Source of the DNA: Streptomyces yatensis
GTDB lineage: Bacteria > Actinomycetota > Actinomycetes > Streptomycetales > Streptomycetaceae
DNA length: 64,000 nucleotides
NCBI RefSeq assembly: GCF_018069625.1
Contig: NZ_CP072941.1
Location: forward strand, 9,424,001 to 9,488,000
Reading direction: 5' to 3'
Shown here piece after piece: positions 1-64,000 of this stretch. The notes under the pieces were generated by a model. The model saw nothing but the letters and a program-made list of their open reading frames with translations. It was not told the origin of the DNA and did no database searches. Both the position numbers and the translations under genes were made by a program. The number at the start of each line of letters is the position of its first letter. Position 1 is the first letter of the stretch.

Positions 1-3000
1 CAACGCCCACGTCATCCTGGAACAGCCCTTGGACGTACCCGAGCCCGCCCCCTCTGCTCCGCAGCCGCCCGGTGGTCTGGCGCTTCTTCCGGTGTCCGGG
101 CGAGGCGAGGGCGCGCTGCGTGCTCAGGCGCAGAGGTTGCTGTCCTTCCTGGTTCAGCGGCCGAACCAGGATCTCGGCGAGGTCGCGCTCGCGTTGGGTT
201 GTGGTCGGGCGGGGTTGTCGGATCGTGCGGTGGTGGTGGCGGGGGATCGGGAGGAGGCGTTGGCGGGGTTGGGTGCGGTGGTGCGGGGTGAGTCGTCTGC
301 GGGTGTGGTGTCGGGTTCGGTGGTGCGTGGTCGGTTGGGGGTGTTGTTCGCTGGTCAGGGGTGTCAGCGGGTGGGGATGGGGCGTGGGTTGTATGAGGTG
401 TTCCCCGTGTTCCGGGAGGCTTTTGATGTGGTGTGTGAGGCGTTGGACCGGGAGTTGGGTGCGGGTGGTGTGTCGGGTTCGGTGCGGGAGGTGGTGTTCG
501 GGGATGGGGAGCTGTTGGAGCGGACGGTGTTTGCTCAGGCGGGGTTGTTTGCGGTGGAGGTGGGGTTGTTCCGGTTGGTGGAGTCGTGGGGTGTGGTGGT
601 GGATGTGGTGGGTGGGCATTCGGTGGGTGAGGTGGCGGCGGCGTATGTGGCGGGTGTGGTGTCGTTGGCGGATGCGGCGGTGTTGGTGGCGGCGCGGGGT
701 CGGTTGATGGAGGCGCTGCCGGAGGGCGGTGCGATGGTGGCGGTGGGCGCGGGTGAGGAGGAGGTGCGGCCGCTGCTGGTGGCAGGGGTGGACATAGCGG
801 CAGTGAACGGGCCTGCGGCCGTGGTCCTTTCCGGCGATGAGGAGCCGGTGTTGCGGGTGGCGGAAAAGCTATCGGCGCGGGGGTGTCGGACGAGGCGGCT
901 GGCGGTTTCGCATGCGTTCCACTCGGCCCATATGGAGCCGATGCTGGAGGAGTTCCGGGCAGCGATCGCTGATCTGTCGTTCTCGGCGCCGGTGATCTCC
1001 TTGGTGTCGAACGTGACGGGTGCGTTGGCGGATGCGGAGACGGTGTGCTCGCCGGAGTACTGGGTGGAACATGTGCGTTCGGCCGTGCGGTTCTCGGATG
1101 GAGTGCGAGCACTCGCCGACTACGGAGTGAGCGCGTATCTGGAGCTCGCGCCGGACGCGGTGTTGTCCGCGATGGTCGGTGACTGTCTGCCGGAAGAGTC
1201 GGCGGCCGCGGAGTCCGTGGTGGTGCCGTCCCTGCGGCGGGAGGGCGATGAGGTCCGTGCGCTGTTGTCCGCCGTCGCCCAACTCCATGTGGCAGGCGTA
1301 CGTATCGACTTCGGCGCCCTGTTCGGCGGTGCCGTTCCGCCCGTCCACCTCCCCGATCTGCCCACGTACGCCTTCCAGCGTGCGCACTACTGGCTCCATG
1401 ACACCCGGCCCGCCGCTCACCAGAGCCCCGACTCCTCCGACGACACCGACGACGCCCGGTTCTGGGCCGCCGTCGAACGCGAGGACCTGGGCTCGGTGGC
1501 CGAGGCGCTGGACCTGGCCGACGGCGAGGACGACCGCGCCGCGCTGGACGCCGTGGGCGGCGCGCTGGGCGTGCTGTCGGACTGGCGACGCAAGCGCGGT
1601 GAGAAGTCCGCGGCCGACCGGCTGCGCTACCAGGTCACCTGGAAGCCGCTTCCCGGTGCCGCCTCCGGCGTACCCACCGGCACCTGGCTGGTCGTCCTGC
1701 CGTACGGCTGCCGCGACGAGGACTACGCGGCCCAGGTGGCCCCGGCGCTGAATCGCCAGGGTCTGCGCACCACGACGCTACGGCTCGGCGGAGCCGAATC
1801 GGCGGACCGCGTCGCCCTCGCCGAGACGCTGCGTGGCGTGCTGGCGGACCATGAGGACATCGGTGGAGTGCTGTCCTTGCTCGCGCTCGACCAGCGCAAA
1901 CGTCCCGGCTCCGCGACGCTCACCGAGGGTGTCGCGGCCACCTTGGCCCTGGTGCAAGCTCTCGGCGACCTGGGCTCCGGCCACCGTCTGTACTGCGCCA
2001 CCACAGGCGCGGTGAGTGTCGGAGCGGCGGACCGGCTCAGTGCCCCCGAACAGGCGGCGGTCTGGGGACTCGGCCTGGCCGTGGCGCTGGAGCAGCCGGA
2101 CCGCTGGGGGGCGCTGGTGGACCTTCCGGACGTGTTCGACGACCGGGCCGCCCGGACCCTGCTCGGCGCGCTGGCCGATCCGGGTGATGAGGACCAGCTC
2201 GCGATCCGTGCCACGGGCGCGTTCGTACGACGGATGCGGGGCCATCCACTGCCCGCCGCCGTGGCCAAGCCGGAGTGGCGGCCGCGTGGCACCATCCTGG
2301 TCACCGGCGGTACGGAGGGTCTGGGCCGACACGCCGCGCGCTGGCTGGCCGGTGCCGGTGCCGAACACCTGGTGCTGACCGTCGGGACCGATCCGCAGGC
2401 GCCGGATCCGGAGGCGCCGGATGTGGTGGCCCTGCGGGACGAGCTGAGCGGTCAGGGCGCCAAGGTGACGGTGTGCCCGGCGGACCTCACCGACCGGGAC
2501 GCGGTCGAGCGGCTGCTCACCGGCCCCGCCGCGTATCCCGAGGTCACCGGCGTCGTCCACACCGCCGACCTCGCACGGATCGCCCAGACCGACGCCACCA
2601 GCGCCGATGAACTGGCCCGGACGTTGGCGGCCAAGGCCGACGGTCTGCTCCATCTCGACACGCTCCTGGCCGATCGGGAGCTGGACCTGTTCGTGGTGTT
2701 CTCCTCGGTCGCCAGCGTCTGGGGCGGTGGCGGCCAAGGACTGATCGGCGCGGCCAACGCACAGCTCGACGCCCTGATCGAGCGTCGCCGCTCCAGGGGG
2801 CAGACGGCCACCTCGGTGGCCTGGGGTGTGATCGACGGCTTCGGTGTGGCCGCCGACGCCACCGCCCAGGAGCAGCTGCGCCGCCGTGGGGTGCTGCCCA
2901 TGGCGCCCGAGGCGGCCATGGCGGCCCTGACACACGCCGTGCGCCATGACGACACGCTGGTGGCCGTGGCGGACATCGACTGGGCGGCGTTCGTTCCGGC

Positions 3001-3622
3001 CTTCACCTCGCTGCGGCCCAGTCCGTTGATCGGTGACCTACCGGGCGTTCAGGAGATCGTCGACAGTCTTAGGGCGGACGAGGCCACCGACGAGTCCGCC
3101 TCGGACTTCCTGCGCGAACTGGCCGCGGGCTCCGACGCCGAGCGGGAACGCGCGCTGATGAAGGTGGTGCGCGAGAACGCGGCCGTCGCACTGGGACACA
3201 GCGGTGTCGAGGCCGTCAAACCGCAACGCGCCTTCCAGGAGATGGGGTTCGACTCCCTGGCGGCGGTGAACCTGCGCAACACCCTCGGCGCCGCTCTGGG
3301 CACCCGGCTGTCGGCCACTCTCGTCTTCGACTACCCCACGCCCGCCGCGCTGGTGGAGTACCTGCGCACCGAACTCCTCGGAGACCAGGACGACGACGAG
3401 GTCAGTGAGGCCGATGAGGAGGAGATCCGCCGCGTCCTGGCCTCCGTGCCGTTCAGCCGGTTCCGCGAGGCCGGAGTGCTCGACGCGCTGCGGTCGCTGG
3501 CCAGGACGGATGCGACCGAGGGAAACGGGAGTCGGCCGTCCGCCGACGAAGAGCTCGACCTGATCGATGGAATGGATATCGCCGGACTGGTCCAACGGGC
3601 ATTCGACGGAACCCAGTTGTGA
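1..3622 (+). CDS. Modular type I polyketide synthase (3' part): KS end-AT(malonyl)-KR(inactive)-ACP
   Basis: The gene runs in from the left edge: the first codons (from base 2) read NAHVILEQ, the conserved end of a ketosynthase. An acyltransferase follows (about 340-1240) with the active-site motif GGHSVGE at 610 and HAFH at 911-922, the signature for malonyl-CoA. A ketoreductase region lies at about 1640-2960, then an ACP with its phosphopantetheine Ser in GFDSL (codon 3254) and a C-terminal docking tail. The KR keeps a nucleotide-binding motif (TGGTEGLG), but the catalytic Tyr expected after GQG is Ile (codon 2744-2746) and the LDD motif is absent, so this module should leave a ketone. Earlier modules and the AHBA loading domain are presumably upstream. 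Codon use shifts to G/T-rich codons inside the AT. Confidence 0.95.
63..1300 (+). repeat. Near-identical malonyl-AT segment, copy 1 of 3
   Basis: This stretch matches 27053-28170 with only scattered single-base differences over about 1.1 kb, and also matches 11781-12850. All three encode malonyl-specific ATs. The segment uses TTG, GTG, GGG and CGG codons far more than the flanking KS and KR coding sequence, as expected if one AT cassette was copied among modules by recombination. Confidence 0.85.
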
Positions 3623-3650
3623 TCGCGCACTCGAAGCGGTGGGAGCAGCC

Positions 3651-10271
<6,621 letters not shown>

Positions 10272-10352
10272 CCGCCCGGCCCCGCGTGACCGCACACCGC
10301 ACACCGCCGACCCTCCAGCACACGCCACCGTTTCCTTCAGGAGTGACCACTG

Positions 10353-13300
10353 ATGGCAGATGACGGGAAGCTGCGCGAATACCTCAAGCGTGTGCTGGCG
10401 GACGCCCGCCGCTCCCAGAAGCGGGTCCGCGAGCTGGAGGCCGAGAAAACGGAGCCGATCGCGATCGTCGCGATGGCCTGCCGGCTTCCGGGCGGAGTGT
10501 CCTCCCCGGAGCAACTGTGGGACCTGGTGCTGCACGGGCGGGACGGAATCACCGGCTTCCCGGAGAACCGCGGCTGGGATCTGGCGCACCTGTTCCATCC
10601 GGACCCCGACCACCGGGGCACCAGCTACGTACGCGAGGGCGGATTTCTGCACGACGCCGGGGAGTTCGACGCGGGCTTCTTCGGGATCTCCCCGCGCGAG
10701 GCGGTCACGATGGATCCGCAGCAGCGCATCATGCTCGAGCTCTCCTGGGAGGCGTTCGAACGGGCCGGAATCGACCCGACCGCGTGGCGCGGCAAGGACG
10801 TCGGTGTCTTCTCCGGGTTCGCGGGCAGCGACTACGGCGCCGGGCTGCCGGAGCTGCCCGAGGCCCTGGAGAGCTATCTGATGACCTCCGACGCCGGAAG
10901 TGTGCTGTCCGGCCGGATCTCCTACACCTTCGGGTTCGAGGGCCCCGCCGTCACGGTCGACACCGCGTGCTCCGCGTCCCTGGTCGCCCTCCACCTGGCG
11001 GCGCGGGCCCTGCGGGCGGGAGACTGCTCGATGGCGCTGGCCGGTGGCGTCACCGTCCTGGGCACCCCCCGGGCGTTCATCGGCTTCTCACGCCAGCGCG
11101 GACTCGCCGCCGACGCACGCTGCAAGGCATTCGCCGCGGCCGCGGACGGCACCGGCTTCTCCGAGGGCGCCGGAGTGCTGCTGCTGGAGCGGCTGTCGGA
11201 CGCGGAGCGGAACGGTCATCAGGTGCTGGCGGTGGTGCGGGGCAGTGCGGTGAACCAGGACGGTGCGTCGAACGGCCTGACGGCGCCCAATGGCCCCTCG
11301 CAGCAGCGTGTCATCCGGCAGGCACTGGCCCATGCGCGCCTCACCGCCTCCGAGGTGGACGCGGTGGAGGCCCATGGGACGGGTACGGCGCTGGGCGACC
11401 CGATCGAGGCGCAGGCCCTGCTGGCCACATACGGCCAGGGGCGACCGGAGGACCGTCCGCTGTGGCTCGGCTCGCTCAAGTCCAACATCGGCCATACCCA
11501 GGGGGCTGCGGGTGTGGCTGGTGTGATCAAGATGGTGTTGGCGCTGCGGCATGGGGTGTTGCCGAGGACGTTGCATGTGGATGAGCCGACCCCGCAGGTG
11601 GATTGGGCGGCGGGTGCGGTGGAACTGCTGACCGAGGAGCGGGCGTGGCCGGAGGTGGGGCGTCCGCGTCGGGCCGGGGTGTCGGGGTTCGGGGTGAGTG
11701 GGACAAACGCCCACGTGATTCTGGAGCAGGCTCCGGACGTGCCTGACCTTGCCCCTTCCGCACCACCGCAGTTGCCGGGTGGTCTGGCGCTTCTTCCGGT
11801 GTCCGGGCGAGGCGAGGGCGCGCTGCGTGCTCAGGCGCAGAGGTTGCTGTCCCTCCTGGTTCAGCGACCGAACCAGGATCTCGGCGAGGTCGCCCTCGCC
11901 TTGGGTTGTGGGCGGGCGGGGTTGTCGGATCGTGCGGTGGTGGTGGCGGGGGATCGGGAGGAGGCGTTGGCGGGGCTGGCGGCGGTGGTGCGGGGTGAGT
12001 CGGTGGCCGGTGTGGTGTCGGGTTCGGTGGTGCGTGGTCGGTTGGGGGTGTTGTTCGCTGGTCAGGGGTGTCAGCGGGTGGGGATGGGGCGTGGGTTGTA
12101 TGAGGCGTTCCCCGTCTTCCGGGAGGCTTTTGATGTGGTGTGTGAGGCGTTGGACCGGGAGTTGGGTGCGGGTGGTGTGTCGGGTTCGGTGCGGGAGGTG
12201 GTGTTCGGGGATGGGGAGCTGTTGGAGCGGACGGTGTTTGCTCAGGCGGGGTTGTTTGCGGTGGAGGTGGGGTTGTTCCGGTTGGTGGAGTCGTGGGGTG
12301 TGGTGGTGGATGTGGTGGGTGGGCATTCGGTGGGTGAGGTGGCGGCGGCGTATGTGGCGGGTGTGGTGTCGTTGGCGGATGCGGCGGTGTTGGTGGCGGC
12401 GCGGGGTCGGTTGATGGAGGCGCTGCCGGAGGGCGGTGCGATGGTGGCGGTGGGCGCGAGTGAGGAGGAGGTGCGGCCGCTGCTGGTGGCGGGGGTGGAT
12501 ATCGCTGCGGTGAACGGGCCTGCGGCGGTGGTGCTCTCGGGGGATGAGGAGCCGGTGCTACGGGTGGCGGAAGAGCTATCGGCGCGGGGGTGTCGGACGA
12601 GGCGGCTGGCGGTTTCGCATGCGTTTCATTCCGCGAGGATGGAGCCGATGCTGGAGGAGTTCCGGCGGGTGGTGGAGGGCCTGTCGTTCTCGGCGCCGGT
12701 GATCCCCCTGGTGTCGAACGTGACGGGGGCGTTGGCGGACCCGGAAGTGGTGTGTTCGCCGGAGTACTGGGTGGAGCATGTGCGTTCGGCGGTGCGGTTC
12801 GCGGACGGTGTGCGGGCGCTGGCCGAGTATGGGGTGAGTACGTATCTGGAACTTGGTCCCGATGGCACGCTGTCCGCGATGGGCCGCGAGTGCGTGGACG
12901 ACGCGCACGCCGCCTTCGTACCGGCTCTCCGTCGGGAGGGCGACGAGACCCGTGCCCTGATCACGGCTCTGGCCACCTGCCATACGCGGGGTGTGTACGC
13001 GGACTGGGCGACCGTGCTGGGCGGAACGCCCACCGGTTCGGTCGACCTGCCGACGTATGCGTTCCAGCGGGAGCATTACTGGTTGGTGGGGGAGCGGCAG
13101 GGTGTGGGCGATGTGACGTCCGCGGGGTTGGTGGGTGTTGGGCATCCGTTGTTGGGAGCGGTGACGGAGGTGCCGGGTTCGGGTGAGGTGTTGTTCACGT
13201 CGCGGTTGTCGTTGGGGTCGCATGGGTGGCTGGCTGATCATGTGGCTGCGGGTGCGGTGTTGTTGCCGGGTGCGGCGTTTGTGGAGTTGGTGGTGCGGTC

Positions 13301-15896
13301 CGGGGATGAGGTCGGGTGTGGTGGGGTGGAGGAGTTGGTGATGGAGGCTCCGCTGGTGTTGGCGGAGGGTGGGGCGGTGCAGGTGCGGGTGAGTGTGGGT
13401 GAGGCCGATGAGGGTGGTCGGCGTGGGGTGCGGGTGTATTCACGGGCGGAGGACGCTGGCGTAGGTGCTGCGTGGGTGCGGCATGCCACCGGGACGTTGC
13501 GTCCTGCGGAGGGGATCTCCGTCCCCGACGCGGGGCTGTCGGTGTGGCCTCCGGTGGGTGCGGTGGCGGTGGATCCGGCTGAGGTGGAGGGCTTGTACGA
13601 CGGTCTGGAACGGGTGGGCTATCGGTATGGGCCGGTGTTTCAGGGGGTGCGGGCGGCGTGGCGGTCGGAGGGTGCGGTGTATGCGGAGGTGGCGCTGCCG
13701 GAGGAGCATCGGGTCCGGGCGGCGGGGTTCGGACTGCATCCGGCACTCCTCGACGCGGCCATGCACGCGGCCGCGTTCCAGCCCCGTGCGGAACGCGCCG
13801 ACCAGCGGACAGCCCTCCCCTTCGTCTGGCGCGATGTGGCGCTGTACGCCACCGGTGCCACGGCCTTGCGGGTCCGGGTGGTCCTCACCGGAGAGGACAC
13901 CCTGACCCTGGACCTGGCCGATGAGTCCGGTACCCCGGTGGCTTCGGTGGGCTCGATGGTGTCCCGCCCGGTCGAGCCGAAGCAGTTCAAGGCCGCCTCG
14001 ACACACGACCGTCTGCTCCGTCCGATATGGGAGGAGACGGCGTTGACGCCCGGCGGCTCCCCACTGAGCACGGTGCGGGTGGCCACGGCCGACGACGTAC
14101 GCGCCCTGGCCGAGCGAGGTGGCCGGTTCGACGCCGTGACCGTCGAAGTGACCGACACCGGAAGCGTGCGTGAGCTGACCGGCCGCGTACTGGAGGTCGT
14201 CCAGGCGTGGTCGACCGAACCCGCGCTGGACGGCATACGGATGGTCGTGCTGACCACGGGTGCGGTCGCCGTCGACCCGGATGATCGGGTCGACCCCGCC
14301 ATCGCCGCCGTATGGGGGCTGATCGGCACCGCGCAGTCGGAGAACGCCGGGCGCATCCTGCTGGTGGACGTCGACGACGAGCCGTCGTCGTACGCGACGC
14401 TGAGCACCCTCGTCCCCGCCCTGTTCGCCGCCGATGAGACCCAGGCCGCGGTCCGTTCGGGTGCGTGTTTCCTGCGGCGGCTGACCCGTGTCGTGGCGGT
14501 GCCCGAGCCCGTACCGGGTGTTGTGGGCCCGGATGGGACGGTGTTGGTGACGGGTGGCACGGGCGCGCTGGGTGCGGTGGTGGCGCGGCATCTGGTGGCG
14601 GTGCATGGGGTGCGGAGTCTGGTGTTGGCGAGTCGGAGTGGGCCTGGGGCCGCTGGTGCCGTCGAGCTGGAGGCGGAGCTGGTGAAGGCGGGTACGCGGG
14701 TACGCATCGTGGCGTGTGATGTGGCGGATCGGGATGCGGTGGCTGGGATGCTTGATGTGATTCCGGAGGATGCCCCGTTGTCGGCGGTGGTGCATACGGC
14801 CGGTGTTCTGGACGACGGTGTGCTGACGGCGTTGACGCCGGAGCGTATGGACGCGGTGTTGCGGCCGAAGGTGGACGGGGCGTTCCATCTGCATGAGCTG
14901 ACCCGGGACCTGGATCTGGACCTGTCGGCCTTCGTCCTGTTCTCCTCCGCCGCCGGCACCTTCGGCAGTTCGGGGCAGGGCAACTACGCCGCCGCCAACG
15001 CCTATCTCGACGCGCTGGCACAGCACCGGGTCACCCAAGGGCTCCCCGCGATCTCCCTCGGCTGGGGTATGTGGGCCCAGGACGAGGGCATGACCGCCCA
15101 GCTCGGGGACACCGATCACCGTCGGCTGGCACGCGACGGACTCGCCGCGTTATCCCAGGCCGAGGGCATGGAACTGTTCGACACCGCGCTGCGTGGAGCC
15201 GAACCCATGGTCCTCCCGATCAAGCTGGACCTCGGTGTGCTACGGGCCCAGGCCGCCACCGGGGCGGTGCCGCCGCTGCTACGTGGGCTGGTCCCCCAGC
15301 CCCGGCGGACCCGGCAGAAGGCCCGGTCGGCGCATGCGCACGACGCCGACGCGCTCACCGTACGACTGGCCGGGGCGGGCGCCACGGACCGGCAGGCGAT
15401 CCTTCTCGACCTGGTGCGGCAGGAGGCGGCGTATGTGCTCGGCTACGCCTCGGTCGGTCGTATCGGCCTCGATGTCGCCTTCACGGACGTCGGCTTCGAC
15501 TCGCTCACGGTGATAGAGCTACGGGACCGGCTCCTCGCCCGCACCGGGCTGCGACTCCCCGCCACGTTCGCCTTCGACTTCCCCACCCCCCTGACCCTGG
15601 CGGACCACCTGACCGCCCGTCTGGGCGCCGATACCACCCAGGACCCGGTGCTGGCCGAAGTGGCGAGGCTCGAAGAACTGGTGGCCGCCCGGCCACCGGA
15701 AGGCGCCAAGGACACCGGCGCCGCCGCCCGGCTCCGGGCCCTGGCGGCCAAGCTCAGCACCGATGCCCCCGGGCCTGCCGGAGGCACCGACATCGAAGCG
15801 ACGCTCGAAGCGGCGTCGGTGGACGACGTACTGGCCTTCATCGACGACGAGTTCGGAATCGTGGACCCGTCGGATTCCGACCGCGCCTACGAGTGA
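10353..15896 (+). CDS. Modular type I polyketide synthase: KS-AT(malonyl)-DH-KR-ACP
   Basis: ATG at 10353 follows AGGAG and begins a docking helix ([20 protein letters not shown]). KS spans about 10455-11735; its Cys sits in TACSAS rather than the usual TACSSS. AT spans about 12050-12960 with GHSVGE and HAFH (12618-12629), so malonyl-CoA. DH spans about 13135-13980 with an intact [10 protein letters not shown] motif and D-AAMH. KR spans about 14515-15080 with LDD and GQGNY, hence B type and active. ACP spans about 15385-15620. The module should produce a trans double bond. A TTA leucine codon at 15150-15152 is in frame, which in Streptomyces makes translation dependent on bldA. The AT, DH and KR segments are nearly duplicated in the last PKS gene. 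Confidence 0.96.
11781..12850 (+). repeat. Near-identical malonyl-AT segment, copy 2 of 3
   Basis: The sequence matches 63-1300 closely through the AT core, including the run from the GQGCQRVG motif to GHSVGE. It diverges after the HAFH region, where this copy carries RRVVEGL instead of RAAIADL. Confidence 0.85.
13090..13760 (+). repeat. Near-identical DH segment, partner of 28265-28935
   Basis: The dehydratase coding sequence here is almost the same as that at 28265-28935. Both belong to malonyl-AT/DH/KR modules of the third and fifth PKS genes, and both switch to C-ending codons just after [13 protein letters not shown]. Confidence 0.8.
14514..14940 (+). repeat. Near-identical KR segment, partner of 29724-30130
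   Basis: The ketoreductase Rossmann half, from [16 protein letters not shown] to the LHELTR region, is nearly the same at 29724-30130. Together with the AT and DH repeats this makes the two malonyl/alkene-forming modules recent relatives. Confidence 0.8.
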
Positions 15897-15914
15897 AGGG
15901 GAAGGTGACCTCCG

Positions 15915-18900
15915 GTGGACAACGACGAGAAGTTGGTCCGGTACCTCAAGCGGGTGACCGCCGACCTGCACCAGGCGCGGCAGCGACTCACCGAGATCGA
16001 GGCCGGCCTGTCGGAGCCGATCGCGATTGTCGGGATGGCGTGCCGGTTGCCGGGCGGGGTGACCACGCCGGAGGAGCTGTGGGACCTGGTGGCCTCTGGT
16101 GGTGACGCGGTCGGTGGGTTTCCGGAGGACCGTGGGTGGGATCTGGAGAACCTCTTCGACCCGGATCCGGATCACGCGGGCACCAGCTATGTCCGCGAGG
16201 GTGGCTTTCTGCGTGATGCGGGGGAGTTCGACGCGGGTTTCTTCGGGATCTCGCCGCGTGAGGCGCTGGCGATGGATCCGCAGCAGAGGTTGCTGCTGGA
16301 GACGTCGTGGGAGGCGTTGGAGCGCGCCGGAATCGACCCGACGGGCCTGCGCGGTAAGGATGTCGGCGTCTACTTCGGCACCCTCAACCAGGACTACGCC
16401 ACGGACGTGGACACGGTCCCCGAAGGCGTCGAGGGCTACCTCATGACGGGCAGTTCGGCGAGCGTGCTCACCGGCCGGGTCGCCTATGAGCTGGGGTTCG
16501 AGGGACCGGCCATGACCATCGACACGGCATGCTCCTCCTCACTGGTGGGCCTGCATCTGGCCGCGCAGGCGCTGCGGTCGGGGGAGTGCTCGATGGCGCT
16601 GGCCGGAGGAGCCACCGTCATGTCCACCCCCAGCGCCTTCGTCGGCTTCTCGCGGCAGCGCGGCATGGCCGAAGACGGCCGCTGCAAGTCGTTCGCGGCG
16701 TCGGCGGACGGTACGGGGTGGGCCGAGGGTGTGGGTGTGCTGGTGGTGGAGCGGTTGTCGGATGCGGAGCGGCGTGGGCATCGGGTGTTGGCGGTGGTGC
16801 GGGGTAGTGCGGTGAATCAGGATGGTGCGTCGAATGGCCTGACGGCGCCGAATGGTCCGTCGCAGCAGCGTGTCATCCGCCAGGCGTTGGCCGGGGCGGG
16901 ACTGGTGGCGGCGGATGTGGATGCGGTCGAGGGGCATGGCACGGGCACCACGCTGGGTGATCCGATCGAGGTTCAGGCATTGATGGCGACCTATGGCCAG
17001 GATCGGTCTGAGGGGCGTCCGTTGTGGTTGGGTTCGTTGAAGTCGAATATTGGTCATGCGCAGGCGGCTGCGGGTGTGGCTGGTGTGATCAAGATGGTGT
17101 TGGCGTTGCGGCGTGGGGTGTTGCCGAGGACGTTGCATGTGGATGAGCGGTCGGCGCAGGTGGATTGGTCGGCGGGTGCGGTGGAGCTGCTGGCCGAGGA
17201 GCGGGCGTGGCCGGAGGTGGGGCGTCCGCGTCGGGTTGGGGTGTCGGGGTTCGGGGTGAGTGGGACGAACGCGCATGTGATTTTGGAGCAGGCTCCGGAC
17301 CGGCCGGGGGATGGTGTCCCGATGCCGGAGGTGCCGGGTGGTGTGGTGCCGTTGGTGGTGTCGGGGCGCGGTGATGCGGGGTTGCGGGCGCAGGCGCGGC
17401 AGTTGCTGGATGTCGTCGAGCGGCGGCCGGACGTGGAGCTGGGTCATCTGGCACGGTCATTGGCCGCGTCGCGGGCGGCGTTGTCGGAGCGCGCGGTCGT
17501 GCTGGCGGGGGACCGGAGTGAGGCCGTGGCCGGGTTGGAGGCCGTGGCGGGAGGTGAGGCGGCCGGTGGCGATGTCGTGGGAAGGGCGGACGCTCAGGGC
17601 CGGGTGGTGTTTGTTTTCCCTGGTCAGGGGGCGCAGTGGGTGGGTATGGGTGCGGAGTTGCTGGAGTCGTGTGGAGTGTTCGCGGAGGCTTTGGGGGAGT
17701 GTGCGGGGGTGTTGGACCCGCTGACCGGGTGGTCGCTGGTGGATGTGGTGCGGGGTGTGGGGGGTGGGGTGTCGTTGGATCGGGTGGATGTGGTGCAGCC
17801 GGTGTCGTTTGCGGTGATGGTGGCGTTGGCGCGGGTGTGGCGGTGGTTTGGGGTGGAGCCTGCGGCGGTGGTGGGTCATTCGCAGGGGAGATTGCGGCGG
17901 CGTGTGTGGCGGGTGGGTTGTCGTTGGAGGATGCGGCGCGGGTGGTGGTGTTGCGGAGCCGTGCGATCGCGGCGGGGTTGTCGGGTCGTGGGGGGATGGT
18001 GTCGCTGGCGGTGGGGGAGGACGAGGCTGGGCGGCTGGTTGAGGGGTGGTCGGGTCGGGTGGAGGTGGCGGCGGTGAATGGGCCGTCGTCGGTGGTGGTG
18101 GCCGGTGAGGTGGAGGCTTTGCGGGAGCTGGTGGCGGAGTGCGAGGGCTCGGGGGTGCGAGCGCGGCGGATCGAGGTGGACTACGCCTCGCATACGGCGC
18201 AAGTGGAGACGATCGAGGGAGTGCTCGCCCGGTCGTTGTCGCAGGTCCGGCCGGTGTCCTCACGTATTCCGTTCTTCTCGACGGTGGAGGCGGGGTGGCT
18301 GGACACGGCGGAATTGGCTGCCGGGTATTGGTATCGGAATCTGCGGAGCACGGTGCGGTTCGCGCCGTCGATTGACCAGTTGCTTGAGGAAGGCTTTGCG
18401 GCGTTTGTTGAGGTGAGCGCGCATCCGGTGCTGACGATGAGTATCGAGGCGGCAGCGGAGCAGGCGGACGCCGGGCCGATCGTGGTGACCGGGACGCTCC
18501 GCCGGGACGAGGGTGGTATGCGCCGCATGCTCACATCGCTGGGTGAGGCGTATGTGCGGGGTGTCCGCGTCGACTGGACGGCGCTGCTCGGCGATATCCC
18601 GGCGCATGCCGCGTTGGAGCTGCCGACCTACGCCTTCCAGCATCAGCACTACTGGCTTGGACGGCGAGGCGAGACGGTGGACGCGGCCGCGCTGGGACTT
18701 GCCCGGGCCGACCACCCGCTGTTGGGCGCCGTCACCGAACTGCCGGAGTCGGGGGGCCTGCTGTTCACCTCTCGACTGTCGCTCCGTACGCATCCATGGC
18801 TGGCCGACCACGCGGCGGCGGGCACGGTGCTGCTGCCGGGGTCGGCGTTCGTGGAGCTGGCGGTGCGCGCCGGTGACGAGGCCGGCTGTGGTGTCGTGGA

Positions 18901-21900
18901 AGAGCTGGTCGTCGAAGCACCGCTCGCCCTGCCCGAGCGCGAGGGTGTGCAGGTGCGGGTGAGTGTCGGCGCACCGGATGATTCCGGCCGTCGCCCGGTG
19001 GCGGTGCACTCACGTGGCCAGGACGATGCCTCAGACGCACCCTGGACTCGCCACCTCAGCGGCACGCTCTCCCAGGAGATCCCCGATGAGGTGGACGCGG
19101 ACCTGACGCAGTGGCCTCCCACCGGGGCGGTGGCGGTCCCGGAGGAGCGGGTGCGTGGCATCTATGAGGAGCTGGAGGCCGGCGGTTACGGCTACGGCCC
19201 GGCCTTCCGTGGTCTGCGGGCCGCGTGGACGCGGGGCGACGAGATCTATGCCGAGGTCACCCTGCCCGAGGAACTGTCGGCCGACGCCACCGCGTTCGGG
19301 CTGCATCCCGCGCTGCTCGACGCGGCCCTGCACGCCACCGCGTTCCGCGACCGTCCCGAGGACCAGGCAGGGCCCACACTGCCGTTCGCCTATCGCGGAG
19401 TCTCCCTGCAGGCCTCCGGCGCTTCGGCGCTGCGCGTACGTATCACGCCCAACGGCACGGATGGGGTGGGCCTGCGACTGGCCGATCCGAGCGGGGCGGC
19501 GGTCGCGGTGGTCGAATCGTTGGTGTCACGGCCCATGCCGACGACGCTGCCGGATGCCGCCACACGGACGTCGACGGACCAGATGTTCCTCGTGGGGTGG
19601 GAGGAGCTGCGGATCGCCGCCGCCGACGCACCACTGAACACCGTCTCTGTGCAGACCCCGTATGACGTACGGCAGTTGGCCTCCCGAGCCGACGCACCGC
19701 CAGTGCTGCTGTACGAGATCGGCCCCGGCGAGGCCGTACGTGACGACACCGACGCGGCCCGCGCACGTGAGCTGACCGGCCAGGTGCTGGACGTGCTGCA
19801 GACGTGGCTTGCGCAGCCCTCGCTGGAGGACTCTCGCCTGGTGGTGCTGACGCGGGGTGCCGTAGGGGTGCGGGATGCCGATCCGGTCGACCCGGCGGTC
19901 GCCGCGGCCTGGGGGCTGGTCGGCACCGCGCAGTCGGAGAACCCCGGGCGGATCCTGCTGCTCGACCTGGACGCCACACCGGCCTCCACGAAGGCCCTGC
20001 CCACGCTGCTGCCCGCACTGCTCGCCGGAGACGAACCACAGCTCGCGCTGCGCGGCGGCGTCTGCCATCTGCGGCGCCTGACCCGGGCGACGGCCGACGA
20101 GGCACTCGTGGCGCCGGAGGGAGAGCCCGCGTGGCGGCTGGGCACCCGCGGTCCGGGGACGCTGGAGGGCCTGGCACTGCTGCCGTCCCCGGGGGCGCTC
20201 GCGCCACTTCCCCCGGGCCATGTCCGGATCGAGACACGTGCCGCGGGACTCAACTTCCGCGATGTGCTGATGGCGCTGGGCATGTACCCCGGCGAGATCA
20301 GCATCGGCAACGAGGGCGCCGGTGTGGTCACGGAGGTCGGCCCCGGTGTCACCCGCTTCGCACCGGGTGACCGGGTCATGGGGCTCTTCGAGGGTGCGGG
20401 TGGCCCCATCGCCGTGGCCGACTGCCTCACCCTCGTACGTATCCCCCAGGGGTGGTCCTTCGAGCAGGCGGCCGCGGTCCCCTGCGTGTTCCTCACCGCC
20501 TACTTCGGGCTGCGGGACCTGGCCCGGCTGGAGCCCGGGGAGTCGGTCCTGGTCCATGCCGCCGCCGGTGGCGTCGGCATGGCCGCGGTGCAGCTGGCCC
20601 GGCACTGGGGCGCCGAGGTCTACGGCACGGCCGGGCCGGCCAAATGGGACGCGGCGCGCGCCGCCGGTGTCCCGGAGGGACGGCTGGCCAACTCCCGGAC
20701 GCTGGAGTTCGAGCAGCGGTTTCTCGCGATGACCGGGGGCCGTGGCGTCGATGTGGTGCTGGACGCCCTCGCCGGCGACTTCGTGGACGCCTCACTCCGA
20801 CTGCTGCCCAAGGGCGGCCGGTTCATCGAGATGGGCAAGAGCGATATCCGGGACGCCGAAGAGGTGGGCATCCAGCACCCCGGCGTGGCCTATCGGGCGT
20901 TCGACCTGGCCGAGGCGGGTGGCGAGCGCATCCAGCAGATGCTGACCGAGCTGGTCGACCTCTTCGAGAAGGGGGTGCTGACCCCGCCGCCGGTGACCGT
21001 ATGGGACATCCGGCGCGCTCCGGCCGCCTTCCGCTTCATGAGCCAGGCGCAGCACATCGGCAAGAACGTGTTCACCCTGCCGCGCCGACTGGACCCGGAC
21101 GGCACCGTGCTCATCACGGGTGGCACCGGATCGCTGGGCAAGGTGGCCGCCCGGCGTCTCGTGACCGAGCACGGCGTGCGGAATCTGCTGCTGACCAGCC
21201 GGAGCGGACCCCAGGCCAGCGGCGCCACCGAGCTCGAGCGGGAACTGACCTCACTCGGCGCACGGGTACGGATCGCCGCGTGCGATGTGGCAAACCGTGA
21301 CGCCCTGGCCGAGCTGCTGTCCTCGCTGCCCGGCGACGCGCCGCTGACGGCCGTGGTGCACAGCGCCGGCGCGCTGGACGACGGTGTGATCACCGCATTG
21401 ACCAGGGAGCGACTGGACACGGTCCTCGCCCCGAAGGTGGACGCCGCACTCCATCTGCATGACCTGACCCGACACCTGGATCTGGCGGCCTTCGTCCTGT
21501 TCTCCTCGGCCGCGGGCACGCTGGGCAGCTCGGGGCAGGGCAGCTATGTGGCGGCCAACGCCTTCCTGGACGCGCTGGCACACCGACGCCGCGCCCAGGG
21601 CCTCCCGGGCATCTCCCTGGCCTGGGGGCTGTGGGCACAGGGTGCGGGGGTCGGGCTGACCGGCCACCTCACCGACGCCGACCAGCAGCGCATGGTGCGC
21701 GGGGGAGTGGCCGGGCTGTCGGAGAGCGAAGGCGGGGAACTGTTCGACACCGCACTGCACATGCCCCAGCCGGTGGTGCTCCCCATGAAACTGGACCCCG
21801 GCGCACTGCGGGCCCAGGCCGCCACCGGACCGGTGCCACCGTTGCTCCGTGGCCTCGTCCGGCGGAGTCGGCGCACCGCACGGACCGCCGCCGACCTGGA

Positions 21901-22441
21901 CGCCTTCACCCAGCGCCTGACCAGGGCCACGGCCGAGGAGCAGGAGCAGATCCTGCTCGGCCTGGTCTGCCGGGAAGCCGCTCGGGTCCTGGGCCACGCC
22001 TCAGCTCACGCCATCGGGCCGGACCTGGCGTTCAACGAAATCGGCTTCGACTCCCTCACGGCGGTGGAACTGCGCAACCGCCTGGCCAACCACACCGGGA
22101 TACGCCTCCCGGCCACGCTGGTCTTCGACTATCCGACGCCCACCGCCCTGATGCGCCACCTGCGGATGAGACTCTGCCCGGACGACGCTCCACCCACGCA
22201 AAGGGACAACGGCAGCGAGGAGGACCTGCGCCGCGCGCTGGCCGGCACACCGCTGAGCCGCTTCCAGGAGCTGGGCATCCTGGACACCCTCATGACGCTG
22301 GTCCGGGATGCGGAAGCGGAGCAGCCGGTGGAAGAGCGACCGGCGGACGGGCAACCGGCGCATGGGCAGTCGGCCGCCACCATCGCCGATATGGATGTCG
22401 CCAGTCTGGTGCAACGAGCCATGAACAAGGCCGGGAAGTAA
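15915..22441 (+). CDS. Modular type I polyketide synthase: KS-AT(methylmalonyl)-DH-ER-KR-ACP, with a frameshift inside AT
   Basis: A GTG start at 15915 opens [14 protein letters not shown], a docking helix. KS is at about 16014-17295. AT starts at about 17610, but the frame breaks at 17885-17888: after GHSQG the first frame runs into nonsense and stops at 18077, while the AT continues ([17 protein letters not shown]) one frame over up to 22441. The near-identical sequence at 24423-24427 has five G where this gene has four, so one G is missing. The rest is intact: YASH (methylmalonyl), DH (about 18715-19560), ER (about 20155-21075, Tyr of ALGMYP present, predicting 2S methyl), KR (about 21100-21660, LDD, B type) and ACP (about 21935-22165). 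Corrected, the protein has about 2175 residues. Either this is an assembly error in a repeat or the synthase is dead. Confidence 0.9.
17590..18660 (+). repeat. Near-identical methylmalonyl-AT segment, partner of 24130-25200
   Basis: The two methylmalonyl ATs share long identical runs from the GQGAQWVG motif to the post-[12 protein letters not shown]. The upstream KS parts at 16014-16320 and 16720-17290 are likewise nearly repeated at 22566-22870 and 23280-23850. The frameshift lies inside this repeat. Confidence 0.85.
17885..17888 (+). other. Single-base deletion frameshift in the AT of the fourth PKS gene
   Basis: The run is four G between GTCATTCGCA and AGATTGCGGC. In the almost identical AT of the next gene the same place (24423-24427) has five G. 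Adding one G restores the [14 protein letters not shown] motif and joins the two halves of the module. A homopolymer inside a long repeat is a classic place for an assembly error, but a true mutation cannot be excluded from the sequence. Confidence 0.9.
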
Positions 22442-22467
22442 TGTCGGTTCGGAATGCGGAGGCTGGG

Positions 22468-25400
22468 ATGACCACTCCCGAAGCGCAGGTCGTCGAAGCG
22501 CTGCGTGTCACGCTCATGGAGAACGAGCGGCTCGAGCGGGAGAACGCCAACATACGCCGTGGCCTGTCGGAGCCGATCGCGATCGTGGGGATGGCGTGCC
22601 GGTTGCCGGGTGGGGTGACCACGCCGGAGGAGCTGTGGGACCTGGTGGCCTCTGGTGGTGACGCGGTCGGTGGGTTTCCGGAGGACCGTGGGTGGGATCT
22701 GGAGAACCTCTTCGACCCGGATCCGGATCACCCGGGCACCAGCTATGTCCGCGAGGGTGGCTTTCTGCGTGATGCGGGGGAGTTCGACGCGGGTTTCTTC
22801 GGGATCTCGCCGCGTGAGGCGCTGGCGATGGATCCCCAGCAGCGCATCATGCTCGAGACCTCCTGGGAGGCGTTCGAGCGCGCCGGGATCGACCCGACGG
22901 CGCTGCGCGGCAAGGACATCGGCGTCTTCTCCGGGGTGACGTATCACAGCTACGGCTCCGGAGCGCGGGTCCCCGAGGAGCTCGAGGCGGTCATGGGCAC
23001 GGGCACCTCGGCGAGCGTCCTGTCGGGGCGGGTGTCCTATGCGCTGGGCTTCGAGGGTCCGTCGGTCGCGGTGGACACGGCGTGTTCCTCGTCGCTGGTG
23101 GCCTTGCATCTGGCCGTACAGGCACTGCGGTTGGGCGAGTGCTCGATGGCGCTGGCCGGAGGGGTGACCGTCATGGCCAACCCCGGTATCTTCGTCGGCT
23201 TCTCGCGTCAGCGCGGGTTGTCCAAGGACGGCCGTTGCAGGGCGTTCGCGGCCGCGGCGGACGGCACCGGCTTCTCCGAGGGCGCGGGTGTGCTGCTGGT
23301 GGAGCGGTTGTCGGATGCGGAGCGTCTTGGTCATCGGGTGTTGGCGGTGGTGCGGGGCAGTGCGGTGAATCAGGATGGTGCGTCAAATGGGTTGACGGCG
23401 CCGAATGGTCCGTCGCAGCAGCGTGTCATCCGGCAGGCGTTGAGCAGCGCCGGGCTGGTGGCGGCGGACGTGGACGCGGTCGAGGCCCATGGGACGGGCA
23501 CGGCCCTGGGCGACCCCATCGAGGCGCAGGCGCTCTTGGACACGTATGGCCAGGATCGGCCTGAGGGGCGTCCGTTGTGGTTGGGGTCGTTGAAGTCGAA
23601 TATTGGTCATGCGCAGGCGGCTGCGGGTGTGGCTGGTGTGATCAAGATGGTGTTGGCGTTGCGGCGTGGGGTGTTGCCGAGGACGTTGCATGTGGATGAG
23701 CGGTCGGCGCAGGTGGATTGGTCGGCGGGTGCGGTGGAGCTGCTGGCCGAGGAGCGGGCGTGGCCGGAGGTGGGGCGTCCGCGGCGGGCCGGGGTGTCGG
23801 GGTTTGGTGTCAGTGGGACGAACGCGCATGTGATTTTGGAGCAGGCTCCGGAGGTGGCCACTGAGGTGGCGCCGGTGATGGAGGTGCCGGGTGGTGTGGT
23901 GCCGTTGGTGGTGTCGGGGCGTGGTGGTGCGGGGTTGCGGGGGCAGGCGCGGCGGTTGGTGGAGTACGTGCGGGCGCATCCGGACGTGAGTGTTGGGGAG
24001 TTGGGTGCGGGGCTGGCCGTTGGCCGCGCGGCGTTGTCCGATCGTGCGGTGGTGGTGGCGGGGGATCGGGTTGAGGCGTTGGCGGGGCTGGCGGCGGTTG
24101 CGGAGGGCAGCGGGGCGGGAAAGGCGGATGTCCGGGGTCGGGTGGCGTTTGTTTTCCCTGGTCAGGGGGCGCAGTGGGTGGGTATGGGTGCGGAGTTGCT
24201 GGAGTCGTGTGGAGTGTTCGCGGAGGGGTTGCGGGAGTGTGCGGGGGTGTTGGACCCGCTGACCGGGTGGTCGCTGGTGGATGTGGTGCGGGGTGTGGGG
24301 GGTGGGGTGTCGTTGGATCGGGTGGATGTGGTGCAGCCGGTGTCGTTTGCGGTGATGGTGGCGTTGGCGCGGGTGTGGCGGTGGTTTGGGGTGGAGCCTG
24401 CGGCGGTGGTGGGTCATTCGCAGGGGGAGATTGCGGCGGCGTGTGTGGCGGGTGGGTTGTCGTTGGAGGATGCGGCGCGGGTGGTGGTGTTGCGGAGTCG
24501 AGCGATCGCGGCGGGATTGTCGGGTCGTGGGGGGATGGTGTCGCTGGCAGTGGGGGTGGAGAAGGCGGAGTCGCTGGTGTCCCGTTGGTCGGGGCGGGTG
24601 GAGGTGGCGGCGGTGAATGGGCCGTCGTCGGTGGTGGTGGCCGGTGAGGTGGAGGCCCTGCGGGAGCTGGTGGACGAGTGCAAGGGGGAGGAGATGCGCG
24701 CGCGGTGGGTCGATGTCGATTACGCCTCGCATACAGCGCAGGTGGAGGCGGTGGAGGAGGAGCTTGCCCTGTCGTTGTCGCAGGTCCGGCCGGTGTCGTC
24801 CCGTATCCCGTTCTTCTCCACGGTGGAGGCGGGGTGGCTGGACACGGCGGAGCTGGACACGGGGTATTGGTATCGGAATCTGCGGAGCTCGGTGCGGTTC
24901 GCGCCGTCGATTGACCAGTTGCTTGAGGAAGGCTTTGCGGCGTTTGTTGAGGTGAGCGCGCATCCGGTGCTGACGATGAGCATCGAGGCGGCAGCGGAGC
25001 AGGCGGATGCCGGACCGGTCGTGGTGACGGGGACGCTCCGCCGGGACGAGGGTGGCATGCGTCGCGTGCTCACGTCCCTGAGTGAGGCGTATGTGCGGGG
25101 TGTCCGCGTCGACTGGACCGCGCTGCTCGGCGACATCCCGGCGCATGCCGCGCTGGAGCTCCCCACCTATGCCTTCCAACACCAGCACTACTGGCTCAAG
25201 AGCGCCGCTCCTGCCGATGCGGGGTCCATCGACGATCAGCTCCCGGGCATGGCCGAACTGCCCGCCGAGACAGGTATGTTGATCACTCGCCTTCTCGGGG
25301 AGTCCGCGCCGGAACAGGAACGCATCCTGCTGGAGACCGTCCGCCAGGAGACCGCAAGCGTCTTGGGGCACCCCTCACTGGATGCCATCGAACCGGACAT

Positions 25401-28400
25401 GGTGTTCAACCAGATCGGGTTCGACTCGGCCACCGCCGTGCAGTTGCGCAACCGCCTGAACGCACTCACCGACCGGACTCTGCCGACCACTCTGCTCTTC
25501 GACTACCCCACGCCCCTGATTCTCGCCGCCTTCCTCCGTGACGAGCTCATCGGGGACACGGCGGCCCCGGAGGAGGTACCGGGCCCGCCATCAGCGCTCG
25601 CGGCCGTGTCGACTGAGCCGGTGGCGATCGTGGGCATGGCGTGTCGGCTGCCGGGTGGAGTCTCCACTCCGGAAGAGCTGTGGGACCTGGTGATTCATGG
25701 GCGGGACGGGGTCAGCGACTTCCCGGTGAACCGTGGCTGGGATCTGGAGAATCTGTTCCACCCGGACCCGGACCACCCCGGCACCAGCTATGCGCACCAA
25801 GGCGGGTTTCTGCACGATGCCGGGGAATTCGATGCGGGCTTCTTCGGGATCTCGCCGCGTGAGGCGCTGGCCGTGGACCCCCAACAGCGTCTGATGCTGG
25901 AGACCTCGTGGGAAGCGCTGGAACGCGCCGGGATCGACCCGACCACCCTGCGGGGCAAGGACGTGGGTGTCTTCTCCGGGGTGACGTACCACAACTACGG
26001 GTCGGGTGTGGAGCCGGTTCCCGCCGAGCTCGAGGGCATGCTGGGGCTCGGCGCCTCGGCGAGCGTGCTGTCAGGGAGGGTGTCCTATGCGCTGGGCTTC
26101 GAGGGGCCCTCGGTCGCGGTGGACACTGCATGCTCCTCGTCCCTGGTGGCGTTGCATCTGGCGGCGCAGGCGCTGCGAGCGGGTGAGTGTTCGATCGCAC
26201 TGGCCGGCGGTGTCACGGTGATGCCGACTCCCGGCATCTTCATCGCCTTCTCGCGCCAGCGCGGGATGTCGGTCGACGGCCGGTGCAAGTCCTTCGCCGC
26301 CTCGGCCGACGGTACGGGCTGGGCCGAGGGTGTGGGTGTGCTGGCGCTGGAGCGACTGTCGGACGCGGAGCGGAACGGCCACCAAGTGCTGGCGGTGGTG
26401 CGGGGAAGCGCGGTGAACCAGGACGGTGCGTCGAACGGTCTGACGGCGCCGAACGGACCGTCACAGCAGCGCGTCATCCGCCAGGCGCTGGCCGGCGCGG
26501 GTGTGTCGGCCGCCGAGGTGGATGTGATCGAGGCGCATGGCACCGGCACGGCGCTGGGTGATCCGATCGAGGCGCAGGCGGTGTTGGCCACGTACGGTCA
26601 GGATCGTGAGCGGCCGCTGCTGATGGGGTCGTTGAAATCGAATATTGGTCATGCGCAGGCGGCCGCGGGTGTGGCTGGTGTGATCAAGATGGTGTTGGCG
26701 CTGCGGCATGGCATCGCCCCTCGAACGTTGCATGTGGATGAGCCGACGCCGCAGGTGGATTGGTCGGCGGGTGCGGTGGAGCTGCTGACCGAAGAGCGGG
26801 TGTGGCCGGAGGTGGGGCGTCCGCGTCGGGCCGGGGTGTCCGCGTTCGGAGTCAGTGGCACCAACGCCCACGTCATCCTGGAACAGGCGGCTCCGACGGC
26901 GACCGAGCCGGCCGATCCGGTGATGTCCTGGCCGAAGGGTGTCCCGGTACCACTGGTGGTGTCCGGTCGAGGCGCCGCAGGGCTCGCCGCCCAGGCGCGA
27001 CGGCTACGGTCCTTTGTCGCGGCTGAGCCGCAGCTCGACGTGAGTGAACTCGGCTTCGCGTTGGGTTGTGGTCGGGCGGCGTTGTCGGATCGTGCGGTGG
27101 TGGTGGCGGGGGATCGGGCGGAGGCGTTGGCGGGGTTGGGTGCGGTGGTGCGGGGTGAGTCGTCTGCGGGTGTGGTGTCGGGTGCGGTGGTGCGTGGTCG
27201 GTTGGGGGTGTTGTTCGCTGGTCAGGGGTGTCAGCGGGTGGGGATGGGGCGTGGGTTGTATGAGGTGTTCCCCGTGTTCCGGGAGGCTTTTGATGTGGTG
27301 TGTGAGGCGTTGGACCGGGAGTTGGGTGCGGGTGGTGTGTCGGGTTCGGTGCGGGAGGTGGTGTTCGGGGATGGGGAGCTGTTGGAGCGGACGGTGTTTG
27401 CTCAGGCGGGGTTGTTTGCGGTGGAGGTGGGGTTGTTCCGGTTGGTGGAGTCGTGGGGTGTGGTGGTGGATGTGGTGGGTGGGCATTCGGTGGGTGAGGT
27501 GGCGGCGGCGTATGTGGCGGGTGTGGTGTCGTTGGCGGATGCGGCGGTGTTGGTGGCGGCGCGGGGTCGGTTGATGGAGGCGCTGCCGGAGGGCGGTGCG
27601 ATGGTGGCGGTGGGCGCGGGTGAGGAGGAGGTGCGGCCGCTGCTGGTGGCAGGGGTGGACATAGCGGCAGTGAACGGGCCTGCGGCCGTGGTCCTTTCCG
27701 GCGATGAGGAGCCGGTGTTGCGGGTGGCGGAAAAGCTATCGGCGCGGGGGTGTCGGACGAGGCGGCTGGCGGTTTCGCATGCGTTCCACTCGGCCCATAT
27801 GGAGCCGATGCTGGAGGAGTTCCGGGCAGCGATCGCTGATCTGTCGTTCTCAGCGCCGGTGATCTCCTTGGTGTCGAACGTGACGGGTGCGTTGGCGGAT
27901 GCGGAGACGGTGTGCTCGCCGGAGTACTGGGTGGAACATGTGCGTTCGGCCGTGCGGTTCTCGGATGGAGTGCGAGCACTCGCCGACTACGGAGTGAGCG
28001 CGTATCTGGAGCTCGCGCCGGACGCGGTGTTGTCCGCGATGGTCGGTGACTGTCTGCCGGAGGAGTCGGCGGCCGCGGAGTCCGTGGTGGTGCCGTCCCT
28101 GCGGCGGGAGGGCGATGAGGTCCGTGCGCTGTTGTCCGCCGCCGCCCAACTCCATGTGGCAGGCGTACGCATCGACTTCGGTGCCCTGTTCGGTGCGACG
28201 GCTCTGCCCTCCCATATTTCGGAGCTGCCGACGTATGCGTTCCAGCGGGAGCATTACTGGTTGGTCGGGGACGGCCGCGGGGTCGGTGATGTGGCGTCTG
28301 CCGGGTTGACGGGCGTCGGCCATCCACTATTGGGCGCCGTGACGGAGGTGCCGGGTTCGGGCGAGGTGTTGTTCACGTCGCGGTTGTCGTTGGGGTCGCA

Positions 28401-30867
28401 TGGGTGGCTGGCTGATCATGTGGCCGCGGGTGCGGTGTTGTTGCCGGGTGCGGCGTTTGTGGAGTTGGTGGTGCGGGCCGGGGATGAGGTCGGGTGTGGT
28501 GGGGTGGAGGAGTTGGTGATGGAGGCTCCGCTGGTGTTGGCGGAGGGTGGGGCGGTGCAGGTGCGGGTGAGTGTGGGGGAGGTCGATGAGGGTGGTCGGC
28601 GTGGGGTGCGGGTGTATTCACGGGCGGAGGACGCTGGCGTAGGCGCTGCGTGGGTGCGGCATGCCACCGGGACGGTGCGTCCTGCGGAGGGGATCTCCGT
28701 CCCCGACGCGGGGCTGTCGGTGTGGCCTCCGGTGGGTGCGGTGGCGGTGGATCGGGCAGAGGTGGAGGGCCTGTACGACGGTCTGGAACAGGTGGGCTAT
28801 CGGTATGGGCCGGTGTTTCAGGGGGTGCGGGCGGCGTGGCGGTCGGATGGTGCGGTGTATGCGGAGGTGGCGCTGCCGGAGGAGCACCGGGTCCGGGCGG
28901 CGGGGTTCGGACTGCATCCCGCACTCCTCGACGCGGCCATGCACACCATCGCCTTCCACGACCGTGACGAAGCCGATGCGGAACTTGTACTCCCGTTCGC
29001 CTATCGAGAGGTGGCGCTGCATACCTCCGGGGCCTCGTCACTGCGCGTACGCGTCACACCGGCCGGCCCGAACACCATGACCCTCGATCTGGCCGATGAG
29101 TCCGGTACCCCGGTGGCTTCGGTGGGTTCGGTGGTGTCCCGTCCGGTCAGCCCCGAGCAGTTCGGCACGGCGGCGACGGCGGACCGGATGTTCCGCGTCG
29201 CCTGGGAAGAACTGCCGGTTCGGCCGGGCGGCACGACCGTGGAACCCGTAACGGTGGTCGACGCCGAGGACATACACTGCCTGGCCACCACGTCGGAGGC
29301 TTCGCCACCAGACGTACTGGTGCTGGACCTCGGCGGCGGCGTCGGCGGTGGCGCAGGCAGTGGCACCGGCGATGGTACGGCCGATGTGCGGGAGCTGACC
29401 GGGCGGGCGCTGCGGGTCGTACAGGCGTGGCTGGCCGAGCCCTCGTTGGCGTCCAGCCGGCTGGTCGTGGTGACCCGCGGTGGCGTCGCCGTCCGGGAGG
29501 CCGATACGGCCGATCCGGCGGTGGCCGCGGTGTGGGGCCTGATGGGGTCCGCACAAGCGGAGAACCCCGGGCGGATCCTTCTCCTCGACATCGATCAAGA
29601 GACGATCCCCGTCGCGTTCCTGCCCGCGATGCTTGCCGGTGACCAGCACCAGTTGGCCTTACGCGAGGCCACCTGCTTCACCCGGCACCTCACCCGTGTC
29701 GTGGACGTGCCCGAGCCCGGAACGGGTGTTGTGGGCCCGGATGGGACGGTGTTGGTAACGGGTGGCACGGGCGCGCTGGGTGCGGTGGTGGCGCGGCATC
29801 TGGTGGCGGTGCATGGGGTGCGGAGCCTGGTGTTGGCGAGCCGGAACGGGCCTGGGGCCGCTGGCGCCGCCGAGCTGGAGGCGGAGCTGGTGAAGGCGGG
29901 TGCACGGGTACGCATCGTGGCGTGTGATGTGGCGGACCGCGACGCGGTGGCCGGGCTGCTTGATGTGATTCCGGAGGATGCCCCGTTGTCGGGGGTGGTG
30001 CATACGGCCGGTGTTCTGGACGACGGTGTGCTGACGGCATTGACCCCGGAGCGCATGGACGCCGTATTCCAGTCGAAGGTGGACGGGGCGCTCCATCTGC
30101 ATGAGCTGACCCGGGGCCTGAATCTGCACCTGTCCGCCTTCGTCCTGTTCTCCTCCGCCGCCGGCACCCTGGGCAACGCGGGCCAGGGCAACTACGCCGC
30201 CGCCAACGCCTACCTCGACGCGCTCGCCCATCAGCGCCAGGCGCAGGGACTCCCCGCCGTCTCCCTGGCCTGGGGCATGTGGCAACAGGCCGCCGGAACG
30301 GGCATGACCGGCCGCCTCGGCGAGGCCGACCAGCGCCGGATGACACGCGGCGGTGTGGCCCCCTTGTCCCCGGCCGAGGGCATGGAACTCTTCGACGCCG
30401 CGCTGCGTACGGCCGAACCCACGGTGCTCCCCATCAAGCTGGACCTCGGCGCGCTCCGAACCCAGGCCGCCGACGGGGCGGTGCCACCGCTGCTGCGCAC
30501 ACTGGTGCCACCGGTCCGGCGAGCCGCTCGGGCCCCTGCGGACGAAGAACTGGTGACCGGCAGGCTGGCCGGGGCGGCGCCCGAGGAGCAGGAGCGGATT
30601 CTCCTCGACATGGTTCAGCAGGAGGCCGCCCGGGTCCTGGGGCACTCGGCGGCCGCCACGCTCGACCCCGATGTGCTGTTCACCGAGATCGGCCTGGACT
30701 CCCTGATGGCGGTGGAACTCCGCGATCGCCTGGCCAAGCGCACCGCGCTGCGGCTGCCTCCCAGCTTTGTCTTCGACCATCCGACTCTCCGGATGCTGGC
30801 CCGTCAACTGCGGGAGGAGCTGGAGAAAGCCGATGCGGACGCTTCTCCCGGAGGCGCCCGGGAGTGA
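22468..30867 (+). CDS. Terminal type I polyketide synthase, two modules: KS-AT(methylmalonyl)-ACP and KS-AT(malonyl)-DH-KR-ACP
   Basis: Two starts are possible. ATG 22441 overlaps the previous stop (TAATG); ATG 22468 has a GGAGG site five bases upstream and opens a docking helix typical of the family ([13 protein letters not shown]), so I prefer 22468. Module one: KS (about 22566-23850, Cys at 23083), AT (about 24148-25060, YASH, methylmalonyl), then directly an ACP ([12 protein letters not shown], about 25310-25540). It has no reductive domain, so a ketone remains. Module two: KS (about 25617-26885), AT (about 27205-28110, HAFH, malonyl), DH (about 28325-29160), KR (about 29745-30310, LDD, GQGNY) and ACP ([11 protein letters not shown], about 30590-30820). 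There is no thioesterase; release is by the adjacent amide synthase. A TTA codon lies at 29659-29661. Confidence 0.95.
27053..28170 (+). repeat. Near-identical malonyl-AT segment, copy 3 of 3
   Basis: This copy matches 183-1300 at a constant offset with a handful of substitutions, including the whole C-terminal half of the AT. It sits between a KS and a DH with different codon preference, marking sharp mosaic junctions. Confidence 0.85.
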
Positions 30868-30918
30868 GTCCGACACACCCGCCCGGTTCAGCCGGACCCG
30901 CTGCGAAAGGGATCGCAC

Positions 30919-31677
30919 ATGTTCAGCACGGACACCTACCTGGCGCATCTGGGGTTTTCCCAGCCGCCCGCCCCCACCCTGCCGAACCTGCGGCAGTTGC
31001 ACCGCAGCCATCTGATGGCGGTCCCCTACGACACCAACCACACGCACCGCCTGAGCGCGGAGAACATGGCCGACATCGATATCGACAAGGCATTCGAGGC
31101 CATCGTGCCGACCGGCGCCGGGGGCATGTGCCTGGAGCTGAACACCCTGTTCGCCCGGCTGCTCCGCGAGCTGGGCTATGACCTGGACGTCATCAGCGGT
31201 GGCACGTATCTGCCCGGTGACATCTTCGCCCCCGACCCCGAGCACATGCTGATGCTCGTCCGTATCGAGGGGCAGGAGTGGCTGGCCGACGTGGGGCACG
31301 CCGGTCTCTGCTTCATCGAGCCGCTGCGCCTGTCGGAGGAGGAGGTGCAGTGGCAGTACGGCTGCGCGTTCCGGCTGATCCGGCGGGACGGCTATCTCGT
31401 ACTGCAGGCCAAGACCCTGGACCACGACTGGCGCACCACCTACCGGTTCACCACCGAGCCCCGGACGTATGACGCCTGGGCCGGGGTCGGTGAGGGCAAC
31501 GGCCCGGCCATCCTGGCGGCGATGCGCCGGCGCCGGCGCGTCATCGACAAGGGGCAGGTCTTCTTCACCAACAACATGTTCACGATCGTGGAGGACGGCC
31601 ATGAGAAGGTCACCCTCCTCGTCGATCCGGAACAGCGCGCCCAGGTGCTCGACACGTACTGGGACGGTCGCGACTGA
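30919..31677 (+). CDS. rifF: Amide synthase (RifF-type, arylamine N-acetyltransferase family)
   Basis: This 252-residue protein belongs to the arylamine N-acetyltransferase family. The Cys-His-Asp triad is visible as C71 (GGMCLEL), H109 (EHMLML) and D124 (ADVGHAG). In ansamycin clusters this enzyme takes the finished chain from the last ACP and closes the macrolactam by attaching the AHBA amine to C1. That agrees with the missing thioesterase in the PKS gene ending 51 bp upstream. The ATG at 30919 has GAAAGGGA upstream, and the gene is probably cotranscribed with the PKS. The symbol is used for the orthologous function in rifamycin biosynthesis. Confidence 0.95.
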   Translation: MFSTDTYLAHLGFSQPPAPTLPNLRQLHRSHLMAVPYDTNHTHRLSAENMADIDIDKAFEAIVPTGAGGMCLELNTLFARLLRELGYDLDVISGGTYLPGDIFAPDPEHMLMLVRIEGQEWLADVGHAGLCFIEPLRLSEEEVQWQYGCAFRLIRRDGYLVLQAKTLDHDWRTTYRFTTEPRTYDAWAGVGEGNGPAILAAMRRRRRVIDKGQVFFTNNMFTIVEDGHEKVTLLVDPEQRAQVLDTYWDGRD

Positions 31678-31746
31678 CGACCGAGCCGGTGCCGCCATCC
31701 CCGTCCCGGCCCGTGGCCGACGACCAGCAGATGAGAGTGATGCGCC

Positions 31747-32973
31747 ATGAAATTCGGTTTGCTGTACGGGGCGCAGCTGCCCCGCCCCTGGACCCAGAAC
31801 TCCGAACACCGCCTGTTCAACGACATGTTGGACGAGATCGAGCTGGCCGACCGGCTCGGCTTCGACCATGTGTGGTGTCCTGAACACCACTTCCTGGAGG
31901 AGTACTCGCACATGTCCGCGCCCGAGGTGTTCCTCGGCGCGGTCAGCCAGCGCACCAGCCGCATCCGCATCGGCCACGCGGTCGCTCTGATGCCGCCGAG
32001 GTTCAATCCGACGGCCCGGGTCGCCGAGCGGATCGCCACGCTGGACCTTCTCTCCGACGGGCGGGTGGATTTCGGCACGGGCGAGTCCACCACCCCCACC
32101 GAGCTGGGCGGGTTCGGCGTGGAGCGCTCCGACAAACGGGACCAGTGGGCGGAGGCGGTGGACGCCGTCGCCCGGATGTTCGTCGAGGAGCCCTTCGCCG
32201 GATGCGAGGGCAAGTACGTTTCCGCTCCGGTCCGCAATGTGCTGCCCAAGCCCCGGCAGAAGCCACATCCGCCGATGTGGATGGCCTGCGGAAACCGGGA
32301 CGCGATCCGCATCGCGGCCGCCAAGGGGCTCGGCGCGCTGAACTTCTCCTTCTTCGGACCGGCCGAGACCAAGACATGGGTCGACGCCTACTACTCGGGC
32401 ATCGAGTCGGCGGACTGCGTACCCGCGGGGTTCGCGGTCAACGCGCAGATCGCCGCGACCATTCCGATGTTCTGCCACCAGGACGAGACCACGGCGGTGG
32501 AACGCTCCGTCGACGGCGTGCAGTTCTTCAACTTCGGCCTCGGCTTCTACGCGGGCTTCGGCACCGCTGCACCGGGCCGCACCCGGCTGTGGGAGGAGTT
32601 CCAGCGCGACCGCGACAAGCGTGGCATGGGCCGCTCCTCCTTCGGCAAGCCCGGTATGCCGCTGGGCAATCCGGCCCGGGGCGCGGTGGGCACTCCGCGC
32701 CAGATACGCGACTTCCTGCGGCTGCACGAGGAGGCCGGACTGGACCAGGCGATCTTCCTCGTCCAGGGCGGTGGCACCCGGCACGAGCACATCTGCGAGT
32801 CGCTGGAGCTCTTCGCCAACGAGGTGATGCCCGAGTTCAAGGAGCGCGATGAGACCGCCGAACGGCTGAAGGCGGCCCGGCTCCGGCCCGCCATCGATGC
32901 CGCCATGGCCCGGCGCGAGCCGCCACGGACGGCCGACCCCGACTACATCATCCCCGCCCGTAGCCAGAGCTGA
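31747..32973 (+). CDS. Luciferase-like (LLM class) flavin-dependent monooxygenase
   Basis: This 408-residue protein has the bacterial luciferase-like fold: the N-terminal strand MKFGLLYGAQ, the EHHF motif after CP, and a (beta-alpha)8 pattern through PPMWMACGNRDAI. Family members use reduced FMN (or F420) and oxygen for hydroxylation or Baeyer-Villiger oxidation. It starts 69 bp after the amide synthase on the same strand, so it is most likely a tailoring enzyme. The penultimate PKS module leaves a ketone at C5, a plausible site for oxygen insertion as in the hygrocin/divergolide family. The substrate is inferred, not shown by the sequence. Confidence 0.9.
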   Translation: MKFGLLYGAQLPRPWTQNSEHRLFNDMLDEIELADRLGFDHVWCPEHHFLEEYSHMSAPEVFLGAVSQRTSRIRIGHAVALMPPRFNPTARVAERIATLDLLSDGRVDFGTGESTTPTELGGFGVERSDKRDQWAEAVDAVARMFVEEPFAGCEGKYVSAPVRNVLPKPRQKPHPPMWMACGNRDAIRIAAAKGLGALNFSFFGPAETKTWVDAYYSGIESADCVPAGFAVNAQIAATIPMFCHQDETTAVERSVDGVQFFNFGLGFYAGFGTAAPGRTRLWEEFQRDRDKRGMGRSSFGKPGMPLGNPARGAVGTPRQIRDFLRLHEEAGLDQAIFLVQGGGTRHEHICESLELFANEVMPEFKERDETAERLKAARLRPAIDAAMARREPPRTADPDYIIPARSQS

Positions 32974-33048
32974 CACCCCCAGGCTGAAACCCACAGGCCG
33001 ACACCAGGCTGACACCCACAGGCTGACACCCACAGGCCGACACCCACA
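32971..33048 (+). repeat. Short tandem repeats between monooxygenase and P450 genes
   Basis: Five to six imperfect copies of about 14-16 bp, with core AGGCTGACACCCAC, fill the 96-bp gap in front of the P450 gene. They begin at the stop codon of the monooxygenase. The P450 ribosome site (GAAGGAG, about 33049-33055) lies just after them. No function is evident. Confidence 0.75.
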
Positions 33049-33069
33049 GAAGGAGCACGCGATACCGCC

Positions 33070-34269
33070 ATGGCTGACACCTCCGAAGAAGAACTTCGCA
33101 TCCTCGACCCGAAGACCGTCGCGGACGAACTGCGCAAGCACGGTCCGCCGCGGCAGATCACGATGCACGGCACCACGGCGTGGCTCGTCTCCCGGTACGA
33201 CGAGGTCAGGGACTGTCTCGGACACCCCGGCATGAGCCCGGCCGCCGCCTACGCCGCCTCTCAGGGCCAGACCACTCCGGTGAGCGGGCTGTTCGAGGAC
33301 ACGCTGCCCGGCACCAATCCGCCCCAGCACACCCGGCTGCGCAGGCTGCTGGCCAAGGCGTTCACGACCCGCAGGGTGGAGAGCCTGCGGCCGCGGGTGC
33401 AGGAGATCACCGACACCCTGCTGGACCGGATCGCCGTCGACGGCCGGGCCGATCTCGTCACCGCGCTGGCCATCCCGCTGCCCATGCAGGTGATCTGTGA
33501 ACTCCTCGGCGTGCCCATCGCCGACCGCACCGAATTCCACCAGTGGGCCGACCTGATGCTCACGCCCCCACTGGACCCGGACACCGCCGCACGCTCCCAG
33601 GACGCCGCCACCAAGCTGTGGACGTACATGGAGGATCTCGCCGAGGCCAGGCGGAAGGCCCCGGAGGACGATCTGATCAGCGATCTGATGTCCGCACACG
33701 AGGACGACCGGCTCAGCCACCGCGAAGTGGTCGCCACCGCACGGATGATGCTGATCGCCGGATACGAGCTGACCGGCAGCTTCATCAGCAACGCGGTCTT
33801 GTCCCTGCTGTCCCGGCCGGACCAGCTGGAGCTGCTGCGCAAGGACCCCGAACTGGCCGGGCGCGGCGGCCTGGAGGAGCTGCTCCGGCACGCAGGGCCG
33901 GGCATCCTCGTCGTGCGCTTCGCCAACGAGGATGTGGAGATCGGCCCCGTACGGATCCGGGCCGGCGACCAGGTGCTGCTGGACATGGACGCCGCACACT
34001 CCGACCCGGCACACTTCACCGACGGCGAGCGGCTGGACCTGACGAGGGACTCCGGTATGCATCTCCAGTTCGGCCACGGCATCCACTACTGCATCGGTGC
34101 GCCACTGGCCAGGGTGGAGGGGCAGATCGCCCTGGAGAGTCTGGTCCGGCGGTTCCCCGGCCTTCGGCTGGGCGTTCCCGCCTCCGAGATCAGCCACAGC
34201 AAGAACCCGTTCATCCGCTCGCTGACCGCGCTCCCCGTCGAGTTCGAGGCTCAGCGTCCCGCGGGGTGA
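33070..34269 (+). CDS. Cytochrome P450, probable ansamycin tailoring enzyme
   Basis: This 399-residue P450 has the heme-binding motif FGHGIHYCIG (Cys341) and the ExxR motif in LEELLRH. The I-helix reads AGYELTG at 230-236: the acid is present (E233), but the Thr that normally follows it for oxygen activation is Leu, with Thr one place later. It is on the PKS strand, 96 bp after the monooxygenase, so a hydroxylation or epoxidation of the ansa chain is likely. Its 3' end overlaps the convergent alkB gene by 19 bp, marking the right edge of the PKS-tailoring block. Confidence 0.92.
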   Translation: MADTSEEELRILDPKTVADELRKHGPPRQITMHGTTAWLVSRYDEVRDCLGHPGMSPAAAYAASQGQTTPVSGLFEDTLPGTNPPQHTRLRRLLAKAFTTRRVESLRPRVQEITDTLLDRIAVDGRADLVTALAIPLPMQVICELLGVPIADRTEFHQWADLMLTPPLDPDTAARSQDAATKLWTYMEDLAEARRKAPEDDLISDLMSAHEDDRLSHREVVATARMMLIAGYELTGSFISNAVLSLLSRPDQLELLRKDPELAGRGGLEELLRHAGPGILVVRFANEDVEIGPVRIRAGDQVLLDMDAAHSDPAHFTDGERLDLTRDSGMHLQFGHGIHYCIGAPLARVEGQIALESLVRRFPGLRLGVPASEISHSKNPFIRSLTALPVEFEAQRPAG

Positions 34270-34943
34270 TCGCTGGACGACACCGGATCGGCCAGGCCGG
34301 TGACCCGCATCGTGATGTTCAGCCGTCCGGACCGCAGTCCGGTGGCCGGGTCGCCGGTTCCGGGCAGGATCTTGGGGACGGCATGGTAGGCGTAGCGGGA
34401 GGGGCCTCCGAAGACGAACAGATCCCCGGAGCCGAGTTCGAGGTCGGTGTACGGCCTGGTACGGGTCTCGGTGTTGCCGAAGCGGAAGACGCAGCTGTCG
34501 CCGATGGTGAGCGAGACCACCGGGGCGGATGACCTCTCGTCCTTGTCCTGGTGCATGCCGAGTTTCGCAGGGGCGTCGTAGAAGTTGATGAGCGCGGTGT
34601 CGGGGGTGTAGTCCTCACCGGACGTCGCGTCGTCGTAAGCGTCGGCCAGGGCACGACGGCCCAACTCGACCATCCAGTCCGGAAATTCGGCGACCCGGGC
34701 GCCGTTCACATCGTCGGCCGTGCGGGTGTACGCATAGGGCTGCCAGTGCCAGCCGATGCACACCGTCCGCACCGACATGACGCCCCCGCGCGGCAGCTTG
34801 GTGTGCCGGATCGGGACCGGGCCGGTGGCCCAGCCACGGCAGGCGATGACCAGCTCCCGCTGCTGTTCGAGGGTGAGCCAGCCCGGCACATGGACGGCGC
34901 CGGGGGCCACCTCGAGGCGTGGGCGGGGGATCAGGGCGTTCAT
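34251..34943 (-). CDS. alkB: AlkB-type 2-oxoglutarate/Fe(II) dioxygenase
   Basis: This 230-residue protein matches the AlkB family. The iron ligands are visible as HxD (MHQDKDE) and a distal His (YAYHAVP), with the 2-oxoglutarate-binding Arg in RLNITMR. AlkB proteins remove methyl groups from N1-methyladenine and N3-methylcytosine in DNA. It is the last of three minus-strand genes with the methyltransferase ogt and another 2OG oxygenase, a typical actinobacterial alkylation-damage group. A role in the ansamycin pathway is unlikely. Confidence 0.9.
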   Translation of the reverse strand: MNALIPRPRLEVAPGAVHVPGWLTLEQQRELVIACRGWATGPVPIRHTKLPRGGVMSVRTVCIGWHWQPYAYTRTADDVNGARVAEFPDWMVELGRRALADAYDDATSGEDYTPDTALINFYDAPAKLGMHQDKDERSSAPVVSLTIGDSCVFRFGNTETRTRPYTDLELGSGDLFVFGGPSRYAYHAVPKILPGTGDPATGLRSGRLNITMRVTGLADPVSSSDHPAGR

Positions 34944-35093
34944 ACGGGGTTCTCCGCGGGCGGGTTGGCGATGTCGGGCCGCGACGTGGGGTCGGTGGTG
35001 CCGGGCCGCGATATGGGGCGGTGCTGCCGGGCGGCGCTGTGAGGCGGTGGGTTCGGCCGCGAAGTCGGCGGCGGCGGTGTTCCGGTCGTGGCG

Positions 35094-35822
35094 TCAGGCC
35101 GCGTCGTGGAAGACCAGGCCCAGTGCGTGGCGGCGCCCGGAGCGCACCGTGCTGACCCCGTGCCGCATGACTCCGGCCGACCAGCCGCGCTTGGTGGCCA
35201 CGGGCCGGTCACGGGTGGTGAAGATCAGCCCATGGCCTTGCTGAAGGACGGCCGTGGTGCCCCGGGACTGGGCCCGGGGCCGCTGCTCGACCAGCAGGAA
35301 CTCCCCGCCCGTGTAGTCCGTGCCGTACGCGTCCAACCCGATCACCACCTGAAGCGGAAAGAGCATGTCGCCGAACACGTCCCGGTGCAGGGCGTTCCAG
35401 TCGCCGGGGCCGTAGCGCAGCAGGATCTGCGCGGAGCGGTCCTGTCCTGCCTCATGGCACATGGCCAGCCACTTCTCCAGGCTGTCCGGCCAGGGCGCCG
35501 GGCGGCCGAGCCGCTCCGCCCAGTCACGGGCGATGGTCAGCAGCCGCGGGTAGAGCGCGGCGCGCAACTCGGCGACCGGTTCGGGCAGGTCATGGGTGAA
35601 GTAGCGGTACTGACCGGAGCCGAAGCGGTGGCGGGCCATGTCGATCGTGCTCCTGAACCGCTCCTCCCGCTCATAGAGCCCGGCGATCCGGGCGCACTGG
35701 GCGGGGGTCAGCAGCCGTGGGGTGAGCGCGCACCCGTGGGTGTCCAGCTCTTCGGCCAGCTGTGTCCAGTCGGCCGCGGCCACGCGCTGGTGGAGACGTG
35801 TGGTGTCGGTCGTGGTGCTCAT
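35094..35822 (-). CDS. 2-oxoglutarate/Fe(II) oxygenase (alkylation-repair neighbourhood)
   Basis: This 242-residue protein has a double-stranded beta-helix oxygenase pattern: HRD (ALHRDVFGDM) as HxD, a distal His near the C-terminus (MRHGVS) and Arg in SGRRHALG. It follows ogt by 116 bp and precedes alkB by 150 bp on the same strand. Such proteins are regularly found beside ada/ogt/alkB genes, but their own substrate is not established. I chose the ATG at 35822 because GGAGAAAC precedes it. That initiation region is part of a threefold tandem repeat. The gap to alkB holds GC-rich imperfect repeats. Confidence 0.85.
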   Translation of the reverse strand: MSTTTDTTRLHQRVAAADWTQLAEELDTHGCALTPRLLTPAQCARIAGLYEREERFRSTIDMARHRFGSGQYRYFTHDLPEPVAELRAALYPRLLTIARDWAERLGRPAPWPDSLEKWLAMCHEAGQDRSAQILLRYGPGDWNALHRDVFGDMLFPLQVVIGLDAYGTDYTGGEFLLVEQRPRAQSRGTTAVLQQGHGLIFTTRDRPVATKRGWSAGVMRHGVSTVRSGRRHALGLVFHDAA

Positions 35823-35897
35823 CGGTGTTTCTCCGGGATCGTGCTCGTCGGTGTTCTCCGGGATCGTGCTCAACGGTGTTCTCCGCGATCCGGGAAG
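35823..35897 (-). repeat. Triplicated 25-26 bp repeat over the initiation region of the 2OG oxygenase
   Basis: Read on the minus strand, each unit contains GATCCCGGAGAA and then CACCGA(T/C)GAGCAC. Copies begin at 35823, 35849 and 35874 (plus-strand coordinates). Only the copy next to the gene has ATG; the middle one has ACG. The ribosome site and start context have therefore been duplicated in tandem. Confidence 0.8.
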
Positions 35898-35938
35898 GGC
35901 GCGGTGCGGGCCTCGACCGGTGGGTGCGAGGCCCGTGC

Positions 35939-36445
35939 TCACAGGGTCTGGAGGGCGCCTTCGTGGACGAGGAGTCGCTGCTTGCGCTCCAGCCCGCCCG
36001 CGTAGCCGGTCAGTGCGCCGGTGGCGCCGATGACACGGTGGCAGGGCCGTACGACCAGCAGCGGATTGCGGCCGATCGCGGTGCCGACGGAGCGAACCGC
36101 CGTGCGCGGGGCGCCGATCTGCCGGGCGATGTCGCCGTAGCTGACCGTCGTGCCGTACGGAATGGTCTCCAGCGCCTGCCACACCCTGCGCTGGAAGTCC
36201 GTACCGCCCTCGACGCACTGGATGTCGAACCGGATGCGCTTGCCGTCGAAGTACGCGCGCAGCTGGGAGATGATCTCGGTGAATGCCTCGGCGTCCTCGC
36301 TCCAGCCGTCCTGGACGACGGCCCCGCCCTTCTGGCCGGGCACGGACAGGGAGACCAGCGCGGTGCCCCCGGGCGCGGTGGCGGACTTCTCGCCCACCAG
36401 CAGCAGCTCGCCGAGCGGGCTGTCGATCGTCGTGTGGACCGTCAT
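35939..36445 (-). CDS. ogt: Methylated-DNA-[protein]-cysteine S-methyltransferase
   Basis: This 168-residue protein carries the PCHRVIG active site whose Cys accepts the alkyl group from O6-methylguanine, plus the helix-turn-helix region (FQRRVWQALETIPYGTTVSY). Family length is 150-180 residues, which favours the ATG at 36445; a longer in-frame extension lacks recognisable sequence. It is first in the minus-strand group with the 2OG oxygenase and alkB. The three enzymes cover direct reversal of different alkylated bases, which could be general housekeeping or protection. Confidence 0.94.
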   Translation of the reverse strand: MTVHTTIDSPLGELLLVGEKSATAPGGTALVSLSVPGQKGGAVVQDGWSEDAEAFTEIISQLRAYFDGKRIRFDIQCVEGGTDFQRRVWQALETIPYGTTVSYGDIARQIGAPRTAVRSVGTAIGRNPLLVVRPCHRVIGATGALTGYAGGLERKQRLLVHEGALQTL

Positions 36446-36590
36446 GGCTGTGGTCCCTCTCTTCTTCTTCTCGCTGTTCTGTCGTGCGCTGCTCCCAGCA
36501 TGCGGCTTTCGGAAGCGGAAAGCTGGCGGGATTCGGACATGGTGTTTCCGGCGCCGAGTACCGGGGCCCGAAGCGCGCGACTTCCCTGCG

Positions 36591-39272
36591 TCAGCGGCCG
36601 TCCAGGGCCGTCTCGGCCCAGATGACCTTGCCATACGAGGTGTAGCGGGTGCCCCAGCGCCGGGCGAACTGGGCGACGAGGAACAGTCCGCGCCCGCCCT
36701 CGTCGGTGGTCGCGGCCCGCCGCAGATGGGGCGAGGTGCTGCTGCCGTCGGAGACCTCGCAGATCAGGTCCCGGCCGCGCAGCAGCCGTATACGCACGGG
36801 AGGGGTGCCGTACCGCAGGGCATTGGTGATCAGTTCGCTGATGACCAGCTCGGCCGTGTACACGGCGTCCTCCAGACCCCACGCCCGTAGTGTCCCTGCG
36901 CAGGTGGCGCGGATCGGCGCGACCGCCGCCGGGTCGAACGGAACATCCCACTCGGCCACGTTCCTGGGGTCCAGCAGGCGGGTGCGGGCCACCAGCAGTG
37001 CGACATCATCGCCCGGACGGGCCGGAAGGACGGTGTCGAACAGGCTGCGGCAGGTCTCGTCCGGACCGAGGTCCGGCTCGGCCTCGAGGGTGCGGCGCAG
37101 CAGCTCCAGGCCGGTGCCGGCGGTTTGGCCGGGGCCTTGGAGGAGACCGCTGGTGTACAGCACCAGGCGGCTCGCGGCGGGCAGCGAGAGGCCGATCGCC
37201 TCGAAGGGCTCTCCGCCCTGGCCCAGGGGCGGGGAGGCGGGCATCGCGGGGATGTCCACGGTGCCGTCCGGGCGGGTCAGGACGATGCCCGGATCGCCGG
37301 CCCGGGCCATGGTGCACCGGCCCGACACCGAGTCGTGGATCGCGTACAGACACCCGGCGCCGGTGATCCGGCCGCCGTGCGCGTCGGCGTCATGCTCCAG
37401 GTCGAGACGGGTGACCAGCTCGTCCAGATGGGAGATGAGCTCGTCCGGGGACACGTCCAGGGCCGAGAAGTTCTGCACCGCGGTGCGCAGTCGGCCCATC
37501 GTGGCCGCGGCGTGCACACCCTGCCCGGGCACCTTCCCGGCGACCAGCGCGACCCGGGCGCCGGGGAGGGGGATCACATCGAACCAGCTTCCGCCCACCG
37601 CCCCCTGCGCGGGCAGATAGCGGGACGCCACCTCCACGGTGTCCTGATCGGGCAGTCCGCCGGGAAGGAGGGTGCGCTGCAGGGCGGCGACCATGGCGTG
37701 TTCGTGGGTGTAGCGGCGGGCGTTGTCGACGCATACGGCGGTGCGCACGGCCAGCTCCCCGGCGATCGCCAGATCCGCTTCGTCGAACGGCTCGCCGCGC
37801 CGTGTCCGCCAGAAGGTGGCCAGGCCGAGGGTGACGCCGCGGAACCGCAGCGGGACGGTGATCAGCGAGTGGACCCCGCGGTCGAGGAGGTGCCGGGCCT
37901 CGGCACCGTATCCGGCCGGCCACTCCGCGGTGCCGGTCGGATCGTCCTGGAGTACGGCAGTCCCAGCCTTTACGGCCCGGCTCTGCGGTGTGGCCGGTGC
38001 GTAGACGACCCGCTCGCCCACGCGGAACACGGGGGCTTCTGGCGGAACCCCGCCCACGGCGGTCCGGTGCGGTGCCAGGGGCTCGTACGGCGGCTCGGGC
38101 TCCTCGCCGCGCAGCACGGGCTCCAGCAGTTCGACGGTGACGATGTCGGCGAACCGGGGGACGGCCACGTCCACCAGCTGCTCGGCGGTGCCCGTCAGCT
38201 CCAGGGAGGAGCTGATCCGCACCCCGGCGTCGGACAGCAGCTTCAGTCGCTCGCGAGCCTCCTCGGCCCGGCTGGACAGCACCCGCAGCGCGGTGGTGTC
38301 CCTCAGCGTCACCACACTTCCGGCGGGGTCGCCCGCACGGTCCGTGGACCGGATATTGACCACCAGTAGCCGGTCCCCGCAGGGGTGCACCTCGTCCGTG
38401 ACACGCCGTCCCGACGCCAGCAGCTCGGTCAGGTGCGGTTCCAGGCCGAGCTCGCCGATGTGCCGCCCCTCCGCGTCCGGAGTCAGTCGCAGCAGCTCCC
38501 GGGCCTCGTCATTGACCAGCAGCAGTCGCCCGTCCTCCGCCAGGACCAGCACCCCTTCGCGGACCGAATGCAACACCGCGTCATGGTGTTCGTACATCCG
38601 CCGCATTTCCACGGTGCCCAGGCCACGGGTCTGCCGCCGCACCCGCCCGCTCATCAGCGCCGTCCCGCCCGTGGCCAGGGCCAGCGCCCCGGCGCCACTG
38701 CCGAGCAGCAGCGGCAGCCGGTGGTCCACCGCGCTGTTCACGCTCTCCACCTTGACGCCGACCGACACGCCGCCGATGAAGGCCCCGTCGGCCCTGGTGA
38801 CGGGGACCGCCGAGACGACGGACGGGCCCTGGCTGGCCCGGAAGGTCTCCGTGATCGTCTTTCCGCTCAGCTCGTCCCGCACCAGCCCGGCCGGTCCGAC
38901 GATCCGCTTGCCGATCAAGGGCGTCTCGGGGTGGGTGAGGCGGATGCCATGCGTATTGAACACGACGACGCTGTCGACGCCGGAGCCCTTCCGCGCCGCC
39001 TCCGCATGGGACTCCAGCTGCGGCGTCGGTTTGTCGTCGCTGACGGCCCGCGCCATTCCGGGGGAGTGCGCGAGGGTCTCGGCCACCGCGAGGGATCGTC
39101 GGCGAGCGTCGAGTGTGCTGTGTTTATGGGCATCCGCCGCGACGGCCACCACCGCGGCGGTCACCAGAACCAGGGTCAGCAGAAGCTGCAGGACGAACGA
39201 CTGCCCGGCGACGCTCCGCAGCCGCGACCAGGGTCCCAGCCGACTCCGGGTCGAACGAGCATATCCGCTCAT
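36591..39272 (-). CDS. Membrane sensor with PAS, GAF, degenerate SpoIIE phosphatase and HATPase domains
   Basis: This 893-residue regulator has a transmembrane helix near residues 27-46, an extracellular sensor segment, a second helix, a PAS region (HSVREGVLVLAEDGRLLLVN), a GAF-like region, a SpoIIE-type phosphatase region and a C-terminal HATPase (SELITNALRYG, GGRGLFLV) of the anti-sigma-factor kinase type. The phosphatase looks degenerate: GGDWYD is GGSWFD (Ser codon 37587-37589), and the second conserved Asp (GDV.GHG) is Lys in GKVPGQG (codon 37533-37535). It may be a pseudophosphatase with a working kinase. The ATG at 39272 overlaps the stop of a tiny upstream reading frame (ATG-CCG-TTA-TGA). 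The partner anti-anti-sigma factor is not in the window. Confidence 0.88.
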   Translation of the reverse strand: MSGYARSTRSRLGPWSRLRSVAGQSFVLQLLLTLVLVTAAVVAVAADAHKHSTLDARRRSLAVAETLAHSPGMARAVSDDKPTPQLESHAEAARKGSGVDSVVVFNTHGIRLTHPETPLIGKRIVGPAGLVRDELSGKTITETFRASQGPSVVSAVPVTRADGAFIGGVSVGVKVESVNSAVDHRLPLLLGSGAGALALATGGTALMSGRVRRQTRGLGTVEMRRMYEHHDAVLHSVREGVLVLAEDGRLLLVNDEARELLRLTPDAEGRHIGELGLEPHLTELLASGRRVTDEVHPCGDRLLVVNIRSTDRAGDPAGSVVTLRDTTALRVLSSRAEEARERLKLLSDAGVRISSSLELTGTAEQLVDVAVPRFADIVTVELLEPVLRGEEPEPPYEPLAPHRTAVGGVPPEAPVFRVGERVVYAPATPQSRAVKAGTAVLQDDPTGTAEWPAGYGAEARHLLDRGVHSLITVPLRFRGVTLGLATFWRTRRGEPFDEADLAIAGELAVRTAVCVDNARRYTHEHAMVAALQRTLLPGGLPDQDTVEVASRYLPAQGAVGGSWFDVIPLPGARVALVAGKVPGQGVHAAATMGRLRTAVQNFSALDVSPDELISHLDELVTRLDLEHDADAHGGRITGAGCLYAIHDSVSGRCTMARAGDPGIVLTRPDGTVDIPAMPASPPLGQGGEPFEAIGLSLPAASRLVLYTSGLLQGPGQTAGTGLELLRRTLEAEPDLGPDETCRSLFDTVLPARPGDDVALLVARTRLLDPRNVAEWDVPFDPAAVAPIRATCAGTLRAWGLEDAVYTAELVISELITNALRYGTPPVRIRLLRGRDLICEVSDGSSTSPHLRRAATTDEGGRGLFLVAQFARRWGTRYTSYGKVIWAETALDGR

Positions 39273-39382
39273 AACGGCATTTATAACATCCTCCTCGTCC
39301 TGGGCGAGAAGGAGAGAGCGACATCGTTTTGATCGATCAATGTGCTGATCAAGGGCGGTTTTCGACGACTCGGGAAGGTGGG

Positions 39383-39411
39383 TTACGCGTCCGCCCGGAC
39401 GCGGGCACAAT
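39383..39411 (+). promoter_or_regulatory. Possible promoter of the S1 protease gene
   Basis: TTACGC at 39383-39388 and CACAAT at 39406-39411 are 17 bases apart, close to a housekeeping sigma-70-type arrangement, and lie 40-70 bp upstream of the start codon. A 12-bp palindrome, TTGATCGATCAA, is further upstream at 39329-39340. Confidence 0.35.
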
Positions 39412-39452
39412 GAGGCGGCTGGACCAACTGACGGCCCTTTCAAGGAGGTTCG

Positions 39453-40376
39453 GTGAGAACAGCACGCCGTACCAGGAGACGTGGTCGGCTGATCGCCGCG
39501 ATGTCCGGTCTGTTCGCCACGGCAGCCCTCGCGACAGTCGGCACGAGTGCGGCCGCTTCCTCCGCGTCCACCGCCCCGTCCACGCCCCCGGCCACGTCCG
39601 CATCTGTGTCGACGGCCGTGTCCGCCGCCGCCTCCGCCGTGGAATCCCTGGATGTCCCGGGCACCGCCTGGAGCGTGGACGAGCGCACCGGAACGCTGCG
39701 TGTTCTCGTCGGCTCCACGGCCCGGGGAGCCGACCTGGCCAGGCTCGACCGCACCGCCGAGCGTTTCCGCGGCGCCGTCAGCGTCGAGCGGCTCGACGGT
39801 CCGCTGCGTACCCTTCTCTCGGGCGGCGACGGGATCTACTCCTCCATGGGGATCCGCTGCTCCGCGGGGGTCAATGTGCAGAGTGGCGCCGCGTATTACT
39901 TCATCACGGCCGGCCACTGCACCGATGGCAACCCCACGTGGTACGCCGACTCCGGTGCGACCACCCAGGTCGGCCCGACGACCGGCACCAGCTTCCCGGG
40001 CAATGACTACGGCGTCGTCCGGTACACCAACACGGCCGTTCCGCACCCCGGGACCGTGGGAACGGTCGATGTCACCGGGACCGCCACCGCCCACGTCGGC
40101 CAGCAGGTCTGCCGCCGGGGGGCCACGACCGGTGTCCGCTGCGGTCAGGTCACCGCGCTCAACGCGACCGTCAACTACGGCGGCGGTGACATCGTCTCCG
40201 GCCTGATCCAGACCAACATCTGCGCCGAGCCGGGCGACAGTGGCGGTCCGCTCTACGCGGGCGACAAGATCATCGGCATTCTCTCGGGCGGCTCCGGGAA
40301 CTGCTCCTCCGGCGGCACCACCTTCTACCAGCCGATCCAGGAAGTGCTGAGCGCCTACGGCCTCACCGTCTACTGA
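39453..40376 (+). CDS. Secreted chymotrypsin-like serine protease (S1 family, streptogrisin type)
   Basis: This 307-residue preproprotein has a twin-basic N-terminus, a hydrophobic signal segment (about residues 15-36), a low-complexity Ser/Thr/Ala stretch, a short pro-region and a mature domain starting near [11 protein letters not shown]. The catalytic triad is visible: His in TAGHC, Asp in NDYGVV, Ser in GDSGGP. Cysteine pairs match the streptogrisin/alpha-lytic fold. The GTG at 39453 has a perfect AAGGAGG site (39442-39448). The role is extracellular protein digestion; there is no obvious link to the ansamycin genes. Confidence 0.93.
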
Positions 40377-40426
40377 CACCCGCCCACCGGCCACCGCCTA
40401 CCGGTGGCGGCCCGGTGGCGCGTCGT

Positions 40427-40467
40427 CGCCGGGCCGGGACCGCCCGCCAAAAGGTCCCGGCCCGGCG
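40427..40467. terminator. Strong bidirectional hairpin between convergent genes
   Basis: A perfect 15-bp GC-rich stem (arms about 40427-40441 and 40453-40467, core CCGGGCCGGGACC) with an 11-base loop ending in AAAA sits between the protease stop and the convergent flavoprotein stop. A smaller hairpin, GCCACCG/CGGTGGC, precedes it at 40390-40408. There is no T tract, as is usual for Streptomyces terminators. Confidence 0.75.
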
Positions 40468-40501
40468 GCGGAGGCAGCCGGTGGCCCATGAAGAGCCGCC
40501 G

Positions 40502-41530
40502 TCACAGGCCGTGGCGGCGGTCGCCCAACACCGCTTCGCAGACCCGCGATTCCATCTCCGGCGAGAACGGCACCTCGCCGCGCACCCGGGCGGCGACGGC
40601 CCGGCGGGTCTCCTCGGCGATCAGATCCGCGTTGATCTGGGCCGCCGCGGCCGCGCCCGCCGCCGCGGCGGCACCGACCTGGGCGGACAGATCGGTGACA
40701 TTGCCCGCGGCCCACACCCCGGGCACCTCGGTGCGGCCGGTCGCGTCGGACGGGATGTGCTCACCGGCACCACTCGGATGCTCCACCGCCCGCAGCCCGA
40801 GCGCCGACAGGAGGCCGGTGCGCGCCACCATCCGCGACGCGACGGCCAGTGCCTCGCGCTTGACCACGCCGCCGTCGGTCAGCCGCACGCCGACGAGGCG
40901 GTCATCGACGATCTCCAGGGATGCCACCTCGCCGTCCACCACACGGATGCCACGGGCGGCCAGCTGCTCCGCCTCCTCACCGGAGGGCGACGGCAGGGTG
41001 TGGGAGAAGAAGGTGACATCGTCGCTCCACTGACGGAACAGCAGCGCCTGGTGCACCGACAGCGGCCCGCTCCCCAGGACACCGATGGCCTGGTCGCGGA
41101 TCTCCCAGCCGTGGCAGTACGGACAGTGCACCACATCCCGGCCCCACCGGGACCGCAGCCCCGCGACGTCAGGCAACTCGTCGACCAGCCCGGTGGCCAG
41201 CAACAATCGGCGCGCACGGACGCTCCGGCCGTCGGTCAGGGCCACCTGGAACCCGGCCTCCTCCCGGGTGACGGCGCCGACCTCGCCGGACACCACCTGA
41301 CCGCCATAGCCGCGGACCTCGGCCCGGCCCCGCTCCACCAGCTCTCCCGGTCCGATCCCTTCCCGGGCCAGCAGCCCGTGCACCCCCGAGGCCGGAGCGT
41401 TGCGCGGGGCGCCCGCGTCGATCACCACCACCGACCGCCGTGCCCGGGTCAGCATCAGCGCCCCGCTCAGCCCCGCGGCGCCACCGCCGATCACCACCAC
41501 GTCATAGGTGTTCTTCAGCTCATCGGTCAC
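40502..41530 (-). CDS. Thioredoxin-reductase-like NAD(P)/FAD oxidoreductase
   Basis: The product has an FAD-binding GGGAAG motif near the N-terminus (VVVIGGGAAGLSGAL), a central CPYCHG redox motif, a second nucleotide site (GVLGSGPLS) and the C-terminal GVWAAGNVTD. The length (about 342-350 residues) and the order match thioredoxin-reductase-like enzymes. The GTG at 41530 has GGAGG eight bases upstream and is preferred; an ATG at 41554 without a clear ribosome site would add eight residues. In other natural-product clusters such enzymes make disulfides, but nothing here supports that, so a general redox role is more likely. Confidence 0.88.
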   Translation of the reverse strand: MTDELKNTYDVVVIGGGAAGLSGALMLTRARRSVVVIDAGAPRNAPASGVHGLLAREGIGPGELVERGRAEVRGYGGQVVSGEVGAVTREEAGFQVALTDGRSVRARRLLLATGLVDELPDVAGLRSRWGRDVVHCPYCHGWEIRDQAIGVLGSGPLSVHQALLFRQWSDDVTFFSHTLPSPSGEEAEQLAARGIRVVDGEVASLEIVDDRLVGVRLTDGGVVKREALAVASRMVARTGLLSALGLRAVEHPSGAGEHIPSDATGRTEVPGVWAAGNVTDLSAQVGAAAAAGAAAAAQINADLIAEETRRAVAARVRGEVPFSPEMESRVCEAVLGDRRHGL

Positions 41531-41608
41531 TTCGACCACCTCCACGGCCACCATGCGAACCCGTCCACCGTGAGCGCAAAGTTTGTTGCCGAGGCGGCAA
41601 AGCGAGGG

Positions 41609-43138
41609 TCAGTCGGCGGGGGCGGTGCCGCGCCGGCGGGCGATCTCGCCCGCGACGATGTCGACGGCCAGGAAGGCGGCCAGCGGAATGCCGAGGAGGG
41701 GCAGGTAGTAGCCGATCGCGGCGGTGGCCGCGGCCAGGGGGAGGAGGGCATACAGCGGCACCCGCCGCCACGCGCCGCGGGGGACCGGGCGCCCGAAGGC
41801 GGAGGCGCGGCCACGCTGCCACCACATGCGGTAGCCCCAGACGATCAGGAAGATCAGCGCGAGTGCGAGAGCGGCCAGGGCGATCTGGTTGACGAGGCCG
41901 AAGAGGTTTCCGGTGTGGAGGTCGATGCCCCAGCGGGTGAGCTTGGCGAGCACCGGGTAGTCGGCGAACCGCTGGACGTCGGTCACCTCGCCCGTGGCCG
42001 GGTCGATGGCCACCGAGTCCTGCTTCTCGGGCCAGCTGCGCTGGATCTGGCTGACGACATACGCACTGCCCGGCTCGGCGGGCGGGACGATCTCGACGGG
42101 GTTGTCCAGGTCCTGGGCGCGGGCGGCCTTCAGTACGGTGTCCAGACCCACATCGGTGTGCCCGGCAGCCTCGCCCGTACCGCCCATGTCCATGCCCGGC
42201 ATGGAACCGGAGCCCATATGGTGTCCGGCGTGTTCGCCGCCGCCGACGGTGGCCGAGACGGTCGGGGTGGTCTGGCCGAGGGCGGTGCGCAGGTCCTCCA
42301 CGTTGGCCCCCGCGTAGGTGGACCAGGTCAGGCCGGTGGCGGACAGGAACAGCAGCCCCAGTGCCACCCACAGCCCGACCGCGCCATGGAAGGACATGGT
42401 GCGCTTGCGGCCGGTGGCGGTGCGGTCGGCCAGCGCCACCGCCCGCAGTGTGCGCTTCTTACGGCGGCGGCTGAGCCAGAGCACCACACCGCCGAGGGCG
42501 ATGACCCACAGCCAGCTGGCGGCGAGTTCGCTGTAGAGGCGTCCGGTCTGCCCGAGGTGCAGATCGCGGTGGAACTCATCGATCCAGGTGCGCAGCGGGA
42601 GGGCGCCGGTGGAGCCGTACTGCTCCAGCGCCCCGCGCACCTTCCCGGTGTACGGGTCGACGAACACCGCCAGTGTGTGCTCGGGATCGACGCCCTTGAC
42701 GCCGGAGAGCAGCACCCGGGTGGTGGCGCCGTCCTCGGGGGAGGGCCGTACGGCACTGATCTCGCCCTCGGGGTGGGCCTTGCGCGCGGCCGCCACCTGC
42801 TCGGAGATCGGCAGTTCCCGGTCGCCGACCGGGACGCGCAGCTCATGGGCGTAGACCAGCTTCTCGGCCTGGAACGATCCGGCGTACAGCAGTCCGGTCG
42901 TGGCCGCGACCAGCAGGAACGGCGCGACCAGCACCCCCGCGTAGAAGTGCAGCCGCAGCACCAGCGGCCGCAGTCCCGCCCATACGGACCCGCCGGACCC
43001 GGACCCGGACCCGGACCCGTCGGAGGCGGACCCGGTTCCGGCGCCGCCGGATTCGGCGTCGGCGGGGGAGTGTGGCTTCCTGCCGGCGGCGTCATCCGGG
43101 GAATCGCCCGTGGCCGGGGCGAGCGGTTCAGCGGACAT
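41609..43138 (-). CDS. PepSY-domain membrane protein with Met/His-rich loop
   Basis: This 509-residue protein has four to five membrane helices (for example LHFYAGVLVAPFLLVAATTG, and the C-terminal pairs) and PepSY-type segments. Between helices lies a Met/His/Gly stretch (about GGGEHAGHHMGSGSMPGMDM) typical of copper-binding regions. PepSY membrane proteins are associated with metal reductases and copper or iron homeostasis. The ATG at 43138 follows CAGGAG and is preferred over upstream starts. A second Met/His-rich membrane protein is transcribed divergently, and a Crp-type palindrome lies between them. Confidence 0.88.
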   Translation of the reverse strand: MSAEPLAPATGDSPDDAAGRKPHSPADAESGGAGTGSASDGSGSGSGSGGSVWAGLRPLVLRLHFYAGVLVAPFLLVAATTGLLYAGSFQAEKLVYAHELRVPVGDRELPISEQVAAARKAHPEGEISAVRPSPEDGATTRVLLSGVKGVDPEHTLAVFVDPYTGKVRGALEQYGSTGALPLRTWIDEFHRDLHLGQTGRLYSELAASWLWVIALGGVVLWLSRRRKKRTLRAVALADRTATGRKRTMSFHGAVGLWVALGLLFLSATGLTWSTYAGANVEDLRTALGQTTPTVSATVGGGEHAGHHMGSGSMPGMDMGGTGEAAGHTDVGLDTVLKAARAQDLDNPVEIVPPAEPGSAYVVSQIQRSWPEKQDSVAIDPATGEVTDVQRFADYPVLAKLTRWGIDLHTGNLFGLVNQIALAALALALIFLIVWGYRMWWQRGRASAFGRPVPRGAWRRVPLYALLPLAAATAAIGYYLPLLGIPLAAFLAVDIVAGEIARRRGTAPAD

Positions 43139-43238
43139 GGACGACTCCTGGTTCCGGGGCAAGGGCGGGGGCGGACGCATAGGGGGCCGCGCCGGTTGAG
43201 TTGTCGGCCGCACACCCAGTCGAGTTCCGGGCATTACT

Positions 43239-43254
43239 TGTGATCTGGGTCACA
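43239..43254. promoter_or_regulatory. Crp/Fnr-type palindrome between divergent membrane-protein genes
   Basis: TGTGATCTGGGTCACA is a perfect TGTGA-N6-TCACA dyad and also fits the GTG-N6-GNCAC motif reported for Streptomyces Crp. It lies about 100 bp upstream of the PepSY gene and about 44 bp upstream of the divergent gene, a position from which it could regulate both. Confidence 0.6.
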
Positions 43255-43297
43255 TGGGGCCATTCGGGGATGGCCCCACGCCACGCTTGTCATCGGC

Positions 43298-44050
43298 GTG
43301 ATGAAGATTGAGCCGTCGTCACGCACACCGGCGGCGGCTGGCACCATGGCTGCCATGTCCGCCGGGCCACCCTTCCGTCTCGCACGAGCCGCCGTCTTCG
43401 CGGCGGTGTGTGTCGTGGTGACCGCGCTCGGGCACACGCTGATGTCCGGTGACACCCTCCCGGTGTGGGCCGTGGCAGCCGCGTTCGCCGGGACGACGGC
43501 CGCCGCGTGGTGGGTCGCCGGACGCGAGCGCGGAGCGCTGGTCGTGACCGGTACGACGGTGGTCGCCCAACTCGGCCTGCACATGGCGTTCCGGTTCGCG
43601 GAGACGACCGTCGCTCCCGCCGCGGGCAGCGCCATGGGCGACGGGATGCCCGGTACGCGGGACATGGGCGCCACCCCGATGAGCGGCGGCGCCATGGGCT
43701 ATATGCACCATGGCGCGGACGCGATGTCCGCCGCCGCGCCGTCGATGAGCCATTTGCCGTGGCCCTGGGCGGGTCCCGGCGGGGCGGGCATGGCCACGGC
43801 CCACCTGCTCGCCGCGCTGATCTGCGGACTGTGGCTGTGGCGCGGCGAGCGGGCGGCCTTCCGGCTCGGCCGCGCGCTCGCGGCCCTGCTGTTCGTCCCC
43901 CTCGCCCTCGCCCTGCGCGTCCTGGGCGCGGGCGCCACTCCGCTGCCCGCATGGCCCACCGCACCGGCCTTCGTCCGTCGGCCGCGCGAAGTTCTGCTAC
44001 GGCACGTCATTCTCCGCAGAGGGCCACCAAGGCGGCTGGCCATCCGCTGA
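43298..44050 (+). CDS. Met/His-rich integral membrane protein, possible copper-related function
   Basis: This protein of about 250 residues has four predicted membrane helices (near 29-48, 55-72, 78-95 and 165-200). A periplasm-facing stretch is rich in Met, His and Gly (GGAMGYMHHGADAM region, about residues 110-150). The family has no assigned enzyme activity that I recognise. The metal-like residues and the divergent PepSY partner suggest copper handling. The start is GTG 43298 or ATG 43301. The gene stops 184 bp before the sigma factor gene on the same strand. Confidence 0.75.
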   Translation: MMKIEPSSRTPAAAGTMAAMSAGPPFRLARAAVFAAVCVVVTALGHTLMSGDTLPVWAVAAAFAGTTAAAWWVAGRERGALVVTGTTVVAQLGLHMAFRFAETTVAPAAGSAMGDGMPGTRDMGATPMSGGAMGYMHHGADAMSAAAPSMSHLPWPWAGPGGAGMATAHLLAALICGLWLWRGERAAFRLGRALAALLFVPLALALRVLGAGATPLPAWPTAPAFVRRPREVLLRHVILRRGPPRRLAIR

Positions 44051-44234
44051 ACCGCCCGTCCTTCCCCCGCCCCTGACCTGGGGTGAGCGTCGGTTGACGG
44101 GCGGAGTACCGGCGCCTGCCCGGCGTCGGCCCCATCCGTCGGCACCGCCGGCCTCTCGCCGTCCCGCCGCGCCCTCGCGCGGCCGGTGGCGCGCGCCGGT
44201 GTGCCGTTCACCGCCATCCGAAGGACGTGTGACG

Positions 44235-44867
44235 ATGCCTTCCGCCACGCTGCCCGCCGCACCCGTGAGAGCCGTGCACGGCTTCACCACCGCGGCGAAT
44301 GACCGCCAGGTCACCGCATGGGCGCTGGCCGCCCGTGACGGCGACCGCGATGCGGTCGACCACTTCATCCGCGCCACTTACCTCGATGTACGCCGCTTCG
44401 TCCGCCATCTCAGCGCCGACCCCCACGGCTGTGAGGACCTCGCCCAGGAGACGTATCTGCGGGCGCTGACCGGACTCTCGCGCTTCGCCGGCCGCTCGTC
44501 GGCCCGGACGTGGCTGCTGTCGATCGCCCGCCGGGTGGTCGTCGACCGCTACCGCACGGCCGCCGCCCGCCCCCGCACCCTGGACGCGGACGACTGGCAG
44601 GAGGTGGCCGAGCGGGCACAGCCCGTCGGGCTCCCCGGGTTCGACGAGGGGGTGGCGCTGATGGACCTGCTGGCGGCGCTCGCCCCGGCCCGCCGCCAGA
44701 TGTTCCTCCTCACCACGGTGCTCGGCCTGCCGTACGCGGACGTCGCCACCGCGACCGGCTGCCCCATCGGCACCGTGCGCTCCCGTGTGGCCCGCGCCCG
44801 TGAGGACATCACCGCACTGCTGGCCGCGGCGGAGAAGGCCGCGGAACCCGTGCGGTTGGCGGGCTGA
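44235..44867 (+). CDS. ECF-type RNA polymerase sigma factor
   Basis: This 210-residue protein has sigma region 2 (DVRRFVRHL...EDLAQETYLRAL, then RTWLLSIARRVVVDRYR) and region 4 (MFLLTTVLGLPYADVATATG with the GTVRSRVARAR recognition helix). The ATG at 44235 is nine bases after AAGGA; a GTG at 44229 is too close to that site. No anti-sigma factor with a zinc motif is adjacent. The small membrane protein that follows converges on it. The regulon is unknown; the two Met/His-rich membrane proteins are the nearest candidates. Confidence 0.9.
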   Translation: MPSATLPAAPVRAVHGFTTAANDRQVTAWALAARDGDRDAVDHFIRATYLDVRRFVRHLSADPHGCEDLAQETYLRALTGLSRFAGRSSARTWLLSIARRVVVDRYRTAAARPRTLDADDWQEVAERAQPVGLPGFDEGVALMDLLAALAPARRQMFLLTTVLGLPYADVATATGCPIGTVRSRVARAREDITALLAAAEKAAEPVRLAG

Positions 44868-44946
44868 GCCCAACGACGACGCGGGACGCGGCGGGTGGCG
44901 GGCCATCGGCCACCGCCTGCCGTGTCCCGTACGTCGTCACCACTGT

Positions 44947-44974
44947 CCCCCGCCCGGCCGGTGGCGGGCGGGGG
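44947..44974. terminator. Hairpin between sigma factor gene and convergent small gene
   Basis: CCCCCGCCC (44947-44955) pairs perfectly with GGGCGGGGG (44966-44974) across a ten-base loop. A longer imperfect hairpin just upstream (about 44877-44940) overlaps the end of the sigma factor transcript. Confidence 0.55.
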
Positions 44975-44986
44975 TGCGGGCCTTGC

Positions 44987-45277
44987 TCAGTGGCCGAGCA
45001 CACCGCCGGGAGACGGCGGGGAGGCGAACGCCGGCCGGGGGCACCGGCGGCAGGCGCGGGCCGAAGGGGCCACCACGGCGTGTGACACGGCGGCGAAGGC
45101 CCCGGCGAGCGCGAGCAGCGGCCGGTCCGTGGCCAGGAGGGAAGCGACGGCGAGGGTGAGTGTGGCGATCCCCATGGCCACCCCTGCCGTGGTGCCGACC
45201 CACGCGATCGCCAGGGGCAGCCGGTGCGGGGTGGGCAGCCGGCGGGCCGGAGTGCTGGTGACGGCCGGCTCGACCAC
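44987..45277 (-). CDS. Small hypothetical membrane protein
   Basis: This reading frame of 96 residues starts with GTG (45277) and has two hydrophobic helices (LAIAWVGTTAGVAMGIATLT and a second near LLALAGAFAAVSHAVVAPSA). It ends with a CRRCP motif and GVLGH. I do not recognise the family. Support comes from the coherent membrane profile and the convergent position with hairpins on its 3' side. The start has only a weak ribosome site. Confidence 0.5.
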   Translation of the reverse strand: MVEPAVTSTPARRLPTPHRLPLAIAWVGTTAGVAMGIATLTLAVASLLATDRPLLALAGAFAAVSHAVVAPSARACRRCPRPAFASPPSPGGVLGH

Positions 45278-45342
45278 CGGAGCGTGACGTTCGCCGTGGC
45301 CCGATGCGGACCAGCCGGGGCCGGGGCCGGATCCGGTGCGGA

Positions 45343-45360
45343 CCCAGGCCCGGGCCTGGG
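45343..45360. terminator. 18-bp perfect palindrome downstream of rifM
   Basis: CCCAGGCCCGGGCCTGGG is its own reverse complement and lies 39 bp past the stop codon of the rifM-type gene, within the 121-bp gap to the small membrane protein gene. It could act as a hairpin terminator for the AHBA gene operon, or be simply a GC-rich dyad. Confidence 0.45.
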
Positions 45361-45398
45361 CCCGGGTGGAGGTTGCTGCGCGGACGTAACGCGCGGAG

Positions 45399-46094
45399 CT
45401 AGGGAGCCGTCACCTCGGGGCAGAGCGCCAGCAGTTCGGCGGGCTTGTGCAGGACCACATCGGGCTCCGCCGCGAGCAGGGTCTTCTCGTCGCTCTCGCC
45501 CCACATCGCCGCCACGGCGGTGATCCCGGCCCCCCGCGCACTGGCCAGATCGGTCACCGCATCCCCGACCATCACCGTCCGGTCGGGGTCGGCGTCCATC
45601 AGGTCCATCGCCTTCAGCACGATGTCCGGCGCGGGCTTGGGCCGCGCCACCTCGTCCGAGCCGAGGACCACGTGGAACTGGCCACGGATGCCCAGCGTGT
45701 CGAGCAGCGAACGTGCCCGGGGGCCGCTTTTCCCGGTGGCCACGGCGAGCCGCAGCCCGCGGTGGCGTAACTCCGTCAGCAGCTCGGGCACGCCGTCGAA
45801 GATCTCCACCTGGTGGGCGAGCCGGTAGCTCTCGCGGACGAACGGGGCCTCCATCTCCAGCGGAAGGCCCATGATCCGCATGATGTCGGGGAAATAGCGG
45901 CCCAGATGCCGGTTGTACTCCTCGAAGGGCGGCTCACCCTCGCCGACGACCTCGGCGTAGGCGAGGGTGAACGCCTCGCGCATCACCGCGAAGCTGTTGA
46001 CGAGGACACCGTCGAGGTCGAAGACCACCGAGGTGACCGGGGCGATACCCGATCCGGAGAGCGGGTCGCCATGACTGATCGGATGGCTGGTCAT
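45399..46094 (-). CDS. rifM: HAD-family phosphatase of AHBA biosynthesis (RifM type)
   Basis: This 231-residue haloacid dehalogenase-like hydrolase has the nucleophile motif DLDGVLV, motif II Thr in VATGKSG, Lys in RPKPAPD and motif IV GDAVTD. In the rifamycin pathway RifM helps generate the aminated sugar phosphate precursor for AHBA; the exact dephosphorylated substrate is known only for the homologue. It is last in the minus-strand group rifK-rifL-rifM. The 172-bp gap to rifL holds two imperfect GGGGATGGCGA repeats of about 32 bp (46188-46252). A TTA codon is present (plus-strand 45768-45770). Confidence 0.92.
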   Translation of the reverse strand: MTSHPISHGDPLSGSGIAPVTSVVFDLDGVLVNSFAVMREAFTLAYAEVVGEGEPPFEEYNRHLGRYFPDIMRIMGLPLEMEAPFVRESYRLAHQVEIFDGVPELLTELRHRGLRLAVATGKSGPRARSLLDTLGIRGQFHVVLGSDEVARPKPAPDIVLKAMDLMDADPDRTVMVGDAVTDLASARGAGITAVAAMWGESDEKTLLAAEPDVVLHKPAELLALCPEVTAP

Positions 46095-46266
46095 TGAACA
46101 CTCCCGTGGTGCGGGCCGGTTCGGCGTACCGCCGGTCCGGGTCTCGGAGGCGGTCCGGGGCTCAGGGGCGGTCCGGGGAAGGTGACGGGGATGGCGATGG
46201 CGCGCGGTGTGAGGCGGCGGGGGATGGCGACGGCGAGCCGGGTGAGGCGGCAGCCCGCCGGGGTGG

Positions 46267-47391
46267 TCACACCGGCGCCGACACCGACTTCCGGATCTCC
46301 TGGGGGATCCGGGCCGAGGCGTAGACCCGTTCGATGGCGCCGATGGTCCGGCGGACCTCCTCGATCACCCGGCCCCGCCCCGCCGGGTCGCGCAGCAGCG
46401 CGGGAACCATGTCGAGCTGCCGGTCGTACTCGGTGCCGATCGGCTCGGTGGGCACGGCCACCGGACGGGTCCTACCGTCGGCGGTGCGGGTCAGGGTGGA
46501 CTTCTCGAGGCGGTTCGGGCTGAATCCGAAGGTGCAGCGCAAGGTCGCGCTGCCCGCGCTGCCGTCGATCGTGACCCGCGTGGTGTCCAGCGCCTCGTGC
46601 GAGGCCCAACTCGCGTGCAGCACCACCGAACGGCCGTCGTCGGTGATGAGGAATCCGCGCGCGGTGTCCTCCACATCGGTGTCGCCCGAGAGCTCCGGGC
46701 CACCGTCGTCGCCCCGCCACGCGGCCCCCGAGGACCGCTGGGTGATGAAGTCGGCGGACACGGTGCCGATGGCATGCCGGAACGCGGCGGTGCCCAGCAG
46801 CGGAACCGCGATGTCGAACAGATGCCAGCCCAGGTCGACCAGCGCCCCACCGCCCGCGAGCGACCGCTGGGTGAACCAGCCGCCCCGGTCGGGCACCCCG
46901 CGCGCCCGCACCCAGGCGAGCTCGACATGGCGGATACGGCCCAGCCGGGCGGCGATCCGGTACAGCCCGCGCACATCGGCGCGGTAGCGCGCCGCGCTGC
47001 CGGCCAGCAGCACCGCGCCACCGGAGCGCTCCGCCGCGGCCAGCCGCTCGGCCTCCTCGGAGGTCAGGCACACCGGCTTCTCCAGGAACACCGGGATGCC
47101 CTTGGCCAGCAGTTCGGTGGCGACCGTGCAGTGCAGATGGTTGGGCACCGCGACCACCGCCAGGTCCACCTCCGCGGGATCGAGGTCGTGGATCGCCGCC
47201 AGCACCGGCAGCCGGTCCGTGCCTTGCGTTTCGGCGACGGCCGCGCGACCGCGCTCGTCGGGATCCACCGCGGCGATCACGGTGAAGGCGGGGTTGCGGC
47301 GGAGCCGGGGCAGCCAGATCGAGCGGGCCGCCCACCCCAGCCCCACCACGGCGGTCCGGATCGGCGTCCCGCCGGCGGACGGGGCGCTCAT
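46267..47391 (-). CDS. rifL: Gfo/Idh/MocA-type oxidoreductase of AHBA biosynthesis (RifL type)
   Basis: This 374-residue oxidoreductase has an N-terminal Rossmann fold (AVVGLGWAARSIWLPRL) and the EKPV motif (FLEKPVCLTSEEA) of the Gfo/Idh family. In the rifamycin pathway RifL works together with RifK to oxidise and transaminate UDP-glucose to the 3-keto and kanosamine-type intermediates that lead to aminoDAHP. Its ATG (47391) overlaps the TGA of the AHBA synthase gene as ATGA, so the two are translationally coupled. Confidence 0.94.
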   Translation of the reverse strand: MSAPSAGGTPIRTAVVGLGWAARSIWLPRLRRNPAFTVIAAVDPDERGRAAVAETQGTDRLPVLAAIHDLDPAEVDLAVVAVPNHLHCTVATELLAKGIPVFLEKPVCLTSEEAERLAAAERSGGAVLLAGSAARYRADVRGLYRIAARLGRIRHVELAWVRARGVPDRGGWFTQRSLAGGGALVDLGWHLFDIAVPLLGTAAFRHAIGTVSADFITQRSSGAAWRGDDGGPELSGDTDVEDTARGFLITDDGRSVVLHASWASHEALDTTRVTIDGSAGSATLRCTFGFSPNRLEKSTLTRTADGRTRPVAVPTEPIGTEYDRQLDMVPALLRDPAGRGRVIEEVRRTIGAIERVYASARIPQEIRKSVSAPV

Positions 47392-48554
47392 GAGCCCGCG
47401 AGCACGTCGGCGACGACGGCTGCCACGTCGTGCATCTGCTCCTCGCTGCCCAGCAGCACCCGGTGGTGCAGCCATACGCAGTCGCGGGTGAGCGCCTCGG
47501 AGTGCGGGCAGCGGCGGGCGAGTTCGTCCACCGTCAGATCCGGCGCCGCGATCTCCCAGAAGGCGTCCGTACGGTAGACCGCGCGGAAGCCGACGAACGC
47601 GGGCACCCCCCGCTCGATGAGCACGTCGACGATCTTCGCGCGGCGCTCCTCGGTGATGCCCGGCACCCGGAACATCGCCATGTAGTGCGGGTTGCGGTCA
47701 CCGCGGTCGTCGCGCGACTGCGGTACGACACCGGGGATCTCGGCGAGCAGCCGGCTCAGCACCGGCCAGCGCTGCTCACGCGTGGTGATCTGGTCCTCCA
47801 GACGGCCGAGTTGGGCGCGCAGCACCGACGCGGAGAACTCGTTCAGCCGGAAGTTGGAGCCCGAGGTGCGGTGGAAGTAGCCGCGGTCGGTGGGCGGGCG
47901 TCCGCAGCTGTGCCGGACGAAGCCCCGCTCGTACATCTCTGCGTCGGGGAAGAGCACGGCGCCGCCCTCACCGGCGGTCATCAGCTTCCCGTTCTGAAAA
48001 CTGAACGCGGCGACCGAGCCCAGCTCACCGACCTTCTTGCCGCGCCACTGAGCACCATGGGCGTGGGCCGCGTCCTGGATCAGCGGGACCCCGGAGTCGG
48101 CGGACAGTTTGCCCAGCGCGTCCATGTCGCACATCTGACCCGCCATGTGCACCGGCATGATCGCGCGGGTCCTCGGACCGATGGCCGCCTCGACCGCCGA
48201 TGGATCGATGCAGTAGGTGTCCGGGTCCACATCGACGGGAACGGCCACCGCGCCCAGGCGCTGCGCGGCCTGCGAGGACGAGATGAAGGTGAACGCGGGA
48301 ACGATCACCTCCGTGCCGGCGCCGATGCCGAGCACCTCGAGAGCGAGCTCCAGCGCATGCGTTCCGTTGGTGACCGCGAGGGCGTGCTCGCTGCCATGGG
48401 CCGCGGCGAACTCCGCCTCGAAGGCGTCGACCTCACTGCCGCCGATACGCCACCACTGCCCCTGATCCAGGGCCCGGATCAGGCCCTCGCGCTCCTCGTC
48501 GCCATACTGCGGCCATGCGGGCAGCTCGGATCCCAGGCGCACATCATTGCTCAT
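47388..48554 (-). CDS. rifK: 3-amino-5-hydroxybenzoate (AHBA) synthase (RifK type)
   Basis: This 388-residue PLP enzyme of the DegT/DnrJ/EryC1 aminotransferase superfamily is the hallmark gene of ansamycin and mitomycin clusters. The PLP-binding Lys is K190 in FSFQNGKLMTAGEGGA. Family features also seen are NGTHALELAL, PAFTFISSSQAAQRLGA and DAAHAHGA. It converts 5-amino-5-deoxy-3-dehydroshikimate to AHBA and, with RifL, acts as a transaminase earlier in the route. The ATG at 48554 follows AAGGGAG. It is transcribed away from rifJ, and the region between contains several dyads. Confidence 0.97.
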   Translation of the reverse strand: MSNDVRLGSELPAWPQYGDEEREGLIRALDQGQWWRIGGSEVDAFEAEFAAAHGSEHALAVTNGTHALELALEVLGIGAGTEVIVPAFTFISSSQAAQRLGAVAVPVDVDPDTYCIDPSAVEAAIGPRTRAIMPVHMAGQMCDMDALGKLSADSGVPLIQDAAHAHGAQWRGKKVGELGSVAAFSFQNGKLMTAGEGGAVLFPDAEMYERGFVRHSCGRPPTDRGYFHRTSGSNFRLNEFSASVLRAQLGRLEDQITTREQRWPVLSRLLAEIPGVVPQSRDDRGDRNPHYMAMFRVPGITEERRAKIVDVLIERGVPAFVGFRAVYRTDAFWEIAAPDLTVDELARRCPHSEALTRDCVWLHHRVLLGSEEQMHDVAAVVADVLAGS

Positions 48555-48570
48555 GATTTCCCTACTCCCT

Positions 48571-48617
48571 TAATGCGTTATGGAGGCAGGTCCGCGGCGG
48601 ACGCATTAGCACGCTAA
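48571..48617. promoter_or_regulatory. Nested dyads in the rifK/rifJ divergent promoter region
   Basis: Three inverted repeats overlap here: TAATGCG (48571-48577) with CGCATTA (48602-48608), GTCCGC-G-GCGGAC (48590-48602), and TTAGC-AC-GCTAA (48606-48617). They are 17-63 bp upstream of the AHBA synthase start. Such clustered dyads suggest an operator. The rest of the 226-bp gap, with TTGACC at 48681 and TATAAA at 48719, lacks normal promoter spacing. Confidence 0.5.
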
Positions 48618-48780
48618 CCGGCCGACGGGGCAAACGTCATTCCCCCTCAAGGCCCCCCTACAGCCCCCTTAAAAACGGAGTTGACCAAGCTCTCGGGCCG
48701 AGGCCAAGGGGGCCGTGCTATAAATGCACTTCCGTGATGAGCCGCTGTAATTCAGCCGACCCCGCATGGTGAGGTGTGCA

Positions 48781-49215
48781 TTGAGCAGGCTGTTGTTGGT
48801 GAACGGGCCGAATCTCGGCATACTCGGGAAGCGGCAGCCCGAGATCTACGGCACGGATACGCTGCAGGACATCGAGCGCTGGGTCGGAGAAGAGGTCGCG
48901 GAGCGCGGCTGGAAAGTGGATTCCTACCAGTTCGATGGCGAAGCGGAGATCATCCGCACCATTCAGGGGAACTACGACACGGTCGGCGCCATCATCAATC
49001 CGGCCGCGCTCATGATGGCCGGCTGGGGCCTTCGGGACGCATTGGCCAACTATCCGCGGCCCTGGATAGAAGTGCATCTGTCGAATGTCTGGGCCCGTGA
49101 GCAGTTCCGCCATGAGTCGGTGACGGGCCCGCTGGCCGCGGGCGTCATCTTCGGACTCGGCGCCCTGGGGTACCGGCTCGCCGCACGCGCCCTGCTCGAG
49201 AAGGTCCCGGACTGA
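48781..49215 (+). CDS. rifJ: Type II 3-dehydroquinate dehydratase-like aminodehydroquinate dehydratase (RifJ type)
   Basis: The protein has about 144 residues, like the type II dehydratases. The N-terminus MSRLLLVNGPNLGILGKR aligns if translation starts at TTG 48781, which has GTGAGG six bases upstream; an ATG at 48766 has no ribosome site. The catalytic Tyr is in PEIYG and the catalytic His in IEVHLSN. The usual NPGAYTHTS segment is NPAALMMAGW here, a change that may fit the amino substrate. It removes water from aminodehydroquinate to give aminodehydroshikimate, the AHBA synthase substrate. Confidence 0.92.
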   Translation: MSRLLLVNGPNLGILGKRQPEIYGTDTLQDIERWVGEEVAERGWKVDSYQFDGEAEIIRTIQGNYDTVGAIINPAALMMAGWGLRDALANYPRPWIEVHLSNVWAREQFRHESVTGPLAAGVIFGLGALGYRLAARALLEKVPD

Positions 49216-49286
49216 GCGGCCACTCCGCCGTCACTCCACCCCGCCGCCACCCCACACCGCCAAGGCCGACGAGCCGGGAGGCGACC

Positions 49287-50201
49287 ATCAGTCAGCTGGG
49301 AATCGACGTCGGCGGCACCAAAGTGGCGCTGCGCCTCGAACACGACGACCTGAGCATCAGCGAATCCTCCTTCCGCTGGGCCGAGCCGGACGGTACGGAC
49401 GCCATGATGTCCGTCGACCCCACCCGCGACCTGGATCTGCTGGCGCACCACGTCACGGAGTTATGCGCCGGAGCCCCCGGGCGGCTCACCGGCGTCGGGG
49501 TCGCGATGCCCGCCACCCTCGACGCCACCGGCACGGTCACCGCCTGGCCCGGCCGCCCCGGCTGGGCCGGAGTGGACCTGGGCGGCGCGCTGTCCGCGCT
49601 CTTCTCCGACGCCGAGGTGCGCTGCGCCGACGACGGCGATCTGGCCGCCCTCGCCGAAGCACACGAGGCCGGCTGCCCCGATCTGCTCTACCTCGGCGTC
49701 GGCACCGGGATCGGCGGTGGCATCGTGCTGAACGGAAAACCCGTCCCCGGCGTGGGCCGCGGCTCCTGCGAAGTCGGCCACCTGGTCGTGGACCGCGATG
49801 GACCGCTGTGCGACTGCGGCCGGCGCGGCTGTGTCCAGGCGGCGGCCTCGGGCCCGGCGACCCTGCGCCGGGCGACGCGGCGGCGGGGCGAGGAAGTGAC
49901 CTTCGCCGCGCTGCGCCAGGCCGTGGCCGACGGGAAGCCCTGGGCCGTGGCGTCGCTGCGGGAGAGCGGCAGGGCCCTGGCCGCGGCGGTGACCGGCGTA
50001 TGCGAACTGGTCCATCCCTCGCTCGTGTTGATCGGTGGAGGGTTCGCCGCGGCGATGCCGGAACTCGTGGCGATGGTGGCCGAGCGAACGGCCGCGCTGG
50101 GGCGCCCGGGACATCCGCTGCCACCGGTCCGGCCCGCGGAACTGGGCGGGCTGTCCTCACTGCACGGCGCCGTCCTGCTGGCCAGGGGGCTGCCGGACTG
50201 A
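49287..50201 (+). CDS. rifN: ROK-family sugar kinase of AHBA biosynthesis (RifN type, kanosamine kinase)
   Basis: This ROK kinase has the phosphate-binding DVGGTK motif, the DDGDLAALAEA active-site region and the ROK zinc signature (GHLVVDRDGPLCDCGRRGC). RifN homologues phosphorylate kanosamine at C6. No ATG, GTG or TTG lies in frame upstream of DVGGTK. The expected start is the ATC at 49287, six bases after a perfect GGGAGG, giving xSQLGIDVGGTK as in other family members. The first GTG (49317) would remove half of the phosphate motif. A TTA codon lies at 49461-49463. Its 3' end converges on rifG with 15 bp between. Confidence 0.92.
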   Translation: MSQLGIDVGGTKVALRLEHDDLSISESSFRWAEPDGTDAMMSVDPTRDLDLLAHHVTELCAGAPGRLTGVGVAMPATLDATGTVTAWPGRPGWAGVDLGGALSALFSDAEVRCADDGDLAALAEAHEAGCPDLLYLGVGTGIGGGIVLNGKPVPGVGRGSCEVGHLVVDRDGPLCDCGRRGCVQAAASGPATLRRATRRRGEEVTFAALRQAVADGKPWAVASLRESGRALAAAVTGVCELVHPSLVLIGGGFAAAMPELVAMVAERTAALGRPGHPLPPVRPAELGGLSSLHGAVLLARGLPD

Positions 50202-50216
50202 TCCGCCCGTGGGGTT

Positions 50217-51260
50217 CTACGGGTACGAGTCGGCCCGGTCCATCCCGGCCAGCGCCGTGGCGACCGTCTCCTCCGCGAGGCCCGAGACCAGTTCAGGACC
50301 GCCGGGACCGTCCAGGACGAAGGTGAGCCCGTCCGTCGCCTTCTTGTCCAGCCGCATCACCTCGATCAGACGCCCCGGATCCGCATCGGCGGGCAGCGCG
50401 AACGGCAGCCCGTACCCCCGCACCACCTCCAGATGCTCGGCCGCCCGCGCCTCGTCGATCCGGCCCAGGGCCAGCGCCAGACGCCCGGCGAAAACCGTGC
50501 CGATCGCCACCCCCTCACCGTGCCGCAGCCGGAAATCGGTCACGATTTCCAGCGCGTGGCCCAAGGTGTGGCCGTAGTTGAGCACATGACGCAGCCCGGA
50601 ATCCCGCTCATCCGCGGAGACCACCGACGCCTTCAGGGCCACGCTCGCCGCGATCTGCTCCGGCAGCGGCAGCCCGCGCAGATCACCGGCGCCGATGAAG
50701 TGGCAGCGGGCGATCTCCCCATATCCATTGAGCATTTCCGCCGCGGGCAGGGTCTCCAGATAGTCGGTGTCGCACAACACCGCGGACGGCTGCCAGAAGG
50801 CACCCACCAGATTCTTCCCCTCGGGGAGGTTCACCGCCGTCTTCCCGCCCACGCTGGCGTCCACCTGCGCCAGCAGCGAGGTCGGCAGATGCACCACGGG
50901 CACACCCCGGTGGTACAGGGCCGCCGCGAGACCCACGACATCGGTGGTGGTCCCGCCGCCGCAGGAGACGACCGCGTCCGACCGGGTCAGCCCGAAACGG
51001 ACGAACTCACGGCACAGCTCCTCCACCGTGGCCAGCGACTTGTCCGCCTCCCCGTCCCGGGCCCGCAGCACCACCGAGGGCACGCCCGGGTCGGGCAGCC
51101 AGCCGTCCGGCCGGGCGGACACCATCGCCACCCGCTGCGCACCGAGCCCCGCGATGACCCCGGCCAGCGCATGCCGGACACCCGGCCCGATGTCGACGGG
51201 ATAGGAACGCTCGCCGAGTTCCACCATGACCCGGGTATGCGGATGAGCCGACGCCGTCAT
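50217..51260 (-). CDS. rifG: Aminodehydroquinate synthase (RifG type, 3-dehydroquinate synthase family)
   Basis: This 347-residue protein has the dehydroquinate synthase NAD site (SCGGGTTTDVVGLAAALYHRG), the zinc-binding segment (NYGHTLGHALE and HGEGVAIG) and PTSLLAQVDASVGGKTAVN. In AHBA formation it cyclises aminoDAHP to aminodehydroquinate; RifJ takes the next step. I chose ATG 51260, with GGAGGGAC 12 bases upstream, over a longer in-frame start. The dedicated aminoDAHP synthase (RifH type) was not found in this window and may lie elsewhere. Confidence 0.94.
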   Translation of the reverse strand: MTASAHPHTRVMVELGERSYPVDIGPGVRHALAGVIAGLGAQRVAMVSARPDGWLPDPGVPSVVLRARDGEADKSLATVEELCREFVRFGLTRSDAVVSCGGGTTTDVVGLAAALYHRGVPVVHLPTSLLAQVDASVGGKTAVNLPEGKNLVGAFWQPSAVLCDTDYLETLPAAEMLNGYGEIARCHFIGAGDLRGLPLPEQIAASVALKASVVSADERDSGLRHVLNYGHTLGHALEIVTDFRLRHGEGVAIGTVFAGRLALALGRIDEARAAEHLEVVRGYGLPFALPADADPGRLIEVMRLDKKATDGLTFVLDGPGGPELVSGLAEETVATALAGMDRADSYP

Positions 51261-51330
51261 GCGTTGTCCGTCCCTCCATGGGCGATGACCGGGCATTCTC
51301 TATCGTCGAATGTAGTGCCTGGATCGAGGG

Positions 51331-51361
51331 TTGGCCCTCACACCGTGTGAGGCGCTGGACT
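51331..51361 (+). promoter_or_regulatory. MerR-type promoter/operator
   Basis: A perfect 17-bp dyad, CCTCACAC-C-GTGTGAGG (51336-51352), lies between a -35-like TTGGCC (51331-51336) and a -10-like TGGACT (51356-51361). The spacing of 19 bases is the long spacer typical of MerR-regulated promoters, and the half-site resembles those bound by TipA-like regulators. The gene starts 11 bases after the -10, so its transcript would be short-leadered or leaderless. Confidence 0.75.
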
Positions 51362-51371
51362 CGGAGACATC

Positions 51372-52196
51372 ATGTTCACCATCGGAGACTTCGCCCGGCA
51401 CGGCCGCGTATCGGTCCGGATGCTGCGCCACTACGACGCCACCGGACTGCTGCGCCCGGCCCATGTCGACCCCTCCACCGGCTACCGCTACTACTCGGCC
51501 GCCCAACTCAGCCGCCTCAACCGGGTCATCGCGCTCAAAGAACTCGGCTTCACCCTCCAGCAGGTGCGGGACATCGTGGATGAGAAGGTCGGCACCGAGG
51601 AGCTGCGCGGCATGCTGCGGTTGCGGCGGGCCGAGCTGGAAGCCACCGTGGCCGCCATGGCGGCGCGGCTGGTGCAGGTCGAGGCGAGGCTCCGGTCGAT
51701 CGAAAGCGAAGGACACATGCCCACGAACGACGTCGTCATCAAGGAGATTCCGGCCGTGCGGGTGGCGGAGCTCACCGCGACCGCCAACGGCTTCGACCCC
51801 CGGGACATCGGCCCGGTCATCACACCTCTCTACGACGAGCTGTTCCGGCGCCTGGATGCGGCGGGCATCACCCCGACGGGCCCCGGTGTCGCGTACTACG
51901 AGGACGCCCCGGAAGGCGGTGGCGCCATCACCGTTCACGCCGCCGTCCAGGTCACCGCCCCGCTCCGGGACGGTGCGGACCTCCGGATTCTCGATCTGCA
52001 GTCCGTCGACCGGGCCGCGACTATCGTCCACCGTGGCCCGATGGACGCCGTGGTGCCCACGTCCCAGGCCCTGGCCCATTGGATCGACGGCAACGGCTAC
52101 CGGTCGTCCGGCTACCCCCGCGAGGTCACCCTGGAGTGCCCGGAGAACCGCGAGGAGTGGGTCACCGAACTCCAGACACCGGTGGTCGAGGTCTGA
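51372..52196 (+). CDS. MerR-family transcriptional regulator with GyrI-like effector domain
   Basis: This 274-residue protein has an N-terminal winged helix (MFTIGDFARHGRVSVRMLRH, then YDATGLLRPAHVDPSTGYRY), a coiled dimerisation helix (about 75-112) and a C-terminal GyrI/AraC-effector-like domain (from VVIKEIPAVRVAELT) that binds hydrophobic drugs in homologues. The operator immediately upstream suggests autoregulation. It is next to the AHBA genes but transcribed away from rifG. It could sense the ansamycin or another drug, or be unrelated. Confidence 0.92.
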   Translation: MFTIGDFARHGRVSVRMLRHYDATGLLRPAHVDPSTGYRYYSAAQLSRLNRVIALKELGFTLQQVRDIVDEKVGTEELRGMLRLRRAELEATVAAMAARLVQVEARLRSIESEGHMPTNDVVIKEIPAVRVAELTATANGFDPRDIGPVITPLYDELFRRLDAAGITPTGPGVAYYEDAPEGGGAITVHAAVQVTAPLRDGADLRILDLQSVDRAATIVHRGPMDAVVPTSQALAHWIDGNGYRSSGYPREVTLECPENREEWVTELQTPVVEV

Positions 52197-52230
52197 CGGC
52201 CGGGCCGTAGCGGGGCGCCTCGCGCGGCGG

Positions 52231-52253
52231 GCGGCCACCCGGTGGGTGGCCGC
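52231..52253. terminator. Perfect hairpin between merR-type gene and convergent gene
   Basis: GCGGCCACCC and GGGTGGCCGC form a perfect 10-bp stem with a GGT loop, in the 74-bp gap between two convergent stop codons. It separates the ansamycin region from the locus on its right. Confidence 0.75.
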
Positions 52254-52270
52254 TCGGCAGTACGAGATGT

Positions 52271-53686
52271 TCAGGGAGCCTGCACGCGGCTTCTTCGACG
52301 GGACCGGCCCGGCCCGGGTGGTTCGGCGCCCGGGGTCACCCCCAGCTGGCTGAGCCGTTCGAAGTCGGCTGTGTCGATCTTCTCCAGGATCTCCAACTGC
52401 CGTGCCAGTGCCTCGGATTGCCCGTCGACATCGTCATGCCGCCGGAGCGAGGTCGCCGTGGTGATGTGGAACCGGGCCAGCGCCACCTTCAGGCTGCGGC
52501 TCTCCAGGATCATCCGGTAGATGGTCTCCTCCGCCAGCGCGTCCTGCACGGATCTGACCGGCCGGGTGAAGAACAGCGAGACGATCTGCCCCACACCGAG
52601 CGCGCCGAGCACGGCGGGGCTCTGCCACCCGATACGGCCCGGGAGGAAGACCCCGACGAGCGACAGCACAAGCGCGGTGAGCAGCAGACATGTGCCCAGC
52701 CCCAGCAGGAACTTGCTGGCGAAGCCGACCGTGTGCTGCGCCCGCCGGAGGCGCTCGGAGGTCTGGATGCGGTAGTCCCGCAGCCTGGCGTCCTCGTACG
52801 ACAGGATGCCCTGCTTGTCCTGGATGTACGAGGAGTAGCCCGCGAACTCCGCGTCCCCGCCACGGGACAGCCGCCGGTCGTCGTCCGGCCGGGAGCCCAG
52901 GAAACGGGCCAGCTCCGCCAGACCGGCCATCACCTCGGCGCGCAGCACCCGCTGGCAGAAGTCCAGGGCCGTCAGGTGGCGCTCCAGGGTTCTGCTGGCG
53001 GTGAGCGCGTCGGAGACCACGAGCTGCCGGACGTCGTAGCGGGAGCGGATACCGGTCAGCAGCAGCTGGACCTTGATGTCGGTGAGGACACCGATCACCA
53101 CGACATGGGTCGTCTCCTGCCGTCCGTCGCCCAGCAGACCGTCCAGCAGGGTCGTCAGCGGCGCCGGTTCGCCGAGGTCGGGACGTCCGCCGGAGCTGTG
53201 CTGGAAGTCGAAGAGGGTATTGGACCGCACGTGGTGGACGCGGAGCCTTCCGCCCCAGCCGTCCTCGCTGTCCGCCGGGGCGCACCGGTCCGGGGCCAGC
53301 AGATCCGTGAGCCCGTCGACGTACGCCGCTCCCCAGGTGCCGGCCTCGCAGTGGGCCCCGTACTGCCTGCGCTCCAGGTCGTACGCCTCTCCCGGGACAT
53401 GCCAGTCACGGATGTTGATCAGATGCAGGACCCCGTCCCCGTGGCCGCGTGTCCGGGAGCCGACGGTGGCGTCCAGGAAACGGGCCAGCGGCGAACGGTG
53501 CAGCTCCGCGTCGGACAGGACCCTGCGGTGGCCCTCCGTGCGGAGGGCCGCACCGCTCTCGCTGTCCAGCAGCAGCTTGGAGACCGCGCTGTCCGGCAGG
53601 GACAACTGGCAGTCCAGGTTGAGGAAGAAGTCGTTCTGCAGACACTGCGTGATGAGTATGTACTGCGCCGGTGTCGTCGGATCCAT
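52271..53686 (-). CDS. Isochorismatase-fold pseudo-hydrolase fused to two membrane helices
   Basis: This 471-residue protein starts with a cysteine-hydrolase (isochorismatase) fold: ILITQCLQNDFF carries the conserved Asp (D19), and VVVIGVLTDIKVQL is the strand where the nucleophilic Cys normally sits, but position 205 is Lys. The enzyme is therefore probably inactive or altered. After a helical linker come two membrane helices (about 322-346 and 357-374) and a cytoplasmic coiled tail. It is the last gene of a minus-strand operon, 46 bp after the previous stop. ATG 53686 has GGGGGTGG upstream. No known function fits; it may bind a small molecule or act as a membrane signalling element. Confidence 0.82.
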   Translation of the reverse strand: MDPTTPAQYILITQCLQNDFFLNLDCQLSLPDSAVSKLLLDSESGAALRTEGHRRVLSDAELHRSPLARFLDATVGSRTRGHGDGVLHLINIRDWHVPGEAYDLERRQYGAHCEAGTWGAAYVDGLTDLLAPDRCAPADSEDGWGGRLRVHHVRSNTLFDFQHSSGGRPDLGEPAPLTTLLDGLLGDGRQETTHVVVIGVLTDIKVQLLLTGIRSRYDVRQLVVSDALTASRTLERHLTALDFCQRVLRAEVMAGLAELARFLGSRPDDDRRLSRGGDAEFAGYSSYIQDKQGILSYEDARLRDYRIQTSERLRRAQHTVGFASKFLLGLGTCLLLTALVLSLVGVFLPGRIGWQSPAVLGALGVGQIVSLFFTRPVRSVQDALAEETIYRMILESRSLKVALARFHITTATSLRRHDDVDGQSEALARQLEILEKIDTADFERLSQLGVTPGAEPPGPGRSRRRSRVQAP

Positions 53687-53732
53687 CGCCACCCCCGTGG
53701 GTTGCCGGCTGCCTTCGGTGTGCCGCACGCGC

Positions 53733-55259
53733 TCAGTGCGGCAGCAGCGGCCACTGCCGGGACAGCCGCATGGCGGCCTCGGTCACCGCCGGATCGCCGG
53801 ACTCCATGGCCACCCCGTCCAGATAGGCGTGCGCCGCGGCCTCGTACAGGTCGTCGACCGCGTACAGCCGCGCCTCATGGGCCGCGCGGCGGGCACCCCC
53901 GCGGGCGCCCATGGTGGCCTCGGCCTCCTTGGCGCGCTCGGAGCCGGCCAGATCCGTCTCGATCTCCTGCTCCAGCTCCCGCAGCCGCTCGGCCGTGGTC
54001 CGGTACGCCGCGAGATACGGGTGTTCCTCGCCAAGGCCGATCAGGAAGGCGATACCGCCGGAGAGCAGCAGCAGCGCGACGAACATCCAGGACACGCTCT
54101 GCGGGTCCAGATGCAGCGACTCGATCAGGCTCGGCGGATTGCGCACACTGTCTCCGACGTCCGCGGCCACATCGGGCGGCAGATCCAGCGGAGGCTCCTC
54201 CCGGAACGCCACTTTGGCCCGCAGGTCGCCCAACGCCCAGGCGCCGTACGCCCATACGCCCAGCAGGGCGAGGGCGGGCAGGGCCGACAGCCGGACCGCG
54301 CCGGTGGCCGAGCGCCGCCGCAGTATCCAGCCCGCGATATGCGGGGCGAGGATCATCGCCACCGCCACGGCCACCATGAGGCTGTAGGAGAGCAGATCGG
54401 CGAAGCGCCCGACACCGTGCAGATTCTCGAACACCGAGTAGTAGACGGGCAGTTCGACCACGATCAGTGCGGCCAGCACCCCGAGCTTCATCCAGCGCGG
54501 CATACCGGGGCGGGCCGCCGCGCCCTCCCAGGCCGCTCTGGTGGACAGCGCCCGGTCGGCCGCGTCCGCCTCCGCCACCGGATCGTGCTCGGACACCGCC
54601 TGCCAGCCGGCGTGGCCACCGGCGGTCTGCGGCTCGTCCTCGCGCCGCGTGGCGCCCGGCCGCCCCGGGTCGGCGCCGTCGTTCCAGCCGGCGGGCATAC
54701 GGGCGCGCAGCCACCGGCGCTCGAACCCGCCCCGCACCGTGTCGCGGAAGGTCTGCCACCGGTCGGCCCGCCGCGCCAGCCGGTCCAACTGGGCGGTGGT
54801 GACCATCTGCTGCTGCTCCAGAGCGGCCCGTCGGCGGCCCGCCCGCTCCAGCCGCTCACCGGCGGCGGTGGCGGCCGCCCTGACCCGGCTCGCCTCCAGC
54901 GCGCCGTCCTCCTCGGCCCGCGCCTGCTCCTCGGCGAGCCGGTGCCTGACCCGGTCGCGCAGGCTGGCCAGCTCGGCGAAGTAGGGCACCCGGTCAGGGG
55001 TGGCCAGGACCCAGGGGTCGAAGACCTTCCCGGTGGCCGCCGACGCGCCGTGCTTGCGCGCCCGGTCCAGGAGCCAGGCGCTGTCCCCGGCCCGGATGAG
55101 ATCCGATGCGACGGGATCGGGCTGGGGCAGCGCGCCGTCCGGGAACCGCCGTGCGGCCGCCCGCCCTCCCCGGCGCCCGCGGTCGCCGTCGGCCCTGCGG
55201 CGGCGCAGCCTCAGCCGACGCGGCGCCTGGTCGTCACCGGCGATAGGTGGTGTCGACAT
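53733..55259 (-). CDS. Hypothetical four-helix membrane protein
   Basis: This 508-residue protein has an Arg-rich N-terminus, a long coiled-coil region (about residues 90-185), two membrane helices around 257-310, a further pair around 325-345 and 390-415, and a C-terminal helical tail (TTAERLRELEQEIETDLAG). I do not recognise the family. Its start overlaps the end of the lipoprotein gene by 26 bp, so it is translationally coupled to it. With the lipoprotein outside and coiled coils inside, it could transmit a signal across the membrane. Confidence 0.8.
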   Translation of the reverse strand: MSTPPIAGDDQAPRRLRLRRRRADGDRGRRGGRAAARRFPDGALPQPDPVASDLIRAGDSAWLLDRARKHGASAATGKVFDPWVLATPDRVPYFAELASLRDRVRHRLAEEQARAEEDGALEASRVRAAATAAGERLERAGRRRAALEQQQMVTTAQLDRLARRADRWQTFRDTVRGGFERRWLRARMPAGWNDGADPGRPGATRREDEPQTAGGHAGWQAVSEHDPVAEADAADRALSTRAAWEGAAARPGMPRWMKLGVLAALIVVELPVYYSVFENLHGVGRFADLLSYSLMVAVAVAMILAPHIAGWILRRRSATGAVRLSALPALALLGVWAYGAWALGDLRAKVAFREEPPLDLPPDVAADVGDSVRNPPSLIESLHLDPQSVSWMFVALLLLSGGIAFLIGLGEEHPYLAAYRTTAERLRELEQEIETDLAGSERAKEAEATMGARGGARRAAHEARLYAVDDLYEAAAHAYLDGVAMESGDPAVTEAAMRLSRQWPLLPH

Positions 55260-56013
55260 GTGCCTTCACCCTCCCCTCCAGAAGCTCCGTCCAGAAGGCG
55301 TTGAACCGCTCGTAGTGGGAGGTGTCGGTGTGGTACTTCATGCCGTAGCCCACCGGGTAGATGTCGGCGCCGGACAGCTTCGGCGTGCCGTGCGACTTGA
55401 GGAAGCCGTCGATGACGGTCCGGCGGCTCGTGGCGGTGGACAGGTCCTGCCGCCCCAGCCGGAAGTCGGTGTCGCCCTGGTCGAAGTCGCTCACCACGAG
55501 GACGTCGAACGAGGCGTCGTCGCCGGACGGCTTGGACAGCGCGATGCGCGACAGCCCCCCGAGCACATCGGAGCCGGGCTCCTCCTTCTGGGCGCAGCGC
55601 AGCAGCTTCAGGGCGTTGGAGAGGGCGACCGCGCGCATGGTGGTGCGGGCCCGCTCGCGGTCGGCGGTCTTCGAGGTGTCCGGGTCCAGGTCCAGTGGGC
55701 TGACCTGGCACTTGGACGCCTCGGACACCTTGGTGATGGGGGCGAAGGACGTCTTGCGGCACTTGTTGTCCGCAAGGAACTTCTGCAGGGTCGCCTTGAG
55801 CTTGGCCTCCGCGTCGAAGCCGGTCCGGGAGGCGGCGGCCGAGCCCGAGCCGTCGACCACGACGCCGCACGCACGGGAATAGCGTGACGGTTCGTCGGAG
55901 CCGCAGGCCGTGAGGGCGGACGCCAGGGCGAGCACCAGCGCGGCGGACAGGGCGCGCCGCCGGTTCCGGCGCCGGGCGCCCAACTGCTCCGGAGCGGGAC
56001 TGTGGACGGTCAT
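55234..56013 (-). CDS. Secreted lipoprotein with von Willebrand factor A-like fold
   Basis: This 259-residue protein has an Arg-rich N-terminus, a hydrophobic segment and a lipobox (ALTAC, lipid Cys37), so it should be anchored outside the membrane. Soon after comes VVVDGSGS (D54, S56, S58), a match to the metal-binding DxSxS of vWA domains, with later GSDVLGG and VVSDFDQ supplying the other metal-site positions. ATG 56013 overlaps the previous stop as ATGA, and its own end overlaps the next gene by 26 bp. A metal-dependent binding role is plausible; the ligand is unknown. Confidence 0.82.
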   Translation of the reverse strand: MTVHSPAPEQLGARRRNRRRALSAALVLALASALTACGSDEPSRYSRACGVVVDGSGSAAASRTGFDAEAKLKATLQKFLADNKCRKTSFAPITKVSEASKCQVSPLDLDPDTSKTADRERARTTMRAVALSNALKLLRCAQKEEPGSDVLGGLSRIALSKPSGDDASFDVLVVSDFDQGDTDFRLGRQDLSTATSRRTVIDGFLKSHGTPKLSGADIYPVGYGMKYHTDTSHYERFNAFWTELLEGRVKAHVDTTYRR

Positions 56014-56693
56014 CGCGCGGTCCTCCCGTCGACGCGGTCGGTGTTCTGCCGTTCGAGTATCTGCAGCGCCCGGGAGGTGGCCGTCCGGGCGCCGTCGTCG
56101 TCGGCCAGCAGCCAGACGTCGGGTTGCTGCCAGGACCGGTCCAGCTCCACCCGGCCCGGCAGCCAGTCCCCGGGCGGGCGCCGGGGGAGGCGGGAGAGCT
56201 GGGGGTGGGTCTCGCGCACCGCGTCCCAGTAGCAGGCGAGTCGCTGATTGGCCTGGTCGACGACGGCCTGGGCATGCGACCGGCAGCGATCCACGCTGGT
56301 GCGCCACTGGCCCACCCAGTGGCCGTACCGCGCGAGCGCGGCGGGCCGGGGGTCCTCGCGGACGTCGTACTGGGTGACGACGCGCACCGACTCGGCGCGC
56401 ACCCGGCTGAGCAGGGCGTGCTCGCGTCCGATGAGGGCGGAGCGCATCTGCTCGGTGGCCCGGCGGACGCCGGTCCGCACCTCCATCACATACGGCGTGA
56501 TGAGCAGCTCGGGAGCCGGTGGCTCGATGGGCGGCGGCATCTCGCCCTTCCGCTCCTCGGGCGGCTCCGGGAGCGGGATGCGCGGGACGCCGCGCGCGCC
56601 GTCGCGCTTGCCCCGCCAGCGGGCGGCGAAGCGGGCGGTACGGCCGAGCCTTCCCCGGCGCACCACCCCGTTGACACTGTCAGATGTGATCAT
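56010..56693 (-). CDS. Hypothetical basic protein, first gene of the minus-strand operon
   Basis: This 227-residue protein starts at ATG 56693 (MITSDSVNGVVRRGRLG). The N-terminal third is basic and Pro-rich; the rest is helical with many Arg and Gln (about 95-185) and no membrane helix. No known domain was recognised. The stop overlaps the start of the lipoprotein gene (ATGA), so it is the promoter-proximal cistron of a four-gene operon. Longer in-frame extensions upstream to 56960 look non-coding. Confidence 0.72.
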   Translation of the reverse strand: MITSDSVNGVVRRGRLGRTARFAARWRGKRDGARGVPRIPLPEPPEERKGEMPPPIEPPAPELLITPYVMEVRTGVRRATEQMRSALIGREHALLSRVRAESVRVVTQYDVREDPRPAALARYGHWVGQWRTSVDRCRSHAQAVVDQANQRLACYWDAVRETHPQLSRLPRRPPGDWLPGRVELDRSWQQPDVWLLADDDGARTATSRALQILERQNTDRVDGRTAR

Positions 56694-57016
56694 GGAAATG
56701 GATCCCCCGATTTCCCCGGTGCGCAATTGCCGCACCGGACAGCCGCATTTGCGGACAGCGGAATTCCGCTTTCTCCCGCAAACGGCTCGCAGTCGATGCC
56801 GATGACGCTGTCGATTCGATTCCTTGCCATACCGTATCGGTGAGGTCGTACCCGGGAATGCTCCCCATAGGGCCCGCTCCCGGAAACGCCCGGAAGTCGA
56901 CCGGAGAACGCCCTCGTCGATGCCTGACGCCGGGTCATACTGGAACGGTTCCGGGGCCACGCCTTTTTGATCATGGATCTCGGAAACACGACCTCGGGGG
57001 AATAGGAGATGGGTCG
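56694..57016. other. Divergent intergenic region
   Basis: These 323 bp separate two outward-facing operons and are less GC-rich than their surroundings. They must hold both promoters. I see A/T-rich patches near 56700-56710 and 56813-56835 and a CTTTTTGATCATG patch at about 56964-56976, but no promoter with convincing spacing. Confidence 0.6.
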
Positions 57017-57724
57017 GTGGAGAACGTCCCAGAGTGCGCGGAGCCCACGCTCCGGATCAGTCATACCCACTTCCCGGTGGAGACCCTGGGCCCGGGGCGG
57101 CGCCTGGGCATCTGGACCCAGGGCTGCGGCCTGGCCTGCGCCGGCTGTATGTCACGGCACACCTGGGATCCGCTCGGCGGCGCCTCCCGTACGGTCTCGT
57201 CCCTGCTCGGGCTCTGGCGCGAGGCGTTGGCGCGGGGCGCCGACGGGCTGACGGTCAGCGGCGGCGAGCCGCTCGACCAGCCCGCCGCTCTGGAGGCCCT
57301 GCTGGCCGGGGCGGTGCGGGCCCGTGCGGAGGCGACGGCACCGGGCGGCCCGGCGGCGGGCCGTGAGATCGACATCCTCCTCTACACGGGATACGAGCAG
57401 GAGGAAGTGGAGGGCGACGCGGCGCGCTCCGCCGCCGTCGGCCACGCGGATGCGCTGGTGACCGGGCGCTTCCGGGCGGCCGAGCCCACCGCCCTGGTGT
57501 GGCGCGGCTCGGCGAACCAGCGGCTGCGGCCGCGTACGGCGCGGGGGTGGGCGCGCTACCAGGAGCATCTGGCCCGGACGGAGAGCGGGCCGCGTCTGCA
57601 GATGGTCGAGGGGGAGGGCGATGTGCGGCTCTACGGAGTGCCGAGGCGGGGCGAACTGGCCGCGCTGGAGCGCCGGTTGCGGCGGGCGGGGATCACCCTC
57701 ACCGGTGCCAGCTGGCGCCCCTGA
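57017..57724 (+). CDS. Radical SAM / 4Fe-4S single-cluster protein (NrdG-like)
   Basis: This 235-residue protein has the radical SAM motif CGLACAGC (CxxxCxxC) followed by the SAM-binding SGGEPLDQP. It is as short as the NrdG-type activases and lacks extra cluster-binding domains. GTG 57017 has AGGAG upstream (57004-57008) and gives an N-terminus typical of the family. Such proteins are found beside AAA ATPase and vWA genes in actinobacteria, but their substrate is not known. It is transcribed away from the four-gene minus operon and toward the macro-domain gene. Confidence 0.88.
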   Translation: MENVPECAEPTLRISHTHFPVETLGPGRRLGIWTQGCGLACAGCMSRHTWDPLGGASRTVSSLLGLWREALARGADGLTVSGGEPLDQPAALEALLAGAVRARAEATAPGGPAAGREIDILLYTGYEQEEVEGDAARSAAVGHADALVTGRFRAAEPTALVWRGSANQRLRPRTARGWARYQEHLARTESGPRLQMVEGEGDVRLYGVPRRGELAALERRLRRAGITLTGASWRP

Positions 57725-57787
57725 GCGAGAGCGCCCGGCCGGACGGCACGGCGGGCGGCGGGCCCGGCGGGCGCGGCCACAGAGGGT

Positions 57788-57957
57788 CCGCGGCCTCGGT
57801 CGGCTGTGGTCACCGAGTGCCGCCGGTCTCGGTGGGTGGCGGTCACCGAGGGCCGAAGGTCTCGGTTGGTGGCGGTCGCACGGCCCTGAAGGTCTCGGTC
57901 GGTCGTGGTCGCACAACCCCGAAGGTCTCGGTCGGTGGTGGTCACAGCGCGCCGACG
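57788..57957. repeat. 33-bp minisatellite, five copies, between convergent genes
   Basis: The motif CTCGGT recurs at 57795, 57828, 57861, 57894 and 57927, always 33 bp apart; a diverged sixth unit (57960) lies inside the end of the macro-domain gene. The unit reads GAAGGTCTCGGTCGGTGGTG and then GTCGCAC plus spacer. The period is a multiple of three, so readings in all frames stay open. The repeat fills most of the gap between the radical SAM gene and the macro gene. Confidence 0.9.
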
Positions 57958-59108
57958 GCCTCGGCGATCTCCCGGCTGCGGACCACCAAGTGCACCCGCC
58001 AGCGGGCGTCCCGGGCGAGTTCGTCCCGGATCGCCCAGCGCAGCCAGGTCGCGCTGACCGCCGGTGCCAGACCACCCCGGCCCGCGCCGAGCAGCGGAAA
58101 GCAGATGGAGGACAGGGCGGGCTCGTACCGGTCGCGCTCCGCCCGCGCGAGCGCGAAGCACGCGCTGACCGCGCGGGCGATGCTCTCCGGGCGGACCTCG
58201 TACGTATCGTCCCGCGGGGTGGCGACCGCGGCGTGGTAGATCCGCCGGACGCCGCGCGCGGCGAGCGCTCCCGGTGCGGTGGGCACCACCGTGCCCGGCC
58301 GGATAGGCAGCCCCGGGCGGCCGTGGGCGCGCAGCCACCCGGCCAGTTCACGGGCCAGCACATCGTCCACGATCTCCCCGGCGGGGTCGCGTACGGCCGC
58401 TGCCAGGCGCAGCGCGCCGGACACGGTGGGGCGGAAGGTCTTGGACATCTCCAGATAGACGTTCTCCGAGGAGACCAGCACCTCGATGTCCCGCAGCAGT
58501 TCGATGGGCGAGACATGCAGGGTGAACGTGCTCCGCGCGTCCACCGGCACGCTGTCGACCCGCAGCGGAGGCTCCTGACCGGCCCGGCCACTCCGCGCGA
58601 TGGTGCTCTGCCCGGTCGGGCCCGGTCCGCCGGAGGGCTGTGGCCCGGTGCCCGGTCCGGGGCTCTGCCCCGCCGAGCCCGGTTTCCCGGGGAAGGGCGG
58701 AGGCTCCCGCAGGATGGTCAGCACGGCCTCGGTGAGTTGCTGGACGACCTGCGGTTCCTGCTGCTTTCGGAACCGCTCGGGGGTGACTCCGTATACGGCG
58801 GCGGCCATCTTGCGGCGGTCATGGGCGGGCGCGCCCCGGCGGTCGGGGAGCAGTCCGAAGGTGTGGGCCGCGGCCTGGCCGAGCAGATCCCGCTCGCCGA
58901 GGCGCCGTACCGCCTCCCTGAGCAGCGCCTCGATACCGGCCGGGGCGTCGTCGGAGCCATCGCAGAAGCCGCCCGCCACGGCCGCGGCACGCAGCGCCGG
59001 CCGATCGGTCCTGCGCAGATCCGGCAGTCCGGGTCTGCGTATGCCTTTCAGTTCTTCCAGGAGTTGATCGTATGTGGGCGAATTTGACGCAAATGGCTCC
59101 TGACTCAT
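57942..59108 (-). CDS. Divergent macro-domain protein with N-terminal helical domain
   Basis: This protein of about 388 residues has two parts. The first 130 residues form a helical domain that ends in a motif seen in other actinobacterial regulators (AAAVYGVTPERFRKQQEPQV). A Pro/Gly linker follows, then a macro fold: SSENVYLEMSKTF in place of the usual NAAN loop, LPIRPGTVVPT, RIYHAAV and SICFPLLGAGRGGLAP for the second ligand loop. Macro domains bind ADP-ribose or related nucleotides. The ATG at 59108 is preferred to a GTG at 59114. It faces away from the kinase gene and converges on the radical SAM gene. Confidence 0.82.
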   Translation of the reverse strand: MSQEPFASNSPTYDQLLEELKGIRRPGLPDLRRTDRPALRAAAVAGGFCDGSDDAPAGIEALLREAVRRLGERDLLGQAAAHTFGLLPDRRGAPAHDRRKMAAAVYGVTPERFRKQQEPQVVQQLTEAVLTILREPPPFPGKPGSAGQSPGPGTGPQPSGGPGPTGQSTIARSGRAGQEPPLRVDSVPVDARSTFTLHVSPIELLRDIEVLVSSENVYLEMSKTFRPTVSGALRLAAAVRDPAGEIVDDVLARELAGWLRAHGRPGLPIRPGTVVPTAPGALAARGVRRIYHAAVATPRDDTYEVRPESIARAVSACFALARAERDRYEPALSSICFPLLGAGRGGLAPAVSATWLRWAIRDELARDARWRVHLVVRSREIAEAVGAL

Positions 59109-59331
59109 GGTCACCAGGCTAGCGACCGGCCAGGAAAGAGGAAATCGTCCTCTCGGTGGCCGTGCGGTGCCGTGCCGCGGCGGGCTTTGTACCGCCGGTA
59201 ATTCACGCCGTGCTGGAACAGATTTCCGATTTCCCGGGTTCCGCTTTCTTGATCCACGGCCCGGCGGCCCCCTGCCGCCGCTCTCGCCGCCATTGAATCC
59301 GAACCGCCCACCCGTTCACGAGGTGACCTTT

Positions 59332-61920
59332 GTGACCCATCCGCACGAGCAGCCGCCCCCCACGGAATCCGAGGACGACGAGGACTACGGGGCCTACGGG
59401 GCTTACGGGGACGACGAGCGATACGCAGCCCACGGGGACCACGGATACCACCGGGACCAAGCGGAGCCCGAAGAGCGGCGCGCCCACGACGCCGGGCCGC
59501 CGCCCACCGAACACGAGGAGCCGCCTCCGTCGGCGGCGACCACGACGGTCGGGCCCACCGAACACGAGGAGCCGCCTCCGTCGGCGGCCGCCACGATGGC
59601 CGGGCCCACCGAGGACGAGCTCCTCTCGGCGGCGCCCGCGCAGGTCGCGCACGGGGGTCGCGACCTGCGCGGGGACACCGGAGCGCTGCCGGTCTCGCTG
59701 CGCGGCCGGTTCCGCCTGAGAGCCGTGCTGCGCCGCCCCGACCATCCGCACCAGGCGGCCGTCTACCGCGTCGAGGACGAGCGCGGCAGCCATATCCTCA
59801 AGTGGTACCACCGCGGCCACGCCCCGGACCGCCGGGTGTGGGAGCTGCTGCGGGACCGGCCGCGCCGGCACCTGACCCACTTCACCGAGACCGGCGACAC
59901 CGGGGCCGACGGCCATCCGTACGACCTGGCGCCCTCCTACGGCGAGACCGACCTGGCCGGATATCTGAGGGACAACCCCGGCCCGGCCGACCCCGTGCTC
60001 ATCCACAGCGTCGTACGGCAGCTGCACGAGGCCCTCACCACCCTGCACGAACTGAACATCGTCCACCGGGACATCAGCCCGGCCAACATCGTGCTCGGCA
60101 GCCTCGACCCGGCCGCCCCGGACCTCGTGCTCGTCGACTTCGCCGTCTCCGCCCACGAACCCGCCGAGCGCTACACCCGCGACGAGCGCTGGGTCGGCAC
60201 CGCCCTCTATATGTCCCCGCAGGCGTCGCTGCGCCACCAGCTGATCCACCCGCCCGCCGACTGGTGGTCGCTCGGCATGATCGTCGCCGAGATGGCCGGT
60301 GGGCGCCATCCCGTGCGGTTCACCGACAACGACTTCGTCCGGGAGGAGATCAGCTCCCGCGCCCCGGATCTGTCCCTGGTCACCGACCACCGGCTGCGGC
60401 TGCTGTGCATGGGGCTGCTCACCCGCGACCCCGACCACCGCTGGGGAACCGACGAGGTGGCGCAGTGGCTGGTGGGCGGCTCGCCACCGATCGCCCCCTG
60501 GGAGGCGGGCACGGCACCCGGCGCCTCGGACCCGGAAGACGCCCCGGGCATCGAGCCGTTCGCCTTCCTCGACGAGCACTACACCAGGCCGAAGCAGCTG
60601 GCCAGGGCGTTCAGCGAGAACTGGCGGCCCGCCCGGCAGCTACTCTCCCGGCGGCGCGGCCGGGGCGAATTCACCCGCTGGCTACGGCAGTTCGAGGGCG
60701 CACCGGACCGCGATGCCGGTGAACTGGCGGCGCTGCTGGACCTCCTGGAGCCGCAGCACCCCGCGGCTGGGCCACGTGAGCCGAAGCCGGTCACGATGGT
60801 GCGGCTGATCTCCTGGCTCGGCCCCACCCTCGACGCGTCCTACCGCGGGGTGCCGCTGGACCACGCGGGGCTGGGGGAGTTGCTGCGTGAGGCCGGGCGC
60901 GGCGATGAGTTCGCCCTCTCCGTCGTGGCGGACCTGCGGGACCACACCATCCTGCCGCTGCTGGACTCACGGCCCGGCGGCGATGGGCTCGCCGAGGTGC
61001 AGCAGCGCTGGCTGACGGCCCGCTCCCGCTGGCAGCACACCGTCGACGAGGTGCTCCACGAGTCGCCGTGGCTGCGCGACCGCCGCGCCGAGGTGCGCGC
61101 CGCCACCCGGCTCGACCGCTCCCGGCTCGCCGCCCTCCTGTCGCTCGCCGTCGCCCCCACCGCGCACCGGCGCAGGCTCCGGGAGCGCACCGCCCGCGTC
61201 CAGGCCTCGCTGCCACAACCGGTGGCCTGGTACGGACGGCTGGTGCGCGACCCCGACGATCTGGTGCGGCTGCAACTGGCCGAATGGCTGGGGGGATTCG
61301 CCGAGCAGGAGTCCTCGGAGACGCAGGGGCGGCTCGAGGGCGAGCGCGCCCTGCTGCGCCAGGAGCGGGACCTGGACGTGGCCACGCTGTGGGTGCGCAG
61401 ACAGGACATGCTGCCCACCCTCGGCTGGGCCCTCGGCGGAGCCGTCGCCTTCGTCTTCCCGTGGATCTTCGTGATCGGCCTGGGCGATCTGGTGGGATGG
61501 CCCGCCCAGCGCGCGGTGGTGACGGCGTGGATGCTGGCCGTCCCGGCGGCCGCCGCCGTCCTGGCCCTGGAGCTGTGGACGGCGTTCCGCATCGGCAGCC
61601 CCGGCTACCACCCGGACCGGTCCCTGGCCGGGCTGCTGATCGACCGTGCGCTGCCGGTGGCCCGGTTCATCCGCCGCCCCGGCTCCCGCTTCCCCGTCCA
61701 GGGCCTGCTGATCCTCCCGGTCATCGCCCTGTTGTGGGCCACCGTGGCCTACGCCCCCTGGGTGTGGCCGCTGGCCACGGTGGCCGTCCTCGTCTGGTGG
61801 ACCTGGCACCGGCTGCGGTGCTGGCGCCGCTACGTGGCCGAGCTGCGCGGCCGGGACGAACGGCACCGCCCCGGCTACCCGAGGGCGGCCGCCCCGCCGA
61901 CTCCAGGGAGCCTCACATGA
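59332..61920 (+). CDS. Membrane-anchored serine/threonine protein kinase
   Basis: This 862-residue protein begins with about 110 disordered acidic residues containing two 17-residue repeats (PTEHEEPPPSAA...). The kinase domain follows: Lys157 (ILKWYH), HRDISPANI (D247), DFA instead of DFG (D269), TALYMSPQA in the activation loop and DWWSLG. The acid, Asn and Lys are intact, so it should be active. The C-terminal half is helical and has four membrane helices in the last 180 residues. GTG 59332 has GAGGTG upstream. It overlaps the next gene as ATGA. Unlike common PknB kinases it has no extracellular PASTA repeats. Confidence 0.9.
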   Translation: MTHPHEQPPPTESEDDEDYGAYGAYGDDERYAAHGDHGYHRDQAEPEERRAHDAGPPPTEHEEPPPSAATTTVGPTEHEEPPPSAAATMAGPTEDELLSAAPAQVAHGGRDLRGDTGALPVSLRGRFRLRAVLRRPDHPHQAAVYRVEDERGSHILKWYHRGHAPDRRVWELLRDRPRRHLTHFTETGDTGADGHPYDLAPSYGETDLAGYLRDNPGPADPVLIHSVVRQLHEALTTLHELNIVHRDISPANIVLGSLDPAAPDLVLVDFAVSAHEPAERYTRDERWVGTALYMSPQASLRHQLIHPPADWWSLGMIVAEMAGGRHPVRFTDNDFVREEISSRAPDLSLVTDHRLRLLCMGLLTRDPDHRWGTDEVAQWLVGGSPPIAPWEAGTAPGASDPEDAPGIEPFAFLDEHYTRPKQLARAFSENWRPARQLLSRRRGRGEFTRWLRQFEGAPDRDAGELAALLDLLEPQHPAAGPREPKPVTMVRLISWLGPTLDASYRGVPLDHAGLGELLREAGRGDEFALSVVADLRDHTILPLLDSRPGGDGLAEVQQRWLTARSRWQHTVDEVLHESPWLRDRRAEVRAATRLDRSRLAALLSLAVAPTAHRRRLRERTARVQASLPQPVAWYGRLVRDPDDLVRLQLAEWLGGFAEQESSETQGRLEGERALLRQERDLDVATLWVRRQDMLPTLGWALGGAVAFVFPWIFVIGLGDLVGWPAQRAVVTAWMLAVPAAAAVLALELWTAFRIGSPGYHPDRSLAGLLIDRALPVARFIRRPGSRFPVQGLLILPVIALLWATVAYAPWVWPLATVAVLVWWTWHRLRCWRRYVAELRGRDERHRPGYPRAAAPPTPGSLT
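59504..59635 (+). repeat. 51-bp coding repeats in kinase N-terminus
   Basis: Two copies of a 51-bp unit encoding PTEHEEPPPSAA plus five residues are followed by a degenerate third copy (PTEDELLSAAP). They lie in the disordered leader of the kinase. Confidence 0.8.
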
Positions 61921-63572
61921 GTTCAGGACAGGCCATTGCCGGCATCGGCGATGTGATGCCCGATGTGTACTTCCCCCCGCCGCCGACCGTCGAGACCCTC
62001 CATCACACGGTCCCCGACACCGTCACCAACACCGTCCCGCACACCGGGGTGTCGCACGACGCGGTCCATGGCACCGGGCTGACGGACCACCTCGGCACCC
62101 AGGCCGGGCAGCACCTCGCCGACGCCGTGCACCAGACCACCGGCCATGCGCTGAACGCCGCCATGGACCAGCTGCACGACCTGATGGTGCCCGCCCTGAT
62201 CGGCCTCGGCTCGCTCAGCGGGGCGCTGCTCGTCGGCCGCGCCACCATGGCAGGGGCGCAGGTGCTCGCGGCCGCCGCCATCCGGGCCGCCGAGGACCAG
62301 GCCGCTTTGCGTCAGCGGCAGTTGGACGCCCGGCAGGCCGCCGCGTGCTGGCGGGACGCCGCCTTCGCGGCCGTCCGGGCCAACGCCCGCATCGACACCC
62401 TGCGCGCGCGGATACGGCGGGCCGGCCCCGACGGGCCACCGGAACCGCCCGACCTGCCACCGCCGTTGACCCTGGCGGGCAAGAAGCTGGACGAGGCATG
62501 GCGGCAACTGGCCGAGACCGACCACCGGTTGCGCCACGCGGAGGCCGCCTACGCACGGGCCACCATGGAGGCGGCCGCCCGCCCGGTGACCGGAGCGCAT
62601 CCCGAGCACACCGGCTGGCACGCGACCCTGCGCGCCCGCCGCCGCCGGGCGCTGGAGGCGTACGAGGAGGCCGCCACCGAAGCCGAGGCGCGCGGTGCGC
62701 TGCCGCAGCCGCCGCCCGCCGCCACCGTGGCCCCCACCGAGGAGGAGGTGCTGCGGCTGGGCGCGGACCTGCTGGCCATGCTTCCGCGGAATGTGTCGGC
62801 GGCCGACTACCGGCTGGTGGAGGAGAGGGTCACCGTCGCCGCGGAGGTCGCCGCCCGGCGCCCCGCCGCGGCCAAGCGCCATCTGCGGGAAGCCGCCGGG
62901 TTCGCCGAGCGGATGACCCGCGACGCCGAGCGGCGGCAGGAGACCGAGGAGTGGGCCGCCCAGCAGCTCGCCTTCCTCCGCGACGACCACCCCGGAACTC
63001 CCCGTGACGACCAGCCCGGCACCCCCGTTCCGCTGCCCGATGCCACGGCGGAGATCGCGGTCCTGGAGCGCTTTCTGTACCAGGGCGGGACGCTGGCGGA
63101 GGCCGAGCGTGTGCGCGTCGCGGCCCGCGTCGGCGAGCGGGTCGACGTGTATCAGCGGATGTACGCCACGGAGGTGATCCGCGCGGCGGTCCGGCGGTCG
63201 CAGCCCGAGACGGCCGGATGCACCACCTCCGGAGCGGTGCAGATCATCGACTGGACCCCGCCGGGCTGGGGGGAGGAGCACTGGCTCCGCGTCAGCGTGG
63301 AGGCCGGGGGCGCCGCCCGGGTCGCCACCATGCACCGCGAGCGCGACCCCGCCGAGGAGACCGACGACGATCTGGACCTCGACTGGCAGCGGTGCCACGA
63401 GGCCCCCGAGCATCTGGGGAAGCTGTGCGAGCTGACCGAACGGGCCGGGCTCAGCGTCCCGTTCGACTTCGGCGAGCTGCCCGCACGACCCGTCCGGCGC
63501 ATGGGGGACCGGCCCGCTCGGAACCACACCGGACCCAAGGCCCGCCACCGTGACCAGGAGAGGAAGTCATGA
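61917..63572 (+). CDS. Hypothetical coiled-coil protein with one membrane segment
   Basis: This 551-residue protein has a His/Thr-rich N-terminus (about residues 1-85), a hydrophobic segment (about 90-112, VPALIGLGSLSGALLVGRAT), then long Ala/Arg/Glu-rich coiled coils (115-400), and a C-terminal globular part with IIDWTPPGWGEEHWLRVSVE. No known domain was recognised. It is coupled by ATGA overlaps to the kinase upstream and the ATPase downstream, so the three products are probably made together and may form one complex or substrate chain. Confidence 0.82.
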   Translation: MSSGQAIAGIGDVMPDVYFPPPPTVETLHHTVPDTVTNTVPHTGVSHDAVHGTGLTDHLGTQAGQHLADAVHQTTGHALNAAMDQLHDLMVPALIGLGSLSGALLVGRATMAGAQVLAAAAIRAAEDQAALRQRQLDARQAAACWRDAAFAAVRANARIDTLRARIRRAGPDGPPEPPDLPPPLTLAGKKLDEAWRQLAETDHRLRHAEAAYARATMEAAARPVTGAHPEHTGWHATLRARRRRALEAYEEAATEAEARGALPQPPPAATVAPTEEEVLRLGADLLAMLPRNVSAADYRLVEERVTVAAEVAARRPAAAKRHLREAAGFAERMTRDAERRQETEEWAAQQLAFLRDDHPGTPRDDQPGTPVPLPDATAEIAVLERFLYQGGTLAEAERVRVAARVGERVDVYQRMYATEVIRAAVRRSQPETAGCTTSGAVQIIDWTPPGWGEEHWLRVSVEAGGAARVATMHRERDPAEETDDDLDLDWQRCHEAPEHLGKLCELTERAGLSVPFDFGELPARPVRRMGDRPARNHTGPKARHRDQERKS

Positions 63573-64000
63573 CCGAGCCGGTGACGTCCCCGGGCCGCGA
63601 CGACCGCAGGCTCCCGGCCTTCGCCGAGGAGCTGGTCGGCACGCTCGGCGTCCAGTCCCAGTACGTCCTGCACGGCAGCATCCGGGACATCCACCTCGTC
63701 CGCCACGACAAGGACCCCGACGAGGGCGGCCCCGAGGCCACGTACGACGCCCATCACACCCTCACCGAGGTCCTGTGGAACGCCCTGTGGCAGGAGGGCT
63801 ACGAGGCGCTGATCCGCTTCGACATCGCGGACGGCTTCACCGTCGTCGTGGGCCCTGCGGCCCAGGAGATCCGCGAGCTGCTGCACGGGCGGGACGCCGC
63901 CAGGCCCGGGCGCGCCCGGCGCGCCGACACCCCCGTCCACCTGGCCGACGCGGAGCGGACGCTGCGCGACATCATCACCGGCTGGAAGCAGCAGGGGCGG
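63569..64000 (+). CDS. Probable AAA-family ATPase, N-terminal part (runs off the window)
   Basis: Only the first 144 residues are present. The segment AFAEELVGTLGVQSQYVLHG, then SIRDIHL, matches the start of a group of bacterial AAA ATPases that begin with a Y-x-L-x-G-x-x-x-D element; the Walker motifs would be beyond the edge, so the assignment is provisional. ATG 63569 overlaps the previous stop as ATGA, making it the third gene of the kinase operon. A ring ATPase would supply the NTP-driven element of the locus. Confidence 0.7.
   Translation, partial: MTEPVTSPGRDDRRLPAFAEELVGTLGVQSQYVLHGSIRDIHLVRHDKDPDEGGPEATYDAHHTLTEVLWNALWQEGYEALIRFDIADGFTVVVGPAAQEIRELLHGRDAARPGRARRADTPVHLADAERTLRDIITGWKQQGR

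Follow-up and report, generated by a model that had tools for sequence, protein, structure and literature searches.

Do the genes crowded at the end of a 64,000-nucleotide stretch of the Streptomyces yatensis genome (the window hereafter; GCF_018069625.1, NZ_CP072941.1, 9,424,001-9,488,000, forward strand) belong together, and what would such a set do for the cell? An earlier note on this DNA had listed nine adjacent genes at 52271-64000. All nine open frames (A-I) were present there with third-position GC of coding type, and their domains were roughly as claimed; gene starts were picked among several possible ones. The conserved unit extends beyond the window end at 64000 as far as 71290 and there comprises J, K, L, and M. 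The whole locus occupies about 9.476-9.495 Mb of the genome. The genes are as follows, with J-M numbered in the same way as the window.

A, 52271-53728, minus strand: isochorismatase-like accessory protein with hydrophobic helices (weak Pfam match)
B, 53733-55259, minus strand: membrane protein with a long N-terminal cytoplasmic-type part and three hydrophobic stretches
C, 55234-56013, minus strand: predicted vWA lipoprotein (LTAC lipobox by inspection; structure model and PDB matches)
D, 56010-56540, minus strand: soluble protein, no family
E, 57017-57724, plus strand: activase-type radical SAM enzyme (Fer4_12, E-value 1.1e-21)
F, 57942-59108, minus strand: N-terminal domain without an assigned kind plus a divergent macro domain (Pfam E-value 4.9e-4)
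G, 59323-61920, plus strand: membrane Ser/Thr-type protein kinase (Pkinase, E-value 8.4e-20)
H, 61917-63572, plus strand: coiled-coil-type protein with one hydrophobic helix, no Pfam family
I, 63569-65638, plus strand: ClpB-like double-ring AAA protein (AAA_2, E-value 1.4e-46), of which only the start, 63569-64000, lies inside the window
J, 65635-66219, plus strand, outside the window: zinc ribbon/FHA protein
K, 66271-66897, minus strand, outside the window: RES protein
L, 66924-67610, minus strand, outside the window: partner of the RES protein
M, 67607-71290, minus strand, outside the window: TPR-CHAT protein

Adjacent genes are coupled, as had been proposed. B and C overlap by 26 nt, the pairs C/D, G/H, and H/I overlap by 4 nt each, and A and B are separated by a 4-nt gap. 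Failure of the genes to co-occur in other genomes had been named beforehand as one finding that would speak against a common system. In 80 related actinobacterial loci, B-I were found together in many genomes, whereas A was encountered in just 11 of the 80 (B in 63). Few lineages thus possess A, an accessory gene that lies mostly outside the conserved unit, and the borders drawn earlier stood for the members B-I but neither for A nor at the right-hand end. Among the 57 loci of at least 20 kb, which were taken as full-length, I was present in 57, G in 56, J in 54, H in 48, B and C in 47 each, M in 43, D and K in 37 each, L in 35, and F in 32. Gene E accompanied I in every one of these 57 loci. 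L was found in 35 of the 37 full-length loci with K. Outside Streptomyces, K was present in 5 and F in 1 of 25 full-length loci; like L and A, these two genes are tied to particular lineages.

Within Streptomyces, E was detected in 22 of 295 genomes. Strong matches to C and D fell into the same 16 of the 295 genomes, every one of them E-positive, and I was found in all 21 of the other E-positive genomes. Weak C matches in six genomes were considered as further copies of the system, rejected when E, I, and G proved absent within 20 kb of each, and left out of the counts. Across 61 genomes, AAA matches above 340 bits were confined to the genome itself, G033, G041, G043, and G049 (two matches); in all five cases besides the genome's own, E adjoined the AAA gene or lay no more than about 2.5 kb off. 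More distant AAA relatives (213-241 bits) occurred at three loci. An E-like gene, at a distance of about 7 kb and with 32% identity, accompanied just one of them; outside the family, the pairing is therefore looser.

On the sensing side, Pfam did not recognize a vWA family in C. A structure model (pLDDT 85.7) backs a vWA fold, and the PDB matches listed were nearly all vWA proteins with modest query TM-scores of about 0.3-0.46, in agreement with the vWA-like lipoprotein proposed in the earlier note. The relative of C in one locus (L066) carries an OmpA domain at its C-terminal end. The "dead" hydrolase fold ascribed to A fits inspection as well. The isochorismatase match remained below the cut-off (E-value 2.9e-4; 21.4 bits, cut-off 27), and the domain is probably inactive, as residues differ at the positions that we take, by eye rather than by a tool alignment, to be those of the catalytic Asp and Cys. 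The macro match of F was likewise just below the Pfam cut-off (20.5 bits versus 22), and a profile of F matched macro domains in the PDB. G carries C-terminal hydrophobic helices behind its kinase domain. Its residues Lys160, Asp250, Asn255, and Asp272 were invariant in 22 of 22 aligned sequences, which indicates from sequence that the catalytic residues of the kinase are intact.

The best family and fold matches of I were ClpB and ClpC, not FtsH. The first-ring half lacked the P-loop GxxxxGK[ST] in 65 of the 65 proteins long enough to judge, and the second-ring motifs were retained in 65-66 of 66 loci. By its motifs, I is a ClpB-like (Hsp100-type) protein of two rings, the first dead and the second intact. 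It differs in this respect from the ClpB/Hsp100 disaggregases with their two active rings, and also in its position beside radical SAM and kinase genes.

The radical SAM motif CxxxCxxC of E was conserved in 80 of 80 loci. E resembles the activases NrdG and PflA, and its closest solved relative is pyruvate formate-lyase activase. This likeness is what speaks for the view that E simply activates a glycyl radical enzyme and resides at this locus by accident. Neither Gly_radical (PF01228) nor NRDD (PF13597) was matched in the S. yatensis genome, and E is tightly linked to I. The lack of a partner gene removes the activase role for S. yatensis; the case is weaker for the 4 of 21 other carriers that do have a Gly_radical match. 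All in all, an incidental activase is scarcely credible. A search of E against PADLOC at a threshold of 0.01 gave no match, viperin included; a weak match of the Acinetobacter relative to viperin (E-value 2.5e-7) was taken as superfamily likeness. Carriage of E by phages was also considered and rejected. E matched 1409 phage records, none of which covered 80% of the query, and the best 20 of the 1409 were nrdG-type genes with 29% identity.

The genes J-M lay beyond the view of the earlier note, and they supply a phospho-reader and likely effectors. K contains a RES domain (PF08808, E-value 2.9e-21), and a profile of this domain gave no match among solved structures at an E-value of 0.001. With the small adjoining gene L, K recalls RES toxin-antitoxin pairs but differs from these in being embedded in a larger system. 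No relevant antitoxin or toxin-binding Pfam domain was matched by 13 L members at an E-value of 1. The CHAT domain of M (PF12770, E-value 6.6e-36) resembles CHAT proteases in having both catalytic residues. Across 41 aligned rows, including that of the S. yatensis protein, the His was present in 38 and the Cys in 39, with three rows evidently misaligned; this alignment of the longer rows replaced a regular expression that was too strict (both residues in 10 of 49 loci). From these domains, J is likely a phospho-reader, and K/L and M are likely effectors.

Is this gene set a system already described? The earlier note did not know the exact set as one, and we likewise found no description, judged by title, among the literature matches listed, a set whose scope excluded subscription papers and preprints. 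The kinship to NTP-dependent conflict systems with AAA and vWA proteins held for the component mix, and outside sensing, a membrane kinase, a macro-type protein, and ATP-driven remodeling all have their counterparts in the locus. Among the closest published relatives are the MoxR-vWA ternary conflict systems, and the locus might be read as a diverged member of that class, which would make it a system already described. As far as the main text of Kaur et al. 2020 (PMC7159879) describes them, the FtsH-class members of these systems combine, in multicellular actinobacteria, a vWA protein, an AAA protein whose first domain is inactive and whose second is active, and a radical SAM gene, all of which our locus shares. 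It departs from them in its ClpB-like AAA protein, the lack of MoxR, and the additional membrane kinase, FHA, RES, and CHAT proteins; in that main text, the words CHAT and RES are absent, and Clp appears only for a protease and in a reference. No MoxR gene adjoins the vWA gene C, and the sole PF07726 match in the S. yatensis genome lies at 7544399-7544788 (7.54 Mb), about 1.9 Mb away. Because the AAA protein is of the Hsp100 type and MoxR is missing at the locus, membership in the published class was rejected, and we regard this reading as very improbable.

For some FtsH ternary systems, the same authors suggested that the radical SAM gene serves to mature a peptide effector (PMC7159879, main text). 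By analogy, the effector might be a small peptide that E modifies and I unfolds or exports. Our loci showed no conspicuous conserved small gene, a weak objection with families built from frames of at least 70-80 residues, and we consider peptide maturation improbable.

The kinase theme of the GAP1-N2 GTPase systems, according to the main text of PMC7159879, comprises an active kinase with transmembrane helices and a vWA protein in actinobacteria. The locus shares all of this but has a radical SAM/ClpB pair that sets it apart from that description. A GAP1-like signature, represented by a single sequence pattern instead of a profile, was not seen in any frame of the 80 actinobacterial and 14 other loci. 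In a PADLOC scan, A-F, H, J, K, and L were unmatched, and G and I were matched solely via their kinase and AAA domains. The match between Mokosh MkoA and G was confined to the kinase part of G. PDC-M37B matched I with an E-value of 1.3e-26 but only over residues 395-515, part of the second ring, and Dodola DolB with 2.7e-14 over residues 345-515, both in a comparison restricted to the single proteins. No helicase family was found in A-J, and none in K, L, or part of M, which sets the locus apart from Mokosh, Hhe, and PDC-S37.

A different setting of the AAA/radical-SAM pair was seen on plasmids. All 12 plasmid loci inspected from Pseudomonadota and Bacillota carried the pair, next to helicase-nucleases, PIN proteins, kinases, or FHA proteins. 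One neighbor was a kinase-helicase-nuclease protein matching PDC-S37, Hhe, and MkoA of PADLOC; others were an MkoA-like helicase with a PIN protein, or a kinase, an FHA protein, and a phosphatase. Thus, the helicase-nuclease type of Mokosh, Hhe, and PDC-S37 adjoins the pair in Pseudomonadota. No match to C was found in the plasmid loci, and a kinase profile detected no kinase in 5 of the 12 (L131 being covered with 4-kb flanks only). The missing kinase matches, the lineage-bound genes K, L, F, and A, the lack of a recognized antitoxin domain in L, and the scarcity of PADLOC matches speak against the locus being a conflict system.

We infer from sequence that the locus is such a system nonetheless, serving immunity or an abortive response, with a probability of roughly 0.55. 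B-I and the genes beyond them co-occur in the 80 and 57 loci; in the 295 genomes, C and D are jointly present or absent and keep to E-positive genomes, the other 21 of which all have I; the active sites of the kinase, AAA, radical SAM, and CHAT proteins are intact by sequence; RES and CHAT domains are present; and the plasmid pair adjoins defense-type proteins in other phyla. The patchy spread and the reshuffling of gene modules among the 80 related loci are usual for conflict systems. The locus would join a membrane alarm, a phospho-relay, an unfoldase coupled to radical-SAM chemistry, and effectors that cleave NAD or are caspase-like. An envelope or intracellular insult would be sensed via C, B, and D, upon which G may phosphorylate a partner and J dock on it by its FHA domain. 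I could then unfold a target protein for modification by E. This step would license proteolysis by M and release K from L, resulting in destruction of NAD, while F might sense or clear an ADP-ribose-type product. Growth would halt, or the cell would die, ahead of phage spread.

The outward-facing lipoprotein C, with its OmpA-bearing relative, would serve to sense the envelope no less plausibly than to sense phages and in this respect argues against a conflict function. It invokes the idea of an envelope-stress or developmental relay, in which C watches the cell wall, the kinase/FHA/unfoldase branch remodels envelope or division proteins, and RES and CHAT regulate instead of killing. The vWA fold of C and the combination of membrane kinase and FHA protein are consistent with it. 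A core relay restricted to 22 of 295 Streptomyces would be odd, however, and the plasmid versions, in which C has no match, bear nuclease-type defense proteins. We consider such a relay rather unlikely.

Under the conflict reading, the conserved set, about a dozen genes in all, resembles an alarm system, hitherto undescribed, that leads from the cell surface to suicide. A tentative, bolder idea is that the half-dead Hsp100 unfoldase and the activase-type radical SAM enzyme constitute a new immune core of at least three phyla. I would open the target, and E would attack its backbone, leaving a radical that in oxygen breaks or permanently marks the protein. Sensors and killers would be swapped around this core: vWA lipoprotein, kinase, FHA, CHAT, and RES here, and helicase-nucleases and PIN proteins elsewhere. 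If this is true, a radical-chemistry enzyme and an unfolding machine would form an immune core shared across bacterial phyla, radical SAM chemistry would gain a protein-directed role in immunity, and in multicellular actinobacteria the core would be connected to a vWA sensor outside the cell, to a phospho-relay, and to effectors that target NAD or are caspase-like. For phage work in Streptomyces, the locus is a concrete, deletable gene set.

By reading frames and family search, the nine adjacent genes (A-I) that the earlier note had placed at 52271-64000 proved to be real. An alignment of six E proteins was scanned against genome contigs, giving 336 stretches with a relative. Of these, the best 80 loci were retained; a small number share a genome, and many are cut by contig ends. 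One profile per window gene was then iterated on them.

Loci matched per gene, same-locus profiles: best 80 of 336; loci of at least 20 kb (n = 57; 32 Streptomyces, 25 other); non-Streptomyces loci of at least 20 kb (n = 25)
A, isochorismatase-like: 11; 8
B, membrane protein: 63; 47; 16
C, vWA lipoprotein: 64; 47; 16
D, soluble protein: 55; 37; 6
E, radical SAM: 80 (by selection)
F, macro-like: 45; 32; 1
G, membrane kinase: 70; 56; 25
H, coiled-coil-type: 57; 48; 17
I, ClpB-like AAA: 66; 57; 25
J, zinc ribbon/FHA: 58; 54; 23
K, RES: 42; 37; 5
L, partner of K: 40; 35; 4
M, TPR-CHAT: 49; 43; 18

The window covers bases 9424001-9488000 of one 10.36-Mb contig. Because it ends inside gene I, the neighbouring sequence was also read. 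There, J was found as a fourth coupled gene extending the run G-H-I, with an FHA domain (E 8.4e-11) and a zinc-ribbon-like part (weak family match, E 0.056). K, L, and M are oriented head-on to this run; family search identified K as RES (E 2.9e-21) and M as CHAT (E 6.6e-36 over the 797 residues scanned) and gave no family for L. C/D, G/H, H/I, I/J, and L/M overlap by 4 nt and B/C by 26 nt; gaps of 4 and 26 nt separate A/B and K/L. Gene content, intact active-site residues, and gene linkage are direct observations.

The six best named loci for E were from Streptomyces (91-94% identity), including S. endocoffeicus, S. iranensis, and S. rugosispiralis. Co-occurrence of the nine genes in other genomes held for B-I (45-80 of 80 loci, E by selection) but not for A (11/80). 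Upstream neighbours u1-u5 and u7 occurred in 4-7 of 80 loci each, u6 and downstream neighbours d1, d2, and d4 in none by profile search, and the d3 family, regulator-like by inspection, in 13. Gene order is reshuffled between loci. Many Streptomyces have M> L> K> <B <C <D E> <F G> H> I> J>, others carry K, L, and M on the opposite side, as in the window, and several other genera have B> C> G> H> I> J> B> E>; a lean form is I> E> J> G>. The non-Streptomyces form (L066, L067, L074, L078, L083, and similar loci) has two B-type matches, one per end of the run, versus one. Adjoining the lean form in locus L104 (11199-12032) is a frame that by inspection resembles a PP2C phosphatase (family in 4 loci), which would allow reversal of the kinase signal.

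Window positions 1-22 kb are filled with very long modular frames, and 46267-51296 matches oxidoreductase, sugar-type aminotransferase, type II dehydroquinate dehydratase, ROK kinase, and 3-dehydroquinate synthase families, which we take to be a set for the AHBA starter unit of an ansamycin cluster. This set adjoins the conserved locus in only 4-5 of 80 loci.

E was present in 22 of 295 sampled Streptomyces genomes (at 1e-40). D occurred in 16, all E-positive and each with D within 2.5 kb of E (chance probability 7e-22, kinship ignored), and strong C matches fell in the identical 16. Weak C matches in six further genomes, all E-negative, had no E, I, or G within the surrounding 20 kb. Where E occurred but C and D were lacking (six genomes), I and G lay beside E in every case, with J and H present in three and M in five. 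I was found in 21/21 other E-positive genomes (E and I on separate contigs in G174 and G295). With I as query instead (61 genomes), five loci besides the window's own exceeded 340 bits, and in each of these E is a direct neighbour or lies no more than about 2.5 kb away.

The first-ring half of a Rhizobium relative of I matched 18 plasmid records, of which 12 were examined (H25, H26, H29-H34, H36, H39, H41, and H42; H27, H28, H35, H37, H38, and H40 were left out). The AAA gene adjoined a radical SAM gene in 12/12 loci (the latter gene broken into two frames in L127). In the six Rhizobium and Caballeronia loci a kinase part follows this pair; in L108 it lies within a 2086-aa kinase-DUF4011-SF1 helicase-MTES_1575 protein. 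L108 and L109 match PADLOC PDC-S37, Hhe, and MkoA. L122 (Acinetobacter) encodes an MkoA-like helicase (E 8.7e-96) and a PIN protein; in Photobacterium, Moellerella, and Polaromonas the corresponding positions are annotated as AAA-domain protein, PIN protein, and hypothetical protein. The kinase profile found no match in L122, L123, L125, L126, or L131. Aristaeella (Bacillota) has consecutive DUF4011, kinase, zinc-ribbon FHA, radical SAM, AAA, phosphatase, and second kinase genes. As the pair persisted in 12/12 plasmid loci while other genes differed, I and E form the constant pair, and the remaining genes are lineage-dependent.

On the L122 plasmid, pNDM1_010055, two further genes come after the set helicase-PIN-hypothetical-AAA-radical SAM, one for another radical SAM protein and one for a small AAA protein. 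Distant AAA relatives in L027 and L026 (213-221 bits) lie near frames resembling, by inspection, Hsp70, GAP1, and TerY-type vWA; L027 also has an E-like radical SAM gene nearby (32% identity).

A conflict role (immunity or abortive response; probability about 0.55) is favoured over housekeeping by the patchy spread, the shuffled modules, the presence of RES and CHAT genes, and the nuclease-type defence proteins that accompany the plasmid versions. Classical activase work by E is unlikely here, because neither Gly_radical nor NRDD is matched in the genome that holds the window, and 17/21 other E carriers lack a Gly_radical match. In a conflict response, C would sense, G would relay to J, I might unfold a target that E modifies, and K and M would be released.

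Among the papers listed by our open-access literature searches, none dealt with this gene set. The closest published theme found was NTP-dependent conflict systems (Kaur et al. 2020, PMC7159879); unlike in those systems, no MoxR gene lies at this locus (the only PF07726 match in the genome is about 1.9 Mb away), and I is unlike their AAA type. The locus may be a kind of conflict system whose core is possibly worth its own name.
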